This document shows positions 1 to 64,000 of a stretch of DNA of 64,000 nt, piece by piece (position 1 is the stretch's first letter; every line of letters starts with the position of its first letter). This stretch comes from Methylacidiphilum kamchatkense Kam1 (lineage in GTDB: Bacteria > Verrucomicrobiota > Verrucomicrobiia > Methylacidiphilales > Methylacidiphilaceae): NCBI RefSeq assembly GCF_007475525.1, contig NZ_CP037899.1:1860001-1924000 (forward strand). The letters are read 5' to 3'. Both the position numbers and the translations under genes were made by a program. The notes under the pieces are model-generated. The model was given only the letters and a program-made list of their open reading frames with translations. It searched no databases and had not been told where the DNA came from.

Positions 1-288
1 GTCAGCCCCACAAGCTCTGTCAGTATAACCTGTCAGGATGATAGTTATGACTTGCTCCTCTATGATTGGCTAAATAGTCTGATATTTAAAATGGCTACTG
101 AAAACATGCTTTTTTCTGCATTCGAAGTTGAACTGCGTTTACCATTCTTACGGGGAATGGCTTGGGGAGAAACCATAGATAGAGAAAAACACAAGCCGGC
201 AGTTGAAGTCAAAGGAGCAACTTTTACTGAGCTTTTTTTCGGGCAGAATGGTAATCAATGGATCGCACAATGTGTGGTAGACGTATAA
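1..288 (+). CDS. Archease, C-terminal part (gene cut by the window start)
   Basis: The reading frame is open from base 1, so the gene begins outside the window and only about 95 C-terminal residues are visible. An internal ATG at 52 is not the true start. The visible part has the archease pattern DLLLYDWLN followed by a KHKPAVEVKGAT segment and the ending CVVDV, which fits the conserved basic/hydrophobic C-terminus of this small family. Archease is the activator that lets the RNA ligase RtcB turn over and accelerates its guanylylation. The next gene on the same strand is rtcB, about 100 bases downstream, which is the expected operon partner and strongly supports the call. Confidence 0.82.
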   Translation, partial: VSPTSSVSITCQDDSYDLLLYDWLNSLIFKMATENMLFSAFEVELRLPFLRGMAWGETIDREKHKPAVEVKGATFTELFFGQNGNQWIAQCVVDV

Positions 289-390
289 GGAGCTTGTTCA
301 ATCCGCTCGAAAGGGATGGGAATTTCGTAAGCCCTTCTCTAATTGCAATTTCCTTGAATGAGGATTTTATTTCTAGAAGGAGGGGTAGCT

Positions 391-1821
391 ATGGAAATGT
401 CCTTGCTTGAAAAAGTTTCCGAGAGTTGTTGGCAAATTCCTGCTCATGGGACAATGAGGGTTCCAGTGATTATTTATGGGTCTGAAAAAATAATCCAACA
501 AATGGATCAAAAAGTTGCCGAACAGGCTTCCAACGTTGCCTCTTTACCAGGAATTGTTAAAGCATCTTATGTGATGCCCGATGCGCATTGGGGATATGGA
601 TTTCCAATAGGAGGCGTTGCAGCTTTCGATCCTGATCAGGATGGGGTAATATCGGCAGGAGGCGTTGGATTTGACATCTCCTGTGGAGTCAGAACCCTTT
701 TAACAGGATTGCAAGAAAAAGACATTGAGCCAATCAAAAATAAACTCGCTGATCTTCTCTTCAAAGAAATTCCAGCAGGAGTGGGGAGTCATGGGAAGAT
801 TCACTTGGATAAGAACGAAATGGATAAGATGCTTGTCGGCGGAGCAAAATGGGCTATCGAGCAAGGCTATGGCAAAGAAGAGGATCTTCAGAGAATAGAA
901 GAAGGGGGATGCATGCCCGGAGCTGATCCTCAAGCCGTTTCCAATCTTGCAAAAGAACGGCAAGCAAAAGAAATGGGCACGTTGGGTTCAGGGAACCATT
1001 ATGCAGAGGTACAAGTTGTTGGCAAAATTTTTGATGAGGCTATAGCCAAATTACTGTCCATCCATGAAGGAGATATCGTTGTGAGTATTCATTGTGGCTC
1101 CCGAGGATTAGGGCATCAAATTGGGACGGATTATTTAAAAGAGATGGTACTTTGTGCCCAAAAACTCAAGATTGAATTACCTGAAAGAGAACTTGCCTGT
1201 GCTCCGATCCAATCGGATCTTGGGAAGAGATATCTTGGAGCGATGCGAGCAGGAATTAATTGTGCCTTGGCTAACAGACAGATCCTCACGCATTTGATTA
1301 GAAAAGTATTTTCCTATTTCTTTCCAAACATTTCCATGCCTTTGCTCTATGATGTCTCTCACAATACCTGTAAAGTCGAAGAGCATTCGATTAATGGAGG
1401 CTCAAAAAAACTGTTTGTGCATCGGAAAGGAGCTACTCGCGCTTTTGGTCCAGGTCACCCTGAAATCCCTAAAGATCTGAAAGAGGCTGGTCAACCAGTC
1501 CTTATAGGGGGCAGCATGGGCACCCATTCCTATATTTTGGTTGGGACGACTCAAAGCGAGCGGCTTGCTTTTTCTTCTGCAGTACATGGAGCCGGGAGAG
1601 CCATGAGCAGATCCAAGGCTTTGAAAGAATGGAAGGGTAAAGAGATCATTAAAAGCCTTGAAGCAAAAGGCATCCTGATCCGAGCTGTTTCAGAGCGCGG
1701 TGTTGCAGAAGAAGCTCCCTTAGCCTATAAGGATGTCAGTGACGTCGTGGAAGCGGCACATAAAGCAAAGCTTGCTAAACTGATTGCACGGCTTGATCCC
1801 TTAATTTGTATCAAAGGCTGA
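391..1821 (+). CDS. rtcB: RNA-splicing ligase RtcB
   Basis: RtcB joins RNA 2',3'-cyclic phosphate or 3'-phosphate ends to 5'-OH ends using GTP and Mn2+ in the cytoplasm. I chose the ATG at 391 over the upstream in-frame ATG at 358 because AGAAGGAGG at 375-383 sits at the right distance. With this start the metal ligands fall at Asp95 and Cys98 (GVGFDISCG), His203 (GSGNHYAE) and His234 (HCGSRGLGHQ), the same numbering as the archaeal enzyme. The guanylylated His is in HGAGRAMSR near residue 399, and YDVSHN supplies another metal ligand. The length of 476 residues is normal. It lies just downstream of archease; no RtcA cyclase or RtcR regulator is visible, so the trigger for RNA repair is unknown here. 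Confidence 0.95.
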   Translation: MEMSLLEKVSESCWQIPAHGTMRVPVIIYGSEKIIQQMDQKVAEQASNVASLPGIVKASYVMPDAHWGYGFPIGGVAAFDPDQDGVISAGGVGFDISCGVRTLLTGLQEKDIEPIKNKLADLLFKEIPAGVGSHGKIHLDKNEMDKMLVGGAKWAIEQGYGKEEDLQRIEEGGCMPGADPQAVSNLAKERQAKEMGTLGSGNHYAEVQVVGKIFDEAIAKLLSIHEGDIVVSIHCGSRGLGHQIGTDYLKEMVLCAQKLKIELPERELACAPIQSDLGKRYLGAMRAGINCALANRQILTHLIRKVFSYFFPNISMPLLYDVSHNTCKVEEHSINGGSKKLFVHRKGATRAFGPGHPEIPKDLKEAGQPVLIGGSMGTHSYILVGTTQSERLAFSSAVHGAGRAMSRSKALKEWKGKEIIKSLEAKGILIRAVSERGVAEEAPLAYKDVSDVVEAAHKAKLAKLIARLDPLICIKG

Positions 1822-2129
1822 TCGCATCCACGCTACAGATTCTATCTGGTTAACAAAAGAACCTAAGACTGTTACTTCTAGTTGAGAAAAACCATTCTCA
1901 CTGTCTTTTTCCCTTCCTAGGATCTCTAGCCTGGAAAGGTTAGCTTAAAACCAAAACAGGACAAGAGAGAGGAACACAATTTACCGGGTACCTATAATCT
2001 ATCTTCGCTTCTCTTCTGGAAAAGAAGGAGGACGGTTTATAAGCTAAGGTGGCAAAAGAAGAAATATTCTAAAAAATAAAGAATGATTTTTTTGCGTGGA
2101 AAAACCATATTACACATAAATTCAACACA
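1822..2129. other. Intergenic stretch, no gene seen
   Basis: No convincing reading frame or RNA is visible in these 308 bases. A weak hairpin (GAGAA...TTCTC around 1883-1900) followed by CTGTCTTTTT could be a poor rtcB terminator. The rest presumably carries the promoter of the following protease gene, but I cannot place its elements. Confidence 0.4.
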
Positions 2130-3233
2130 ATGAAATGGTCTTGGAGAATTGGTTCTATTTTTGGCATTCAAATTTACGTTCATTTCACTTTCTTCCTTCT
2201 TCTTAGTTGGATTGCTGTAGTTTATTATTCAGAAAGAGGAAGCCTGGAAGATGCCCTGTTGGGCATTTTTTTTACTCTGGCCCTTTTTTTTGTCATTGTT
2301 CTTCATGAACTAGGGCATGCGACTGCTGCCCGGTTTTTTAAAATTTCTACAAAAGATATTACGCTCTTACCCATTGGTGGTGTAGCCAGGCTTGAAAAAA
2401 TACCAGAAGATCCCATTCAAGAGCTGATCGTTGCCATAGCTGGACCTGCCGTCAATATCATTCTAGCACTATTCCTATATCTCATTATGGTTATCGCTGG
2501 AATTCCTCTTGATGCCAAACAGCCAGACATGATTCATGGTAACATCCTGGCTCAATTTTTTTGGACTAATATCATATTAGCCGGCTTTAATCTCATACCC
2601 GCTTTCCCAATGGATGGCGGCAGGATTTTACGAGGACTTTTAGGAATTAAGATGGATTTTCTGCATGCTACCCGAATAGCCGCTTCGGTTGGCCAAACGA
2701 TTGCCCTGGCTTTTGGATTTATTGGGCTTTTTACCAATCCTTTTCTTATTCTGATTGCGCTATTCGTATGGTTTGGAGCTTCACAAGAAGCGAACTTGGC
2801 TCAGGTCAAATTTACTCTTAGTAAAACCACTATCAGCCATCTTATGCTCCGGGAATTCCACGTTCTTTCACCTACAGACACTTTGGCAAAGGCTATCGAA
2901 ATCACTCTTGCCACTCAACAGCATGATTTCCCCGTTGTGGAGAACAACAAACTGGTTGGCATGCTCTACAGGGCTGATTTGCTGATGGGTTTAATGCAAA
3001 AGGGCCAGGACGCTTTAGTAGATGAAGTCATGACCAGAGAGTTCGTAGTGGTAGAATCTTCTGATAAAGCCGAAGAGGTGTTCTCCAAACTCCAATCTAT
3101 TCCCTATGCCACCATTCCGGTGACAGAAAAAGGAGAACTTGTCGGGTTGTTGACAAAGGAAAACATTGCTGAATTTTTGATGTTCCATACGGCTATGACA
3201 GAACGAAAAAGCAGATCCTTTTTTGAGACATAA
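2130..3233 (+). CDS. Site-2 protease (M50 family) with CBS domain pair
   Basis: This is an intramembrane zinc metalloprotease of the SpoIVFB-like M50 group, 367 residues. The zinc motif HELGH is at residues 59-63 inside the second hydrophobic segment, and the second catalytic motif PAFPMDGGR is near residues 158-165 with Asp162 as the third ligand. About four to six membrane segments occupy residues 10-220. Two CBS motifs follow from about 235 to 355, which in related proteins sense adenine nucleotides. The substrate is unknown: the neighbours (rtcB upstream, ackA downstream) give no anti-sigma factor or clear target. No strong ribosome site precedes the ATG. The family call is secure, the role is not. 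Confidence 0.9.
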   Translation: MKWSWRIGSIFGIQIYVHFTFFLLLSWIAVVYYSERGSLEDALLGIFFTLALFFVIVLHELGHATAARFFKISTKDITLLPIGGVARLEKIPEDPIQELIVAIAGPAVNIILALFLYLIMVIAGIPLDAKQPDMIHGNILAQFFWTNIILAGFNLIPAFPMDGGRILRGLLGIKMDFLHATRIAASVGQTIALAFGFIGLFTNPFLILIALFVWFGASQEANLAQVKFTLSKTTISHLMLREFHVLSPTDTLAKAIEITLATQQHDFPVVENNKLVGMLYRADLLMGLMQKGQDALVDEVMTREFVVVESSDKAEEVFSKLQSIPYATIPVTEKGELVGLLTKENIAEFLMFHTAMTERKSRSFFET

Positions 3234-3342
3234 GAGAAGCAATCTCTACGATGGATCTGAAAGAAGCTTGTATGATAGAAAGTTTTTCCCTAACCAATCT
3301 ATTCATGCCCCTGTTGCTTAAAAAAAATGTCTTGAAAGAACC

Positions 3343-4536
3343 ATGAAAGACAAACAAGCCTTAATTCTTACAGTCAATAGCGGCTCAACAAGCATTAAAA
3401 TCAGTGTTTTCGATTCGGAAACTGAGTCTCTTGTTCTGCATGGAACAATAGAAAGAATCGGAATAACAAATAGCCTTTTTCAATTCAAAAATAGAGAGGG
3501 AGAAATAATTGCTGAAGAGCTTCTTCAATTGAAAGACCATGATGAAGCTATAGCCAAGCTCTTTTCCTTTCTCAAAAAGCATAGGCTAGAATCGTCACTT
3601 TTGGCAGTTGGACATAGAATCGTGCATGGTGGACAACTTTTCCAGGAGCCCCGACTCGTTACCTCTGAAATGTTGGAAAACTTAAAAGAACTTATCCCCC
3701 TTGCTCCAGATCATTTGCCAAGCCAAATTTTGGCCATAGAATCGTTTCGTAAACACATCCCACAAACTAAGAATATCTGCTGTTTTGATACAGCCTTTCA
3801 CAGAACAATCCCGCATTACGCCCGCCTCTATGCCCTTCCAAAGTCCTTAAGGAACATGGGGATTATTCGATATGGATTTCACGGCCTTTCTTGTGAGTAC
3901 GTCATGGAGGAGCTACAGAAAAAAGAAAAAGAAAAAGCTTGGGGCAAAATCATCATCGCCCATCTTGGAGGAGGAGCCAGTCTGACGGCTGTCTATAATG
4001 GCCAAAGCATGGATACGACAATGGGATTTTCTCCTCTTTCCGGTTTAATCATGGGAACTCGATGTGGAGATCTCGATCCTGGAGCCGTTCTCTATCTGAT
4101 TAAAGAAAAAGGGTTTAGAGCAACCGAACTGTATGATTTGTTAAACAAGCAATCCGGATTGCTTGGCTTAAGCGGGAAAAGTCCAAATATGAAGGATCTT
4201 CTTGAAGATTCAACGAAAGAAGCCAAAGAGGCGGTGGATACCTTTGTCTATCAAGCAAAAAAATATTTAGGGGCATTCATTACCATCCTCAATGGATTGG
4301 ATATTCTAGTATTTACTGGGGGAATTGGAGAAAATTCTTCTGAGATCCGAGAAAAAATATGTAAAAATCTGGATTGTTGGGCAATCCAGCTTGATCCCAT
4401 AAAAAACCAAGCTCATAACGAAATTATTTCGACAGAAAAGTCTACGGCTAAAATTCGAATCGTAAAAACCAATGAAGAATTGATCATCGCAAGAAGAACC
4501 CTCCAACTATTCAGGCAAGGAACTTTAACCTTATGA
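3343..4536 (+). CDS. ackA: Acetate kinase
   Basis: Acetate kinase interconverts acetate + ATP and acetyl phosphate + ADP. The 397-residue protein is full length and has the ASKHA fold signatures: VNSGSTSIK at the N-terminus, RIVHGG, the second signature region GFHGLS, AHLGGGASL, the MGFSPLSGLIMGTR substrate segment, and FTGGIGENS near the C-terminus. No phosphotransacetylase or phosphoketolase gene is next to it, so acetyl phosphate must come from an enzyme encoded elsewhere. The gene is about 110 bases after the protease and is followed by a 290-base non-coding stretch, so it may be transcribed alone. Confidence 0.95.
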   Translation: MKDKQALILTVNSGSTSIKISVFDSETESLVLHGTIERIGITNSLFQFKNREGEIIAEELLQLKDHDEAIAKLFSFLKKHRLESSLLAVGHRIVHGGQLFQEPRLVTSEMLENLKELIPLAPDHLPSQILAIESFRKHIPQTKNICCFDTAFHRTIPHYARLYALPKSLRNMGIIRYGFHGLSCEYVMEELQKKEKEKAWGKIIIAHLGGGASLTAVYNGQSMDTTMGFSPLSGLIMGTRCGDLDPGAVLYLIKEKGFRATELYDLLNKQSGLLGLSGKSPNMKDLLEDSTKEAKEAVDTFVYQAKKYLGAFITILNGLDILVFTGGIGENSSEIREKICKNLDCWAIQLDPIKNQAHNEIISTEKSTAKIRIVKTNEELIIARRTLQLFRQGTLTL

Positions 4537-4826
4537 ATTTTTTTTATTTTTCCCAAAAACTTTCTTTTTTCCTTGGATTTTCTTTTATTCTATCAATCAT
4601 TAAGCTTTAAAAGCTATTTTTCGTGGGGACCCATTGAAATGATCGAGCTAGAGCAGACGCAATTTATTTGCAGCTTCATAAACAATCATAGGTCCGCTGC
4701 TTAAATGCAGGAACTTTAAAACCCATTGGATCGATGAGAAAGCTTCAAAGTCTGACAATAAGAAGACCAAAGAGTTTCATGAATAGCCAATCTATTTGTT
4801 GAATAACACAGCCAGAGAATAGCCCT

Positions 4827-6152
4827 GTGAAAAACATTGTCTTTTTTTTGTTTTTTGCTTTTTTATCCAGTTTTTCCTATTCCTTCCCTTCTGAAGAAAC
4901 TCTTCCAGAGGTCCAATCCGATTCCTTGCCTACTTCAGCCATTTTTGATCTGAGAATAGGCCTACAACCCGAAACGCAATTTCGTGGGGAAGTAGAAGCC
5001 TTATTCGATTCGATTCAATGGATAACGCCTAAGGAAATAAAAAACCTCTTGCTTTTCATTGAACCGTATTTTTGGTCTGCCCTATGGAAAAAAGAACCTG
5101 CTCCCAAAACCCTCTTATGGCTTGAGGAGCCTTACGGTTTTGCCGGAGGAAACGCTACCTGGAAGACGATAAACCCAAACAAAGACAACTTTCTTCTGTT
5201 CCGTTTTGGAAAATGGATCCTTTGGCTTGAAGGAAATGGAAACCATGGGAAAAGACAGCAGACCACACTCATAGCCACAGAAATAAAGGATACCGGGGAT
5301 CCTAGCCCCATTTATTTCCATTATTTCCAAGGACAATACCCAAAAATTAAAAGCATTGTTCCTTTTAGATATATCGAACCAGAGGAGAACAAAAGTGTCG
5401 ATTGCATAGGGATCTCATCGGAAGACCAAGACAAAGGAACAATCATCGAAGCTTTCGAGCTTGAGAGTCAAGAAAGGATCCTTCGGTTAGAGGAAAATGA
5501 GCTAACGGAAAGTTCTCCCGATTGGGAATGGTTACTCACTTCTGATTTTGATTTCATGCCCATTAGATTGTTAGATCCCAAGGATCCTTCTAGTCCTGAT
5601 ACTCCGCTAGCCGTTACTATAAGGCCTGAGAAAGCAAATAATCTATTGAACAGTTCGCTTTCTAGCTTACTCCCTAAAAAAGGAGAAGTGATCCTTTTTG
5701 ATAGAAAGGAAAATTCAACCAAGATAAAAGATACCGAAGGGGCAAGCTTCCCGCGACTTAGCCCCGATGGGACCGTTGGATGGATCCAAAAAAACCACTT
5801 AGTTCTCTATCGCTATGGCCGCGTCTTTCAATACTTTCCTTTTGAAGGAAACTTTTCTTTGAATTGGTGCTTCAGCAATCATGGCAAAGAAATTTGTCTT
5901 TATTCCAGGAAACCCTCAAAACGCATCTATCGCTTCCTGTTAGCCTCCAATTTGTTTTTGTATTGGCTACCAGAATTAGAATTAAACACCCAACTACCTT
6001 TCTCCTTTGAAGAAATCTTTTCTAAATATGACGTCCATTCCGGAATGCTTCTTGAAAGAATCGTGTCAAGGATAGACTCTCCAACGGATTCTATAAGACT
6101 CCCATCTTGGGTCAAAGCCCTGAAGGCATTAAATCAATTTTATTTTGAATGA
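4827..6152 (+). CDS. Exported protein of unknown function
   Basis: I do not recognise this 441-residue protein. The start is a GTG. The first 20 residues are a clear signal peptide (hydrophobic and Phe-rich, ending near SYSFPS), so it is exported. The rest is soluble and rich in acidic residues, Trp and aromatics. Between about residues 300 and 390 there is a beta-propeller-like stretch (FPRLSPDG, then GWIQKNHLVLYRYG), reminiscent of WD40/TolB-like blades, but the repeats are not regular enough to name the fold. It lies about 60 bases before sufS on the same strand with no obvious link to Fe-S assembly. Confidence 0.7.
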   Translation: MKNIVFFLFFAFLSSFSYSFPSEETLPEVQSDSLPTSAIFDLRIGLQPETQFRGEVEALFDSIQWITPKEIKNLLLFIEPYFWSALWKKEPAPKTLLWLEEPYGFAGGNATWKTINPNKDNFLLFRFGKWILWLEGNGNHGKRQQTTLIATEIKDTGDPSPIYFHYFQGQYPKIKSIVPFRYIEPEENKSVDCIGISSEDQDKGTIIEAFELESQERILRLEENELTESSPDWEWLLTSDFDFMPIRLLDPKDPSSPDTPLAVTIRPEKANNLLNSSLSSLLPKKGEVILFDRKENSTKIKDTEGASFPRLSPDGTVGWIQKNHLVLYRYGRVFQYFPFEGNFSLNWCFSNHGKEICLYSRKPSKRIYRFLLASNLFLYWLPELELNTQLPFSFEEIFSKYDVHSGMLLERIVSRIDSPTDSIRLPSWVKALKALNQFYFE

Positions 6153-6215
6153 AACATTCAAAGGGAATGCATCTAGCTTTCTTGAATCTTAGCCAATAGA
6201 TGCTAGATTTTAAAA

Positions 6216-7445
6216 GTGGAGTCCATTGAAGCCTATAGAAAGGATTTTCCTATCCTTTCGCTAAAAATTAATGATTATCCGCTTATCTATTTTGACAACG
6301 CAGCCACTTCTCAAAAACCCTTCTGCGTGATCGAAGCTTTATCTAATTTTTTTTTATCAGCCAATGCGAATGTTCACAGAGGACTCCATGAATTAAGTAG
6401 CCGAGCTACTGAACTATTAGAGGCATCCCGAGCCACAATCGCGCGGTTTATCAATGCCAGAAGTCAGGACGAGATTGTATTTACAAGAGGAACCACAGAA
6501 TCGATTAACCTTGTTGCTGCCTCATTAGGTTCCCTTTTAAAACCTGGAGACGGTATCCTTTTAACTGAAATGGAGCATCATTCGAACCTGATACCCTGGC
6601 AACAGCTTGCTAAACAAAGAGGCTTACGTTTGTTCTTCCTTCCGATCGATGGAAGAGAAGGAAATCTTCAGTGGACTTCACTCGAAGAGTTCCTCATTAA
6701 AAATCGGATAGTCATTTTCTCTTTTACTCATGTATCTAATACATTGGGCGTGATTAATCCAGTCGAATCTTTCTGTGCAATTGCTAGAAAATTAGGGGTC
6801 CTTACTCTTGTGGATGCAGCTCAAAGCGCCGGCCATAGGCCACTTGACGTGCAGAAATTAGGTTGTGATTTTCTTGCCTTTTCTGGGCATAAAATGTGTG
6901 GACCAACTGGCATAGGAGTCTTGTATGGGAGGAAGGAGCTACTCGAAAAGATGCCTCCTTTTCAATATGGGGGGAACATGGTTTTGGATACAGATTTCTT
7001 CGAAAGCCGGTGGAAAGAACCCCCTCACAAATTTGAAGCTGGGACGCTGCCGATAGCCGAAGCAATTTGTTTAAAGACAGCCATTGATTATCTTTGTCAA
7101 ATAGGGCTAGAAAAAATCGCTCTTCATGATGAACAAATTGCTTGCTATGCCTACAACCAAATCTCCTCTCTACCCTGCATCATTCCTTTAGGGCCTACAA
7201 AAAAGAGAGCTGGAATTGTGACATTTTCAGTTAAAGGATTGCACCCTCACGACTTTATTACCTATTGTGACCGTTATGGTGTGGCTTTGCGCGGCGGCCA
7301 TCACTGCAATAAACCCCTTCTGTCAAAATTGGGAATCGACTCAGCCATTCGTGCTAGTTTTTATTTTTATAATACTAAATCGGAAGTTGATCGATTCATT
7401 GAGATTATCGATAACTGTCTTCGATTCTTTAAATTAACCGGCTAA
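6216..7445 (+). CDS. sufS: Cysteine desulfurase SufS
   Basis: SufS is a PLP enzyme that takes sulfur from cysteine, leaving alanine, and carries it as a persulfide for Fe-S cluster assembly. The 409-residue protein starts at a GTG. It shows the group II pattern: YFDNAATSQKP near residue 25, MEHHSN at 119-124, the PLP lysine Lys226 in SGHKMCGP, and the persulfide cysteine Cys364 in RGGHHCNKP, the same position number as in E. coli SufS. The next gene, 14 bases on, is the acceptor sufU, so the two form a desulfurase-acceptor pair. sufBCD are not in the window. Confidence 0.95.
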   Translation: MESIEAYRKDFPILSLKINDYPLIYFDNAATSQKPFCVIEALSNFFLSANANVHRGLHELSSRATELLEASRATIARFINARSQDEIVFTRGTTESINLVAASLGSLLKPGDGILLTEMEHHSNLIPWQQLAKQRGLRLFFLPIDGREGNLQWTSLEEFLIKNRIVIFSFTHVSNTLGVINPVESFCAIARKLGVLTLVDAAQSAGHRPLDVQKLGCDFLAFSGHKMCGPTGIGVLYGRKELLEKMPPFQYGGNMVLDTDFFESRWKEPPHKFEAGTLPIAEAICLKTAIDYLCQIGLEKIALHDEQIACYAYNQISSLPCIIPLGPTKKRAGIVTFSVKGLHPHDFITYCDRYGVALRGGHHCNKPLLSKLGIDSAIRASFYFYNTKSEVDRFIEIIDNCLRFFKLTG

Positions 7446-7459
7446 CAAATAGGTTTGTT

Positions 7460-7882
7460 ATGGATTTAGAAGATCTTTATCAAGAAATCCTTTTGGACCA
7501 TTCCCGTTATCCGCGCAACTTTGGGAAACCAGAAGGTAAATACTTAGAAGCCGAAGGAACAAATCCAAGTTGCGGGGATACTATCCAACTTTTCATACGC
7601 ATCAATGATTCTAATCAGGTCATTGAACGCGTTCAGTTCCTTGGCAGAGGCTGTGCAATCTCCATAGCTTCAGCTTCTTTAATGACCGAAATCGTGCAAT
7701 CCAAAAAAATAGAAGAGGCTATAGGCATAAAAAATACCCTACAGCTCTTCCTAACGGGCCAAGAAACAGTGGAGGATGCGGTGCTTGGGGAATTATCCTG
7801 TCTAAAAGGTGTCAGGCATTTTCCTGCTAGAGTTAAATGTGCGCTGCTCCCATGGCATGCGTTAGCCAAGGTTATCCAATAG
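7460..7882 (+). CDS. sufU: Sulfur acceptor / scaffold protein SufU
   Basis: This 140-residue protein belongs to the SufU/IscU (NifU_N) family. SufU accepts the persulfide sulfur from SufS through a zinc-bound cysteine. The three cysteines and the aspartate that bind zinc in SufU are present: Cys38 and Asp40 in NPSCGD, Cys65 in GRGCAIS, and Cys127 in KCALLPW. The insertion before the second cysteine and the ending RVKCALLPW separate it from IscU. It is directly behind sufS in the same transcription unit, the arrangement seen in Gram-positive and some Verrucomicrobia-like genomes. Confidence 0.93.
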   Translation: MDLEDLYQEILLDHSRYPRNFGKPEGKYLEAEGTNPSCGDTIQLFIRINDSNQVIERVQFLGRGCAISIASASLMTEIVQSKKIEEAIGIKNTLQLFLTGQETVEDAVLGELSCLKGVRHFPARVKCALLPWHALAKVIQ

Positions 7883-8020
7883 GCCCTTTTACTTTCAAGG
7901 CTAGTGTATAGGAATGATAGCTGGATACAGCCATAGAATGAGTGCTATTTCCCTCTAGGATCCAATCACGGATAATATGCCATAGAGTTAGAGGAAAGGT
8001 TTCCCTAAAAATAAGAGCCA

Positions 8021-8422
8021 TCATTGGGGAAGATATCGAACAAGAAGGGCTGAATAAACTGTTTCGGTAGTGCCCTGGCCTACTTTTGTTGCATAGAGGG
8101 TATCGCCTACATACTGCCTTTCTTTAACAAGAACAATCAGTGCATCCGCATGTCTTTGTTTTGCTAATTTGACTAGCCCTCGAAGAGTGGGTCCCTTTTC
8201 AAAGGGCCCATTACCTCTTTTTTCTGAAAGAGTCCCATAAACCTTATATGGTCGATTAGGCCTGCCATGCATCCAAACATCCATGCCGTCGATACGGTGT
8301 TTTTTTCCAGATCCCATCCCCAACCGATAGACATATCCTTCTTCTGGAAGATACTCTGAGGAAACACAGCCAAGAGAAAAGAAAAGAAAAAAAACAAACA
8401 AAAAGCAAAGTTGATTTCCCAT
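8021..8422 (-). CDS. Putative lipoprotein
   Basis: This is a 133-residue protein with a lipoprotein signal: a hydrophobic Phe-rich core and a lipobox SLGC with the lipidated cysteine at residue 19. The mature part is small and basic with a GKKHRIDGMDVW segment. The C-terminal half (LAKQRHADALIVLV...YSALLVRYLP) looks like an alternating alpha/beta domain as in small secreted heavy-metal-binding or YbjQ-like folds, but I cannot assign it. It is alone on the minus strand between sufU and a convergent-divergent junction. The function is unknown. Confidence 0.7.
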   Translation of the reverse strand: MGNQLCFLFVFFLFFSLGCVSSEYLPEEGYVYRLGMGSGKKHRIDGMDVWMHGRPNRPYKVYGTLSEKRGNGPFEKGPTLRGLVKLAKQRHADALIVLVKERQYVGDTLYATKVGQGTTETVYSALLVRYLPQ

Positions 8423-8516
8423 TATTTTAATTATTAATTACTTCAGCAACGATCTGAAAGGAAAACCTGTTTGTTTTAGGTTTTCTTGATTAAAAAATGA
8501 GTTTCATTCATTTTGT

Positions 8517-8909
8517 GTGAAGCTCTATAGAAACGGCACTGATGCAAAGCATATGATTTTTTCAGAACCTTCTTTATCCTTAGCCACTTTCAACGAAGAC
8601 AGCCTTACTTTTAGGGAAAAATTTTTGCATTGGCTGACCGACCATTCAAAATGGATACCTCTAGAAAAATATTGTGAGGAGGGATGGCCCTCTGAACAGA
8701 TTCAACTAATCATAGAACGCTGTCATTTCCGTCCCCATTCTATCGAAATAGAATTTACAGCGCTTTTTGATGAGTGCATTTCTTCTTGTTGCCATCTTGG
8801 CACAGAAATAGAAGAAAGTGGGTTTTATTCGATCCCAAGAAGAGGATCTTTTCTTTGTTTTATAGACCGACAAAATGGCAACTTCACCATCCAATCATTG
8901 GAACAGTAA
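8517..8909 (+). CDS. Hypothetical protein upstream of mfd
   Basis: This 130-residue open frame starts with GTG and ends 31 bases before the preferred mfd start, so it may share the mfd transcript. It is soluble and acidic, with Trp/His-rich segments and a central CISSCCHLG cysteine cluster. The ending, FLCFIDRQNGNFTIQSLEQ, looks like genuine coding sequence. I recognise no family. An antisense frame in the same place has no coding character. It is a plausible real gene of unknown function. Confidence 0.55.
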   Translation: MKLYRNGTDAKHMIFSEPSLSLATFNEDSLTFREKFLHWLTDHSKWIPLEKYCEEGWPSEQIQLIIERCHFRPHSIEIEFTALFDECISSCCHLGTEIEESGFYSIPRRGSFLCFIDRQNGNFTIQSLEQ

Positions 8910-8940
8910 GAATCTTTCGATCCAAGGGAAGAAACAAGAA

Positions 8941-11900
8941 ATGACCTTTTCTCCTACCAAGTGGTTGAACCATCCCTTGTTAAAACAACAACACAAGCTG
9001 TTAAAGCAAGGGGGCAACTGGAGCATGGAATGCTTGCCCACCTCCGCTCAATCCTTTTTTCTTGCCTCCTTTATAGCCGATTTCCACTCACCCACTTTGG
9101 TCATAGCAGAAAGCATTAAAAAGGTCAATGAATTGGCCATTGGATTAGAATGTTGGGGAAGCCCTTACATAGTCTTTCCTGAAATTGAACCTGTGTCGAC
9201 GGAAAGCTTACCGGATCCGTTGTTGATGGCCGAAAGGCTAAGAGCAGCCTATAGTCTGCTCAATTTTTTTTCAGGGACTATCCTGACCACAGAGTTAGCT
9301 TTAGAAGAGCCTCTGCCTTCCCCTAGCTTATTACAAGAAAAGCGTTTTCTGATTGTCCCTGGAAAAACGACTGATAGATCCGCTCTAATCGAACGACTCG
9401 TGGAAGCTGGGTACGAAAGAGTTGACACGGTAGATAACCGAGGCCAATTTGCCGTTCGGGGATCGATTGTAGACTTTTTTTCTTGGGATGGTCTCTTTCC
9501 TTTGAGAACGGAATGGGAAGGCAATCAAATCATCTCGTTGAGACAATTCCATCCAATTACGCAACGTTCTTTTAAGCCCCTTGATGAAGCTTTTCTTTCT
9601 CTTATCAATGCTGAGGACATTAGCAAGGGAAAAGCATCGCTTTACGATTACTTGCCTAAAATGACCCCCACATTTTGGTCAAAGGCACCGGAAATAGCGA
9701 TGCCAGACATAGATATCCATTTCGAAAGCCATATTTTACTGGATGCGCCCAAAGGAGATTGGTTCCATCAGGAAAGACGATGGGAATTCTTTCTGTCTCA
9801 ACTGACTCAATGGATCGAAAAAAAATGGGAGATCGTCATTTTTGTTAACAATGAAGGAGAAGAAAGCCGATTAAAAGAAATCCTTTCTAACCAGGGGATT
9901 AATATCGAATCGATCTTTTTTGCAAAAAGCCCGCTTCTCAAAGGCTTTTCCTGGCCCGCAGCCAAACTTGCCATTCTAACCGATGCAGAAATTTTTGGTA
10001 GGTACCAGAATCAGAAGATTTGCTTACGTAACCAAGAAACGAACGATGCCCTTGAGAAATACTTGACGGGTGAGATCTCTGAACAGTGGAAAGAAGGAGA
10101 TTATGTGGTGCATTTGCAGCATGGTATCTGCCGGTTTAGAGGAATAAAGAGCATGGATGGAACAAATAGCGAAATGATCGAGCTTGAATTCGACCAAAAA
10201 GCTAAGCTCTACGTTCCTATTGATCAAGCTAATCTAATTTCTCGGTATATTGGAGGGACCAAAAAACAGCCAAAACTCGATTCGTTAGGCGGCACACGGT
10301 GGCTGCGAGCAAAAAGCGCCACAGAAAAAGCAGTGTCAGACCTTGCCGAAAGAATGCTTAAAATTAATGCAGAAAGAGAGGTGCTCGAGGGATTCGCCTT
10401 CCCTAAAGATGACCATTGGCAAAGAGAATTTGAAGAGTCTTTTATTTATGAAGAGACAGCCGATCAGCTCAAAGCAATTGAAGAAACAAAACGAGATATG
10501 GAAAGCAAACGGCCAATGGATAGGCTCATCTGCGGGGATGTTGGATTTGGCAAAACGGAAGTTGCCATTCGGGCAATTTTCAAAGCTGTTATGGGAGGCA
10601 AACAAGCTGCACTACTGGCGCCTACCACAGTCCTTGCAAAACAACATTTTAATACGCTTTCGGAACGGTTTGCTGATTATCCCATTCGGACCGCTTTGCT
10701 CTGTCGATTGATAAAAAATAGTGAAGAAAAGGAAATACTTACAGGGCTTAAAAACGGATCTATCGACGTAGTGATCGGAACGCACAGACTGCTTTCTGCT
10801 GACGTCGCATTTAAAGATCTTGGATTAATCGTCATTGACGAAGAACAACGCTTTGGCGTACTCCAAAAAGAAAAATGGAAAGAAACATTTCGGCTTATTG
10901 ATGTTCTCAGTCTTTCGGCCACTCCTATTCCCAGAACGCTTTATTTAGCATTGGCTGGAGCTCGGGATATGAGTTTAATCGAAACGCCTCCCCCTAATCG
11001 TTATCCTATCGAGACGATTGTGAGCGCCTATGACGAGCGAATAATACGACAAGCGATTGAGCGAGAATTAAATAGGGGCGGACAGGTGTATTTTCTTCAT
11101 AATCGAATACGGACCATTGAAAAAGTAGCCTCAAGGATAAAATCGCTTTTGCCCTCTGTAAAAATTGCCATAGGTCATGGAAGAATGAAAAAAAGCGAGC
11201 TAGAAGAGGTAATGGAAAGTTTTGTTAATGGACAGATCGATGTGCTGCTAGCCACAAGCATCATAGAAAACGGCTTAGACATTCCCAATGCGAACACTAT
11301 CATTATTGACCGAGCCGATCTTTTTGGTCTTGCTGATCTCTATCAGTTAAGAGGAAGAGTGGGACGATCCAATCAAAAAGCCTATGCTTATCTCTTACTC
11401 CCAAGGGATTTATTCATTCAAGCCGACGCTAAGAAAAGAATTAAAGCTATGCAAGAGCATTCTCAACTGGGTGTGGGCTTCCAGATAGCCTTAAGAGATC
11501 TAGAAATACGAGGAGCCGGTAATCTTTTAGGCACCTCTCAAAGTGGTCATATCGCCTCTGTAGGATTTGAACTCTATTGCAAACTACTCAAAAAAGCGGT
11601 CCAAAGACTTCAGGGTAAAGAAATCGATTCTTTAACTGATTGTAAGGTCTCCTTAGATTTTTTACTTCCTGAGCCAGGAGGCGGCAGGCATGCCTTAGCT
11701 TTTATTCCATTTACTTATATGGAAAGAAGAGAAGAGAGGCTGCAAGCTTATAGACAGCTAGCTGAAGCACTCAGTCTAGGGGAGCTAGAAGAAATCAAAA
11801 AAGGGTGGAAAGACAGGTTTGGTGCGTGGCCTGAACCTGTAGAAAACCTTTTTTCAATTACTGAAATCCGGCTTATGGGAGCTGCCAAAGGCATAGAACG

Positions 11901-12042
11901 GGTCGAATCGGATCAGGATAAGTTAAAACTAATGAGACATAGGGAGTATTTGTTTACAGCGCAAGGCAAATTCCCACGCTTGATCGAATCAGATACAAAG
12001 ACTAAAATAATGCAGATTAAGAAATGGTTAGAAGCCTTCTAA
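8941..12042 (+). CDS. mfd: Transcription-repair coupling factor Mfd
   Basis: Mfd removes stalled RNA polymerase from DNA damage and recruits UvrA. I prefer the ATG at 8941 (AAGGGAAG just upstream) to the in-frame ATG at 8875, which would overlap the preceding gene. The protein is then 1033 residues, slightly short for the family. Visible order: UvrB-homology region (about 1-280), the CarD-like RNA polymerase-interacting domain (GDYVVHLQHG, about 386-460), the helicase with Walker A GDVGFGKTE near 532, DEEQ near 633 and LSATPIPRT, the RecG-like translocation segment RGRVGRS, and the C-terminal TRCF domain. Its stop overlaps the next gene by 19 bases. Confidence 0.95.
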   Translation: MTFSPTKWLNHPLLKQQHKLLKQGGNWSMECLPTSAQSFFLASFIADFHSPTLVIAESIKKVNELAIGLECWGSPYIVFPEIEPVSTESLPDPLLMAERLRAAYSLLNFFSGTILTTELALEEPLPSPSLLQEKRFLIVPGKTTDRSALIERLVEAGYERVDTVDNRGQFAVRGSIVDFFSWDGLFPLRTEWEGNQIISLRQFHPITQRSFKPLDEAFLSLINAEDISKGKASLYDYLPKMTPTFWSKAPEIAMPDIDIHFESHILLDAPKGDWFHQERRWEFFLSQLTQWIEKKWEIVIFVNNEGEESRLKEILSNQGINIESIFFAKSPLLKGFSWPAAKLAILTDAEIFGRYQNQKICLRNQETNDALEKYLTGEISEQWKEGDYVVHLQHGICRFRGIKSMDGTNSEMIELEFDQKAKLYVPIDQANLISRYIGGTKKQPKLDSLGGTRWLRAKSATEKAVSDLAERMLKINAEREVLEGFAFPKDDHWQREFEESFIYEETADQLKAIEETKRDMESKRPMDRLICGDVGFGKTEVAIRAIFKAVMGGKQAALLAPTTVLAKQHFNTLSERFADYPIRTALLCRLIKNSEEKEILTGLKNGSIDVVIGTHRLLSADVAFKDLGLIVIDEEQRFGVLQKEKWKETFRLIDVLSLSATPIPRTLYLALAGARDMSLIETPPPNRYPIETIVSAYDERIIRQAIERELNRGGQVYFLHNRIRTIEKVASRIKSLLPSVKIAIGHGRMKKSELEEVMESFVNGQIDVLLATSIIENGLDIPNANTIIIDRADLFGLADLYQLRGRVGRSNQKAYAYLLLPRDLFIQADAKKRIKAMQEHSQLGVGFQIALRDLEIRGAGNLLGTSQSGHIASVGFELYCKLLKKAVQRLQGKEIDSLTDCKVSLDFLLPEPGGGRHALAFIPFTYMERREERLQAYRQLAEALSLGELEEIKKGWKDRFGAWPEPVENLFSITEIRLMGAAKGIERVESDQDKLKLMRHREYLFTAQGKFPRLIESDTKTKIMQIKKWLEAF

Positions 12043-13013
12043 TTCTTTTCCTTTGTTTCTTTTGCTTGTTACGAAGTTTGTTTTCACAAACTGCTAACGA
12101 TGGCATTGCTGCCATTGTAAATGATAAAGTAATTACTTTTTCTCAAGTCAGAAAACAAGTAGAACCCAATGAAGCCGTCTTGAGGGAAACCTATCAAGGG
12201 CCTGAGCTGGTTGATCGGATCAAAGAAGCTCGGTTAAGTGCCTTGCGAGCCCTAATTGACAGAGAATTAATTATTCAGGATTTTAAAAGCAAGAAATATG
12301 CTATTCCCGATTCGTTCATTGAATCACGAATCAGAGACATTATCCGAACTCAATTTGATGGAGATAGAATTGCTTTCATTCGGACACTCCAAGCCAATGG
12401 GGTGAGCGAAGAACAGTATAAGCAACAGATCCTCGAACAGATCATCGTCCAGGCCATGAGAATGAAAAATGTATCAGAACCGGTGATTATTTCTCCTTAT
12501 CAAATTGAAAAGTACTATCACGACCACATAAGCCAATTTTTCGATCCTCCTCAAGTAAAATTACGAATCATTTTTCTACAGAAAACTTCTTTTAAAGAGA
12601 AACGCGCTACGGTGGGCGGTCAGATAGAAGAATATGATCCTGCCAAAGAAACAGCCACAGAACTGTTAAGCAAACTTCAGCTGGGTGCTGATTTTGCTGA
12701 ATTAGCTAGAACCTACTCCGAAGGACCCAAAAGAATGGATGGTGGGGACCTGGGGTGGGTAACCAAAGATAGCCTTCGACCCGAAATAGCGGAAGCAGCC
12801 TTCTCCATGTATCCAGGACAAACAAGTGGGGTGATAGAAACCGTTGATGGCTATTACATTATAAGGCTTGAGGATAAGCGGAAAGGAAAGCTTAAGCCCC
12901 TATCCGAGTTGAGGAGTCAGATTGAAGGCCTATTGATTCAAGAACAAAGACAAAAACTGCAACAACAATGGTTAAATAATTTAAAGGCAAAAGCCTTTAT
13001 AAAAATGTTCTAA
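12024..13013 (+). CDS. SurA-like peptidyl-prolyl isomerase / periplasmic chaperone
   Basis: This 329-residue exported protein has a signal peptide (hydrophobic core ending near SLFSQTA), an N-terminal SurA-like chaperone region (GIAAIVNDKVITFSQV, then LIDRELIIQDF), and one parvulin domain at about 170-300. The parvulin motifs are ADFAELARTYSEGP, GGDLGWV and GYYIIRLEDK. SurA proteins guide outer-membrane proteins through the periplasm. Only one PPIase domain is present, where enterobacterial SurA has two. It overlaps mfd by 19 bases and is followed 20 bases later by pdxA. A surA-pdxA(-ksgA) order is common in Gram-negative bacteria, which supports the call. Confidence 0.88.
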   Translation: MVRSLLILFLCFFCLLRSLFSQTANDGIAAIVNDKVITFSQVRKQVEPNEAVLRETYQGPELVDRIKEARLSALRALIDRELIIQDFKSKKYAIPDSFIESRIRDIIRTQFDGDRIAFIRTLQANGVSEEQYKQQILEQIIVQAMRMKNVSEPVIISPYQIEKYYHDHISQFFDPPQVKLRIIFLQKTSFKEKRATVGGQIEEYDPAKETATELLSKLQLGADFAELARTYSEGPKRMDGGDLGWVTKDSLRPEIAEAAFSMYPGQTSGVIETVDGYYIIRLEDKRKGKLKPLSELRSQIEGLLIQEQRQKLQQQWLNNLKAKAFIKMF

Positions 13014-13033
13014 ACCTCATCCTACTCATTCCA

Positions 13034-13918
13034 ATGCATGTACCAACTATTGGCATCACATTAGGGGAACCAGCCGGAATTGGTCCTGAAATCGTTTCAA
13101 AGGCTCTCCAGTGCAATAAAATCTCCAAACGTTTTGACTATAGAATTATAGGTCCCAAAAAAAAATTTGAGCCTGGCAAGTTATCCCCTTCCTCCGCTGA
13201 AGCAGCATGGGAAGCTTTGGAGGAAGCATTCAAACTTTGGGAAAAAAAAGAAATCCAAGCGATTGTCACCTCCCCTGTTCATAAAGGGAATCTTTTCCAA
13301 ATTGGCTTTCCTTATCCAGGACAAACTGAATTTTTTGCTTCCAAGCTAGGTGTTCCTAAAGAAAAGGTGATCATGGCCATGTCCAGTCCAAAGCTACATC
13401 TCTCTCTGCTCTCCACGCATCTAAGCCTCCAAGAAGCCATCCAAGCCATCACGAAGGATAAAATTAAGCTTGCAGCAGTTCTTTTGCTTGAATTCTTAAA
13501 AAAATTAAAGCCAAAATCATCTCTTAAAATTGCTATCGCAGGACTAAATCCTCATTCGGGAGAAATGGGACATTTTGGAAAAGAAGAACACGAATCCTAT
13601 GAGCCAGCCATCGAGGAACTCAAAAGGAATGGTTTTCCTGTGGAAGGCCCCCTTTCTCCTGATTCTGTCTTTAGAGAAGCTTTAGAAGGAAAATACGACG
13701 GGGTGGTGGCCTCTTACCATGATCAAGGATTAATTCCATTCAAACTTGTATCCTTTTATTCTGGAGTGAATGTCACGCTGGGATTGCCATTAATTCGTAC
13801 TTCCCCTGATCATGGTGTGGCCATCGATATTGCAGGAAAAAACAAAGCCGATCCAAGAAGCCTGATTGCAGCTATTAAACTGGCTTGCAAACTCGTTCCT
13901 AAAGAAAACAGAAAGTAA
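13034..13918 (+). CDS. pdxA: 4-hydroxythreonine-4-phosphate dehydrogenase
   Basis: PdxA oxidises 4-phosphohydroxy-threonine in the DXP-independent pyridoxal phosphate pathway. The 294 residues are somewhat short for the family (about 330). Motifs: GITLGEPAGIGPEI at the N-terminus, TSPVHKG, NPHSGEMGHFGKEE with a metal-site His, SYHDQGLIPFK with another, and RTSPDHGVAIDIAGK near the end. The usual GHTE substrate motif reads GQTEFFA here, a conservative change also tolerated in some relatives. It follows the surA-like gene in the same direction at 20 bases, so the pair is probably cotranscribed. Confidence 0.92.
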   Translation: MHVPTIGITLGEPAGIGPEIVSKALQCNKISKRFDYRIIGPKKKFEPGKLSPSSAEAAWEALEEAFKLWEKKEIQAIVTSPVHKGNLFQIGFPYPGQTEFFASKLGVPKEKVIMAMSSPKLHLSLLSTHLSLQEAIQAITKDKIKLAAVLLLEFLKKLKPKSSLKIAIAGLNPHSGEMGHFGKEEHESYEPAIEELKRNGFPVEGPLSPDSVFREALEGKYDGVVASYHDQGLIPFKLVSFYSGVNVTLGLPLIRTSPDHGVAIDIAGKNKADPRSLIAAIKLACKLVPKENRK

Positions 13919-14015
13919 AGGGCCTTTTTTATTTATTTATGAGCCAAAAAATAGATTGTCGGATGAATCGCTCTGCATTTGATTATATATTTTCGGTTGA
14001 TTAAGCATTATTACA

Positions 14016-15299
14016 ATGAATGTTTCCGATTTAAGAGGCATCCTAGCTTACATCCCACAATTTAGAGAAAAAGTCTTTGTCATAGCCATTGATGGAGCCA
14101 TCGCAGCCAGCGAAAATTTTCCAAATTTAGTGCTCGATCTAGCCGTATTAAGAAGTGTTGCTATAAAAGTCGTGTTAGTCCATGGGATCGCCCATCAGTT
14201 AAAGCAGCTTTCCCTGCTTCTACATACTGACTTATCTGACACCACAGGAATCGGTATTACCGATCAAAAGACTCACGAATTAAGCCTTATAGCTTCTTCC
14301 AAAGTAACTTTTCAAATACTAGAAGCTCTTTCAGCATCTGATCTGAGAGCCTGTGCCACAAATGCCATTATCGCCCATCCTTTTGGAATTGTCAGCGGTG
14401 TAGATTACCAACTCACAGGCCGTATTAACAAAATCGACGTACCATTCATCGAGTATTTATTACAAAAAAATATCATCCCAGTCATAGGACCAATTGGTTT
14501 CGATGGAGAAGGGAAAAGTTATCGGATTAATTCCGATGCTGTCGCTCAGTGTATGGCCGAAGCCCTTCATGCAGAAAAGCTTATCTATCTTACTACCTAC
14601 CCAGGCATTCTTGATAATGAAGGCAATCTTATAAGAGAATTAGATGTCCAAGCTGCCCAAGAATTTCATAAAAACTTTTCTAAATCACAGCCTGAGCAAC
14701 TCAGATCCAAATTAGAACACGCCATTCACGCATGCAAAAACGGGGTCAACCGTGTGCATATTATTGACGGGAGAATGGATGAAGCTTTGCTTTCGGAAAT
14801 ATTTTCTAACACTGGCATAGGGACGATGATCTATGCCAATCAGTATGAATCGATCCGTCCGGCTCGTAAAAAAGATATCGGTGCGATCTTAAAACTTATC
14901 CAAGAACCGATCGAATCGGATGAAATTTTGCCTAGAAAAGCTGTGGATATAGCCAGGGATCTTCAATCGTATTACGTTTTTGAACTAGATAAACAGATTG
15001 TAGGATGCATGGCTGTCTATCCCTATCCCAAAACGTCTCAAGCCGAACTAGCCTGCCTTTCTGTGGCTAAAAGCCATGAAAATCAAGGCATTGGTAGAAA
15101 AATGATTCATTATGCCGAAAAACTAGCTTCGCAACAAGGATTTAAGCAACTTTTCCTCTTGTCGACTAGGGCTTATGTTTATTTTATGCAAAAAGGCGGA
15201 TTTAAAGAAGCCGATCCCTCGATTCTCCCTTTGGAAAGAAAAATAAAATACGAAAAAACCGGTAGAAATTCAAAAGTGCTTTATAAGCCTCTTCAATAA
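14016..15299 (+). CDS. argA: Amino-acid N-acetyltransferase (N-acetylglutamate synthase)
   Basis: ArgA makes N-acetylglutamate from glutamate and acetyl-CoA, the first step of arginine synthesis. The 427-residue protein has the classic two-domain plan: an amino-acid kinase fold from about 1 to 275 (VLVHGIAHQL; PVIGPIGFDGEGKSYRIN; YLTTYPGI) and a GNAT acetyltransferase domain from about 285 to 420 with the acetyl-CoA loop ENQGIGRKM. The N-terminal kinase domain usually binds arginine for feedback inhibition. No other arg genes are in the window. It is convergent with the following minus-strand gene. Confidence 0.9.
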   Translation: MNVSDLRGILAYIPQFREKVFVIAIDGAIAASENFPNLVLDLAVLRSVAIKVVLVHGIAHQLKQLSLLLHTDLSDTTGIGITDQKTHELSLIASSKVTFQILEALSASDLRACATNAIIAHPFGIVSGVDYQLTGRINKIDVPFIEYLLQKNIIPVIGPIGFDGEGKSYRINSDAVAQCMAEALHAEKLIYLTTYPGILDNEGNLIRELDVQAAQEFHKNFSKSQPEQLRSKLEHAIHACKNGVNRVHIIDGRMDEALLSEIFSNTGIGTMIYANQYESIRPARKKDIGAILKLIQEPIESDEILPRKAVDIARDLQSYYVFELDKQIVGCMAVYPYPKTSQAELACLSVAKSHENQGIGRKMIHYAEKLASQQGFKQLFLLSTRAYVYFMQKGGFKEADPSILPLERKIKYEKTGRNSKVLYKPLQ

Positions 15300-15301
15300 A
15301 T

Positions 15302-15327
15302 GCTCCTCATCAACAGCGATGAGCAGC
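15302..15327. terminator. Possible hairpin between convergent genes
   Basis: GCT-C-CTCATC pairs with GATGAG-C-AGC around the loop AACAGC, a nine-pair stem with one C/C mismatch, directly after the argA stop and before the stop of the minus-strand gene at 15333. No U-run follows at once, so an intrinsic terminator role is only suggested by position. Confidence 0.35.
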
Positions 15328-15332
15328 TCTAC

Positions 15333-15917
15333 TTAGAGATTAGCGTTTCTTTTTTTCAAAAATAGTTTTCTTGCATGTTCCAAAAAAAGAGGACAGGCTT
15401 CCAAACAAACCAAAGGAATCGAAGCCTCTTCTTTGGGTTCTGTATACATTCCATGCCAGAGATTTTGTCTAAGGCATTTTGCCCGACATAATCCTTCCAC
15501 AGTCCTATCAGCTATGGAATATGCTTCTTTTTCTATCACTTTATACATACCAATTTGTCTACCAATGGTCTCTTGAAAAGAAACAGGACCGACTATCCCC
15601 TCCTTTAGACCAAACCAATATGTCAGAGCAAAGGGATAGATGGCTTCAATGGCATAAAAAAGCCCTTTAAAATCAACTGGTCCATATTTCCAGCCACGGA
15701 GGATGCCCATCTCCGCTTTTAAAGGTCTGTAGTCCCCTTTTTCATCTTGGCGTAAATATAATTTCAAATCCAAAAGAGAGGGAAGGCAGACCAGGGAATC
15801 CTTCAACTGATCCTTTCGGTTGTATATCCAGTACCCTTCAGCAATCTGAAGCTCTCCAATAAGCAATGGAGGAGGATTTTCAGAAAGCCACTTTTGCCAC
15901 TTTTCCAAAAGATTCAT
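15333..15917 (-). CDS. DR2241-type iron-sulfur domain protein
   Basis: The 194-residue protein has four cysteines in two pairs near its C-terminus: CRAKC (about 144-148) and CLEACP (about 170-175). This spacing fits the 4Fe-4S domain found with CbiX domains in the Deinococcus DR2241 group. The gene directly upstream encodes two CbiX-like halves, and its 3' end overlaps this start by 38 bases, so translation is probably coupled. In DR2241 I believe the parts are on one chain; here they are in different frames. A chelatase-like or cluster-dependent role with the CbiX partner is inferred, the substrate is unknown. Confidence 0.6.
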   Translation of the reverse strand: MNLLEKWQKWLSENPPPLLIGELQIAEGYWIYNRKDQLKDSLVCLPSLLDLKLYLRQDEKGDYRPLKAEMGILRGWKYGPVDFKGLFYAIEAIYPFALTYWFGLKEGIVGPVSFQETIGRQIGMYKVIEKEAYSIADRTVEGLCRAKCLRQNLWHGMYTEPKEEASIPLVCLEACPLFLEHARKLFLKKRNANL

Positions 15918-16715
15918 CGAATGCTACAACCTGCTCAAGAATTACTTGTTCCATTCCCTCCATGGTTCCTACCGCTTTGGTATACCATACATAGCGGCCA
16001 TCCACATCCTGCGGATAGCTGATCGCAGAAGTTCTTAAACTTTTTTTTATTCCCATCAGCTTTGGAACATCCACATAGGAATGGTCTCCTTCAGAAATAA
16101 AAAAAGGAACAGTAAAGATATATTTTGATCTAACATACTCTTTCCAGCTGGAAATTCGAGGCTCCTCTTCAAGAAAAAACACATGACATTCTTTAAAGAT
16201 CCCTTTTTGCTCCAATATATTCCAATGCAGATAGGTTGTTTCTTTGGAATGGACATTTTTTTTGTTCCATGACTGACCAATAAAAGAGCACTTTCAGAAA
16301 ATATAGAACTAGCCATCTTAAAATCGATTGCTCGACCAATCGCCTCGATTATTAACTCTGAGACTCTAGGGTTTTCGCCAACAGCTCTGCAATAACCCAC
16401 TATTTTTTTCCCCATTGTTGTCATTGGACCTTCGATTCCCATCTCAGAGGGGATGACTTTGGTTGTAAAAAAGCCGTGACTTAAAAAAAAGGGGACCACA
16501 TAAATAAAAGAGGATGGAATAGATAAAAGAGTCTGATGAAAAGTAGGCTCTTCTTTCCAAAATGTTTCATAGACATTTTCAAATAATTTTTTCTTGCGAA
16601 TCTTCTCTGCATTGATATAGACAGGCAGGGCCGCTTCAGAATTATATAATGATCCATGTCCAGCCAGAACAAGGGATGCTTTTGACCAGTCGATGGTATG
16701 GGGAAAAGAGCTCAT
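15880..16715 (-). CDS. CbiX/SirB-like chelatase-family protein, frame-broken as written
   Basis: Two CbiX-like halves are visible. The first begins SLVLAGHGSLYNSEA (about residue 15) and has PFFLSHGFFTTKVIP. The second begins ALLLVSHGTKK and continues, in another frame, as a segment ending TVPFFISEGDHSYVDVP. The frame changes at a run of eight A on the minus strand (plus positions 16256-16263). One extra A restores KKNVHSKETTYLHW and a 278-residue protein. As written, the first frame runs on to a stop at 16056. The family inserts Co, Ni or Fe into tetrapyrroles, or in DR2241-like proteins has an unassigned role. No porphyrin genes are adjacent. Confidence 0.65.
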
Positions 16716-16818
16716 AGAATAACTCTAATTGATTTTTTCGTTGACAAAAAAGATATTTTTTCTTTAAGAAAATCCGCTTACTATTAAGAAAGGAAAAATA
16801 GACAAAAGGAGTTTCAAA

Positions 16819-17793
16819 ATGATCGTTACGGCATCGGAGTTATTTAAAGTTGCTTACGGTAAATTTGCAGTGGGCGCCTATAACATCAATAATATGGAAC
16901 AAACCCATGGCCTTTTTCGTGGAGGGATTCAGTCTCAGTCTCCTTTTATTATACAGATCTCCAAAGGAGCTAGAAAATATGCAGACAAAAGAATGCTTGA
17001 AGCAATGATTCGGGCTGCTGAAACTATCTATCCTGAAGCCGTATTTGTCGTCCACTTAGATCATGGAGACGAAGAGACCTGTTATGATTGTATCGATTCA
17101 GGTTTTTATAGCTCCGTAATGATTGATGCTTCTCATGAACCATTTGAGAAGAACGTAGAAATTACGCGTCGGGTGGTGGAAAGAGCCCATGCCAAAGGGG
17201 TAAGTGTAGAAGCCGAACTAGGAATGCTTGGTGGAGTAGAAGAAGACGTTAAGGTAGAAGAAGGGCATGCCTGTCTGACTGATCCAGAGCAAGCAAAAGA
17301 ATTTGTTCGATTGACTGGATGTGATTCTTTGGCCTGTGCTATCGGTACAAGTCATGGAGCCTATAAGTTTAAAGGCAAACAATCCATCCGCTTTGATGTC
17401 TTAGAAAAGATTCAAAAAAATCTTCCCGGATTCCCACTCGTTATGCATGGCAGCTCGAGTGTCCCGAAATCAGAAATCATGAGGATCAACGCGGCTGGAG
17501 GCAAATTAGATCCAAGCGCTTGCGGTGTGGATGATAATGAATATTTACCCGCTGCTAAACTTGGAGTCACCAAAATCAACATTGACACCGATGGCAGACT
17601 AGTGTGGACAAGAGTACACAGGGAATATTTTCGAGATCATCCCGAAGAATTCGATTTCCGAGGCCCAGGGAGAGTATTTATGACGGAGTATGCCAATTTC
17701 ATCGCTAGTCGTAGTGAAAAATTGGGCTCCGCCAATACCCTGTCTGAAGTCAGAAATTCGATCCTAGAGCTCAGAAAAAATAAAGCAGCTTAA
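16819..17793 (+). CDS. fba: Fructose-bisphosphate aldolase, class II
   Basis: This zinc-dependent aldolase interconverts fructose 1,6-bisphosphate and the two triose phosphates (glycolysis, gluconeogenesis, and pentose cycles). The 324 residues contain the metal and substrate motifs: VVHLDHGDE near residue 79, SVMIDASHEPFE, EAELGMLGGVEED, AIGTSHGAYK, VMHGSSSVP, and KINIDTDGRL for the phosphate-binding end. A strong ribosome site (AAAGGAG, 10-11 bases before the ATG) suggests high expression. The gene stands alone, about 100 bases after the divergent cbiX-like gene. A TTGACA box at 16741 could be the -35 of its promoter, but no good -10 follows. Confidence 0.94.
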   Translation: MIVTASELFKVAYGKFAVGAYNINNMEQTHGLFRGGIQSQSPFIIQISKGARKYADKRMLEAMIRAAETIYPEAVFVVHLDHGDEETCYDCIDSGFYSSVMIDASHEPFEKNVEITRRVVERAHAKGVSVEAELGMLGGVEEDVKVEEGHACLTDPEQAKEFVRLTGCDSLACAIGTSHGAYKFKGKQSIRFDVLEKIQKNLPGFPLVMHGSSSVPKSEIMRINAAGGKLDPSACGVDDNEYLPAAKLGVTKINIDTDGRLVWTRVHREYFRDHPEEFDFRGPGRVFMTEYANFIASRSEKLGSANTLSEVRNSILELRKNKAA

Positions 17794-18003
17794 TAAATCA
17801 AAAGAGCTGTTTTGTTAAAATTTTTTTAAAAAAAGAATTTTTGACTTTTCCATACAACTAAGGGAATCTTTATTTGTTGTTTTTTACTTCTGTTTCCAAT
17901 TTTTGGTTTCAAAGTGAAAAACAAGGTGGTGGGTAAGTGTGCTAGCATTGTTGCTAGATGCCGATCTCCATTTTGAATTAATCCTTAAAGAAATGTTAGT
18001 TTT

Positions 18004-18303
18004 ATGAATAGAACAAGACTCTATGTAGGTAATCTCCCTTTTCGAATTTCGGAAAACGATCTTCGAGAATTTTTTGAACAATATGGCCAGGTCAACGAAA
18101 TCAATCTTATAGTTGATAAAATGACAGGGCAATCCAGAGGATTCGCTTTCGTAACAATGGAGACCTCTCAAGCAGCTCAATCTGCTATTGATAGTCTTAA
18201 TGGAACGAGTATCAGCGGCCGACAGATCGTTGTCAACGAAGCCAAACCTAGGGAAGAAAGACCACATAGACATAGAGAAAATTCTGGAAGATCAAGAAGA
18301 TGA
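18004..18303 (+). CDS. Single-RRM RNA-binding protein
   Basis: The 99-residue protein is one RNA recognition motif with RNP2 LYVGNL at residues 6-11 and RNP1 RGFAFVTM near residues 45-52, then a short basic Arg/His-rich tail (HRHRENSGRSRR). Such Rbp proteins bind single-stranded RNA and in cyanobacteria and other bacteria are often cold-induced. The 210-base upstream region is AT-rich and holds a small hairpin (CTAGC/GCTAG at 17942-17957), so 5'-UTR control is possible but not shown. It is followed by a clear terminator and is a single-gene unit. Confidence 0.92.
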   Translation: MNRTRLYVGNLPFRISENDLREFFEQYGQVNEINLIVDKMTGQSRGFAFVTMETSQAAQSAIDSLNGTSISGRQIVVNEAKPREERPHRHRENSGRSRR

Positions 18304-18372
18304 TAGCAATAGCTTCTTCTAAGATCTATTCCAGTAATTGTTAGCATTATTAAATCTTCCTAACTCTTCATC

Positions 18373-18420
18373 AATATGGGCAGACTACTATATTAGGTTT
18401 GCCCATATTATAATTTTTTG
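18373..18420 (+). terminator. Rho-independent terminator after the RRM gene
   Basis: AATATGGGCA (18373-18382) pairs perfectly with TGCCCATATT (18400-18409) around a 17-base loop, and TATAATTTTTTG follows. It is 70 bases after the RRM stop, before the next gene on the same strand. Confidence 0.8.
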
Positions 18421-18485
18421 TTTTTTTTTGTATTCACTGGTGACTTGTCGAGACTAAGAAAAAAATTTATTTTATCACAAAAAAG

Positions 18486-19274
18486 TTGAAAGTTGTCTTT
18501 TTTGGAGATGTTGTTGGTGAAACAGGAAGGGAAGTGTTAAGGCAGGCTATCCCAAAAATTAAGTCTTTGTACCAACCCGATTTTATTATTGCCAATGGAG
18601 AGAATGCAGCTGGGGGTAACGGGATAACTCCTAAAATCACCTATGAATTTTTAAGACTTGGTATCGACGTCATCACTCTTGGGGATCATGCATGGGATCA
18701 AAAAGAGATAGTTTCTTTTATTCAAGATGAACCTAGATTGTTAAGGCCTATTAACTATCCACCTGATACCCCAGGAGAGGGTTACATTATTGTTAAAGGA
18801 AACGGGAAAAAATTAGCTGTTCTTTGTGCCATTGGCAGAACTTTTATGATTCCCCAGACAGACAATCCCTTTCTTATCAGTAAAAAAATCATTACTGAAT
18901 TACATAAAGAAACTCCCTGTATTTTTGTTGATTTCCATGCAGAAGCCACTTCAGAAAAGATCGCTTTTGGTAGATTCCTAGATGGATCTGTTTCTGCCGT
19001 AGCTGGTACCCATACCCATGTACAAACAGCCGATGAAACGATTTTTCCAGGAGGCACTGCCTATATTACCGATGTAGGATTTTGCGGAGCGCATGATTCG
19101 GTGATTGGTAGAGAAATTGGTCCAATCATTTATAGGTATACCACCTTGCTGCCAACAAAATTTGTGTTAGCAACGAATAACCCGAAGGCTAATGGGATAT
19201 TTGTTGAAATCGAAGAGCAGAGTGGTAAGGCTCTAAAAATAGAAAGAATTCAACTTGCTTTTAATTTATCTTAA
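18486..19274 (+). CDS. YmdB-like metallophosphoesterase (TIGR00282 family)
   Basis: The 262-residue protein starts at TTG and has the calcineurin-like metal motifs of the YmdB group: FGDVVGETGRE at the N-terminus, NGENAAGGNGIT near residue 38, LGDHAWDQ near 63, VDFHAEATSEK near 148, and GTHTHVQTAD near 174. YmdB of Bacillus hydrolyses 2',3'-cAMP-type cyclic nucleotides. In many genomes the gene neighbours rny (RNase Y), but that is not seen here. The length is typical. The family is certain, the physiological substrate is not. Confidence 0.9.
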   Translation: MKVVFFGDVVGETGREVLRQAIPKIKSLYQPDFIIANGENAAGGNGITPKITYEFLRLGIDVITLGDHAWDQKEIVSFIQDEPRLLRPINYPPDTPGEGYIIVKGNGKKLAVLCAIGRTFMIPQTDNPFLISKKIITELHKETPCIFVDFHAEATSEKIAFGRFLDGSVSAVAGTHTHVQTADETIFPGGTAYITDVGFCGAHDSVIGREIGPIIYRYTTLLPTKFVLATNNPKANGIFVEIEEQSGKALKIERIQLAFNLS

Positions 19275-19391
19275 TCCTCAAGGTGTGGACACGCATTGCA
19301 TTGCTCAATCCCTTCCCATTCCCAAATTTTTCATAATGTCGTTTTTAAATCATGATTTGTAGAGAAGAACCAATCGAATGCCTTTTATCGT

Positions 19392-20270
19392 ATGGTCGAA
19401 TGGAAGAAACTTTCTATAGTTTTATACAAACATGATGCAGGGATGCTTGGGATCTGTCCAAACCTAGGCAAGCGCATTCCCACTTTTCATAAAGCTCTTA
19501 GGCTAATTTTACAGTTTCTTTGTTCCCTTTTGTTTCTTTTCTTCCCCTATCGAGCCTTCTCCTCTCCCGATATCGACCTCATAGTGAAGAATATCATCGC
19601 AGAATCGGAAAAAATGGCTCAAGTCATTAAACTTAGTTCGTTTAAAGAAGAAGTGCATCTAGAAAAACTCAATAGTCAGTGGTATCCCCAGGCAACACAG
19701 GATATCCATTTTTTCGTTGGGCCCGGAGGAGATCCTCTAAATTTGGAAAAATTTTCTGAAAAAGAAAGAAAATTTGTTCATTCTGAAGCAAGGATCACAC
19801 GGGAAGCTCTGGATACCCTTTTTTCTTTGCATGAAGCTATCCACCGATTTGAATTAAAGTTCGTCCGAGAAGAAACACCTAATGTCGGGGAGCCTTTTTA
19901 CATTATTGATTTTTCTCCCAAAAAGAACCTTCCCTATAGAACTCGCATGGAAAAAGTATGTAATTTTCTTGCTGGAAGACTTAAAATCCGTAAAAAAGAT
20001 TTCTCCGTTAGTGAAGCAAAAGTCACTCTAACAGAGCCTGTAGATCTTTTCTGGTTTTTGGCACGGCTTGAAAAACTATCGTTTTATTATGCTTCAAAAA
20101 ATCTTCCAGAGGGTAGTTTTCCTGAAACAATCGATTTTATTTATCATCTGGCTTTACCTTTAAAAAGCATTAAAGAACATGAAATGATTCGCATCTCGGA
20201 ATACCAATTTGCTCATTCCGAGATTACAGCAAAACCGAATATTGAAACAGCAAAAAAGGATGGATTATGA
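19392..20270 (+). CDS. Exported protein of unknown function
   Basis: The 292-residue frame begins at ATG 19392, but the ATG at 19443 also gives a plausible signal peptide (basic residues, then a Leu/Phe core ending at RAFSS). The mature part resembles a conserved exported family of Acidobacteria and Verrucomicrobia with alternating beta strands: EEVHLEKLNSQ, an FFVGPGGDPL segment, an NLPYRTRMEKV...LAGRLKI core and ISEYQFAHSE near the end, like outer-membrane lipoprotein-sorting (LolA-type) beta folds. I cannot assign a function. Its stop overlaps the next start (ATGA), so it is cotranscribed with the TauE-like gene. Confidence 0.65.
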   Translation: MVEWKKLSIVLYKHDAGMLGICPNLGKRIPTFHKALRLILQFLCSLLFLFFPYRAFSSPDIDLIVKNIIAESEKMAQVIKLSSFKEEVHLEKLNSQWYPQATQDIHFFVGPGGDPLNLEKFSEKERKFVHSEARITREALDTLFSLHEAIHRFELKFVREETPNVGEPFYIIDFSPKKNLPYRTRMEKVCNFLAGRLKIRKKDFSVSEAKVTLTEPVDLFWFLARLEKLSFYYASKNLPEGSFPETIDFIYHLALPLKSIKEHEMIRISEYQFAHSEITAKPNIETAKKDGL

Positions 20271-20635
20271 ACATTACAGGATTAATTCTGCTTGGCTTGA
20301 CCGCTGGTTTTGCAAGCGGTTGTTTTGGAGTTGGAGGAGGAATCGTTATCGTGCCTGCGCTCATTCTTTTCTTTGGTATCCCCTATCATATAGCTGTCGG
20401 CACCTCCCTGGCAGTCATCATTCCAATTGCGCTAGCAGGAAGTATTTTTAACAGTTGGCTACAAAAAATTGACTGGTCTATTGTTTGGGTCATTCTCATT
20501 TTCGGCGTCATAGGAGCCCTTATAGGAGTATGGTCTATTCAGAAAATACCAGCTAATATAGCTAAAAAAATATTTTCTCTTTTTCTTCTTTACTCTGCCT
20601 ATCGTCTTTGGATCGGATCCCCTGTAAAGAATTAA
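20267..20635 (+). CDS. Half-size TauE/SafE-family membrane transporter
   Basis: The 122 residues have four hydrophobic segments and the N-terminal motif of TauE/SafE proteins, GLTAGFASGCFGVGGGIVIVP in essence (residues about 10-30), then GIPYHIAVGTSLAVI. TauE/SafE proteins export sulfite, sulfoacetate or similar anions. Full proteins have two such repeats (about 250 residues). This is one repeat, so it probably works as a homodimer, as with other 120-residue members. The start overlaps the previous stop by four bases. The substrate cannot be inferred. Confidence 0.82.
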   Translation: MNITGLILLGLTAGFASGCFGVGGGIVIVPALILFFGIPYHIAVGTSLAVIIPIALAGSIFNSWLQKIDWSIVWVILIFGVIGALIGVWSIQKIPANIAKKIFSLFLLYSAYRLWIGSPVKN

Positions 20636-20750
20636 TAGGATCACTAGCAGGAGACAAGCTAACACCAAGAAGAAAATTCAACTGGCAATATTTTTCTTTT
20701 TGTCGATTAGTTAGGAAAATGCGTATTCTTCTTTAAGAGAAATTAAAGCT

Positions 20751-21995
20751 ATGCATATCGATTATATTCAGTCTATTTTTGCTCAACGAATTGGAGGAGC
20801 TTCCTTTGGTGAAAGCACTCAGATATATAAATTTGAAAAAATCAAAAGAGCGAAGCGATTGGCTCAAGCAAACAATCCTACAATCGAATTACTCGATTTT
20901 GGCGTAGGGGAACCGGATGAGCCTGCTACCAAGGAAACGGTAAAGATCCTAGCCGAAGAGGCAGCAAAAGCCGAAAATCGCTTTTATGCAGACAATGGAG
21001 GCCAACGGCTTAAAGAAGCAGCGGCTCGATACATGCAAAGAGTTTGTGGGGTAACCGTTGATCCTCAAACCGAAATCATCCACTCCATAGGCATAAAAGC
21101 AGCTTTATCCATTCTTCCTGCTGCCCTTATTGATCCAGGAGATTATGTGCTGATGACGGTTCCAGGATATCCTGTATTTGGCACACATGCCCAATATTAT
21201 GGAGGCAAAGTCTTTAATCTAGCCCTACGCAAAGAAAATCACTTCTTACCAGATCTAGAGACGGTGCCTAAAGAAATCCTTTCTAAGGCCAAGGTCTTAG
21301 TCCTAAACTATCCTAACAATCCGACTGGAGCTGTTGCCACAAGGGAATTCTTTGAAGATGTGGTTAGATTTGCCATAAAAAACAGGCTGGTGGTGATTCA
21401 TGATTTTGCCTACGCTGGTTTGGTTTTCGAAGGCAAACCGCTAAGCTTTCTTTCTGTACCAGGAGCTAAAGAGGTTGGTATTGAACTTCACTCCGCAAGC
21501 AAAAATTTCAATATGACAGGTTGGCGTTGCGGTTTTGTAGTAGGCAATCCCAAACTTGTTAAGGCTTATGGATATGTCAAGGATCATACCGATTCAGGCC
21601 AATTTCTAGCGATCCAGAATGCTTATGCTTACTGTCTAGATCATAGTGAGATTACTGAAAGGATTGCCCAGAAATATTCGCGTAGAATGGATCTGATGGT
21701 AGAAACCCTTAAGAGCCTAGGTTTTAAAGCTGAAAAGCCAAAGGCTTCCTTCTTTCTTTATACAGAAGCTCCCAAAGGGGTTCGATACCATTCCAAAGAA
21801 ATCTGGTTTCAGAACGCTGAGGAGCTCACAGAATGGCTCATTGAGGAAAAACTTATTTCCACCGTTCCTTGGGATGATGCAGGGCCATTTTTAAGATGGA
21901 GCGTTACCTATCCAGCTCAAAGCCAAGAAGAAGAAAAAGAAATAATGGCAAAGTTAAAGGATAGACTTTCTGACTGTTCCTGGGAATGGTCGTAG
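20751..21995 (+). CDS. dapL: LL-diaminopimelate aminotransferase
   Basis: DapL converts tetrahydrodipicolinate directly to LL-diaminopimelate with glutamate as amino donor, a shortcut of lysine and peptidoglycan synthesis used by Chlamydiae, Verrucomicrobia and others. The 414-residue fold-type I protein has LDFGVGEPDEP near residue 49, YADNGGQRLKEAAA, VPGYPVFGTHAQYYGG, NYPNNPTGAVA, and the PLP lysine in SASKNFNMTGWR. The conserved arginine near the C-terminus is in LRWSVTYP. It is of the DapL2-like type rather than the plant type. General aminotransferases are close relatives, so exact substrate use is not proved by sequence. Confidence 0.82.
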   Translation: MHIDYIQSIFAQRIGGASFGESTQIYKFEKIKRAKRLAQANNPTIELLDFGVGEPDEPATKETVKILAEEAAKAENRFYADNGGQRLKEAAARYMQRVCGVTVDPQTEIIHSIGIKAALSILPAALIDPGDYVLMTVPGYPVFGTHAQYYGGKVFNLALRKENHFLPDLETVPKEILSKAKVLVLNYPNNPTGAVATREFFEDVVRFAIKNRLVVIHDFAYAGLVFEGKPLSFLSVPGAKEVGIELHSASKNFNMTGWRCGFVVGNPKLVKAYGYVKDHTDSGQFLAIQNAYAYCLDHSEITERIAQKYSRRMDLMVETLKSLGFKAEKPKASFFLYTEAPKGVRYHSKEIWFQNAEELTEWLIEEKLISTVPWDDAGPFLRWSVTYPAQSQEEEKEIMAKLKDRLSDCSWEWS

Positions 21996-22055
21996 ATCCT
22001 TATAAGATAACAAAAACTTTTTTTTCGAGGGAAAAAGAACGAGGAAAATAAAATT

Positions 22056-24071
22056 GTGTCGATCGAAGCAAGAAATGGTTTTTTAAATGGTCGACTCGAA
22101 AATCCAGAGGCAAAAAAGGCCTCTTTAGATCCTTCCTTTTATTTTTCTCCTTCTGGTCCTCTAGCTCAAGCTGCTCATTTCGAGTACCGCCCTCAACAAA
22201 AGCAGATGGCAGAAGCCATCTATAAAAGCCTTGAAAAGAAAAAACATCTGATTGTTGAAGCTCCCACAGGAACTGGCAAAAGCTTGGCTTACCTGCTTGC
22301 CGCACTTTGTTATTGCCAGAAGAATGCTCAAAGAGGAGTAATTTCTACTCATACCCTCAACCTCCAGGATCAACTTCTTCATAAGGATATTCCTTTGTTG
22401 AAAAAGATCTTCCCAAAAGAGTTTTCTGTGGTCCTCCTCAAAGGACGTCAAAATTATATCTGTCCCAAAAGATTAGAAAAGGTGCTCAAGCATGCCACAG
22501 ACCTGTTCCCATCTTTTGAGACGACAGAGCTCATGCGTATTTACGATTGGTCTGTCAGAACACAAACTGGCGATATCGAAGAGCTTCATCCTCTGCCTTC
22601 TTTTAACATATGGAGTCAAATATGTTCCGAGCCTGGCATATGCCATCCGAGGAATTGCGCTAACAATCCACGCTGCTTTTATCACCTCTTTCGAGAACAA
22701 AGTGCTCGCTCAGATCTAACAATCGTTAACCACGCCCTTTATTTTTCCCTGCTTGGAAGGACTACTGATTCCCAGCTCCAAAAAGAAGAAGGCCTACCTT
22801 TTGGAGAAAATTTCGTCATTTTTGATGAGGCGCATACCATTGAAAAAATCGCTTCCAATCAGTTAGGATTTTCAACATCTAAATTTCGGCTTCAGAACTT
22901 GCTTTTTCGGCTTTTCAATCCTATCACTCACAAGGGGTTACTTCTTTTTCTAAAAGATAGCAGTCTCTTTTCAATGGTTCACGAAGCTTACGAAGAAGTG
23001 GGTTCTTTATTTAAATCTATTGCTGCCACTCTGGTAAAACTATCCGTTTTAGAACACCGCATTCTTGATCCAATACCCTTACCCAACGCTTTGCCAGAAA
23101 CTTTAAATACTATTGTTGAAAAGCTCTCTCATGCCGTAGCAAATTTTCCAGATAAGGAAATCAAAGAAGAAATAACAAATTGTATTGAAAAAATCACTCT
23201 GGAAAACAATGCAATGATCAATTTTTTTGAAATGCGTATTCCAGATCATGTTTACTGGATAGAATTGGAAGAGCCTAATCCCGAATCAAATGTCCAACTT
23301 CTGGCTACCCCTTTGGATGTTGGTCCATTATTGCAGTCCTTCCTCTATGAAAAAGAAGTTTCAGTAATTATGACCAGCGCCACAATAAAAGTTACCGATA
23401 GTTTTTCTTTTTTCCAAAACCGTGTCGGGCTTTTTTCTCAAACCCTTTCCTTAGAATCGCCTTTTGACTACGGAAGGCAGATGAAAATCCTTATTCCTAA
23501 AGATATGCCTGATCCTTCCAATAGCTCCTATGAAGCAGCTCTGGCAGTCTGGATAGAAAGACTAGTCAAACAGACAGCAGGATCAGCTTTGGTACTTTTT
23601 ACAAACCGGAAGACATTAGCAAATATGGTAGAAGCTCTTAGTTCCAAATTTGCCGAACTTGGCTACCCTCTCTATGTACAGGATGGAAAGACCTCTCGGC
23701 ACAAGCTTTTGAAACTTTTCAAGGAAGCCAAACATTCGATCCTCTTTGGGATGGATAGTTTCTGGCAAGGAATAGATGTCCCTGGGGATTCGTTAAAAAA
23801 TGTCATCATCACCAAGCTGCCCTTCTCTTCCCCTGACCATCCTCAAGTGCAAGCAAAATGCGAAAAATTAGAAAAACAAGGACTAAATGCTTTTGTTCAT
23901 TACAGCTTACCAGAGGCTGTTTTAAAGTTCCGCCAAGGGATTGGTAGATTAATAAGAAGCAAAGAAGATAAAGGCATTGTGGCCGTTCTTGATTCAAGAA
24001 TCCTTTCTAAATCCTATGGGAAAATTTTTCTTAATTCGATTCCCAATACCCCTATTGAAATTATCGAATAA
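22056..24071 (+). CDS. DinG-family ATP-dependent DNA helicase
   Basis: The 671-residue protein starts at GTG. It is a superfamily 2 helicase of the XPD/DinG type: Walker A APTGTGKSLAYL near 69-80, DEAH at 257-260, and C-terminal motifs FGMDSFWQGIDVPG and RQGIGRLIRS. Between them, Cys136, Cys196, Cys201 and Cys207 (NYIC; GIC...NC...RCF) are spaced as the 4Fe-4S cluster ligands of this family. DinG unwinds 5'-3' and resolves R-loops and other structures. A Q-motif-like FEYRPQQ precedes Walker A. It follows dapL at 60 bases on the same strand. Confidence 0.88.
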   Translation: MSIEARNGFLNGRLENPEAKKASLDPSFYFSPSGPLAQAAHFEYRPQQKQMAEAIYKSLEKKKHLIVEAPTGTGKSLAYLLAALCYCQKNAQRGVISTHTLNLQDQLLHKDIPLLKKIFPKEFSVVLLKGRQNYICPKRLEKVLKHATDLFPSFETTELMRIYDWSVRTQTGDIEELHPLPSFNIWSQICSEPGICHPRNCANNPRCFYHLFREQSARSDLTIVNHALYFSLLGRTTDSQLQKEEGLPFGENFVIFDEAHTIEKIASNQLGFSTSKFRLQNLLFRLFNPITHKGLLLFLKDSSLFSMVHEAYEEVGSLFKSIAATLVKLSVLEHRILDPIPLPNALPETLNTIVEKLSHAVANFPDKEIKEEITNCIEKITLENNAMINFFEMRIPDHVYWIELEEPNPESNVQLLATPLDVGPLLQSFLYEKEVSVIMTSATIKVTDSFSFFQNRVGLFSQTLSLESPFDYGRQMKILIPKDMPDPSNSSYEAALAVWIERLVKQTAGSALVLFTNRKTLANMVEALSSKFAELGYPLYVQDGKTSRHKLLKLFKEAKHSILFGMDSFWQGIDVPGDSLKNVIITKLPFSSPDHPQVQAKCEKLEKQGLNAFVHYSLPEAVLKFRQGIGRLIRSKEDKGIVAVLDSRILSKSYGKIFLNSIPNTPIEIIE

Positions 24072-24259
24072 TCAAAAAAACAGCTCTTTGCATTTAGGAA
24101 ATACTTAAAAGCTTTTCTCTAACCTTTGCCTGTTTCAGAGGAGATGCCTTCTAATCCTTTCCCCTGAAAATAAATTTAGATTCTCTCTGAGCAATAAATA
24201 TTGCTATTTCCTTATTAAAGGATTATTCTTTTCCATAAACAAACATCCTGACAAAAATT

Positions 24260-24616
24260 ATGAAAACAACAATCCATGCGCTCGTTTTGTTCCTCGTTAG
24301 TTCCCTTTTACCCATCTCATCCCTCCATGCCCAGGATGAGAAAACTGTCATCAAAGGAAAAGTCGTTGATTTGGTTTGCTATCTTGATCATGGAGCGGAA
24401 GGCGAAAAACATTTGAAGTGTGCCAAAACTTGTATCGGATCAGGATTGCCTGTTGGGTTGAAAGGCGAAGATGGAAAACTTTATCTCATCGTCGGAGAGC
24501 ATAAGCCGATAAACTCTGAACTTGTTTCTAAAGCCCAGCAAATCATTACTGTAAAGGGCAAAGTCGTTAGTAAAGATGGTTTTAATTTGATAGAAAATGC
24601 TGAAATAGTTCAATAA
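24260..24616 (+). CDS. Small exported cysteine-containing protein
   Basis: The 118-residue protein has a signal peptide cleaved near LHAQDE. The mature part is an OB-like small beta domain: KVVDLVCYLDHGAEGEKH, then CAKTCIGSGLPVG, then VKGKVVSKDGFNLIENA. The C-Y-L-D-H-G and C-x3-C pattern suggests a metal or heme ligand set or disulfides. I have seen the general shape in exported proteins of Acidobacteria and related groups but know no proven function. It is flanked by about 190 non-coding bases on each side and is a single-gene unit. Confidence 0.65.
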   Translation: MKTTIHALVLFLVSSLLPISSLHAQDEKTVIKGKVVDLVCYLDHGAEGEKHLKCAKTCIGSGLPVGLKGEDGKLYLIVGEHKPINSELVSKAQQIITVKGKVVSKDGFNLIENAEIVQ

Positions 24617-24838
24617 GTATCAACAATACCATTTTCTCTTTCTTTGCGTTTTTTAAAAAGATAATACAGCGTATTGTCTTTCCATTCTCGGTCATTTGTT
24701 TTGCAACTGGCTACTTCTCATTAACGACTCCATAGAATATGCTTGCCAATGGCTTTTAAAAGCGAGTAGTAAATTTTAGCTATTTTAGTTATCCTATAAT
24801 TAAAAGTGGAATAGGGAAGCTAGCTCTTTTTTTTCTCT

Positions 24839-25612
24839 ATGCTCTTTTTGGATCCTCCTTATCAGCCAAGGATTATTATAGAAAACGAAGATTTTGCTAT
24901 TGTCGATAAACCCCCTTTTTTTCTTTCTCATCCAACAAAGAAAAAAAGGGGATCCAGTCTTCTGGAATGGCTCTATAATCAGAATAATCAAACTCCATGG
25001 AAGCTTATTCACCGGCTGGATCGTGAAACGAGCGGCCTATTATTGGTAGCTAAAAATGATGCTTCGGCGGCATATTTTGGTCGTCAAATGGAAAAAAGGT
25101 TAATCCAGAAGGGCTATTTTGCTATTACCTGGGGTGAACTGAAAGCCGATTATCTAAAAATTGAAGCTCCACTGGGCTATCTAGGAATTTCGGATGAGAA
25201 TGAAATCGTGATCCGTCAAGGTGTCCGCCCAAAGGGAAGTCAAGCCATCACAGAAATTTATCCTCTAGGCTATGGCGGAGGATACAGTTTATTATGGGCA
25301 AAACCTCAAACTGGAAAACTACATCAAATTAGAGTCCACCTCTCCCTTATCAAACATCCTATTGTTGGAGATAAACTGTATGGCCCTAATCCATCCTACT
25401 TTTTGGATTTTTCAAAGCAGGGATGGACAAAAGAAATGGAAAAAAATCTACTGTTACCAAGACATGCGTTACATGCAGCTTTTCTTTCATTTTTTTGGAA
25501 AGGGAAAAAACAGACTATCTTTTTGCCTCTTTCCGATGACCTTGAACAGTTTTTAAAACTAACGAAAGGTTTTCAGAAAATTCATAACCCACGATTTTTT
25601 GAAATCTCCTAA
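24839..25612 (+). CDS. RluA-family RNA pseudouridine synthase
   Basis: The 257-residue enzyme isomerises uridine to pseudouridine in rRNA or tRNA. The catalytic motif HRLDRETSGLLL (about residues 60-71) contains the active aspartate, and LHQIRVHLSLIKHPIVGDKLYG (second half of the usual motif set) is present near 160-180. An N-terminal S4 domain is absent, so it resembles the short RluA/TruC group rather than RluC/RluD. The target base cannot be told from sequence. The gene ends before a strong terminator that faces the convergent alcohol dehydrogenase gene. Confidence 0.88.
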   Translation: MLFLDPPYQPRIIIENEDFAIVDKPPFFLSHPTKKKRGSSLLEWLYNQNNQTPWKLIHRLDRETSGLLLVAKNDASAAYFGRQMEKRLIQKGYFAITWGELKADYLKIEAPLGYLGISDENEIVIRQGVRPKGSQAITEIYPLGYGGGYSLLWAKPQTGKLHQIRVHLSLIKHPIVGDKLYGPNPSYFLDFSKQGWTKEMEKNLLLPRHALHAAFLSFFWKGKKQTIFLPLSDDLEQFLKLTKGFQKIHNPRFFEIS

Positions 25613-25735
25613 GCCCTATGTCACTCTCTATCTCGCATACGAGCCAACGGATTGAAGCCCTAAAAGAACCCTGACTTGCCTTCAATTCCCTAAGGCTTTC
25701 TTAGCAGTAGTCTTGATTCTGCTAATAAAACCAAC

Positions 25736-25774
25736 GAATTCCAAATCCGAAACATGATGTTGGAATTCTTTTTT
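25736..25774 (+). terminator. Rho-independent terminator after the pseudouridine synthase gene
   Basis: GAATTCCAA (25736-25744) pairs with TTGGAATTC (25760-25768) around a 15-base loop and is followed by six T (25769-25774). The T-run touches the stop codon of the convergent dehydrogenase gene. Confidence 0.75.
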
Positions 25775-26786
25775 ACATGACAAGGACTGCCCGTGACAAT
25801 ATTTCGCCTTTTTTTAGTTTTAATAAAGCTTCTGGTGCCTGTTCTAAAGTAAATATTTGACTGATCGCTTTGATTTTCCCTTCCGCTGCAAGTCGCAAGA
25901 CTTCTTTCATTTCCTCCCGGGGACCAATAACGGTCCCTAAAATGACTTTTTCTTCCACAAATGAAAATTCTCCTAGCAGGGCATTGACACCCAAAACGAT
26001 CTTACCACCAGGTTTAACCAAAGAGATCGCCTGTTGGGCAACCGCATTGGAAGGCGCAAAAACAACCGCACAATCAATATCAGCTTCCTTTTTCAACTTT
26101 TCTAAACGCTGAGAGTCATTGGCATCAATGCAATCATGAGCCCCAAGCTCTTTTGCTATTTGCAAATGTTTAGGGTTTCTCGATAGTGCTATGACAGTGG
26201 CACCCGCAAGACAAGCAAATTGTACGGCCATGTGCCCTACTCCCCCAATACCAAAGATCGCCACACGTTTGCCAACCAATGGTCCAGCTTTTTGTATAGC
26301 ATGGAAAGCCGTAATTCCTGGACAAAATAATGGAGCTGCCTCCGCTGCAGATAGGGAATCAGGGATAGGATAGAGAAAATCCTCTTTTCCAACAACAAAT
26401 TCGGCATAACCACCATCCACTGTCTCTCCGGTAATTTCTTTAAAGGGACAAAGCTGTTCTCTTCCAGTCCGACAGTAAGAACATCTTCCACACGAAGACC
26501 ACAAAGGCTGGAGTCCCACTCGATCACCCTTTTTAAATTGAGAGACACGGCTCCCCACCTCTTCGATCGTTCCGACAATTTCATGCCCAGGGATAATAGG
26601 AAGTTTTGCGGGCACTCCCCTTTCTATCCAATCCCCTTCAATCATGTGTAAGTTGGATCGACACACCCCACAGGCTTCCGTTCGAATCAATACTTCATCC
26701 TCTTTAAGCCGAGGCAAATCCACTTGTTGGAGTATCAACGGGTTTTCTTCTAAAGGAGAAGGTTTGGTCAATAAAACAGCTTTCAT
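25773..26786 (-). CDS. Zinc-dependent alcohol dehydrogenase
   Basis: This 337-residue medium-chain dehydrogenase/reductase has a catalytic zinc site (ACGVCRSNLH near residue 34 and GHEIVGTIEEVG near 67), the structural zinc cysteines CGRCSYCRTGREQLC (about 99-113), and an NAD(P)-binding Rossmann motif FGIGGVGHMAVQ near 173. It resembles AdhA-type ethanol-active enzymes, but the actual alcohol or aldehyde is not predictable; formaldehyde or short alcohols are possible in a methylotroph. It is divergent from the nuclease gene across a 190-base region containing an inverted repeat. Confidence 0.9.
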   Translation of the reverse strand: MKAVLLTKPSPLEENPLILQQVDLPRLKEDEVLIRTEACGVCRSNLHMIEGDWIERGVPAKLPIIPGHEIVGTIEEVGSRVSQFKKGDRVGLQPLWSSCGRCSYCRTGREQLCPFKEITGETVDGGYAEFVVGKEDFLYPIPDSLSAAEAAPLFCPGITAFHAIQKAGPLVGKRVAIFGIGGVGHMAVQFACLAGATVIALSRNPKHLQIAKELGAHDCIDANDSQRLEKLKKEADIDCAVVFAPSNAVAQQAISLVKPGGKIVLGVNALLGEFSFVEEKVILGTVIGPREEMKEVLRLAAEGKIKAISQIFTLEQAPEALLKLKKGEILSRAVLVM

Positions 26787-26918
26787 TTTTCAATCTTTCC
26801 AACCAGCACTCGATAAAGAATGAGCATATTATATTATCAATAGAAACTATTCTGAAGCCTTTTCTTCGGTTTTCATTGAGAGAGAGAAAATGATTTGCTA
26901 TTGATTTATGATAGAAAA

Positions 26919-26939
26919 TAAGTTAGTTAAATTAACTTA
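26919..26939. promoter_or_regulatory. Inverted repeat in a divergent promoter region
   Basis: TAAGTTA (26919-26925) and TAACTTA (26933-26939) form a perfect seven-base inverted repeat with a seven-base spacer, between the divergent dehydrogenase and nuclease genes. It has the geometry of a dimeric regulator site. No regulator gene is adjacent. Confidence 0.4.
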
Positions 26940-26977
26940 CAAAATAGATAATTTCTTTTGATATTAGCATTGGTTTA

Positions 26978-28351
26978 GTGAAATTTATAAACTTAACACG
27001 TTCTAACGAAATAGGAGCAAATTCCTATTTTTTAGATTTTGGCCAGGATGGACGGATAATTCTGGATGCTGGTCTTCACCCCAAAATAGAAGGAGAGTTG
27101 GCTACTCCAAATTTTCAATCTCTTGAAGACTATCCAGTGGATTGTCTTCTTATAAGTCATGCGCATCACGATCATACAGGCTCTTTGCCTCTGTTTCTTA
27201 GAAAATATCCAAAGCTCAAAGTTTTCTTAAGCGAACCTACCTATTACTTAACTTCTCCACTGCTCCACAACTCAGTAGAAGTGATGCTGAAACAAAGAGC
27301 TGAGTTACAAATTCCCGAATACCCCTTGTATACCCATAAGGAAATAGATCGTTGCACGGAACGGTGGCAGGCTTGTCATATTAACAAAGAATGGTCATTT
27401 AACGGCTATCCCAATCCCAAGCATGAGCCTCTTACTTTTCAATTCTATCCTAGTGGCCATATTCTTGGAGCCGTAGGAATTCGAATATTTCATCGAGGCC
27501 GTAGAATTTTTTATACGGGAGATGTTAGTTTCAAAGAACAAACCCTCATGCTCCCAGCGGATTTTCCTCAAAACGGTATCGATGTCCTTATTATCGAATC
27601 AACAAGAGGGGCTCAAGAAATGGTCGAAGGCAGAACTAGAGAGACGGAAATTCAAAGACTTGTTGAAAGCATTGAAGCTACTTTCGATCGAGGAGGCTCT
27701 GTTTTGATCCCAGTTTTTGCCCTCGGGAAAACGCAAGAAATACTTACCACTCTTTTTCTTGAGCAGCAAGCGGGAAGACTCAGAAAATGCCCTATTTTTA
27801 TTGGAGGGTTAAGTAGAAGCTTTTCAGAAATCTATGACAAGCTTGCTTCCAGGTCATTTAGACGATATCCAGGATTCAAGATCCTTGATACGATCGCTCC
27901 TATCGTCATTAATGGGAAAAAAACGATGAAGATTCAACCCTCAAAAGGTGAAATCTATCTGGTGACCTCAGGAATGATGAATGAGAATACCATTTCAAAT
28001 ATTTTAGCTCAAAAATTCTTACCAAACGAAAAACACTCCATATTTTTTGTTGGATACTGTGATCCTGATTCTCCTGCCGGTCAACTTTTGGCTACACCCA
28101 GAGGCAATTTAGTTGTGCTCAACAAATCCAGCAAACCTCAACCGGTCATTTGTGAAGTCGATCAGTTTGATCTAACAAGTCATGCACTGAGAGAGGATAT
28201 TCTTTCTTATATCCAGTTTTTAGAACCTCGAACCTGCATTCTGGTTCATGGCGATCCGGCCGCTCTCGATTGGTTCAAACAAAAGTTAGAAGAGGAAAGT
28301 CCGCAGATTCAGTTGATTATCCCACCTCCTGGGCAACTGATAGAAATCTAA
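26978..28351 (+). CDS. Beta-CASP metallo-beta-lactamase nuclease (CPSF73-like)
   Basis: The 457-residue protein starts at GTG. It has the metallo-beta-lactamase motif HAHHDHTG (about residues 60-67), a second site around YPSGHILGAVG, the DVSFKE and ESTRGAQ segments (about 185-215) and a beta-CASP domain with a late histidine in LVHGDPAA, as in YSH1/CPSF73 and bacterial RNase J relatives. Members cut or trim RNA. The bacterial subgroup's target is not established. It is full length and appears to be transcribed alone from the divergent region shared with the dehydrogenase. Confidence 0.87.
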   Translation: MKFINLTRSNEIGANSYFLDFGQDGRIILDAGLHPKIEGELATPNFQSLEDYPVDCLLISHAHHDHTGSLPLFLRKYPKLKVFLSEPTYYLTSPLLHNSVEVMLKQRAELQIPEYPLYTHKEIDRCTERWQACHINKEWSFNGYPNPKHEPLTFQFYPSGHILGAVGIRIFHRGRRIFYTGDVSFKEQTLMLPADFPQNGIDVLIIESTRGAQEMVEGRTRETEIQRLVESIEATFDRGGSVLIPVFALGKTQEILTTLFLEQQAGRLRKCPIFIGGLSRSFSEIYDKLASRSFRRYPGFKILDTIAPIVINGKKTMKIQPSKGEIYLVTSGMMNENTISNILAQKFLPNEKHSIFFVGYCDPDSPAGQLLATPRGNLVVLNKSSKPQPVICEVDQFDLTSHALREDILSYIQFLEPRTCILVHGDPAALDWFKQKLEEESPQIQLIIPPPGQLIEI

Positions 28352-28434
28352 TATTGACTTTTCCACATTCCCGCTCAAGCCTTTCCCCTTTGACTGGCTA
28401 AGGACTGAAGAAGCTGCGAAGAGGCTTGGGGTTA

Positions 28435-28668
28435 CTAATTACTTTCCCAATTTTCCTCTTCTTCTTCTATTGACTCTTCGGAAAACAAAAATTCAGAATA
28501 GGGAGGAGGCAGTTGGGTTTCTTTTTTGTACAAATACCAGCCGAAAATGGAAAATCCAAGAAGGAGAACCAAAACCAAACCAAAGAGAAATAACCTAGAA
28601 AATAAGCACGCTGCATATAATTTCTCAAGAGAAGCAACAATACCCACAACGGCTATCAATGGATTCAT
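28435..28668 (-). CDS. Small membrane protein downstream of coxA
   Basis: A 77-residue frame with one or two hydrophobic segments (residues about 1-20 and 25-50) and a strongly acidic C-terminus (EESIEEEEENW). It starts 167 bases after the coxA stop on the same strand. Its size and place suit an accessory oxidase subunit, but I see no recognised family signature. A shorter frame overlaps it in another register, so coding status is likely but not certain. Confidence 0.5.
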   Translation of the reverse strand: MNPLIAVVGIVASLEKLYAACLFSRLFLFGLVLVLLLGFSIFGWYLYKKETQLPPPYSEFLFSEESIEEEEENWESN

Positions 28669-28835
28669 TTATACCTGCTCTTTTTTCTTTACGCTGTAAC
28701 AAATCATCTTTTCTTTCTTTACCCAATCGAAAACAGTCCTTCCCTATTTTCTTCTAGAAACATTGAGACGTCCCGTTCTCTCTCTCCTCTCTAATAGATA
28801 GGAGAGATGAGGTAGAATTCCTATTTCTTTTTAAT

Positions 28836-30728
28836 TTATATTTTTGCCACTTTTGCTTGCGGTACCCGTGGCTTTGTATCAGGTTCCCATTGAGGCAAAT
28901 AGTCTTTATCATTTCCAGGTACGCTATATTCATATGGACCTCTATACACGGTCAAGGGCTTGAGAAAATTCCCATGCCCTGGAGGCGTAGGTGTTGCCCA
29001 CTCCAAAGTGGTCGCTTGCCAAGGATTATCAGATTGGACTTTCTTTCCATAGAAAAGGCTCCAGAAAAAATTGATAATAAAAGGAATCTGAGCCAGAGCC
29101 AACAACCATGCTGAAATAGACATAACATGATTAAGCCATAGCAACCCTTGAGCCATTTCCCATCCTTGGCCTCCATCATACCAGCGTCGATGAATTCCAG
29201 CAAAACCCTGCACCAGCATGGGAATAAAGACCCCATTGAACGTGATGAAAGTAGGCCAAAAATGGAGTTTGCCTAAAAACTCATTCATTTCTCTTCCTGT
29301 GGCCTTTGGATACCAATAATATATACCGGCAAAGAGAGCCATGATAGAGGTGGGAGCCATCATATAATGGAAATGGCCAACGACATAATAGGTATCATGC
29401 AAGACCATATCAGAGGTAGACCATCCTAAAGGAAGGCCAGTCAGTCCACCAATGCCAAACAAAGGCAACCAAGCCAAGGCAAACATCATCGGAAGATTGA
29501 ACCGAATCGAAGCACCCCAAAGAGACATCAGATAAACCGTTCCAATGAGAACCGAAGGAATGGAAATAATAGTTGTAAAAAGTTGGAAGAAAGTACTGAT
29601 GGCTTGCCCCATACCCGTCATGTACATATGATGGGCCCAAACGATCATTCCAACAAAACCAATAGTTAAAGCGGAATAAACAAGGATTCTATAGCTCCAT
29701 AGCGGTTTGCGCGTGTTGTTAGCAATGATCTCAGCAACAATTCCCATAGTAGGGAGTATCTGAACGTAAACTTCTGGATGACCCAAAAACCAAAAAAGGT
29801 GTTGCCATAGCAGAGGAGCACCGCCTCCACTGTAATGAGCATGCTGACCATTGACGATTAGTCCATCAGGAGAAAAAAAACTGGTTCCGGCTAACCTATC
29901 CATCAATTGCATAATGGCAGCAGCTTCCAAAGGAGGAAAAGCTAAAAGCATAAGAAAAGCTGTTACCAGCTCAGCCCAGACAAAAAAAGGAAGCCGCATC
30001 CAGCTTAAACCAGGAACTCGCAATTGAAAAATTGTCGTGATCATGTTAATGACCCCAAGCAAAGAGCCTGTAATATTAAAAGCCATCCCCAACAGCCACA
30101 GCGTTTGTCCATTCAAAATAGGATGAAAATTAGGGCCAGAATCCGCCAAATCTGCCAGTGGCGGATAGGAGGTCCAACCCGATTTTGCAGCTCCTCCAGG
30201 CACAAAAAAACTCACCATGATGATAACTGCTCCGACAAAAAAACACCAGAAACTGGCCATATTCAGCCTTGGGAATGCCATATCAGGGGCTCCAAGTTGT
30301 AATGGAACAACAAAATTACCAAAACCAGCAAATAAAGCCGGTACAAGGGCCATAAAAATCATCACTGTTCCATGAATCGCACCAAAGGCATTGTAGGCCT
30401 GAGGAGTCATAACTCCACCTGGAAACATATCGTGGCCCAAAATATTTTCCAAAACTCCTCCTAGCAACGGAATCGGCTTACCCGGATAGGAAAGCTGCCA
30501 ACGCATGACGATCATCAGGCCAAAGCCAAAAAGAGCGATAAGTAGTGAAGTGATCATATATTGGATACCAATGACCTTATGATCGGTAGAAAATAAGTAC
30601 TTTCGATACCATGGTAGTTCTACCTCATGTCCTATGACATGAGCATCATGAGGATTCTCAGCAACGAATGAATTAGCATTCTGAGCTGTCCTCTGCTGTT
30701 TAGAACTCTCAAAATCTTGATTCTCCAT
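28836..30728 (-). CDS. Heme-copper oxidase subunit I
   Basis: I chose the ATG at 30728 because GAGAGGA lies just upstream; the longer frame to 30842 lacks this and adds an unlikely N-terminus. The 630-residue protein has about 12 membrane segments. Heme and copper ligands are visible: AIHGTVMIF for low-spin heme, the A-type GHPEVY (CuB histidine, Glu and cross-linked Tyr), WAHHMYMTG with the CuB His pair, and GHFHYMM with the remaining heme ligands. This makes it an A-family terminal oxidase reducing O2 to water. Whether it takes electrons from cytochrome c or quinol cannot be told because subunit II is not here. It stands without coxB or coxC nearby. Confidence 0.93.
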   Translation of the reverse strand: MENQDFESSKQQRTAQNANSFVAENPHDAHVIGHEVELPWYRKYLFSTDHKVIGIQYMITSLLIALFGFGLMIVMRWQLSYPGKPIPLLGGVLENILGHDMFPGGVMTPQAYNAFGAIHGTVMIFMALVPALFAGFGNFVVPLQLGAPDMAFPRLNMASFWCFFVGAVIIMVSFFVPGGAAKSGWTSYPPLADLADSGPNFHPILNGQTLWLLGMAFNITGSLLGVINMITTIFQLRVPGLSWMRLPFFVWAELVTAFLMLLAFPPLEAAAIMQLMDRLAGTSFFSPDGLIVNGQHAHYSGGGAPLLWQHLFWFLGHPEVYVQILPTMGIVAEIIANNTRKPLWSYRILVYSALTIGFVGMIVWAHHMYMTGMGQAISTFFQLFTTIISIPSVLIGTVYLMSLWGASIRFNLPMMFALAWLPLFGIGGLTGLPLGWSTSDMVLHDTYYVVGHFHYMMAPTSIMALFAGIYYWYPKATGREMNEFLGKLHFWPTFITFNGVFIPMLVQGFAGIHRRWYDGGQGWEMAQGLLWLNHVMSISAWLLALAQIPFIINFFWSLFYGKKVQSDNPWQATTLEWATPTPPGHGNFLKPLTVYRGPYEYSVPGNDKDYLPQWEPDTKPRVPQAKVAKI

Positions 30729-31449
30729 ATTCTTATCCTCTCTTTTTCCTTCGTATCTTGATCCGATCGTTTGAAATAAAAAGCCGTTGTATTCTATCCG
30801 AATTCTATCGGCGTTTTTTAAGTAGATTAGGATCAAAAGCAAAGAAAGGAAATTCGGGAATATTTTTCAAAAAGAGCCCCTCTTTCTATAGGAACCTATC
30901 GATAAGTTTTCCCATGGATGGCTAATCTTATCCATTAGAGATAGGGCAAAGTTCCACTGATAGCTGCTGCAAGCTTTTTTCAGTTCCTTTCCAGTATGAG
31001 CTGAGGAAGTTCCCTAAATAGCTCACCACCTCCCAATTGCTTTGGAAAATGCCTGCTCATGGAAGATAACGGGCCGCTTTCTTTCCTGAAAGTCTCACCT
31101 ATCCTTAAAATACTTATTTTTCTATACCGATGCTTTCATTAGAACTACTTTTGAGGCAATGCAAGTAGGTTTTGCTTTGTCTTTAGTTCATAGGAGCAAA
31201 GATGAATAAAGAATGCTTGCATGCTGTGACTATAAAAGAAAAAGGACATTTATCCTTAAGAACTTGTGGTCCAGTGGCATGCCTGGTGCCTGTTTGAAAA
31301 GAAGTAGCAAGACTTCTCCATGACAGGAATCAACGAGAGGATTTTTAGCTAGCTCCCCTTAGACGATTCTCTTGATAGGAGCACGATTATCTATAGTTGG
31401 AGAAACGGTGTGCAAAATAGATAGGACTTAAAAATACAAAATCATTTTC
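30729..31449. other. Long intergenic stretch upstream of the oxidase gene
   Basis: No gene longer than about 40 codons is convincing in these 720 bases. A 31-codon frame starts at ATG 31202 (MNKECLHAVT...), but it has no recognised family and is probably chance or a relic. The place where subunit II of the oxidase would normally sit is empty. I see no tRNA or clear repeat. Confidence 0.4.
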
Positions 31450-31489
31450 TTAGCTTTTAATTGGAATTATTGTTCTATTTAAAAGCTAA
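31450..31489. repeat. Eleven-base inverted repeat before a lipoprotein gene
   Basis: TTAGCTTTTAA (31450-31460) and TTAAAAGCTAA (31479-31489) are perfect inverted copies with an 18-base loop, ending 14 bases before the ATG at 31504. Nearly identical ATCATTT words flank the repeat. It could be an operator, a 5'-UTR hairpin hiding the start region, or a weak terminator. Confidence 0.45.
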
Positions 31490-31503
31490 AAAATCATTTA
31501 TTT

Positions 31504-31887
31504 ATGAAAGGTACTTTGCTCTTTTTATTTTCTTTTCTTATGCTAACCAGTGCTCTTGTTTTTTCGACCGGCTGTTCTCGACAGCCTGCATTGTCAAATC
31601 CATCCGGAAAATATACAGGTTGCTGGAATGAAGAAAATGGTACCCTGACTTGTATGACCTTATATCTCAGTGAAGATGGGAAAGCCAAAGGGGAGCGTCG
31701 TTCTAAAACCTCAACGAACCCCCAAGAAAGAGACGTATGGGAAGCAGAATACAAAGTACAAGATGGAAAAATTCTAATTGGATCAAACAACAAGATTTAC
31801 ACAATTTTACTGATTCACGGGAACGAACTGATGGATCCTAATCACAAAGTTTTTGGTAAGCCAATTGTTCTGAAAAAAATTCAATGA
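31504..31887 (+). CDS. Putative lipoprotein
   Basis: The 127-residue protein has a lipoprotein signal ending in FSTGC with the lipidated Cys at residue 24. The mature domain is short and beta-rich: GKYTGCWNEENGT, MTLYLSEDGKAKGERRS, VWEAEYKVQDGKILIGSNN, a pattern like small lipocalin-type or copper-resistance NlpE-like domains, though I cannot assign it. It lies 75 bases before zwf on the same strand. The upstream hairpin suggests its expression may be controlled separately. Confidence 0.7.
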   Translation: MKGTLLFLFSFLMLTSALVFSTGCSRQPALSNPSGKYTGCWNEENGTLTCMTLYLSEDGKAKGERRSKTSTNPQERDVWEAEYKVQDGKILIGSNNKIYTILLIHGNELMDPNHKVFGKPIVLKKIQ

Positions 31888-31961
31888 AGAAAAACAGATT
31901 TTGAACAACTTTCCTTTAAGGAAAAGATTTTAAATAATAAGAATTTTCTTCCTTTGCCTTT

Positions 31962-33473
31962 ATGACTCAAATAAACGAAAAATTACATCAAATAGCCCCA
32001 ACTATCCTTGTTATCTTTGGAGGAGCAGGCGATTTAAGCTGGAGGAAGCTCTTCCCTGCGCTTTTTAGTTTGTACTGTTCTGGTTGGCTGCCAGAGAATT
32101 TCGCTATCGTGGCTGCAGATAAAAAATCGATGAGCCTTGAAGAATACCGGGAACATATACGAAATGGAATTGAAACATTTGCTCCACGATATGACAGTTC
32201 ATTGTGGTCTTGTTTTTCTGAAAAAATCGAATCCTATCTTGTTGCGGATCTATCGGAAGAAGCCTTTTATGAATCCTTAAAACATACCTTGCAACAGATT
32301 GCGACAAAATGGGATAGCCCACCAAATTGGATCTTTTATTTAGCGATTTCTCCCACTTTGATTAAAACAGTCGTAACTCATATAGGTATTGCTCAGCTAT
32401 CTGAAGCTCCTAGGGAATCGAGAATTGTTGTTGAAAAGCCTTATGGGCATGACTTAGAATCTGCTAACGAGCTTGATCAATGCCTTGGAAAGGTTTTCAA
32501 AGAGTCTCAAATTTTTCGGATCGATCACTATTTAGGGAAAGAAACCGTTCAAAACATTCTTGCTCTGAGATTTTCTAATGCCTGGTGGGAACCCATTTGG
32601 GATAGTCGTTACATCGATCATGTACAGATAACTGTGGCTGAAGAAGTTGGCGTAGAGCAGCGCGGAGAGTATTACGAACATGCTGGAGCTCTACGGGATA
32701 TGGTCCAGAACCACATGCTACAGCTTCTGTGCCTCATTGCCATGGAACCCCCCGTTTCTTTTGATTCCGATGAAATTAGAAATAAAAAGGTAGACGTCCT
32801 CCATGCTGTCAGGAAAATCAGTGTGGATGAAGTCCATCAAGTCGCGGTACGTGGCCAATATGGCAGGGGGTGGATAAGAGGGAAAGAGGTGGTTGCTTAT
32901 AGAGAAGAACCGGGAGTCAAACCGGACTCTTCGACGGAAACTTTTGCTGCCATTAAACTGTTTGTAGACAACTGGCGTTGGCAAAATGTCCCTTTTTATT
33001 TAAGAACAGGAAAGAGACTAGCTAAAAGGGTAACACAGATTGTGGTAACCTTAAAACCTATTCCTCATCAAGCATTTCCACCGCGAGCGCTAGATCAGTG
33101 GCTTCCCAACCGAATGATCCTTAACATCCAACCTGAGGAGAGTATCTCCTTGGTATTCCATGCCAAGATTCCCGGACCCGTCATCCGGTTAAGTCCAGTC
33201 AATCTGCAATTTAAATATCAAGAGGCTTTTAAAAAAGGCTCTCCTGAAGCCTACGAAACTCTTTTGCGCGATGTTATCATTGGTGATGGCACTCTTTTCA
33301 TGCGCTCCGATCAGGCGCAAGCCGCCTGGTCAATCGTTGATCCTATCCTGGAATTCTGGCAGAGTACCCCTCCAATAGATTTTCCAAATTATCCTGCCGG
33401 AAGCTGGGGGCCAGAAGCCGCACAAGTCCTTATTGCCAAAGACGGGAAAAGTTGGTATGAAGGAGGCTTCTAA
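31962..33473 (+). CDS. zwf: Glucose-6-phosphate 1-dehydrogenase
   Basis: Zwf oxidises glucose 6-phosphate to 6-phosphogluconolactone and makes NADPH, the entry of the oxidative pentose phosphate pathway. The 503-residue protein has the nucleotide motif FGGAGDLSWRKLFPALF near residue 19 (a variant of the usual GASGDLAxRKL), EKPYGHDLESA near 158, the active-site RIDHYLGKE near 186 and FYLRTGKRLA near 345. No pgl or gnd gene is adjacent. Its stop is only seven bases from the stop of the convergent Ppx/GppA gene, with no terminator between. Confidence 0.94.
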   Translation: MTQINEKLHQIAPTILVIFGGAGDLSWRKLFPALFSLYCSGWLPENFAIVAADKKSMSLEEYREHIRNGIETFAPRYDSSLWSCFSEKIESYLVADLSEEAFYESLKHTLQQIATKWDSPPNWIFYLAISPTLIKTVVTHIGIAQLSEAPRESRIVVEKPYGHDLESANELDQCLGKVFKESQIFRIDHYLGKETVQNILALRFSNAWWEPIWDSRYIDHVQITVAEEVGVEQRGEYYEHAGALRDMVQNHMLQLLCLIAMEPPVSFDSDEIRNKKVDVLHAVRKISVDEVHQVAVRGQYGRGWIRGKEVVAYREEPGVKPDSSTETFAAIKLFVDNWRWQNVPFYLRTGKRLAKRVTQIVVTLKPIPHQAFPPRALDQWLPNRMILNIQPEESISLVFHAKIPGPVIRLSPVNLQFKYQEAFKKGSPEAYETLLRDVIIGDGTLFMRSDQAQAAWSIVDPILEFWQSTPPIDFPNYPAGSWGPEAAQVLIAKDGKSWYEGGF

Positions 33474-33480
33474 TTTTTAA

Positions 33481-34962
33481 TCAGCTGTATTGTAAAAAGA
33501 ATCCAGCATTGATCAAATATTTCGATTCGGTTGCTAAATCTGCTGAGGTCAAAGGATGGTTTTGGAGCCATCCTTTGGGAAAGGTAAGGGAAATTAAGTT
33601 GGCGTTAACTGTAATTGTTATTTCAGGCAACTCTTGACTATTCCTTACCCTATTCAAAAGCACTGAAAGCCTTAAGAGCACTCCAAGTTTTCTCATAGCT
33701 TCTCGGTCTTCTTGCCTCAATAACTGAAGCTCGGAGAGTGGAAACTTTCTCCTATGGCTACGGACAAGAAAAGCAAGGCATTGCTGGTCTCTGAGAGAAA
33801 ACCCAGGCATGTCAAGATGATTTAAAAGATATTGTCCATGCTTATGATATTGGCTGTAGGATATAAACAAGCCAATTTCATGAAGTAGAGAGGCCCAAAT
33901 AATCATTCGCTTATGGAAATCCTCCTCTATTTTCCAATCCTTTTTCACTTTTTCATAAAAAGAAACAGAAAGAGCACGAACTCTTTCGGCTTGCGCTTCG
34001 TCTATTTGGAAACGGCTTATCAGATCTCGAACCGTTTTCTCTCTTATATCCTTCTGACAAAGCCTGCCAAGCAAATCATAAATCACTCCTTCTCTTAAAG
34101 CTCCAGATGAAACTTCCATGGTTTCAATGCCCAAAGATTCAAAGATGGCTGAAAGAATCGCAAAGCCACCAGCTAATACTTGTTTTCTGTCAAAATCGAT
34201 GCCTTTGATTGAAAGTTTATCAATCTGGCCTATAGACAGAAGATGCTTTCTCAATTTTTTCAAAGAAGAAGCGGTAATGCCGCTGTTAGACCATCCTTCC
34301 GCAATGACCCCTTGTTGAATGGCTAGGATTGTTCCACTAGATCCAATAACTCGTTGCCAACCATATTTTTTAAAGGATCCCACTATTGGTTCTAATTCTT
34401 GCAAGGCTGATATTTCGGCATTCCTCAGTCTAGAGGCTGATACAATCCCATCGGGAAAAAAAGTTTTGGAAAAACTAACACAACCCATATAAAGACTTTC
34501 TACTCGCTGTGGAATAAAACTTTCTCCAAGAATCAGTTCTGTGCTTCCTCCCCCAATATCTACAACCAACCTTTTTTGGCCATCGTCTTCCATGGAATGA
34601 GCGACTCCAAGATAGATAAGACGGGCCTCCTCGTGTCCTGAGATGATTTCAATCTGATGCCCCAAGGCAGCTTCGGCAAGTTTTAGAAACTGCTCACTAT
34701 TTTTAGCAATACGTAGGGTATTAGTGCCAACGGCTCGTACTCGATGCGCAGGAATTGCTTTTATTCTTTCGCCAAATTTATTCAGAGAGTTAATAGCCTT
34801 CGTGATAGCTTCTGGAGTCAAAAACCTATTCTCATCTAAGCCAGCCGCTAGAGCAACAGGATCCCTAATTTTATCGATGGGCCGTATTGTTTCATTTTCC
34901 ACCTGAACCACTAAGAGATGAAAACTGTGCGATCCAATATCAACAGAAGCGGCAAGATCCAT
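33481..34962 (-). CDS. Ppx/GppA-family phosphatase
   Basis: The 493-residue protein has the ASKHA phosphate motifs ASVDIGSHSFHLLV at the N-terminus and VVDIGGGSTELILG near residue 137, followed by an HD-like helical C-terminal domain (LLHEIGLFISYSQYHKHG near 350). These enzymes are exopolyphosphatases and/or pppGpp 5'-phosphohydrolases. The usual Asn is replaced by His in the first motif, seen in several members. Sequence alone cannot separate Ppx from GppA. No polyphosphate kinase gene is nearby. Confidence 0.88.
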   Translation of the reverse strand: MDLAASVDIGSHSFHLLVVQVENETIRPIDKIRDPVALAAGLDENRFLTPEAITKAINSLNKFGERIKAIPAHRVRAVGTNTLRIAKNSEQFLKLAEAALGHQIEIISGHEEARLIYLGVAHSMEDDGQKRLVVDIGGGSTELILGESFIPQRVESLYMGCVSFSKTFFPDGIVSASRLRNAEISALQELEPIVGSFKKYGWQRVIGSSGTILAIQQGVIAEGWSNSGITASSLKKLRKHLLSIGQIDKLSIKGIDFDRKQVLAGGFAILSAIFESLGIETMEVSSGALREGVIYDLLGRLCQKDIREKTVRDLISRFQIDEAQAERVRALSVSFYEKVKKDWKIEEDFHKRMIIWASLLHEIGLFISYSQYHKHGQYLLNHLDMPGFSLRDQQCLAFLVRSHRRKFPLSELQLLRQEDREAMRKLGVLLRLSVLLNRVRNSQELPEITITVNANLISLTFPKGWLQNHPLTSADLATESKYLINAGFFLQYS

Positions 34963-35086
34963 AATCTATAAGAAGCAAAGATTCTTAAGGGAGTTTTACA
35001 AAGGCACTGTTTTTTCGAATCCAAAGCTATACTATGAGCCTATCTGGCTACAAATGCCACTCTCTATTCCTTTACTGCTTTGTAAC

Positions 35087-35118
35087 ATGCTCTATCCTCT
35101 AGCGGGAGTATATAGCAT
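35087..35118. repeat. Imperfect hairpin in the gap before the Ppx/GppA gene
   Basis: The arms ATGCTCTATCCTC and GAGTATATAGCAT pair with two internal mismatches around a short loop. No U-run follows on either strand. The rest of the 34963-35239 gap shows no gene. The role is unknown. Confidence 0.35.
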
Positions 35119-35239
35119 ATTTTCAATTTTCATTCCATAAGTCGCAAATTGAACCATCTGGAACTTTTACCGCTACTTCCAAACTCCTTTTCAACGGCTA
35201 AGAAAAAGAGTCTCTAGAATGGCTTGAAATCCCAAACAT

Positions 35240-35389
35240 TTATCCATGAACATGAACAGTGTTTTTGCTGATCACGGAAAAAATGAGGAATATAAATAAA
35301 AGCCCTATCAAAAACATAACGATAAAAAAATAGATATCCCCAGACGATATAGTCTTTTTTCGGCGGTCTTCAGGGTTTTTCGATGTCAT
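35240..35389 (-). CDS. Mini membrane protein, paralogue A (49 residues)
   Basis: This frame is too short for most gene callers. It encodes a polar, basic N-terminus (MTSKNPEDRRKK), one strongly hydrophobic segment (about residues 20-40, core FLIGLLF) and a short tail after FSVISK. The gene 42 bases upstream (35432-35587) encodes a paralogue almost identical through the membrane segment, while the DNA differs mostly at third codon positions. That pattern is what selection on protein sequence leaves, so both are probably real. No Shine-Dalgarno site is evident. No family is recognised. Confidence 0.65.
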   Translation of the reverse strand: MTSKNPEDRRKKTISSGDIYFFIVMFLIGLLFIFLIFSVISKNTVHVHG

Positions 35390-35431
35390 AATGAAAGGTT
35401 ATGACATCTTATGTTAAAAAAAAAGCTTTTT

Positions 35432-35587
35432 TTACATATAACTTTTCTTACTGATGACCGAAAAGATTAAGAACACGAATAATAGGCCGATCAGAAACAT
35501 AATGATAAAAAAATAAACATTTTCTGCTGCAATCGACCTTTTTTTCTTCTGGGGATCTTTTTGTGATTCTCCGCCTTCTTTATTCAT
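35432..35587 (-). CDS. Mini membrane protein, paralogue B (51 residues)
   Basis: A charged N-terminus (MNKEGGESQKDPQKKKR), then a single membrane segment starting VYFFIIMFLIGLLF (about residues 24-46) and the tail SVISKKSYM. It is a tandem paralogue of the 49-residue protein just downstream: both have YFFI-x-MFLIGLLF and FLIFSVISK. An A-run/T-run palindrome (about 35414-35432) separates them. ksgA lies downstream in coordinate terms and is transcribed toward this gene on the same strand, with a 69-base gap, so cotranscription is possible. The function is unknown. Confidence 0.65.
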   Translation of the reverse strand: MNKEGGESQKDPQKKKRSIAAENVYFFIIMFLIGLLFVFLIFSVISKKSYM

Positions 35588-35656
35588 GGAATTTCGAAAA
35601 ACTTTAGCTTTTTCTTTTATTTCCCAATGTGAAATGAAAAAGAAGAGAAATAAAGC

Positions 35657-36472
35657 TTAGTTTTCACAGATCCCCACTTTTTTAGCTATACTGGAATCTT
35701 TGCTCTCCCTCCATAGTTTTATCCAATGTTCTGATGGGATTTCTTCGGCTCTTTTTTCCAAAGGAATTCCTAAAACTTTACTCAGTTTTTTTCTTCGTTG
35801 AGAAAAACCTTTCCTGACAAAGGCATAAAACGAAGTTCTGTCAGTAGCTAACAAACTTGCTGCTGGTTCCTTGGGTTCAAATAAAACGACTGCTGATAAG
35901 ACGTTGGGCATGGGATAAAACAATTCCTTCGGGAGAGTTCTCAATCGCTTGATATTAAAAAGAGATTGCATGAGCACAGAGAGAGCACCAAACTGCTTTG
36001 TTTTTGGGCTAGCCAAAAGGCGTAAGGCTACGTCATGCTGCAGAGTAAAGACCATCCTAGGAAATAGCTCAGGGAGAAGCGAAAGTTTGACTAATAAGAG
36101 GGATGCAATGTTATAGGGAAGGTTTCCTACAAGAATGGTATCTTTTTTTGCATGAGGAAAAGGAAAATCGAGGACATTGCCTTGAATAAGCTGAAATTTT
36201 GGATTAGAGCCAAATCTTTCTTGCAGGACTTTACAAAAGCCTCTGTCTATTTCTATTGCTTTCAAGGAGATATTTTCATTTAAAAAAAACTCCGTTAAAG
36301 CCCCTAATCCAGGGCCTATCTCGTAGACTTCTAAAGGCAACGGCAAGCCCTGCAGGCTTTCTCTTACGATCAACTTTGCCATGTTTTGATCGATAAGAAA
36401 GTTCTGGCTCAGTTTTTTGAGAGGAGCAAGATGATAGGTAGATAACAAACTTTTAATCTGAAATAATGTCAC
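35657..36472 (-). CDS. rsmA: 16S rRNA dimethyladenosine transferase
   Basis: RsmA (KsgA) dimethylates the two adjacent adenines near the 3' end of 16S rRNA, a late ribosome assembly checkpoint. The 271-residue protein has the SAM-binding set LSQNFLIDQNMA near residue 22, EIGPGLGALTEFF near 51, and the catalytic NLPYNIASLLL near 117, then QHDVALRLLASP. The length is typical. It is divergent from metE across a 146-base region with a short inverted repeat (TGGTTA/TAACCA, 36542-36560). The two mini membrane genes follow it on the same strand. Confidence 0.94.
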   Translation of the reverse strand: MTLFQIKSLLSTYHLAPLKKLSQNFLIDQNMAKLIVRESLQGLPLPLEVYEIGPGLGALTEFFLNENISLKAIEIDRGFCKVLQERFGSNPKFQLIQGNVLDFPFPHAKKDTILVGNLPYNIASLLLVKLSLLPELFPRMVFTLQHDVALRLLASPKTKQFGALSVLMQSLFNIKRLRTLPKELFYPMPNVLSAVVLFEPKEPAASLLATDRTSFYAFVRKGFSQRRKKLSKVLGIPLEKRAEEIPSEHWIKLWRESKDSSIAKKVGICEN

Positions 36473-36618
36473 AGATCCTAATCAAATATGCAAAAGAACT
36501 GAATTGTTTAAAATATAAAATAAATTTATTTGAAAATTTAGTGGTTAGTCTATATAACCAAAAAAATTTTTTAGATTGTTTGTCTCTTTATTTTTCATCA
36601 TCATAACCGGTAAAAACC

Positions 36619-38985
36619 ATGACATACACTAACAATCGTCTCCATACCCATATTCTTGGATATCCAAGGATTGGATCGAATAGGCAATTAAAATTTGCTT
36701 TAGAAGCGTATTGGAAAGGGCAAAGCTCACTGCATGACCTCATTCAGACAGCTAAAACCATTAAACAGGAGGGATGGGAAAAGCAACGCAAAGCCCAAAT
36801 ATCTATTGTCTCATCCAACGATTTTAGTTTTTATGACCATGTTTTAGATGCTATCTGCCTCATAGGAGCAGTACCGAGTCGGTTTAAAAGGGATAATGGT
36901 CCTATTTCTCTTGATCTCCTTTTTACGATGGCAAGAGGCATGGAAAAAGCAAGCCTAACAGAAGAAAACACACCCATTCCTCACCCCATGGAGATGACCA
37001 AATGGTTTGATACCAATTATCATTATATCGTTCCTGAATTTGAAAAAGATCAACATTTTTCACTAGGTTCCTCCAAACCCTTCGAGGAGTTTAAAGAAGC
37101 AAAATATCTTGGCTATCTTTCTAAACCGATTCTTTTGGGCCCTATTTCCCTCCTTTTTTTAGGTAAAAAAAAGGATCCATCGATAAAAAATGCTGAGCTT
37201 TTCGAAAAAATTCTTCCTATCTACGAAGAAATTCTCAAGGAATTCTATAGCCTTGGCGCTGATTGGATAGAGTTCGATGAACCAATTTTGACCCTTGATA
37301 TTCCCACAGAATGGCAGAAAGCCTTTTATGATGTTTACCCTAGGCTGAAACAGAAAGTGCCTGCGCTAAAAATTCTTTTGGCTACCTATTTTGGTCCTTT
37401 GAAAGAAAATAGAGAAATAGTCGTTTCCATTCCCATCGACGGCCTTCATTACGATTGGACTCGAGGAGGACAGGAACTCTACGGTTTGCTACAGAACTGG
37501 GATAAAAACAAAGTTTTTTCCCTAGGCATCGTCGACGGAAGAAACATTTGGAAAAACGATTTTGCCAACTCCTTGAAAGTTATCCATAGCGCTCTTGACT
37601 ATATTCCAAGTGAATCACTCTGGCTTGCCCCTTCCTGTTCGCTGCATTTTGTGCCGGTAAGTCTACAAGCTGAAAAGAAATTAAACGAAGAGCTTAGAGC
37701 CTGTCTTGCATTTGCCGATGAAAAATTGGAAGAGCTCAACATTCTTTCCAGGCTGGCCCTAATGGAAAATTATCAGAATGATGAACAGTTCAAGGAAAAC
37801 CAAAAAGCGCTTGAGAAAAGAAAAACCAGTAGCCTAATTCATGATCCCACCGTTCATGAAAGATTAGCAGCTCTAAAAGAAACCGATCTTTCCAGAAAGA
37901 GTCCTTATAGAGTTAGAAAAGAACTTCAGCAAAAAAAGCTGGGCCTACCTCTATTTCCAACCACCACCATCGGCTCTTTCCCACAAACTGCAGAGATCAG
38001 AAAAATCCGTTCAAGATACCGGCTTGGGTCTATTTCTCAAGAGGCCTATGAAACTTTTATAGAAGAAGAGATAAAACGGGTGGTAGAGTTACAAGAGGAA
38101 ATCGGATTAGACGTTTTAGTGCATGGGGAATTTGAAAGAACGGACATGGTTGAATATTTCGGTGAAAAACTCAATGGGTTTCTTATCACTGAAAACGGTT
38201 GGGTTCAAAGCTATGGGTCTCGCTGTGTGAAGCCTCCAATCATTTTTGGGGATGTATCCAGAAAAGAGGCTATGACAATCCGATGGTCTAAGTTTGCCCA
38301 ATCCCTTACAAAAAAACCCATGAAAGGCATGCTTACTGGACCCATTACCATTTTACAATGGAGTTTTGTCAGAGACGATCAACCAAGAAAAATAACAGCC
38401 AAGCAGATTGCCTTAGCCATACGAGAAGAAGTTAAGGAACTAGAAAAAAATGGGATTGGAGTCATTCAGATTGATGAACCTGCTTTAAGAGAAGCTTTAC
38501 CGTTGCGCAAAATCGACTGGGAAGACTATCTACAGTGGGCTATTGAGAGTTTCCGCATTGCTTCTTGTTGTGTGGAAGACTCTACCCAAATCCATACCCA
38601 TATGTGTTATTCTGAATTTGGCGATATCCTTGAATCCATAGCCAAACTGGATGCTGATGTGATTTCTCTGGAAGCTTCCCGATCCGGATATGAATTAATC
38701 AACTCTTTTGCAAAGTTCAGGTATCCAAATGATATTGGCCTTGGTGTATGGGATATCCATTCCCCAAGGATTCCAACGACTGAAGAGATGCTAGCTACCT
38801 TGCGAAAAGCCCTATCTGTTTTACCCAAAGAATCATTATGGGTGAATCCGGATTGTGGGCTTAAAACACGAAGTTATCAAGAAGTGATCCCATCTTTAAA
38901 AAACATGGTGGAAGCGGCACGAATTTTAAGAGATGAAGTGACTTCGACAGCTTCTGCAAAGCCAACTATGGCAGAATCTCCATAA
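36619..38985 (+). CDS. metE: Cobalamin-independent methionine synthase
   Basis: MetE transfers the methyl group of 5-methyltetrahydropteroyl-triglutamate to homocysteine without B12. The 788-residue protein has both barrels: the N-terminal one starts HILGYPRIGSNRQLK, and the C-terminal one starts TTTIGSFPQTAEIRKIR near residue 450. Zinc ligands are in HTHMCYSEF (His, Cys) near 655, the Glu of SLEASRSG, and the Cys of NPDCGLKTR near 740. It is full length. I looked for a SAM or B12 riboswitch in the short upstream region and saw none. It is convergent with the antiporter gene 20 bases on. Confidence 0.95.
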   Translation: MTYTNNRLHTHILGYPRIGSNRQLKFALEAYWKGQSSLHDLIQTAKTIKQEGWEKQRKAQISIVSSNDFSFYDHVLDAICLIGAVPSRFKRDNGPISLDLLFTMARGMEKASLTEENTPIPHPMEMTKWFDTNYHYIVPEFEKDQHFSLGSSKPFEEFKEAKYLGYLSKPILLGPISLLFLGKKKDPSIKNAELFEKILPIYEEILKEFYSLGADWIEFDEPILTLDIPTEWQKAFYDVYPRLKQKVPALKILLATYFGPLKENREIVVSIPIDGLHYDWTRGGQELYGLLQNWDKNKVFSLGIVDGRNIWKNDFANSLKVIHSALDYIPSESLWLAPSCSLHFVPVSLQAEKKLNEELRACLAFADEKLEELNILSRLALMENYQNDEQFKENQKALEKRKTSSLIHDPTVHERLAALKETDLSRKSPYRVRKELQQKKLGLPLFPTTTIGSFPQTAEIRKIRSRYRLGSISQEAYETFIEEEIKRVVELQEEIGLDVLVHGEFERTDMVEYFGEKLNGFLITENGWVQSYGSRCVKPPIIFGDVSRKEAMTIRWSKFAQSLTKKPMKGMLTGPITILQWSFVRDDQPRKITAKQIALAIREEVKELEKNGIGVIQIDEPALREALPLRKIDWEDYLQWAIESFRIASCCVEDSTQIHTHMCYSEFGDILESIAKLDADVISLEASRSGYELINSFAKFRYPNDIGLGVWDIHSPRIPTTEEMLATLRKALSVLPKESLWVNPDCGLKTRSYQEVIPSLKNMVEAARILRDEVTSTASAKPTMAESP

Positions 38986-39004
38986 GGGGGGGAGCTCCAA
39001 TCTA

Positions 39005-40138
39005 TCAATCGAACATCATGATAAGATAAGAAAAAAAGAGAAGCAGGTGTACTGCTCCCTGTAGGATATTGGTTTTCCCTCCAGAAAAGGTAATCTGGCA
39101 AAGGAGCAGAGTCAAAACAAGCAGTGTAGCTTCGACCTGACCAAGTCCTAGGATAAGCGAAGAGCTTTTTGACAGACTGAAAGCTAGGATCAGGGGCAAT
39201 GTCAAACCAATGGTAGCACAGACCGATCCTAAAAGGATATTGACCGATCGTTGAAGCCCGTTATAAATTGCCGCTTCAATCGCAGTAAGCGATTCAGGAA
39301 GTAATACCAGCAGAGCGATTAAAAAGCCGCCTACGACTTTGGGAGCTTTCATCTTCTCAATGGCATACTCAATTGGAAAAGCTAATTTTTCTGCAAAAAA
39401 AACAACGAAAAGCAAAGAAACCACAAGCATCAAGACGTGATACAAGGGAAAGGCAGCTTTCTGATCATTCTTTTCCCTAGGAATAGGATTGGTTTCCATT
39501 TCATCCAAAAAAAAATATTTTCTATGCCTTACAGTCTGGACAACTAGAAAGAGCAAATAGAGAAAGAGACAAGCAAAAATATAGAAAAGAGTTTGAAATT
39601 TAGAAAAGGTTGGGCCCTGTGTCGAACGAGTGAAATTAGGAAGGATCAAAATAAGAACGGCTAGTGGTACAATCACACTAATAAAAGCTCTTGCGCCTTC
39701 TAAATTAATTTTTTGTTCCTTATGATAGATACCTCCAACAAGCAAAACGGTGCCAATCATGCCACCAAGAATAATCATTATGACCGAATAAATGGTATCT
39801 CGAGCAAAGGTTAAATTTTCCCCAGAAGACATGATATCCCAAATAGAGGAAAACTCTATAGCAGTGGCAGCAAATGTTAAGATTAAGGAACCATAAGGTT
39901 CTCCATAATGCTTGGCTAGCTTTTCAGCATGTTTAACGGAAACAAAAGAATTTGTCAAGACGAGGCTAAAAAACCAAAAAAAACCAATTAAAAATTCCTG
40001 AAAATTGCTTATTGTAGTTAGTCTTTCTCTAACAAAAAAAAGCAATACAAAGAGAGAAATGATTGAAAATACAAAAGACTTATTAGCAAAAAGCAACGCA
40101 CTTTTCTTCTCCCATACACTTTTTTTTATAGGCAGCAT
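39005..40138 (-). CDS. chaA: Calcium/proton antiporter, CAX/ChaA type
   Basis: The 377-residue protein has about 11 membrane segments and the two alpha-repeat motifs of cation/H+ exchangers: AEKLAKHYGEPYGSLILTF...ATAIEFSS (about residues 70-97) and LLPESLTAIEAAIYNGLQ (about 280-297), each with a conserved acidic residue within the membrane. An acidic linker lies near residue 215-225 (FLDEMETN). ChaA exchanges Ca2+ (and Na+ or K+ in E. coli) for protons. The gene is divergent from the glycogen phosphorylase gene, with an inverted repeat in the shared promoter region. Confidence 0.82.
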   Translation of the reverse strand: MLPIKKSVWEKKSALLFANKSFVFSIISLFVLLFFVRERLTTISNFQEFLIGFFWFFSLVLTNSFVSVKHAEKLAKHYGEPYGSLILTFAATAIEFSSIWDIMSSGENLTFARDTIYSVIMIILGGMIGTVLLVGGIYHKEQKINLEGARAFISVIVPLAVLILILPNFTRSTQGPTFSKFQTLFYIFACLFLYLLFLVVQTVRHRKYFFLDEMETNPIPREKNDQKAAFPLYHVLMLVVSLLFVVFFAEKLAFPIEYAIEKMKAPKVVGGFLIALLVLLPESLTAIEAAIYNGLQRSVNILLGSVCATIGLTLPLILAFSLSKSSSLILGLGQVEATLLVLTLLLCQITFSGGKTNILQGAVHLLLFFSYLIMMFD

Positions 40139-40160
40139 TCCTCACATCCTTCTTATTGTT

Positions 40161-40190
40161 TTTCTAACTGTTTTCTAATATTGTTAGAAA
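40161..40190. promoter_or_regulatory. Inverted repeat in the chaA/glgP divergent region
   Basis: TTTCTAAC (40161-40168) and GTTAGAAA (40183-40190) are perfect eight-base inverted copies 14 bases apart, about 25 bases upstream of the chaA start and 115 before the phosphorylase start. It is a possible operator for either gene. AT-rich sequence makes chance occurrence possible. Confidence 0.35.
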
Positions 40191-40305
40191 GTAGATACCT
40201 TTAGAAAATTTCTATAGGCAGAACAAACTAAAAACTAAAACTAAATTTTTCAATACATTCTGCTTCCAACATTTTTTATGTTGTAAAGACAAAGGAGTGA
40301 GTTCA

Positions 40306-42824
40306 ATGATCCCCCAGCAATACCTTTTTCCCGATCTTCCCGAGGAACTAAAAGGCTTAGAAGATATTGCCTCCGATATGCTATGGCATACGGTTTCGGG
40401 CTCCAGAAGACTTTGGCGTAAAGTCAATCCACAACTCTGGGAAGCCACCTCCAATCCTTGGTTCATTCTTGAAAGCCTATCTAAAGAAAGAATGAAGGAG
40501 CTTTCTCAAGATGAAGAATTTCTCTCTCTTTTTCACTGCCAGTTAGAAGAAAGAAAACGTTATTTTGAGGAAAAAACATGGTTTGAATCAAATTTCCCTT
40601 ACTTCAAAGGCAACATCGCCTATTTTAGCATGGAATTTGGATTGGGAGAAGAGTTGCCTATTTATTCTGGGGGCTTAGGGATTTTGGCTGGTGACTACTT
40701 AAAGACGGCAAGTGATCTGGGTCTTCCTGTTGTTGGCATTGGACTGCTCTATCAACAAGGGTATTTTCGCCAACTGATTGATTCTAACGGAGAACAAATC
40801 GAATTTTATCCATACAATGATCCGGCTCTCCTCCCTGTGTTTCCATTGAGAAACGAGTCGGGCGAGTGGATTGCTGTCCAAGTCCAACTTCCTGGAAGAA
40901 TGGTTACCCTGCGATCTTGGTGGGCAAAAGTTGGAAGAGTGTTCCTCTATCTTCTAGATAGCAATGATCCGGCAAATATCCCTTCAGATAGAACCATTAC
41001 GGGACCTTGTATGGAGGCGATAATGAGATGCGGATTTTGCAAGAGATCGTCCTTGGAATGGGTGGATGGAAACTCCTTACGCAGCTAGGCATAGACTGTA
41101 ACATTTGCCATCTCAATGAGGGTCATGCTGCCTTTGCCATTTTTGAAAGAGCCAAAGACTGTATGAAAAAAATGCCATCTTCTTCTTTCTGGACGGCTCT
41201 TTGGGCAACACGCTGTGGCAATCTTTTCACAACCCACACGCCTGTGGAAGCAGGCTTCGATCGGTTTAGCCCTGAGCTATTTAAAAAATACTTTTCCGAT
41301 TTTGCGCAGGAGGTACAGGTTCCTATTGAAGAGCTTTTAGCTTTAGGACAACAATACAGAAGTCAAGAGGAGCCTTTTAATATGGCCTATCTGGCCATCA
41401 GAGGTTCTGCTGCTACCAATGGAGTCAGCAAACTCCATGGAAAAGTGAGCCAAAGAATTTTTCAGGGATTATTTCCTCGGTGGCCAACATGGCAGATACC
41501 CGTTGGATCGGTTACCAATGGAGTTCATGTGCCCACCTGGCATTCGACAGAAACGGATGAGTTATGGAGCAGCATATGCGGCAAATTCCCTTGGAGACAA
41601 CCGACAGAAACTCTTGGCGAAAAATTTCGATCTGCCAATGACTGTACCTTGCTAGAATGGAGGAAAAAAAATCGGCTCAAGCTCATCCTCTCCTTGCGGA
41701 AAAGATCCCGGTGTCATTGTGCCATGCTAGGAAAACACGAGCATACAATGTCCCAATGCGTCTGTTTGTTCGACCCCAATGTACTCACGATCGGTTTTGC
41801 AAGACGCTTTGCATCCTATAAAAGACCTACTCTACTTCTTCATGATAAGGAAAGACTGATAAAAATTCTTACGCATCCGCAAAGGCCAGTGCAATTGGTG
41901 GTAGCTGGCAAAGCCCACCCGCAAGATCGTATCGGTAAAGCGATGGTTAAGGAGTGGACTGATTTTGTTGCCAGAAAAGAGCTTCATAATCGGGTGGTTT
42001 TCGTTGAAGATTATGACATGAGACTGGCCCTGGATCTGGTCCAGGGAATTGATCTTTGGATAAACAATCCAAGAAGACCTTGGGAAGCAAGCGGAACAAG
42101 TGGAATGAAAGTCCTGGCCAACGGCGGACTAAATCTATCCGAATTGGATGGGTGGTGGGCTGAAGCATACGCCCCAGAATTAGGATGGGCTATTGGAGAT
42201 GGCCAAGAGCATGATAACGATCCAGCCTGGGATGCCTTTGAAGCTAACCAACTTTATTCTATTTTAGAAAATGAAGTAATCCCTGCATTTTATGAAAGAG
42301 ACGAACGTGGAATTCCTAAAAAATGGGTCAATATGATGCGAGAAAGTATCTCGCGGCTTACCCCTTATTTTTCCACCAACAGGATGGTAAGAGAATATAC
42401 AACCGACTATTATATTCCCCTTTGTCATGCAGCTGAAAAAAGAAAAGCAAAAGAGTGGAGTCTTAGCCGAGAATTGGAGGCTTGGAAAAGAACAATAGCT
42501 ACCCATTGGCATGCCATCCATTTCGGTAACTTTAGTTTTGTTCAAACCGAAGGCCAGATTCAATTTACCGTCCAAGTTTATCTTGATGAAATCCCTCCGG
42601 ATTGGGTAGCCGTCGAGTTATATGCGGATGAAAAAGACAATGCCCCAGCGTTTTGTAATATGATGGAGAGAGCGGAGCCTTTGGTGGGTGCTTTAAATGG
42701 ATTTAACTATAAACTTGTAGTGGTTACAGACAGAAATCCAGGGGATTTTACTCCAAGAATTAGACCCTACCATCCCAATGCTTTTCTGCCTACTGAAGCC
42801 ACAGAAATACTATGGTATAGGTAG
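40306..42824 (+). CDS. Alpha-glucan phosphorylase, frame-broken as written
   Basis: Glycogen phosphorylase of the alpha-glucan phosphorylase (GT35) branch, releasing glucose 1-phosphate. AAAGGAG at 40291-40297 sets the ATG at 40306. The first frame (to 41088) contains DUF3417 and YFSMEFGLGEELPIYSGGLG. The second, from about 41007, carries LNEGHAAFAIFE, TTHTPVEAGFD, RFASYKRPTLLL and the PLP region EASGTSGMKVLANGG. The two join at 41005-41006, where GGACC TTG needs one more base to read ITGPLYGGDNE; this gives an 839-residue protein of normal size. All catalytic parts are present on both sides, so the break is probably not an old pseudogene. Confidence 0.88.
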
Positions 42825-42841
42825 TTTAAAAATTTTTTTAA

Positions 42842-44212
42842 ATGAAACAACAGGGAAAAAAAAAGAGAGTTAGCCTTATTCTTCTTTCCCTCCTAATTTT
42901 TTTTGCGATTTTGGTTTTTGGAGCTTTTGGCTTCATCTGGTGGGTTAATGCAATCGTTAAAAGCAAAGCTTTCGCTGATTATGCCTCAAAGATTGTCGAA
43001 AAATATACCGCTATCACGGGCAGTTTTGAGCCTTTTATGTTTTATGGATTCGGATTAGAAACAAGCTCCTATAAAGGAAAAGGAAATAAAGAATCACCCA
43101 TTGCCTCCATTGCCATTGCGCCATTGACTGTTCAATTAAGATCTATAGGAATTTTTGGGCGTCCCTGGATTATTCGTTCCATAGAACTTGGCGATCTCTC
43201 TGTTGTTTTACAAAATCCTGAACTTCCTCCCGAAAGGAAAACTGAAAAACTGCCAACTGCTGCCGCTCTAAAAAATAATAAAGAAAAAACTGTGTCGATT
43301 GAAAAGATTTCTATCAAAAATCTCAGTCTTAGCTGGCCTGCAACAATGGGAGGAGGTGGACAAGTCAGTGGCATGGAACTCAATGTCTTGCCAAAAGAAG
43401 AAAATTGGGATATCAATGCCCATCGAGGTGTTCTTTTGTTAAATTCTCTCCCAGAACTGTCTCTCGAAAATATCAAAGGGCTCCTGACTAAGACTTCTTT
43501 TGAAGTTTCTGAGACAACCTTACATCTTAAGTCAGATCCCAAAGTCACTGTCCTTATTCAAGGAACAATGGCCCTGGTACCGCCTCAAAAAACTCATTTG
43601 AACCTCTCTTTACATCAGATCCCACTCGATTCCATTTTAATTGGGTCTTTACGTAATGAACTCAAAGGGTATTTACGTGGCAATATCGGACTAAACGCGG
43701 AAAGCGATATTGCAAAAACGTATCATGGAGAGGGAGAGATGTTTATTGATCAAGGACGTCTTGTCCATTTGACGTTTCTAACTAATATAGATTCTTTTTT
43801 AAATCTCCACCGTCTTGAAGATATTCCACTTACAGTAGCTCACTTTTTAATCACTCTAGAACCAAACACCATCAAGCTCCATCACATTGATTGGCAATCA
43901 GAAGACACAATGATGCTTACTGGATGGGTGACTCTTGTTAAAAAGAACGTTACTGGGACTCTTATGTTAGGTCTTCGTTCGGACTGGATACAAAAACTTC
44001 CAGGATTAGGTGCACAGTTATTCAATGCCGCCGCAGATGGGTTTTTTTGGACTGAAATCCATCTTTCTGGAACCATTGACGATATCCATGAAGACTTTTC
44101 TCCACGCCTGAATCAGGCCGTTCAGGGGATAATTAAAAAAGGAATCGAAAGAGAGATTCAAAGACAGGTTCCAGAAAGGATTTTCAGAAACATCATTCCG
44201 AATTTTCCTTAG
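42842..44212 (+). CDS. AsmA-like membrane-anchored protein
   Basis: The 456-residue protein has one N-terminal membrane anchor (about residues 12-37) and a long beta-rich periplasmic part with repeated LSL, VTVLIQGTM and TGTLMLGLRSD-type strands, as in AsmA/DUF748-like proteins that work in envelope lipid transport. The match is by pattern, not by motif. It follows the phosphorylase by 18 bases on the same strand. Its 3' end overlaps the end of the convergent methyltransferase gene by 20 bases. The exact role is unknown. Confidence 0.6.
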   Translation: MKQQGKKKRVSLILLSLLIFFAILVFGAFGFIWWVNAIVKSKAFADYASKIVEKYTAITGSFEPFMFYGFGLETSSYKGKGNKESPIASIAIAPLTVQLRSIGIFGRPWIIRSIELGDLSVVLQNPELPPERKTEKLPTAAALKNNKEKTVSIEKISIKNLSLSWPATMGGGGQVSGMELNVLPKEENWDINAHRGVLLLNSLPELSLENIKGLLTKTSFEVSETTLHLKSDPKVTVLIQGTMALVPPQKTHLNLSLHQIPLDSILIGSLRNELKGYLRGNIGLNAESDIAKTYHGEGEMFIDQGRLVHLTFLTNIDSFLNLHRLEDIPLTVAHFLITLEPNTIKLHHIDWQSEDTMMLTGWVTLVKKNVTGTLMLGLRSDWIQKLPGLGAQLFNAAADGFFWTEIHLSGTIDDIHEDFSPRLNQAVQGIIKKGIEREIQRQVPERIFRNIIPNFP

Positions 44213-45014
44213 GAGCTGGTAGTGTTTTTCTAGCTACCAATGCAAGTTTAATCCACCACCAAACTGGCTTTCCATCTTCCCAACCAACTTTTAAAACTTT
44301 TTTTACTTTTTCCGAGGCTTCTTGCACCAGCTTGTAAATGGCTTGTTGGTTCTCGACAGATGTTCCTCCAGAGCGGAAATACCACTCAATATCATCTTGT
44401 TTAAAAGGAATAAAGAGGGATTTAACAGGTTCTAAACCAGCCTCCCGACAATATTCTTTCCATTCGCTTTCAAATCTATACCCCACATGACTGAAATCCC
44501 TCAGTTTTTCGACGCGGTCTAACCACTCATAAGCTTCCCATTCTCCATTAGGAACTGTTCCATCGATCAAAACAAAGAGTCCATCTTTCTTAAGGACTCT
44601 AGCAGATTCACGCACAAAAGCTTTCTGATCACCGAAATGATGCGCTGCATACCGGCAGCATACTAGATCAAAAGATTCATTGGGATAGGGCAGCTTTTCT
44701 GCACTGTGGAGTACAAATTTGATATCATAGTTTTTTTCGATCGCAGTTTTTTTGGCTCCTTCAAGCATATTTTCAGTTATGTCACACGCCGTAACATCAA
44801 GACCATGTTCAGCAAGGAAAAAAGCCGTATAGCCATTGCCAGTCGCTATATCCAATGCTTTCATCCCTTTTTCAAGCTTTATATCCTCAAAAGTCTTTTC
44901 TAGATCCTCCGTATTTTTCAGGATATGACCCTTTTGATAGTAAAAAGCACACGAGGAAAAATGGGATTGGGAACGCTTCTGAATTTCAGTAATATTGTTT
45001 TCAATTTTGCTCAT
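44193..45014 (-). CDS. SAM-dependent methyltransferase
   Basis: A class I methyltransferase of 273 residues from the ATG at 45014; the longer frame to 45062 would overlap the decaying frame upstream. Motif I is ALDIATGNGYTAFFLAEHG (about residues 50-68), then acidic VTACDIT, the post-I segment AEKLPYPNESFDLVCCRYAAHHF and RVLKKDGLFVLID. This resembles the UbiE/Coq5 and Methyltransf_11 group. The C-terminal third (VGWEDGKPVWWWIK) is not diagnostic. The substrate is unknown. It is convergent with the AsmA-like gene and overlaps its end by 20 bases. Confidence 0.82.
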   Translation of the reverse strand: MSKIENNITEIQKRSQSHFSSCAFYYQKGHILKNTEDLEKTFEDIKLEKGMKALDIATGNGYTAFFLAEHGLDVTACDITENMLEGAKKTAIEKNYDIKFVLHSAEKLPYPNESFDLVCCRYAAHHFGDQKAFVRESARVLKKDGLFVLIDGTVPNGEWEAYEWLDRVEKLRDFSHVGYRFESEWKEYCREAGLEPVKSLFIPFKQDDIEWYFRSGGTSVENQQAIYKLVQEASEKVKKVLKVGWEDGKPVWWWIKLALVARKTLPAPKENSE

Positions 45015-45033
45015 TATAAACAATAGAACAAAA

Positions 45034-45267
45034 CTAATAGCGGGCGTCAACATCCACAACAACTATGGCAATAATGATCCGATCATGGATACGGACAGGG
45101 GTGAGATTGGGCGGCTTTTTCGAACGTAAAGAATCAACCGTTTTAGTGGTGGTATAGATTTTAATCCATTTAGAGTCAATAGCTGTTTTCTTTTCTAGTC
45201 TTCTAAAGTTATGGTCGTATGAAAATATGAAATCCTTATTTCCCTCTGCTATCCTATAGTCAAATGC
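45034..45267 (-). pseudogene. Gene fragment without a start codon
   Basis: A 77-codon open frame bounded by a stop at 45268-45270 and lacking an ATG, GTG or TTG near its beginning. The peptide reads like a genuine C-terminus: FSYDHNFRRLEKKTAID, SKWIKIYTTTKTVDSLRSKK, then TPVRIHDRIIIAIVVVDVDARY. It looks like the end of a protein whose upstream part has been lost. I do not recognise the family. It lies immediately before the methyltransferase gene on the same strand. Confidence 0.45.
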
Positions 45268-46126
45268 CTATTAGCTACTCCAATCATGTAGATCGCATGC
45301 TTCCTCTCGGATCGCCAGCTCGTTGAGTTTTGAAAAGAACCGTCCTTCTCTGTCAATACGGTAGAAGAAGTTTATAATCCATGAGATGCTCTCCATCCGC
45401 TACTCTACTCAACTCCCGAGCTGGATATTATCGATACCATTGAGAAGCGACTCCATCCCAACACCCATAGTTTTGAACCCACTTTCCCTTCGGCCCATCC
45501 TGCTCATTCTCCAAAAGGCGCGTCTTATCCCAAATTTCCAGGATGGAATCCAGAGGAAAAACTTACCAAGCTATTCACATCCATATTGGTTTACCTACAT
45601 CACGTATTAGAGTTGCAGACCCGTCAGCATCTTCAGCTCCCAATAGCTTTGCATCCTTCAGCCAAAGACAAGATGTTTTCCCAGATACCAAGCCTATGCC
45701 TGAATGTCATCGAAAGCCAGATCCAAGTGGTTCGCCCTGTATGGCTTCAGGAAGCAATCCGCGCCTTTTGGAGAAGAACCAAAGAGAGAATGAATAATGG
45801 ATTCAAGGACTTCGTCATTTCCGCCGATCATAGAGATCGAGTATTGTTAATGCTTCCCCCATTCGTTAATACGAGCAGGAATCTGCTCCTTTTGTATTTT
45901 ACAGGATAACCTTCAAGGTCTTCGTAGAAATTACAACTGATGTGAAGATGCCTGCTCCGTTTGCCCTTTCCCTTGTCAGTTTTCCTTCGTCGAGCTGAAG
46001 AGTTAATTTTGCTGCATCAAGCAAATAGGAAAAGCAAACTCAGATTCCACACACCTGTATCTCTTTCTCAAGACAAACGGCTGATTTCTCCTACCAGAAA
46101 GAATGACAATTGAAGTTTTTATTGTG
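45268..46126. other. Non-coding or decayed stretch before the tRNA gene
   Basis: No sound gene is seen in these 860 bases. A plus-strand frame is open without a start from 45385 to 45909 (175 codons, Pro/His/Leu-rich), and two smaller overlapping frames share it, which is typical of unconstrained sequence or a decayed gene. Together with the fragment at 45034-45267 this suggests a former gene or element that has eroded. No terminal repeats or transposase motif were found. Confidence 0.4.
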
Positions 46127-46208
46127 TGGGCTTGGCGGGATTTGAACCCGCACGGTGTTACCCACTAGATCCTAAGTCTAGCGCGTCTGCCAGTTCCGCC
46201 ACAAGCCC
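46127..46208 (-). tRNA. tRNA-Leu (anticodon UAG)
   Basis: The cloverleaf reads on the minus strand. The acceptor arm is GGGCTTG/CAAGCCC plus discriminator A. The anticodon stem CTAGA/TCTAG encloses the loop CTTAGGA, giving anticodon TAG. A variable arm TGGGTAACACC and the T arm GCGGG-TTCAAAT-CCCGC follow. CCA is not encoded. The length is 82 bases. Confidence 0.95.
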
Positions 46209-46374
46209 AACGGTTTTTCCTCTAAAAAAAACAATAAAAAAGAAACGAATTCAAAAAACTCTTATTTTTACCCCCAAGCTAGCATGTAATGGATTTATCT
46301 AAAATAAAATATTCAGACTGACCCCTTCTCAATTATATTACCAATTGCCATATTGGCCGAAAAGATATTTTTCG

Positions 46375-47136
46375 ATGAGCCAGAGCCAAGAAAATACAAA
46401 AAATAATCTCCTCGGAAGGCTTTTTGTCGTTGGCACCCCAATAGGTAATCTTGAAGACATAACCTATAAAGCGGTGAAAACATTGAAAGAAGTGGATATT
46501 ATCGCAGCCGAAGATACTCGAAAGGCTCTCATTTTGATCCAAAAATGGGAAATCAAAAAACCTCTCTTTACCTATAATAAAATAAACGAAGAAAAAAAAG
46601 CTTCTAGCCTCCTCAAAATCCTTCTCAAAGGGAAAAAAGTGGCGCTTATTTCTGAAGCAGGCATGCCCTGTATTTCTGATCCAGGAGAAAGGCTCATTCA
46701 TAAATGCATCGAAAAGAATATACCTTTTGAAGTCATTCCCGGTCCCTCGGCTGTCTTGCAGGCTCTCCTTCTTTCTGGATTTAAAACCACTCCCTTTTAT
46801 TTTGGCGGTTTTTTACCGATCAAAACCAAAGCAAGACAAGCTGAATGGCTCCAATCAGCAGAAAGACCCTACACCTCTGTATATTTTGAATCTCCTTACA
46901 GACTTATTGCCTCATTAGAAGATGCTCAACTAACAATTCCAGACTGCATGCTTTGCATCGTCAAAGAAATGACAAAAAAATTCGAGGAAGTCTTCAGAGG
47001 AAAACCAAAAGATCTGTTGTTCCAATTACAATCTGTAAAAATAAAAGGAGAATTTAGTATCGTCGTCGATGGTTTTGGGTATGCGAAAGAAAAACAGCAA
47101 AAAAGATCGACAGATCCTTCTTCTGATATAACATAA
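46375..47136 (+). CDS. rsmI: 16S rRNA 2'-O-ribose methyltransferase RsmI
   Basis: RsmI methylates the ribose of C1402 in 16S rRNA. The ATG at 46375 gives 253 residues; an in-frame ATG at 46345 would add ten residues of unlikely sequence. The SPOUT-unrelated tetrapyrrole-methylase fold is shown by LFVVGTPIGNLEDITYKAV at the N-terminus, AAEDTRKALIL, SEAGMPCISDPGE and IPGPSAVLQALLLSGF. The C-terminal part VYFESPYRLIASLED is also typical. It is the first gene of a plus-strand run that includes the exb cluster. Confidence 0.93.
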   Translation: MSQSQENTKNNLLGRLFVVGTPIGNLEDITYKAVKTLKEVDIIAAEDTRKALILIQKWEIKKPLFTYNKINEEKKASSLLKILLKGKKVALISEAGMPCISDPGERLIHKCIEKNIPFEVIPGPSAVLQALLLSGFKTTPFYFGGFLPIKTKARQAEWLQSAERPYTSVYFESPYRLIASLEDAQLTIPDCMLCIVKEMTKKFEEVFRGKPKDLLFQLQSVKIKGEFSIVVDGFGYAKEKQQKRSTDPSSDIT

Positions 47137-47160
47137 GAAATATATCGACAATGTTCTTTT

Positions 47161-47673
47161 ATGGTCAAGCCTAGATATTTTAAGTCCTCATTTTTTTTCT
47201 TGCTCTTTTGTTTTTTCTCCCTTCAGTTAATGGGAGAAGAAACTTCTAAAAAAGATCGAGAAATCTTCATTCCCGATAAAGGCATCAAAATTATCAAAGT
47301 GCTTGAGATTCTCAACGACAAAAAACTAAAAGCAGGGGGACTTCAATCTCTTATCTATGAAAGAGCCTATTGGAACTGGGGAGCAATTGTCCCATCGGAT
47401 TTTCGAGCGCGTGCTGGCCAAATTTATATTTTCGCATGGAAAAAGAGTGGCAAACCAGAAGCCCTCACTGCAAGATTCGAATACAGACAGCTGAAGACAA
47501 AAGAGGAGGTATGGTCTCAATCGATCTATTATCCACATGCCCATGGAGCTATTGATTCGATTTTCAAGGTTATTGGTGATGCCTATTTTACAAATGGAAC
47601 GGTTTTTGCCTGGAGGTTTTCTGTATTAAAAAATAACGTGATTATTGCTCAAACTAAATCCTTTATTTGGTAA
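47161..47673 (+). CDS. Exported protein of unknown function
   Basis: The 170-residue protein starts 24 bases after rsmI and has a signal peptide (basic start, Phe-rich core, cleavage near LMGEE). The mature part has DKGIKIIKVLEILNDKK, ERAYWNWGAIVPSDFRAR, EYRQLKTKEEVWSQSIYY and SVLKNNVIIAQTKSFIW, a beta-sandwich-like pattern. I know no family for it. Its place before exbB suggests an envelope role, but that is only context. Confidence 0.65.
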   Translation: MVKPRYFKSSFFFLLFCFFSLQLMGEETSKKDREIFIPDKGIKIIKVLEILNDKKLKAGGLQSLIYERAYWNWGAIVPSDFRARAGQIYIFAWKKSGKPEALTARFEYRQLKTKEEVWSQSIYYPHAHGAIDSIFKVIGDAYFTNGTVFAWRFSVLKNNVIIAQTKSFIW

Positions 47674-47778
47674 AAGTGGGAAGAGAGTTTATATAGGATT
47701 CACTGAACACATACATTTTGGAATCAGAAGGAAATGATTGGAAAGAAATTTCCTCGAAAAGTGCACCGTTAAAAGGCA

Positions 47779-48549
47779 ATGAAAGATGAGTTTTGGCTGT
47801 TCGCACAGCTTTTTTTAGCCGCCAAACAAAATCCTCGAGTCATTCAAGAAGCTATCTCGCTTTTCGACATTGTGCACAAAGGCGGATTGATCATGTGGCC
47901 AATCCTCTTTTGCAGCGTTTTGGGCTTAGGGGTTTTTTTGGAAAGGCTGTTTATGTACCGGCAGTGTGAGCTGCCCATCGAAGAATCGATAGCAGGAATT
48001 AAAAATTTAATTCACAAAGGAAATTTCGATGAGGCCCTCCTTCGGGCCTCCTCTTTTTATGGACCGATAGGTCGAGTGATTCGACAGATTCTCCTCTTTC
48101 ACTATCTGCCTTTATCAGAATTAAGAGAAGCAGCCAAAGATGCTGCCCAACTTGAAATTCCAAAACTTGAAGCGCATCTTCCGATTCTTTCAACTATTGC
48201 TTCCATCAGCCCTCTACTAGGTCTTTTAGGGACCGTCAATGGAATGATCGAGGCCTTTTTGGCAATGAATAGAGCGTCTGGAACTGTTTCTGTCACCGAT
48301 TTAGCCTCTGGTATATGGATGGCTTTAGTCAGCACGGCTGCTGGAATATCCGTTGCGATACCCACACAGATCGCCTATAATTTTTTAATTACAAGACTCT
48401 CTGGTATTCTAGGAGATATAGAACGGGTATCGACCGAATTAATTCATGCCTTGATAGAATACCGTTGGCAAAATAACCAGGGTTTTGAAGAAGACAACGC
48501 AACCAATGAAATTGCGCCCAAGACTGAACCTTATGACCGGCACAATTAA
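47779..48549 (+). CDS. ExbB/TolQ/MotA-family proton channel protein
   Basis: The 256-residue protein has three membrane segments: GGLIMWPILFCSVLGLGVF near residues 35-54, then LPILSTIASISPLLGLLGTVNGM near 135-157, and IWMALVSTAAGISVAIPTQIAYN near 177-199. The signatures SPLLGLLGTVxGM and ALxSTAAGISVAIP are those of ExbB/TolQ. Such proteins use the proton gradient with an ExbD/TolR partner to drive TonB or TolA. Its 3' end overlaps the exbD-like start by 44 bases, and a TonB-like gene follows, so a TonB system is likely. Confidence 0.9.
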   Translation: MKDEFWLFAQLFLAAKQNPRVIQEAISLFDIVHKGGLIMWPILFCSVLGLGVFLERLFMYRQCELPIEESIAGIKNLIHKGNFDEALLRASSFYGPIGRVIRQILLFHYLPLSELREAAKDAAQLEIPKLEAHLPILSTIASISPLLGLLGTVNGMIEAFLAMNRASGTVSVTDLASGIWMALVSTAAGISVAIPTQIAYNFLITRLSGILGDIERVSTELIHALIEYRWQNNQGFEEDNATNEIAPKTEPYDRHN

Positions 48550-48957
48550 TCCGGTGCCATTGGTCACTGTGATACTTCTGCTCCTTTTTTCTTCTTGCTT
48601 GGTTCTTCCTTTGTAACTTTACCTGGCATTATTGTTGAACTGCCTAAAAGTCCCTTTGGAATCAGTGTTCCATTAAGCAATCTGATCGTATCGGTTTTTC
48701 TCGAACCTGAAAAAAAGGACACATCTACTGGCTTTTCTGCCAAAAGAGAGGTGCTTTTCTACGTCAACGATCAAGAATTGAATTTTGAGGAACTAAAAAA
48801 AATGATTCCAGAATTTGCCTCTCAGCATCCCAACCAAATGGTTATTATTAAAGCGGACAAAGAAGTGCCTCAGGCCTATATCATCGAATTAACAAATCTT
48901 TTTTTAGCTCAGAATCTATCTGTCTTACTGGCAACTCAACCCGATGCAGAACATTAA
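48506..48957 (+). CDS. ExbD/TolR-family protein, frame-broken as written
   Basis: The start ATG at 48506 gives MKLRPRLNLMTGTINPVP, and the frame breaks at six T (48585-48590). One more T joins it to LLGSSFVTLPGIIVELPKS and a soluble C-terminal domain, 150 residues in all, with VIIKADKEVPQAYIIEL as in ExbD. In ExbD the membrane segment has an Asp needed for proton flow, in the pattern P-L-V-D-V; here it reads PLVTVILLLL, with Thr. The protein may be non-conducting or the true residue may lie elsewhere. It lies between the exbB-like and tonB-like genes. Confidence 0.75.
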
Positions 48958-49740
48958 TTTATCAGAAACCAACAAAATTGATCGGCCTTTTTATCTCCAA
49001 ACCTCCTCTATCTTTTTTGGATTACTTTTTCAATCCTCTTCCATTTTTTCTTTCTTCTATTTTGTAAGGTAACCTATGTGGCCCCACTCCAAGAACCTTT
49101 ACCTAAAAGCCGCGTATATATTTTTTCTCCCCAAAATCCGACACTCGATCCTTTTCTAACCAATAGGATCAAATTCCTTTTAAAATATAGAGATCCAATC
49201 GCTCTCATCCATCCAAATGCCAATGAAAAAAGAAACCATAGCAGAATCCAACCCCATCTATTGCTTGCCAAAACCAATTTTCCTCCACCTACTCCAATTC
49301 CGACTGATAAAGAAGTTGATTTTCTAAAAATAAAGACTGTGTCTTTGGACCAATGTGCCAAAAGTTTTCCTTTATCGAAAGAAAGACCGTCTTTTGGAAA
49401 AGTCCTACCGGTAATGCCCAAGAAATCCATTGCTTTTTTTGATGATGTCTTAAAAAAAAGACTGCTTTCTTCTTGGGAACTACCTAAAATCTCCACCAAT
49501 CTTTTATCCGAAGCAAGAATAACGAAACTGGTAATTTCTGTAGAACCAGATGGCATCGTCCATAATGCCCTTCTAGAAGAAAGTTGTGGCAACGAACAGG
49601 CCGATCTACTGGCACTATCAGAAGTACGCAGGCTCCATTTTGCTCCAGATCCTCTTACGAAAAGAACAATTTGGGGAAAGATAAAAATTTTTTGGAGCTA
49701 CAGTGACAATGCTCAGAGCCGCAATGAGGCAGTCCCATGA
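48944..49740 (+). CDS. TonB-like energy transducer, frame-broken as written
   Basis: Starting at ATG 48944 (overlapping the exbD end by 14 bases), the frame gives MQNINLSETNKIDRPFYLQT and a membrane segment, then breaks at six T (49044-49049). One extra T continues it into CKVTYVAPLQEPLPKSR and a 265-residue protein. A proline-rich linker (FPPPTPIPTD near residue 120) leads to a TonB_C-like end: TKLVISVEPDGIVHNALLEES...LLALSEVRRLHFAPDP. TonB carries energy from ExbBD to outer-membrane receptors. As written only the part from GTG 49078 is open. The family is likely from both pattern and place. Confidence 0.7.
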
Positions 49741-49961
49741 TGCGAATCACTTTATCTGAAGCTTTTTTTTTCTATGCAACTCTTTCACTTGCTTTTCTAT
49801 TCATTTTATGGCTTTTTTTTTATTCCAAGAGGCGTCGCTTGGAAAAGCGGCGCATTTTTATTTGTCGGTTCTGCCAAGAAAAAGTAGAACTCGAACCTGG
49901 ACAAATAACATTACGGTGTCCAAGATGCAATGCTATTCAAAATGTTGAAATGAAAGTTTAA
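49737..49961 (+). CDS. Small membrane protein with a zinc-ribbon tail
   Basis: The 74-residue protein begins with one membrane segment (about residues 10-30, FFYATLSLAFLFILWLFF), a basic stretch KRRRLEKRR and a zinc ribbon CRFC(x16)CPRC (about residues 43-66). The start overlaps the previous stop (ATGA), so it is translated with the TonB-like gene. Such one-anchor zinc ribbons are common near exb genes in this kind of genome, but no function is known to me. Confidence 0.75.
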   Translation: MMRITLSEAFFFYATLSLAFLFILWLFFYSKRRRLEKRRIFICRFCQEKVELEPGQITLRCPRCNAIQNVEMKV

Positions 49962-49981
49962 TTAATAGTGGAGGTAATAAA

Positions 49982-51160
49982 ATGGGCATGTGGATAGGAA
50001 GGAATCGAAAAGCAAGAGTCTGTTATGGATTTGACGAAATTTCGTTAGTCCCAGGAGAAGTCACTATTAATCCTGAGGAAGTCGATACCAGCTTTGAAAT
50101 TACCCATCATCCTTCAGGCAAAACCATCAAATTAAAAATCCCAATTTTAGCTAGTGCCATGGATGGGGTGACCGACCCTCGGTTTTGTATTGAAATGAGC
50201 CGACTCGGTGGGATTGGAGTCATCAATCTTGAAGGGATTCAAACGCGCTATGAAAACCCTCAAGAAGTCATTAATGACATTATAAAATGCGACCAGAATA
50301 AGGTAACCGAACTCCTTCAAAAAATTTATTCTGCTCCTGTCAAAGAAAAACTCATTGTTGCAAGAATCGAAGAGCTTAAAAAAGGCAATGCTATTGCGGC
50401 GGTTTCCTCTATTCCTCAAACTGCCGAAACCTATGGATACATTGCGCAAGAAGCTGGAGCCGATCTCTATATTGTTCAATCTACTGTAAGCACAGTCAGG
50501 CATATTTCTACCCGATATAAAACCCTGGATTTAAAGCAATTTTGCCAAAATATGCGTATTCCTGTGCTTGTAGGCAACGCCGTGACTTATAATGTAGTCC
50601 TCCAGTTGATGGAATGCGGAGTCAGTGGGGTATTAATTGGTGTTGGCCCAGGAGCTGCATGCACCTCAAGGGGAGTGCTTGGTATTGGGGTGCCACAAGT
50701 CACCGCCACAGTCGATGCTGCTGCAGCTAGAGATACCTATTATAAAAAAACAGGCCGCTATGTTCCAATCATTACCGATGGGGGGATGCGAAGAGGCGGA
50801 GATCTTTGCAAAGCCATTGCCTGCGGATCTGATGCTGTCATGATTGGGTCTGCTTTTGCCCGAGCCGAAGAAGCTCCTGGAAAAGGATGTCATTGGGGAA
50901 TGGCCACTCCGCATGCGAACCTGCCACGAGGCACATTGATTCGCATGGGAATATCTGGACCGCTTTCCCAAATCCTTTATGGTCCAGCTACAGTGGATGA
51001 TGGTTCTCAAAATCTGGTTGGAGCCCTCGCAACATCCATGGGAAATGTGGGTGCTGCAACAATAAAACAATTTCAAGAAGCCGAAATTATCATTGCTCCA
51101 AGTATTCAGTCCGAAGGGAAGCTTTTTCAAATGATTCAATCGGTGGGCATGGGGAGATAA
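49982..51160 (+). CDS. GuaB3-family IMP dehydrogenase
   Basis: The 392-residue barrel oxidises IMP to XMP or belongs to the closely related GuaB3 group. GGAGGT just upstream sets the ATG. Visible are the substrate loop MDGVTDPRF near residue 59, the catalytic loop [20 protein letters not shown] in two pieces near 218-238 with the nucleophilic Cys, [10 protein letters not shown] near 260 and [14 protein letters not shown] near 280. The CBS module of standard GuaB is absent. The partner guaA lies 167 bases on, which supports a role in GMP synthesis. A GuaB3-type enzyme may be a weak or different dehydrogenase, so activity should not be assumed. Confidence 0.87.
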
Positions 51161-51327
51161 AGATGCCTTTTGTTGTAGGAATCTTATTTAGAATAATAAA
51201 AGAAGGCCGAAAGATCTTCTCCAAAGCAACGCCAAGGAAAAGGAAAAATAGCATCCTGAAAAGAAGCACACAGGACTTCTTATTCTTGTGTGAATCCAGG
51301 AAAGGAAGAAGGCTAGTCTTTTGAGTC

Positions 51328-52889
51328 ATGAAAAACCCCAAGCTTTTGCCTGAAAAAGGATCCATAGCGATCATCGATTTTGGGTCCCAATATACGCAGC
51401 TTATTGCGCGGCGAATCAGGGATCTTGGCGTCTTCTCAACTATCCTTTCTTGGGAAAGTTCTTTTCAAGAGTTATGTGAACTTTCTCCAGCAGGCATTAT
51501 CCTTTCAGGTGGACCCTCAAGTATTCTTGAAGAATCGGCTCCTACTTTTGATCATCGTATCTTCGAACTAGGGGTTCCTATCCTTGGCATCTGTTATGGC
51601 TATCAATGGATAGCCGCTCATTTTGGAGGAAAGGTTGAAAAAGGAGAACAAGGAGAATACGGTCGTACTTCCCTTTCGATTATTAATCCAACAAGGCTTT
51701 TTGAAGGACTCCCCTCTCATTTGACCGTTTGGAATAGCCATGGTGATAGAGTCAGTGTATTGCCTGAAGATTTTGAAGTTATTGCTTTTACGGCTGATGA
51801 ACCGCATGCAGCAATCTTTAATCTTAAAAAGAACATCTATTGTCTTCAATTCCATCCGGAAGTCACTCATACGGAGCATGGAGAAAAAATATTAGCTAAT
51901 TTTCTATTTGAAATCTGTCATGCCAAGGCTAACTGGAATCTTGGCTCTTTTATTGAAGAAAGTGTTGAGGAGATTAAACGGAAAGTGGGTAAAGAAAGAG
52001 TCATTTTAGGCATTAGTGGTGGAGTAGATTCTTCGGTAACTGCAGCCCTTATTCATAAAGCCATTGGGGAAAGACTCTATCCGATTTTTGTGGATACAGG
52101 CCTTTTACGAAAAAACGAAGCCCAAATCATTTCAGAGCTCATGCGTCGGAACCTTGGAATCAAAATACATTGCTTTGATGCATCAAAGGAATTTTTGACC
52201 AAATTAAGAAACGTTGCCGATCCAGAAAAAAAAGGAAGATCATTGGCAATTTGTTTATTCGTGTTTTCGAACGCGCTGCACAAAGTGTCGGAGAAGCCAA
52301 ATTTCTTGCGCAAGGAACCTTATATCCGGATATCATCGAAAGTGCGCATTCTGGTCGAAAAGGGGCTTGCCTAATAAAAAGCCATCATAATGTTGGAGGC
52401 TTACCTAAAAGACTTCCTTTTAAGCTCATAGAACCTCTACGATTTCTTTTCAAGGATGAAGTCAGAAAGGTTGGCACGCTCCTTGGTTTATCTCACGAGC
52501 TGCTCTATCGGCATCCTTTTCCAGGACCAGGACTAGCGGTTCGTTGTTTAGCTCCAATTCGAGAAGAAAATCTACGGATTCTTAGAGATGCGGATGCGAT
52601 TGTCATCGAAGAAATAAAAAAGGCTGGCTACTATGAGAAAGTATGGCAGGCTTTTGCAGTGCTTTTGCCTGTCCGCTCTGTAGGAGTCATGGGGGATAGA
52701 CGAACCTATGACTTTACTATCGCACTGAGAGTGGTAGAAAGCATTGACGGCATGACTGCCGATTGGGCCAAGTTGCCTCCAGAACTTTTATCCAGAATAG
52801 CTAATAAAATTATAAATGAAGTTGAAGGAGTCAATCGCGTCGTCTACGATATTTCTTCAAAGCCGCCTGCAACCATAGAATGGGAATGA
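51328..52889 (+). CDS. guaA: GMP synthase (glutamine-hydrolysing), frame-broken as written
   Basis: GuaA makes GMP from XMP, ATP and glutamine. The amidotransferase half has [18 protein letters not shown], the Cys nucleophile in GICYGYQW and the catalytic His in QFHPEV. The PP-loop [10 protein letters not shown] follows near residue 226. The frame breaks at eight A (52226-52233): with nine A the protein reads through to [22 protein letters not shown] and the C-terminal dimer domain ending PPATIEWE, 520 residues, the family size. Because GMP synthesis is needed for growth and both parts are perfectly kept, a lost A in the assembly or slippage is much likelier than a dead gene. The stop overlaps hisD (ATGA). 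Confidence 0.9.
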
Positions 52890-54160
52890 TTGATTTTAAA
52901 ATTCTACGTTTTTCCGATCCCGATTGGAATCAAAAGAAAAAAGCTCTCTCTCGTACTTATCTTCCTTCGAAAGAAATTGAAGAAAAAGTAAAGAGGGTTC
53001 TAGAAGAGGTTCTGCGCCTAGGGGATAAAGCGGTCAGTCAATATACTGAACAGTTCGACAAACAGTCTATCGATCCACAATCTTTTAGAGTTACAAAGAA
53101 GCCCTCTGTCCCACCAAAACCCGTTATGGATGCCTTACACTGGGCAAAGAAAAACATAACTTTGTTTGCAAAGGCTTCTAAAACCAAAAGTTGGTCTATA
53201 AGAAACATGGAAGGGGCTCGAGTCGGAGAAATTTACAGTCCTTTCCAAAGAATAGGTGTCTATGTGCCAGGAGGGACCGCCCCACTTGTTTCCACGGCGT
53301 TGATGACTGTATGCATCGCTAAAGCAGCCGGTGTTAAAGAAATTGCCGTTGTGTCCCCTCCCCCTATCAATCCGATTCTTCATTTTGCTATTGAATATTC
53401 TGGTGCAACGGAACTCTATCAGATTGGAGGCATCCAAGCCATAGGTGCTTTAGCTTTTGGCACCGAAAGCATTAGAAAAGTCGAAAAAATATTTGGGCCT
53501 GGAAATGCCTATGTTGTGGAAGCAAAAAGACAAGTAGTAGGAACTGTAGCCATCGATCTATTACCTGGTCCAAGCGAAATTGCCGTGCTGGCTTCTAGCG
53601 GTTCTAATCCAGAGTTTATTGCTGCTGATCTTCTTGCTCAAGCCGAACACGGTCCTTCCAGTAAAATTTTATTCGTTACTCCTGATGATGCATTATTGCA
53701 ATCTGTGATAGAAGCAATCAACCAACAGCTTACTTCCTTGCAAAGAAAACATATTCTAATGGAAGTACTCTCTCATCATGCCTACTTTGTTCAAGTTGCT
53801 TCTCTGAATGAAGGAATTGAGCTCATAGAAGATTTCGCTCCTGAACATCTGAGCTTACAAATCCCTTCTCCTAAAAAATTTCTTTCTAGATTAAAAAATT
53901 GTGGGGCAATCTATCTTGGCCCGTATTCTGCAGTTGCTGCAGGCGACTTTTTAGCTGGGCCAAGCCATACACTTCCCACAGGGGGTGGGGCAAAATCCTT
54001 TAGTGGGCTTACCTTATCACAGTTCTACAAAAGAACTAGCGTTGTCGAATATTCGAAAAAGGCTCTATTAAAAGTGGCTCCTTATTTAGAATCTTTCGCC
54101 AACATCGAATCTCTTGATGCTCATGGGGCATCGATTAAAATAAGAAGAGGGAAAAAATAA
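52886..54160 (+). CDS. hisD: Histidinol dehydrogenase
   Basis: HisD oxidises L-histidinol to histidine in two NAD-dependent steps, using a zinc ion. The ATG at 52886 overlaps the guaA stop (ATGA); an ATG six bases earlier is the alternative. The protein has about 424 residues. Motifs: [14 protein letters not shown] near 114, [14 protein letters not shown] near 205, [11 protein letters not shown], the zinc region QAEHGPSSK near 250 and [10 protein letters not shown] near 315, then [16 protein letters not shown]. No other his gene is next to it, so histidine genes are scattered in this genome. Confidence 0.94.
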
Positions 54161-54279
54161 CTCTTTTTTTTTTGCAGCTTCCCCCCCTTTTTTTCTTGAA
54201 CAATTTTCTTTACCTCCTTCAAAGAAATCCTTCTTGATATTGTTGCGAATTGCCTCAATCTTTATTATTTTACTATGAA

Positions 54280-55377
54280 GTGAAAATAAATTCTTTAATC
54301 TCTTCTCCCAGTGAGTGGCTGCATTCTGGAGAGGGCAACAACAAGATTGTTGTTTCAAGCAGGGTCCGCATTGCAAGAAATCTCAATCGGTTTCCATTCC
54401 CTGGATGGGCAAGGAAGAACGAACGGATAAGAATATTATCGATCACACTTCCTGAAGTCTCCTCCCTTGGGGAAATGAAGCCCTTGGCGATTGTAGATTC
54501 CATGGACCGGTTTTCTCCATTGGAAAAGCAGGTGCTTGTAGAGGAGCATCTTATCAGCAGAGAACACGCAGCCAAAAATGTTGGGAGTGGGTTGGCTGTC
54601 AATTCCTCTCGTTCGGTTTCTATAATGATCAACGAAGAAGATCATTTACGGATACAGACATTCAAATCTGGCTTGCAACTTAAAGCGGCCTGGAAACTTG
54701 CTGAAAAAATAGATGATGAACTCGATGAAAAACTTGAATTTGCCTTTTCTACAAAATTAGGCTATTTAACCGCCTGTCCTACCAATGTGGGAACTGGTTT
54801 AAGGGTCTCTGCCATGATGCACCTTCCGGCCCTCGTTTTGAGCGAACAGATAAGCCAAATAGTAAAAGCGGTTAATAGAATTGGATTAGCCGTTCGCGGT
54901 TTATTTGGAGAAGGAACGGAAGCATTGGGCAATTTATTCCAGATTTCCAATCAGATGACCCTTGGGGAGAGTGAAGAGGAAATTTTAGAGAGGTTGCATA
55001 AAGTAATTACCCAGATTATTCAGCATGAAGAAAATGCTCGGCAAAAACTGTTACAAGAAAAGCCTAAATTTATATTGGATCAGGTAAGTAGAGCATTTGG
55101 AATTTTACAAAATTCGTATATAATTACTTCTAAGGAAACATTAAATTTGTTATCAGTCGTTCGTTTAGGGATTGATTTAGGGATGTTTCCAGAAAATTAT
55201 AGAATGATTATTGATGAGTGTTTGATAAAAATTCAGCCAGCTCATTTACAAATGGCTTATGAGAGGAAACTTTCTTCGGAGGAAAGAGATCAGTTACGAG
55301 CTGATTTCTTAAGGGAAAAGTTTAAAAATTTTCCTTCTCCAGATACAAGGCATTTGCAGTTTCCTTATCATCATTAA
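54280..55377 (+). CDS. mcsB: Protein arginine kinase McsB
   Basis: McsB phosphorylates arginine in proteins, marking them for ClpC. I prefer the GTG at 54280 (365 residues, starting KINSLISSPSEWL) to the TTG at 54250. The phosphagen-kinase features are VVSSRVRIARNL near residue 23, SIMINEEDHLRI near 112, and the active-site loop ACPTNVGTGLRVS near 165. The C-terminal RDQLRADFLREK carries an Arg-binding region like the pArg pocket. The clpC gene follows at 20 bases. The usual zinc-finger partner McsA is not in the neighbourhood, and the regulator CtsR is also absent. Confidence 0.93.
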   Translation: MKINSLISSPSEWLHSGEGNNKIVVSSRVRIARNLNRFPFPGWARKNERIRILSITLPEVSSLGEMKPLAIVDSMDRFSPLEKQVLVEEHLISREHAAKNVGSGLAVNSSRSVSIMINEEDHLRIQTFKSGLQLKAAWKLAEKIDDELDEKLEFAFSTKLGYLTACPTNVGTGLRVSAMMHLPALVLSEQISQIVKAVNRIGLAVRGLFGEGTEALGNLFQISNQMTLGESEEEILERLHKVITQIIQHEENARQKLLQEKPKFILDQVSRAFGILQNSYIITSKETLNLLSVVRLGIDLGMFPENYRMIIDECLIKIQPAHLQMAYERKLSSEERDQLRADFLREKFKNFPSPDTRHLQFPYHH

Positions 55378-55396
55378 AGTAGGAGGCTATCTCAAA

Positions 55397-57910
55397 ATGA
55401 CAAACTTTACGCCTAGAGCACAACAAGTATTGGCACTTGCCAGACAGGAAGCCGAAAGGTTTGGACACAACCATGTGGGCACTGAGCATCTTTTGCTTGG
55501 TTTAATTAAACTTGCCCAAGGAGTAGCTATTAATGTCCTCCAAAAACTTGGAGTAGATCTGGAAACTGTACGAATCGAAATAGAGAAAAAGATCGGTTCT
55601 GTTCCTTCCGAAGGCAAGCCGACTACACCTATTCCCTATACGCCTCGTGTGAAGAAAGTTTTAGCTTTAGCCAGCAAAGAAGCAAAAGCTCTGAACCATA
55701 GCTACGTAGGAACAGAGCATATTCTTTTGGGACTGCTGCGAGAAGGAGAGGGAGTGGCAGCCACTATCCTCAAAAATCTCGATATCGATCTGGAACGAGT
55801 TCGCAATGAGATTTTAAAGGAATTAGATCCTAATTTCTCTGCCAGTGGAGAAGAAGAAAATCCTGAGCCAGCTTTTGCTGGGACTACCGAAACAACCTCA
55901 AAAAAGGAAGTGAAAACACCCGCTTTGAAAGCTTTTGGTAGAGATTTAACCGAACTGGCACGTCGTGGGGAACTCGATCCAGTAATTGGAAGGAAAAACG
56001 AGATCGAACGAGTGATGCAGATCCTTTGCAGAAGGACAAAGAACAATCCTGTGCTTATAGGGGAAGCGGGCGTGGGGAAAACGGCCATCGTCGAAGGATT
56101 AGCCCAGGAAATTGCTAATGAAAATGTTCCTGATCTGTTGAGAGATAAAAGGGTGATCACTTTGGATTTAGCCCTAATGGTCGCCGGAACAAAATATAGA
56201 GGACAATTTGAGGAAAGGATTAAGGCGGTAATGGAGGAGATCCGCAAGGCCAAGAACATCATCCTTTTTATTGATGAGTTGCATACGATTGTAGGGGCTG
56301 GTTCTGCAGAAGGAGCGATGGATGCTTCTAATATCATTAAACCGGCGTTGTCCCGTGGAGAATTACAATGCATCGGTGCGACCACTCTTTCAGAATATCG
56401 CAAATACATAGAGAAAGACGCGGCGTTGGAAAGAAGATTTCAAACCGTTCTTGTGGAAGCCCCAAGCGTTGAAGAAACGATTCAGATTTTGCATGGTCTC
56501 AAACCAAAGTACGAAGCGCATCATAAAGCCAAGTTTACCGACCAGGCTATTGATACTGCCGTTCGGCTTTCGGATAGATATCTTACGGGGAGATTCTTGC
56601 CCGATAAAGCTATCGACATCATGGACGAAGCAGGGGCGAGGGCAAGGATTGCCGCAACAATGAGGCCACCTGAATTAAAAGATCTTGAAAACGAGCTGCT
56701 TGCTATTAGAGCCAAGAAAGATGAGTGCATTAAGGCTCAAAATTTCGAAAAAGCTGCGGCATTGAGAGACAAAGAGAGAGAGCTTAAAGAAAAGCTCGAA
56801 CAACGGATCGCTGAATGGAAGAAACGGCGAGACGAAAAGGAGACCACCATTACTGAAGACGATATGATGCAAATCGTCTCGAAATGGACAGGGATTCCTA
56901 TTACTCGGATCACTCAGAATGATCAGGATAAGTTTCTCAATGTTGGTGAAGAATTGAGAAAGAGGGTCATTGGTCAGGATGAGGCCATAGAGGCGTTGAG
57001 TAGAGCCTTACAACGCTCAAGGGCTGATCTGAAGGATCCCAAAAGACCCATTGGGTCCTTTATATTCCTTGGACCAACGGGTGTAGGCAAGACTATGCTG
57101 GCAAAAACATTAGCCGAATATGTTTTTGGCAGTGCAGACGCTCTCATACAGATTGATATGAGCGAGTACATGGAAAAGTTTAATGTCTCTCGACTCATCG
57201 GTTCTCCGCCTGGATATGTTGGGTATGAGGAAGGAGGACAGTTAACCGAAAAAATTCGGCGTAGACCCTATTCGGTTGTTCTTTTTGACGAGATAGAGAA
57301 AGCGCATCCGGATGTTTGGAATATCCTCTTGCAAATTCTCGAGGATGGAATTGTTACGGATAGCCTTGGTAGAAAGATTGATTTTAGAAATACCATCATC
57401 ATCATGACCTCCAATGTCGGTGCTGAGATGGGTTTGAAACCAGGTGTGCTTGGCTTCCGAACAAAGCAGGATGAGATTTCCTATGAGCAAATGAAGGAAA
57501 GAATGCTGGAAACCGTTAAAAAGACTTTTAAACCGGAGTTTTTAAATAGGGTTGATGATCTTATTGTCTTCAGGTCGCTTACCAGAGAAGACATGGTCAA
57601 AATCGTTCATTTGGAAGTTAATAAAGTGGCAGAAAGACTGAAGAGTCGTAATTTGAGCATTCTTCTCACAGATGCAGCCATCGATTTCTTGATTGAAAAG
57701 GGATATGAACCAGCCTATGGCGCTAGACCCTTGAGAAGAGCAGTTGAGAAATATGTGGAAAATGCTATCGCCGAAGAATTGCTCAAAGGTAAATTGGCCG
57801 AAGCCACAGTGGTTGAGATTGATGCACGGGAAGGAATGTTAATCTTTACTCCGAAACCTTCCCAAAATGAATCTTCGACTCAATCTCAAGTTGAATCATC
57901 AGCTGTCTAA
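55397..57910 (+). CDS. clpC: ATP-dependent Clp protease ATP-binding subunit ClpC
   Basis: ClpC is the AAA+ unfoldase that feeds substrates, including McsB-marked ones, to ClpP. AGGAGG at 55381-55386 sets the ATG. The 837 residues have two Clp_N repeats (about 4-145), the first AAA module with Walker A GEAGVGKT at 222-229, a UVR-like helical motif (KAQNFEKAAALRDKE near 445), the second AAA module with GPTGVGKT near 555, and the C-terminal D2 region GYEPAYGARPLRRA. The UVR motif separates ClpC from ClpB. It ends just before a bidirectional terminator. Confidence 0.95.
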   Translation: MTNFTPRAQQVLALARQEAERFGHNHVGTEHLLLGLIKLAQGVAINVLQKLGVDLETVRIEIEKKIGSVPSEGKPTTPIPYTPRVKKVLALASKEAKALNHSYVGTEHILLGLLREGEGVAATILKNLDIDLERVRNEILKELDPNFSASGEEENPEPAFAGTTETTSKKEVKTPALKAFGRDLTELARRGELDPVIGRKNEIERVMQILCRRTKNNPVLIGEAGVGKTAIVEGLAQEIANENVPDLLRDKRVITLDLALMVAGTKYRGQFEERIKAVMEEIRKAKNIILFIDELHTIVGAGSAEGAMDASNIIKPALSRGELQCIGATTLSEYRKYIEKDAALERRFQTVLVEAPSVEETIQILHGLKPKYEAHHKAKFTDQAIDTAVRLSDRYLTGRFLPDKAIDIMDEAGARARIAATMRPPELKDLENELLAIRAKKDECIKAQNFEKAAALRDKERELKEKLEQRIAEWKKRRDEKETTITEDDMMQIVSKWTGIPITRITQNDQDKFLNVGEELRKRVIGQDEAIEALSRALQRSRADLKDPKRPIGSFIFLGPTGVGKTMLAKTLAEYVFGSADALIQIDMSEYMEKFNVSRLIGSPPGYVGYEEGGQLTEKIRRRPYSVVLFDEIEKAHPDVWNILLQILEDGIVTDSLGRKIDFRNTIIIMTSNVGAEMGLKPGVLGFRTKQDEISYEQMKERMLETVKKTFKPEFLNRVDDLIVFRSLTREDMVKIVHLEVNKVAERLKSRNLSILLTDAAIDFLIEKGYEPAYGARPLRRAVEKYVENAIAEELLKGKLAEATVVEIDAREGMLIFTPKPSQNESSTQSQVESSAV

Positions 57911-57920
57911 ATGTCTAAAA

Positions 57921-57953
57921 AAAGGGGCGAAAAAATCGCCCCTTTAAATTTTT
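57921..57953. terminator. Bidirectional rho-independent terminator
   Basis: AAAGGGGCGA (57921-57930) pairs with TCGCCCCTTT (57936-57945) around AAAAA. On the plus strand TTTAAATTTTT follows; on the minus strand the upstream A-run gives a T-run. It serves clpC and, in the other direction, the minus-strand lipoprotein gene ending at 58009. Confidence 0.9.
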
Positions 57954-58008
57954 CGTGACGGTCTTCTATCCCTAAAAGTAGGATTTTTTTCGACAGTCAT
58001 CGTAAAAT

Positions 58009-58494
58009 TCAGTTTTGAGGCGGGATATACTCCCATCTTCCTGTATTGGATTCGATCACAATACTGTTGATTCTTTCTTTGCAACCGATAAGTGAGACTT
58101 GCAAAACGTCATCATAATCCATTTTTTTGGGTAAAACTTTTATCTTTTTACATGGATTAGCAGGATCATAGGTCGGCTGACAGTAATACTCTACTTCCAC
58201 TGAGCCATTCACAATAATTTTATTTACCAACAGTTCTCTATGTTCTTTACTTATAACTTTAAGAATTGGAGGCAAAAGGGATACGGCTTTTTTCCGTTCT
58301 CTTAACACCAATGGTAGATCTGCATTGGGAACATCTTTATCCGGATAGAAGTCTAAGTAATGATAAATCGAGAGAATGAAATTTGGTTTAGTCTCCCACA
58401 ACCTGGAACATCCGGTACTAAAAATCAACACCAAAAAAATGACGCTTATTTGTCTACCTCTTTTTTCTAGCCAAACGCCCCGCATCGCAAGCAA
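58009..58494 (-). CDS. Putative lipoprotein behind panE
   Basis: The 161-residue protein has a signal with a lipobox FSTGC (lipidated Cys near residue 29). The mature part is soluble with FILSIYHYLDFYPDKD, LLPPILKVISKEHRELLVNK and CKERINSIVIES, and contains the pairs YYCQPTYDPANPCKK and IGCKE, which could form disulfides. I recognise no family. It starts seven bases after panE on the same strand, so it is almost certainly in that transcript, though the functional link is unclear. Confidence 0.7.
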   Translation of the reverse strand: MLAMRGVWLEKRGRQISVIFLVLIFSTGCSRLWETKPNFILSIYHYLDFYPDKDVPNADLPLVLRERKKAVSLLPPILKVISKEHRELLVNKIIVNGSVEVEYYCQPTYDPANPCKKIKVLPKKMDYDDVLQVSLIGCKERINSIVIESNTGRWEYIPPQN

Positions 58495-58501
58495 GTTTCT
58501 C

Positions 58502-59461
58502 TCAGTTCCTAGAACAAAGGGAATTCAACGAATCAAGAATCGCATAAAGCAATTGAAGCCTTGGAAGCTCAAGACCTTTCTCTCTTGCCATTTTTAAAGG
58601 CCTGCCCCAAATTGCTTCTACCTCAAGAGGCTTATGCTCTAAAAAATCGAATAAGCTTGAAGGTTTATAAGGTCCCATCTTTTTGGTTCTAGAAAGCTGC
58701 ATTTCAATAAAATCATTAGTGATGGAAAAACCGAATGCTTTAGCCGCCTTAATAATTTCTTGCATCAATTCCCTAGCAGCTAAAGCAAGTTCGGGCTTAT
58801 CCAGAATCACAGCTACATCTACCCCTCCAGCAGCAACGGATAACCCATTAAAAGGAATATTCCATACCAATTTTTTCCATCTTGCTTCTTCCAAAGAGTT
58901 AACTATTTCTGTTTCAATCCCGGCTGTAGTCAGCATGGTTGCGAAATCCTTTAATTCTTTTCCAGGCAACGCATTATACTGTCCAAGTTCTACTTTCCCA
59001 AAACCAAAATTTGTGACTTTGCCAGGACCCGTTCGATTAATACACACAAACAATATTCCTCCAATAACGGTTCGAGGTCCAAAATTCTCATAAAGCCACT
59101 TCTCATTCCCTATGCCATTCTGGAAACAAACCAAGACTGTTTCAGAAGAAAGAAGTGGGGGTAGCAATTCAAAAAGAATATCATTTGCAGATGTTTTTAA
59201 AGAAATAATCACCCACTTACAAGGGCCAATCTGATTGGTATTAGTATAAACTTTAACCGGATAAAGCTGAAAGGTCTTTTCTTTTCCCCATTCAATAATA
59301 AGTCCTCTTTCCTTAACTATCTCATAGTCCTTTCGCATTAAGAAATTAACATCATAGCCGGCTTTCGCAAGAAGCCCTCCATAGAACGAACCAATGGCTC
59401 CAGCACCTATGATAGCAATCTTTCCTTTATCGAGATGCTCCGGAGATGATTCAAACGACAT
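58502..59461 (-). CDS. panE: 2-dehydropantoate 2-reductase
   Basis: PanE reduces ketopantoate to pantoate with NADPH in coenzyme A synthesis. The 319-residue protein has the Rossmann motif IAIIGAGAIGSFYGG near residue 14, FQNGIGNEKWL near 113, and the C-terminal helical domain EARWKKLVWNIPFNGLS near 207, with the catalytic Lys in the latter. Family members that reduce other 2-ketoacids exist, so the substrate is likely but not proved. Distances to flanking genes are short downstream and about 660 bases upstream. Confidence 0.85.
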   Translation of the reverse strand: MSFESSPEHLDKGKIAIIGAGAIGSFYGGLLAKAGYDVNFLMRKDYEIVKERGLIIEWGKEKTFQLYPVKVYTNTNQIGPCKWVIISLKTSANDILFELLPPLLSSETVLVCFQNGIGNEKWLYENFGPRTVIGGILFVCINRTGPGKVTNFGFGKVELGQYNALPGKELKDFATMLTTAGIETEIVNSLEEARWKKLVWNIPFNGLSVAAGGVDVAVILDKPELALAARELMQEIIKAAKAFGFSITNDFIEMQLSRTKKMGPYKPSSLFDFLEHKPLEVEAIWGRPLKMAREKGLELPRLQLLYAILDSLNSLCSRN

Positions 59462-60124
59462 AGTATTATAAAAATAACAAAAGGGTTGAAAGGAACCAGA
59501 CTAAATTTATTCTCCTTCCTCATTTTAAACCCCTCCATCCGACCTACTCAAGCCCCTCTAAACCGCTTCAAAGCTGCTTTCTAGCCTCTCTGAGTCTGCT
59601 TTTTTTTAGGTTTATCCTACAATCCTATGCCAGCTATCTTTTTTCACACACTGAAGCCATAGCCCCCAGGATCAAATTCTTTAGATTGTTCGTTGCATTA
59701 AGATCATGATTGTGGGCTTGCTCCATAGAATGGATTCCTTCACTCTTGCTGATGTTCAGCTGTATGTCTAAGCTTCTAGCCTCAAGAGGAGTCAGTATTG
59801 CTTGTGAAAAAACAAGCAATAGAGCACGACAATTCGCCTCTTGGAATTTCAAGCACATCCCGCAATGAAATTCTCAAAAGGGCCAATCCAATTCAACAAA
59901 CGCCCTTTGGAATATCTTCTTCCATTTTTATACAGGAGAATGATCGGTCCTTGATCACCTTCAAGCAGCGTCCAGCACAGTACCACCGCTTCCTATGACT
60001 TCACTAGGTTGCTATGAGTCATACAAGGCTCATATTACCTTTTCTTTGCCATCAGGTGTAGCTGAATTATTCCCTCTCTCTGCCACCCTGCCAACCATAG
60101 AATTTGAATTCTTGACAACCTGCT
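59462..60124. other. Gap with probable decayed sequence
   Basis: Most of this 660-base stretch has no reliable gene. The part 59634-59858 on the minus strand may be a transposase relic (separate entry). The remainder contains scattered short frames on both strands and no terminal repeats that I could match. Confidence 0.4.
59634..59858 (-). pseudogene. Possible TnpB/OrfB transposon relic
   Basis: A 74-codon frame whose C-terminal part reads NHDLNATNNLKNLILG, close to the D-x-N-A-x-x-N-L pattern at the C-terminal end of TnpB-type (IS605/IS200 OrfB) proteins. The zinc-finger cysteines and catalytic core are not visible, so it would be a short remnant of such an element. No flanking repeat or hairpin end is clear. 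The identification rests on one short motif. Confidence 0.35.
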
Positions 60125-60475
60125 TTAAGCAAACATTCCACCGGGATTTTCCATGACTTCTACCGAATCCACTTTCCCGTTTTCATTACTCCCCTTTTTG
60201 ACGTCCATCAACTTTTCCTGCTGGATTAAAAAAATGGCCTTTTGTAAGTTTTGACCATTAATCCAGATATCATGACTTATCGTCCGGAGAAAAAATCGGT
60301 TGCCTTCGGTATCGGCATGAGCAAAAAGGATTCTGGAATAAGGAAAAACCCAATTTCTCCCTGGAGATTCTATCGTAAAGAAGGCAACAGGTGTCTCAGA
60401 AGCAACCACCCCGCCCTGAGTCTCTATCGCAGGTGCACCAGCTACTTTTCTATTTTCTTGTCGGTCATCATTCAT
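60125..60475 (-). CDS. Small protein of unknown function in the RND operon
   Basis: The 116-residue protein has no signal or membrane segment. It has PVAFFTIESPGRNWVFPYSR, HADTEGNRFFLRTISHDIWING and LQKAIFLIQQEKLMDV, a compact beta-rich pattern. Its start overlaps the end of the membrane-fusion gene by eight bases, the hallmark of translational coupling. I know no family. A guess is a small regulatory or accessory protein of the efflux system. Confidence 0.65.
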   Translation of the reverse strand: MNDDRQENRKVAGAPAIETQGGVVASETPVAFFTIESPGRNWVFPYSRILFAHADTEGNRFFLRTISHDIWINGQNLQKAIFLIQQEKLMDVKKGSNENGKVDSVEVMENPGGMFA

Positions 60476-61880
60476 GAGCGAGCTTTCCCTTTTGTAATAA
60501 CTTTTTCTCTTTTATCTTATCAGGCTTTGGTTTAGAAAGATCGTCCACCACCACTACTTTATCCCCTTCTTCAAGAATTTCAGGAGGATTCAATATAATT
60601 TTCTGATCTTTGGAAAGTCCAGAGGGAATCTCAATGAATTGTCCCAAATCTTTCCCCAGTTCAACCTTATTATAATGGACAGTCTGATGCTCATCCACAC
60701 TAAGCACATAATTGCCATCTGCCCTTACGACTATTGTATTGACAGGGACTAGATAGGTTTCCTGTGTCCTCGGCAGATGAAAAGTCACATCCACATACAT
60801 ATTGACAATAATCTCTCCATTGGGATTGCCGACATCGACTTCTGTCAACAGTGTTCGAGAAAGCGGGTCAACCGCTTTCGATGTTCTGACAACTAGCCCT
60901 TTGAAGATTTTTCCAGGCAATTCCGAAGCAGTGACATCAGCCCAAGCACCAAGCTGGATCTGAGGAGCATAATTCTGAGGAACAGCTACATACACCCTCA
61001 TGACATCCGTCACTGATATCCGATAGAGTTCTCTTACTCCTTTATCACTTCCCAGAGACACTAACGTGCCAATATCTATATTTCGAGCCGTAACGACCCC
61101 ACTAAATGGGGCATAAATCTTTTCAAAATTTTGAAGCTCTTTCCAATGTTCATATTGTCCTCGAGAAGCGTTGACTCGAGCAAGAGCAGCATCATAAGCA
61201 GCCTGCCTTTCATCGAGCTGCTGTTGGGAAACCGCACGGGTTTTTATTAGTTCTTTCCACCGATCCAAAGAAATCCTGGCAATTTCCAAATTCGCCTCAG
61301 CTGATTTCAATACCCCTTCCATCTCCAACACTTGTCGATCAATATCAGGGGCATCAATAACAGCCATCAGTTGACCTTCCTTCACTTCATCCCCTATATC
61401 TACCCACCAATTTTTAATATACCCATTGACTCTTGCCCATATGGGTGTTTCAAAATAGCCTCTAGCTGTCCCAGGTAGCCTTAAATCCGTAATTGGTGGA
61501 GCAAGCTTTGGGCTTATAACAGAAACAGGAATTTCATTCGCAATAGCCACATATTTTTTCAGTATCCCTTGATTATGCAGCCTTGGTATGAGTCCTATAA
61601 TAAAAAGAGCCAGAAGAATTGCTCCCAAAGCAAGAGCTATAAAAGCGGGTCCACTTTTGATTTTCTTTAAAATGGGTTCTAGTCGTTCCCGTTTTTTAAT
61701 AGGAGGCGGTTCAGGAATGGTGGGAGAGAGATTATCCTGTTCTTTATTTTGAGTAGGTCCCTCTTCTTGGCTTTTCCCACTCCCTTTCCGCTTTTTATCA
61801 ACGATCCGGGATAGTTTTTCTAATATGCCACGTTTGGTGTCTTTTATTTTCGAACCCACATCGAACTCCTTACTACTCAT
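60468..61880 (-). CDS. RND efflux periplasmic adaptor (membrane-fusion protein)
   Basis: The 470-residue adaptor has a long charged cytoplasmic N-terminus (about 1-75), one membrane anchor (about 76-96), and a barrel-sandwich hybrid split by a helical hairpin: WARVNGYIKNWWVDIGDEVKEGQ and IYAPFSGVVTARNIDIGT flank the ARISLDRWKELIKTRAVSQQQLDE hairpin in two parts. These are HlyD_D23/MFP features. It works with the RND pump next to it (27 bases between them) and an outer-membrane channel encoded elsewhere. The extended cytoplasmic N-terminus is longer than usual. Confidence 0.88.
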   Translation of the reverse strand: MSSKEFDVGSKIKDTKRGILEKLSRIVDKKRKGSGKSQEEGPTQNKEQDNLSPTIPEPPPIKKRERLEPILKKIKSGPAFIALALGAILLALFIIGLIPRLHNQGILKKYVAIANEIPVSVISPKLAPPITDLRLPGTARGYFETPIWARVNGYIKNWWVDIGDEVKEGQLMAVIDAPDIDRQVLEMEGVLKSAEANLEIARISLDRWKELIKTRAVSQQQLDERQAAYDAALARVNASRGQYEHWKELQNFEKIYAPFSGVVTARNIDIGTLVSLGSDKGVRELYRISVTDVMRVYVAVPQNYAPQIQLGAWADVTASELPGKIFKGLVVRTSKAVDPLSRTLLTEVDVGNPNGEIIVNMYVDVTFHLPRTQETYLVPVNTIVVRADGNYVLSVDEHQTVHYNKVELGKDLGQFIEIPSGLSKDQKIILNPPEILEEGDKVVVVDDLSKPKPDKIKEKKLLQKGKLAHE

Positions 61881-61906
61881 AAAATCTACTCATTTGTAAG
61901 CTTTGT

Positions 61907-64000
61907 CTATTCCGTAGGTCTTGTTTTCTTGCCTCGAATAATGCTGAAAACAACTGGAACGAAGAAAAGAGTCCCTATGGTAGCAAAAATCATCCCTCCG
62001 ATAACCGCTCTACCAAGGGGTGCATTCTGTTCTCCTCCCTCTCCAAGTCCAAGGGACATTGGGAGCATACCAAGAATCATCGCCCCAGCAGTCATAAGAA
62101 CCGGCCTGAGCCGAATTCTTCCAGCCATCCAAGCAGCTGTAAGAGCATCGGCTCCATTTCTCATTTCTTCATTGGCAAAAGTAATCAGCAAAATGCTATT
62201 GGAAGTGGCGACTCCAACGGTCATAATCATCCCCATAAGAGAGGGGACACTAAAGGTTGTGCCAGTAAGATAAAGCATCCAGATAACACCACAAAATCCT
62301 GCCGGCAGCGCCATCAGAATGATGAAAGGATCCACCCATCCTTGGAAATTGACTACTAACAAGAAATAGACCATCAGAATGGCAAAAACAATGCCAAGAC
62401 CAAGACGCCCAAAGGCATTCTGCATGCTTTCGGCCTGTCCACGAATATGGATTTCATAGGCTGGAGGCAATTCCTTTTTGATGCTATTGATAACTTTTTG
62501 GACGTCGTGGACTACCCCTCCCAGATCTCTTCCTTGCACATTAACAAAAACATTATAAATAGGCTTGACATTATAATGGCTGACAACGGCAGCCTTTTGG
62601 GTATGCTCCACCGAAACCACGTTACTCAACAGCTGAGTCTCCTCTCTCGAAGCAAGGAGATCAGAATAATATTCCTTTATCGGGTGAAGATTGATATTGA
62701 GCAAAGAGTTGTGACTATCTATCAAGTGTTGGGGAGTTTGAACAACAACCGGATAGTTGATAGTTGTTTTAGGATCGGCCCAATAATTAGGTGCCACCAC
62801 ATAGCTTGAACTCAACTGGTTTAAAATGTTGTTAGCAATTTCCCTTTGATTTAACCCAAAATCAAGAGCCCGTATTCGATCTATTTTTAAATGCAGATAG
62901 GGCTGTTTTTTCTGATAAATGATAACATCAGCAGCCCCTTTGATCTTTTTTACTTTTTTTTGGATTTCTTTTGCAAACCGAGACGTAATATCCGGGTCCT
63001 TTCCTACCACTTGTATATCAATGGGTGCAGCAGAACCAAAGTTAAGAATCTGATTAACCATATCTGGTGGTTGGAAGAAGAACTCGCATCCAGGGAACCT
63101 TCTTGGCAATTTCTCCCTTATCTTTTTCATGTAAGCAAATGTGGAGTGATGATCCTCTTTCAGCGATACTAAAATCTCTCCGTCAAATGTCCCTTCATTG
63201 ATATAATCACCAAAGGCCATTCCTGCAGGAAACCAAAAAGGAAGCCCTCCTAAGTCCACGATAGAATCGATTTCTTCCTCCGGAACAATTTCCTTTTTTA
63301 TGTATTCTTCAATTTCACTGAAAATTCTGGCTGTTGTTTCCAATCTAGTCCCTGGCGGGGTAAAAACATGAAGCCTAAACTTGCCAGCGTCTACAGGGGG
63401 GAAAAAATTCTCTCCTACAAAAGGCAAAGCCACAAAGGAAGCAACACCCAAGATACCAAAGAGTAAGAACACTGCTCCTTTATGATGCAGGGCCCATTTT
63501 AAAAGCTCTCCATAATTGTCCCGGAACTCTTCAAAGCGTTCCATAAACCAATGATGGAATCGCATAAAACGGGAGAGCGGTTTACCTTCGATTTTCCTTT
63601 TATGCTCGATGATTTCTTCCTGTCGAATAAGCATATTGGCCATCGTAGGAACGAGAGTCCTTGAAAGAAAATAGGAGAACAGCATCGAAAAGACGACCCC
63701 TAAGGCCATGGGAGTAAAAAGATATTTTGGAGGCCCCTCTAAAAAAATTACTGAAGTAAACACGATACAAATAGAAAGCGTTGCAACGAAGGCCGCATTG
63801 GCAATCTGCTGAGCACCATCGAGAATCGCCTGAATGAGAGGTTTCCCCATACCGTGATTTCTATGGATATTTTCCACTTCCACTGTCGCATCATCCACAA
63901 GAATTCCAACAGCCAGAGCAAGCCCTCCGAGAGTCATGATATTTATGGTATTGCCCATGCGGCTAAGAATGAAAAGAGCCACAAGAATACAAAGAGGAAT
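61907..64000 (-). CDS. RND-family efflux pump, N-terminal part missing at window edge
   Basis: The frame is open to base 64000, so the gene begins beyond the window; about 697 residues are visible. The segment LGGLALAVGILVDDATVEVENIH has the transmembrane-4 Asp pair of RND pumps (proton relay). A periplasmic domain follows, and then the second half with MGMIMTVGVATSNSILLITFANE and LRPVLMTAGAMILGMLPMSLG. It is of the AcrB-like HAE1 or heavy-metal group. The first Asp pair and the large second periplasmic domain suggest drug or solvent rather than a copper-only pump, but that is weak. It forms an operon with the adaptor downstream. Confidence 0.9.
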   Translation of the reverse strand: MPLCILVALFILSRMGNTINIMTLGGLALAVGILVDDATVEVENIHRNHGMGKPLIQAILDGAQQIANAAFVATLSICIVFTSVIFLEGPPKYLFTPMALGVVFSMLFSYFLSRTLVPTMANMLIRQEEIIEHKRKIEGKPLSRFMRFHHWFMERFEEFRDNYGELLKWALHHKGAVFLLFGILGVASFVALPFVGENFFPPVDAGKFRLHVFTPPGTRLETTARIFSEIEEYIKKEIVPEEEIDSIVDLGGLPFWFPAGMAFGDYINEGTFDGEILVSLKEDHHSTFAYMKKIREKLPRRFPGCEFFFQPPDMVNQILNFGSAAPIDIQVVGKDPDITSRFAKEIQKKVKKIKGAADVIIYQKKQPYLHLKIDRIRALDFGLNQREIANNILNQLSSSYVVAPNYWADPKTTINYPVVVQTPQHLIDSHNSLLNINLHPIKEYYSDLLASREETQLLSNVVSVEHTQKAAVVSHYNVKPIYNVFVNVQGRDLGGVVHDVQKVINSIKKELPPAYEIHIRGQAESMQNAFGRLGLGIVFAILMVYFLLVVNFQGWVDPFIILMALPAGFCGVIWMLYLTGTTFSVPSLMGMIMTVGVATSNSILLITFANEEMRNGADALTAAWMAGRIRLRPVLMTAGAMILGMLPMSLGLGEGGEQNAPLGRAVIGGMIFATIGTLFFVPVVFSIIRGKKTRPTE

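Follow-up and report, generated by a model that had tools for sequence, protein, structure and literature searches.

An ExbB-ExbD-TonB cassette of Methylacidiphilum kamchatkense Kam1 with threonine in place of the proton-binding aspartate of ExbD, and recurrent loss of this aspartate in Verrucomicrobiota

The proton-binding residue of ExbD, TolR, and MotB proteins is an Asp, with Asp25 as its counterpart in Escherichia coli ExbD. The ExbD of Methylacidiphilum kamchatkense Kam1 that is encoded at 48506-48957 of the window (the whole stretch of 64,000 nucleotides analyzed here, NZ_CP037899.1, positions 1,860,001 to 1,924,000) has Thr21 instead, which raises the question of what an ExbB-ExbD-TonB complex can do with such a subunit. 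In ExbD, TolR, and PomB, subunits of ion-driven 5:2 motors, this Asp has been called "absolutely required for activity" (PMC12905483), and the D25N variant of E. coli ExbD is inactive (PMC11658791). A sequence-only reading of the locus had noticed the Thr and offered three options, namely that the complex does not use protons, that the protein is a structural paralogue, or that another acidic residue substitutes.

The Thr21 site and the Kam1 record

The exbD gene starts from the ATG at 48506 on the forward strand (MKLRPRLNLMTGTINPVPLVTVILLLLF), overlapping the end of exbB (47779-48549) and lying directly downstream of this ExbB/TolQ gene. In the HMM profile alignment to the solved Serratia ExbD (PDB: 7ajq), Thr21, whose codon ACT is at 48566-48568 on the same strand, falls in the column of the Asp of EINVTPFIDVML, and the transmembrane-helix Asp that marks an ExbD (E. 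coli D25) is missing from the Kam1 protein. When read through its frame break, this protein matches PF02472 with 60.3 bits (cut-off 25.4) over residues 12 to 145, covering the transmembrane segment and the periplasmic domain, and the A1 profile matched the solved ExbD at E 1e-12 in a profile search. The frame break consists of one missing T, the run at 48585-48590 being T6 in Kam1 and T7 in SolV and others; the gene is intact, with 150 codons, in SolV and other species, and intact in four other Methylacidiphilum species. As the site lies upstream of this one-base deletion, the Thr21 call does not depend on the frame correction, just as had been claimed.

Two more deletions of this kind were found close by. 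One T is missing from the run at 49013-49018 in tonB when compared with SolV, and guaA (51328-52889) is cut into two overlapping ORFs because an A8 run near 52228 has lost one base. Within 4 kb, homopolymers in exbD, tonB, and guaA are each one base shorter than in SolV. Since guaA is expected to be essential, these three deletions are most likely assembly errors, a sign that the Kam1 record contains false indels. The Kam1 chromosome is closed, with 2,202,032 bp, and was obtained as a PacBio-only HGAP3 assembly (PMC6688271). Another exbB of the Kam1 genome (L195, L005; G000:C1:2178012-2178711), which adjoins an Asp-bearing exbD, is open for 114 aa only and looks frameshifted, perhaps by another homopolymer error. 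We also noticed about 0.9 kb in Kam1 (45208-46126), with short overlapping ORFs, that is absent from SolV at the same place and is a possible mobile-element remnant.

Homopolymer errors thus do occur in this record, but a change from GAY to ACT takes two substitutions, so that one miscalled base cannot explain Thr21, and Thr or Asn is common to independently sequenced genomes; a sequencing error at the Asp codon is ruled out on these grounds, and we leave it practically no weight. Gene decay, that is, a cassette being lost in Kam1 as the one-base deletions in both exbD and tonB could indicate, is very improbable as well. Both deletions are in homopolymer runs, guaA within the same 4 kb has a third one of this kind, the record is from a PacBio-only assembly, and the orthologues are intact in four other species, with an exbD dN/dS of about 0.03-0.1.

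The sequence-only reading had proposed an alignment with ExbD proteins of related genomes and had taken Asp in all of them as the sign of a base error. In this alignment no Asp was found at the cassette ExbD site among the members of the same family, which carry either Asn or Thr throughout. Within the genus Methylacidiphilum the residue is Thr in three genomes (including SolV/G009 and G011) and Asn in two (G008 and V4/G010), the sister genus has Thr in 7/7 genomes, and a third genus has Asn. The replacement of Asp by Thr in the transmembrane segment is therefore confirmed both by the alignment and by the orthologues. The exbD dN/dS is 0.03-0.13 within two Asp-less genera, from which it follows that purifying selection on the protein is strong even without the Asp.

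The cassette and the recurrent loss of Asp

Comparison of neighboring genes identified a class-wide order, found whole or in part, of rsmI - Lp170 - exbB - exbD - tonB - zinc-ribbon protein - guaB, which in the window runs along the forward strand from Lp170 to guaB. Lp170 (47161-47673), upstream of exbB, is secreted, 170 aa long, and predicted with confidence to form an Ig-like beta-sandwich (AF2 pLDDT 90). It is without a Pfam match, and its model finds only weak fold matches, for example, Amuc_1102 and PDE6D-like sandwiches. In many Verrucomicrobiae loci it is a conserved neighbor of exbB, and it is a candidate partner of the ExbBD-TonB complex. ExbB (47779-48549), of the MotA/TolQ/ExbB family (PF01618, 98.6 bits, cut-off 22.9), retains both pore threonines, T152 and T186 corresponding to E. 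coli T148 and T181, respectively. At the periplasmic channel mouth the Glu is lost, with M181 at the position of E. coli E176 and TolQ E173. As this residue also varies (Q, G) in Asp-bearing paralogues, Glu176 is no strict criterion for ExbB, and a coupled loss of it together with the Asp was dropped from consideration.

The cassette TonB (48944-49740, frame broken as described above) has an N-terminal transmembrane helix with an S-x3-H motif, a proline-rich linker, and a C-terminal TonB fold. The transmembrane His is invariant in 15/15 aligned cassette TonBs and absent in a further clade, for example, in L074 and L081. PF03544 scores below its cut-off (13.5 vs 24.6 bits); the cassette TonB profile matches TonB of the PDB at E 9e-5, and the best Foldseek matches of the AF2 model, the pLDDT of which is a modest 68.5, are C-terminal domains of TonB and TolA. 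Between tonB and guaB lies a gene conserved with the cassette for a small single-TM protein with a CxxC...CxxC zinc ribbon (49737-49961). The guaB gene itself (IMP dehydrogenase, 49982-51160) is a conserved syntenic neighbor and is probably not part of the complex. Departures from this order were also seen: in genus g6, which belongs to the same order, an ORF of 706 aa (L218:5259-7376) lies between the cassette exbB and exbD, as does a 706-aa gene in two genomes of family f4, and in genus g10 exbD stands apart from exbB.

The synteny of the cassette is alike in versions with and without Asp, and for this reason the exbD genes are to be regarded as positional orthologues rather than scattered paralogues. 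No second exbD was seen beside the cassette in any locus examined; an adjacent second ExbD supplying the Asp was rejected as a candidate, each cassette in these loci having a single exbD. The search that had been suggested for another exbBD set with Asp was successful elsewhere in the genome, where Kam1 encodes five other ExbDs, all with Asp and each in an exbBD pair; the genome also has 14 TonB-dependent-receptor plug matches and about ten TonB_C matches. The idea of a structural paralogue therefore holds insofar as five Asp-bearing ExbDs exist, but not in the sense of a stray copy, as the Asp-less protein is the sole exbD product of a syntenic cassette that has Asp-bearing positional orthologues.

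In a sample of 177 ExbD sequences, mostly from Verrucomicrobiae with outgroups, Asp is present in 79 and absent in 98, where it is replaced by Asn (60), Thr (22), Ser (5), Gly (4), Cys (3), Gln (3), or Met (1). Parsimony on the rooted tree gives about 15 losses of Asp and 6 apparent regains, with more losses if regain is disallowed. In a set of 80 loci gathered by ExbB similarity, which as a sample is biased ("not unbiased"), non-Asp residues occur in records of Verrucomicrobiota, Lentisphaeria, Omnitrophota, and Hydrogenedentota and in one unclassified bin; all proteobacterial, spirochaetal, acidobacterial, and other ExbDs of the same 80 loci have Asp.

The proton path and the role of the complex

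The proton path is reported to be formed by ExbD D25 together with ExbB T148 and T181 (PMC12965293, PMC12905483, PMC12583513), and the two threonines were followed through 168 ExbB-ExbD pairs. Thr148 is kept in 168/168 pairs. Thr181 is replaced by Ala in 26/90 Asp-less pairs vs 0/78 Asp pairs; replacement by Ser, which keeps the hydroxyl, is found both with and without Asp (8/78 Asp pairs), and the confinement of Thr181 loss to Asp-less pairs, which in a first, smaller sample had covered any loss, holds in the enlarged sample for Ala alone. All 12 independent gains of Ala took place on Asp-less branches, with P between 1.6e-4 and 6e-4 by branch length, where about half of the tree length is Asp-less and the range reflects how ambiguous nodes are resolved. 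The stricter tests on independent pairs, each weak by itself, gave a median p of 0.06-0.125 with few informative pairs, the direction being never wrong for Ala. The loss of Asp is thus real, recurrent, and selected, and a threonine of the proton path has also been lost in some lineages.

The pore helices gave no support to the option that another acidic residue substitutes. Around the site, from -7 to +16, no ionizable residue occurs in 45/98 Asp-less ExbDs, that of Kam1 among them, and no pore-helix column of ExbD or ExbB has gained an acid specifically in the Asp-less set, by which a replacement acid in these helices is rejected. Position 158 of ExbB (E. coli N154) carries an acid slightly more often in Asp-less pairs (55/90) than in Asp pairs (22/62), but this acid, being frequent in the latter as well, is no specific replacement.

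The complex could still be energized without Asp if a relay of water and polar side chains (Asn, Thr, Ser) worked together with ExbB Thr148, if another ion were used, or if an acidic residue of ExbB close to the periplasmic mouth took part. We consider this rather unlikely. The replacements are Asn, Thr, or Ser in 87/98 cases, Thr148 is invariant, and the excess of acids at position 158 would fit; however, Gly, Met, Gln, and Cys occur too, the 158 acid is not restricted to Asp-less pairs, E. coli ExbD with Asn in this place is inactive (PMC11658791), and ExbB Thr181 decays. Equally doubtful is a hetero-oligomer in which the Asp-less ExbD dimerizes with an Asp-bearing ExbD, one of the five that the Kam1 genome encodes, so that a single working Asp would run the motor. 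It would be in line with the heterologous TolR-like gene pairs of the PVC group (PMC12204202) and with the non-equivalence of the two Asp residues of the TolR dimer (PMC12965293). On the other hand, no locus examined has a second exbD beside the cassette, all other exbB and exbD genes of the Kam1 genome are already paired, and the loss of ExbB Thr181 is unexpected if one Asp still needs it.

Of the three options, the remaining one, a complex that works without protons, has the best support, given the lack of a replacement acid, the purifying selection, and the restriction of Thr181 to Ala changes to Asp-less lineages. Judged from the sequences, the cassette is somewhat more probably than otherwise a genuine, selected ExbB-ExbD-TonB unit in which proton coupling has been lost (a pseudo-motor), its ExbD, ExbB, and TonB otherwise retaining the features of their families, and proton-dependent energization of TonB appears disfavored. 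The extension to the whole class, with ExbBD-TonB pseudo-motors of Verrucomicrobiota that have repeatedly discarded the proton carrier, after which the proton path of ExbB decayed, under selection for a non-motor role in the envelope, seems to us evenly balanced between right and wrong.

In such a proton-uncoupled complex, the ExbB5-ExbD2 core would still assemble, with TonB on its rim, and would be unable to bind and pass a proton, and so to rotate or deliver force. The complex may then serve as a passive inner-membrane anchor or organizer across the envelope for TonB and perhaps also for the Ig-like secreted protein, or alternatively as a regulated clamp on the C-terminal domain of TonB. That the Asp was lost again and again within one syntenic context suggests a job of the cassette for which proton flow was not strictly necessary even when Asp was present. 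Several observations count against uncoupling: the main hints of a remaining polar function of the pore are the invariance of Thr148 even without Asp and the preference for Asn, Thr, and Ser, and with the apparent regains of Asp, the Asp-less state could still be part of an energized machine. With its repeated loss of Asp and the matching decay of the partner threonine, the cassette offers natural tests to separate the functions of ExbBD-TonB that depend on proton flow from those for which a scaffold is enough, and it is a reminder that a Pfam match alone may mislabel an ExbD as a proton channel.

Comparison with known systems

No earlier description of an Asp-less ExbD was found in the open-access literature searched. 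The closest known system is the ExbB-ExbD-TonB Ton motor of E. coli and Serratia (PDB: 6tyi, 7ajq), with which the Kam1 cassette shares the order exbB-exbD-tonB, an ExbD composed of a transmembrane helix and a periplasmic domain, the ExbB pore helices with Thr148 and Thr181, and a TonB with the transmembrane Ser-x3-His motif and the C-terminal fold. It differs from the Ton motor by the absence of Asp25 and of ExbB Glu176, by a TonB_C score under the Pfam cut-off, and by its linkage to rsmI, the Ig-like secreted protein, the zinc-ribbon protein, and guaB.

TolQ-TolR-TolA (PDB: 8odt, 9ddm) belongs to the same superfamily, and the ExbB profile of the cassette scores best against TolQ. However, the equivalents of TolR Asp23 and TolQ Glu173 are missing, and neither tolB nor pal was seen among the conserved neighbors of the cassette. 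Variant Exb/Tol motors have been described from the same phyla, namely the vWA force transducers of the PVC group and its heterologous pairs of tolR genes (PMC12204202); the TPH-vWA proteins of that study retain the pore-helix Asp, in contrast to the cassette with its single, Asp-less exbD. Set beside these systems, the proteins of the cassette are members of known families by homology that do without the residue by which the function of those families is defined.
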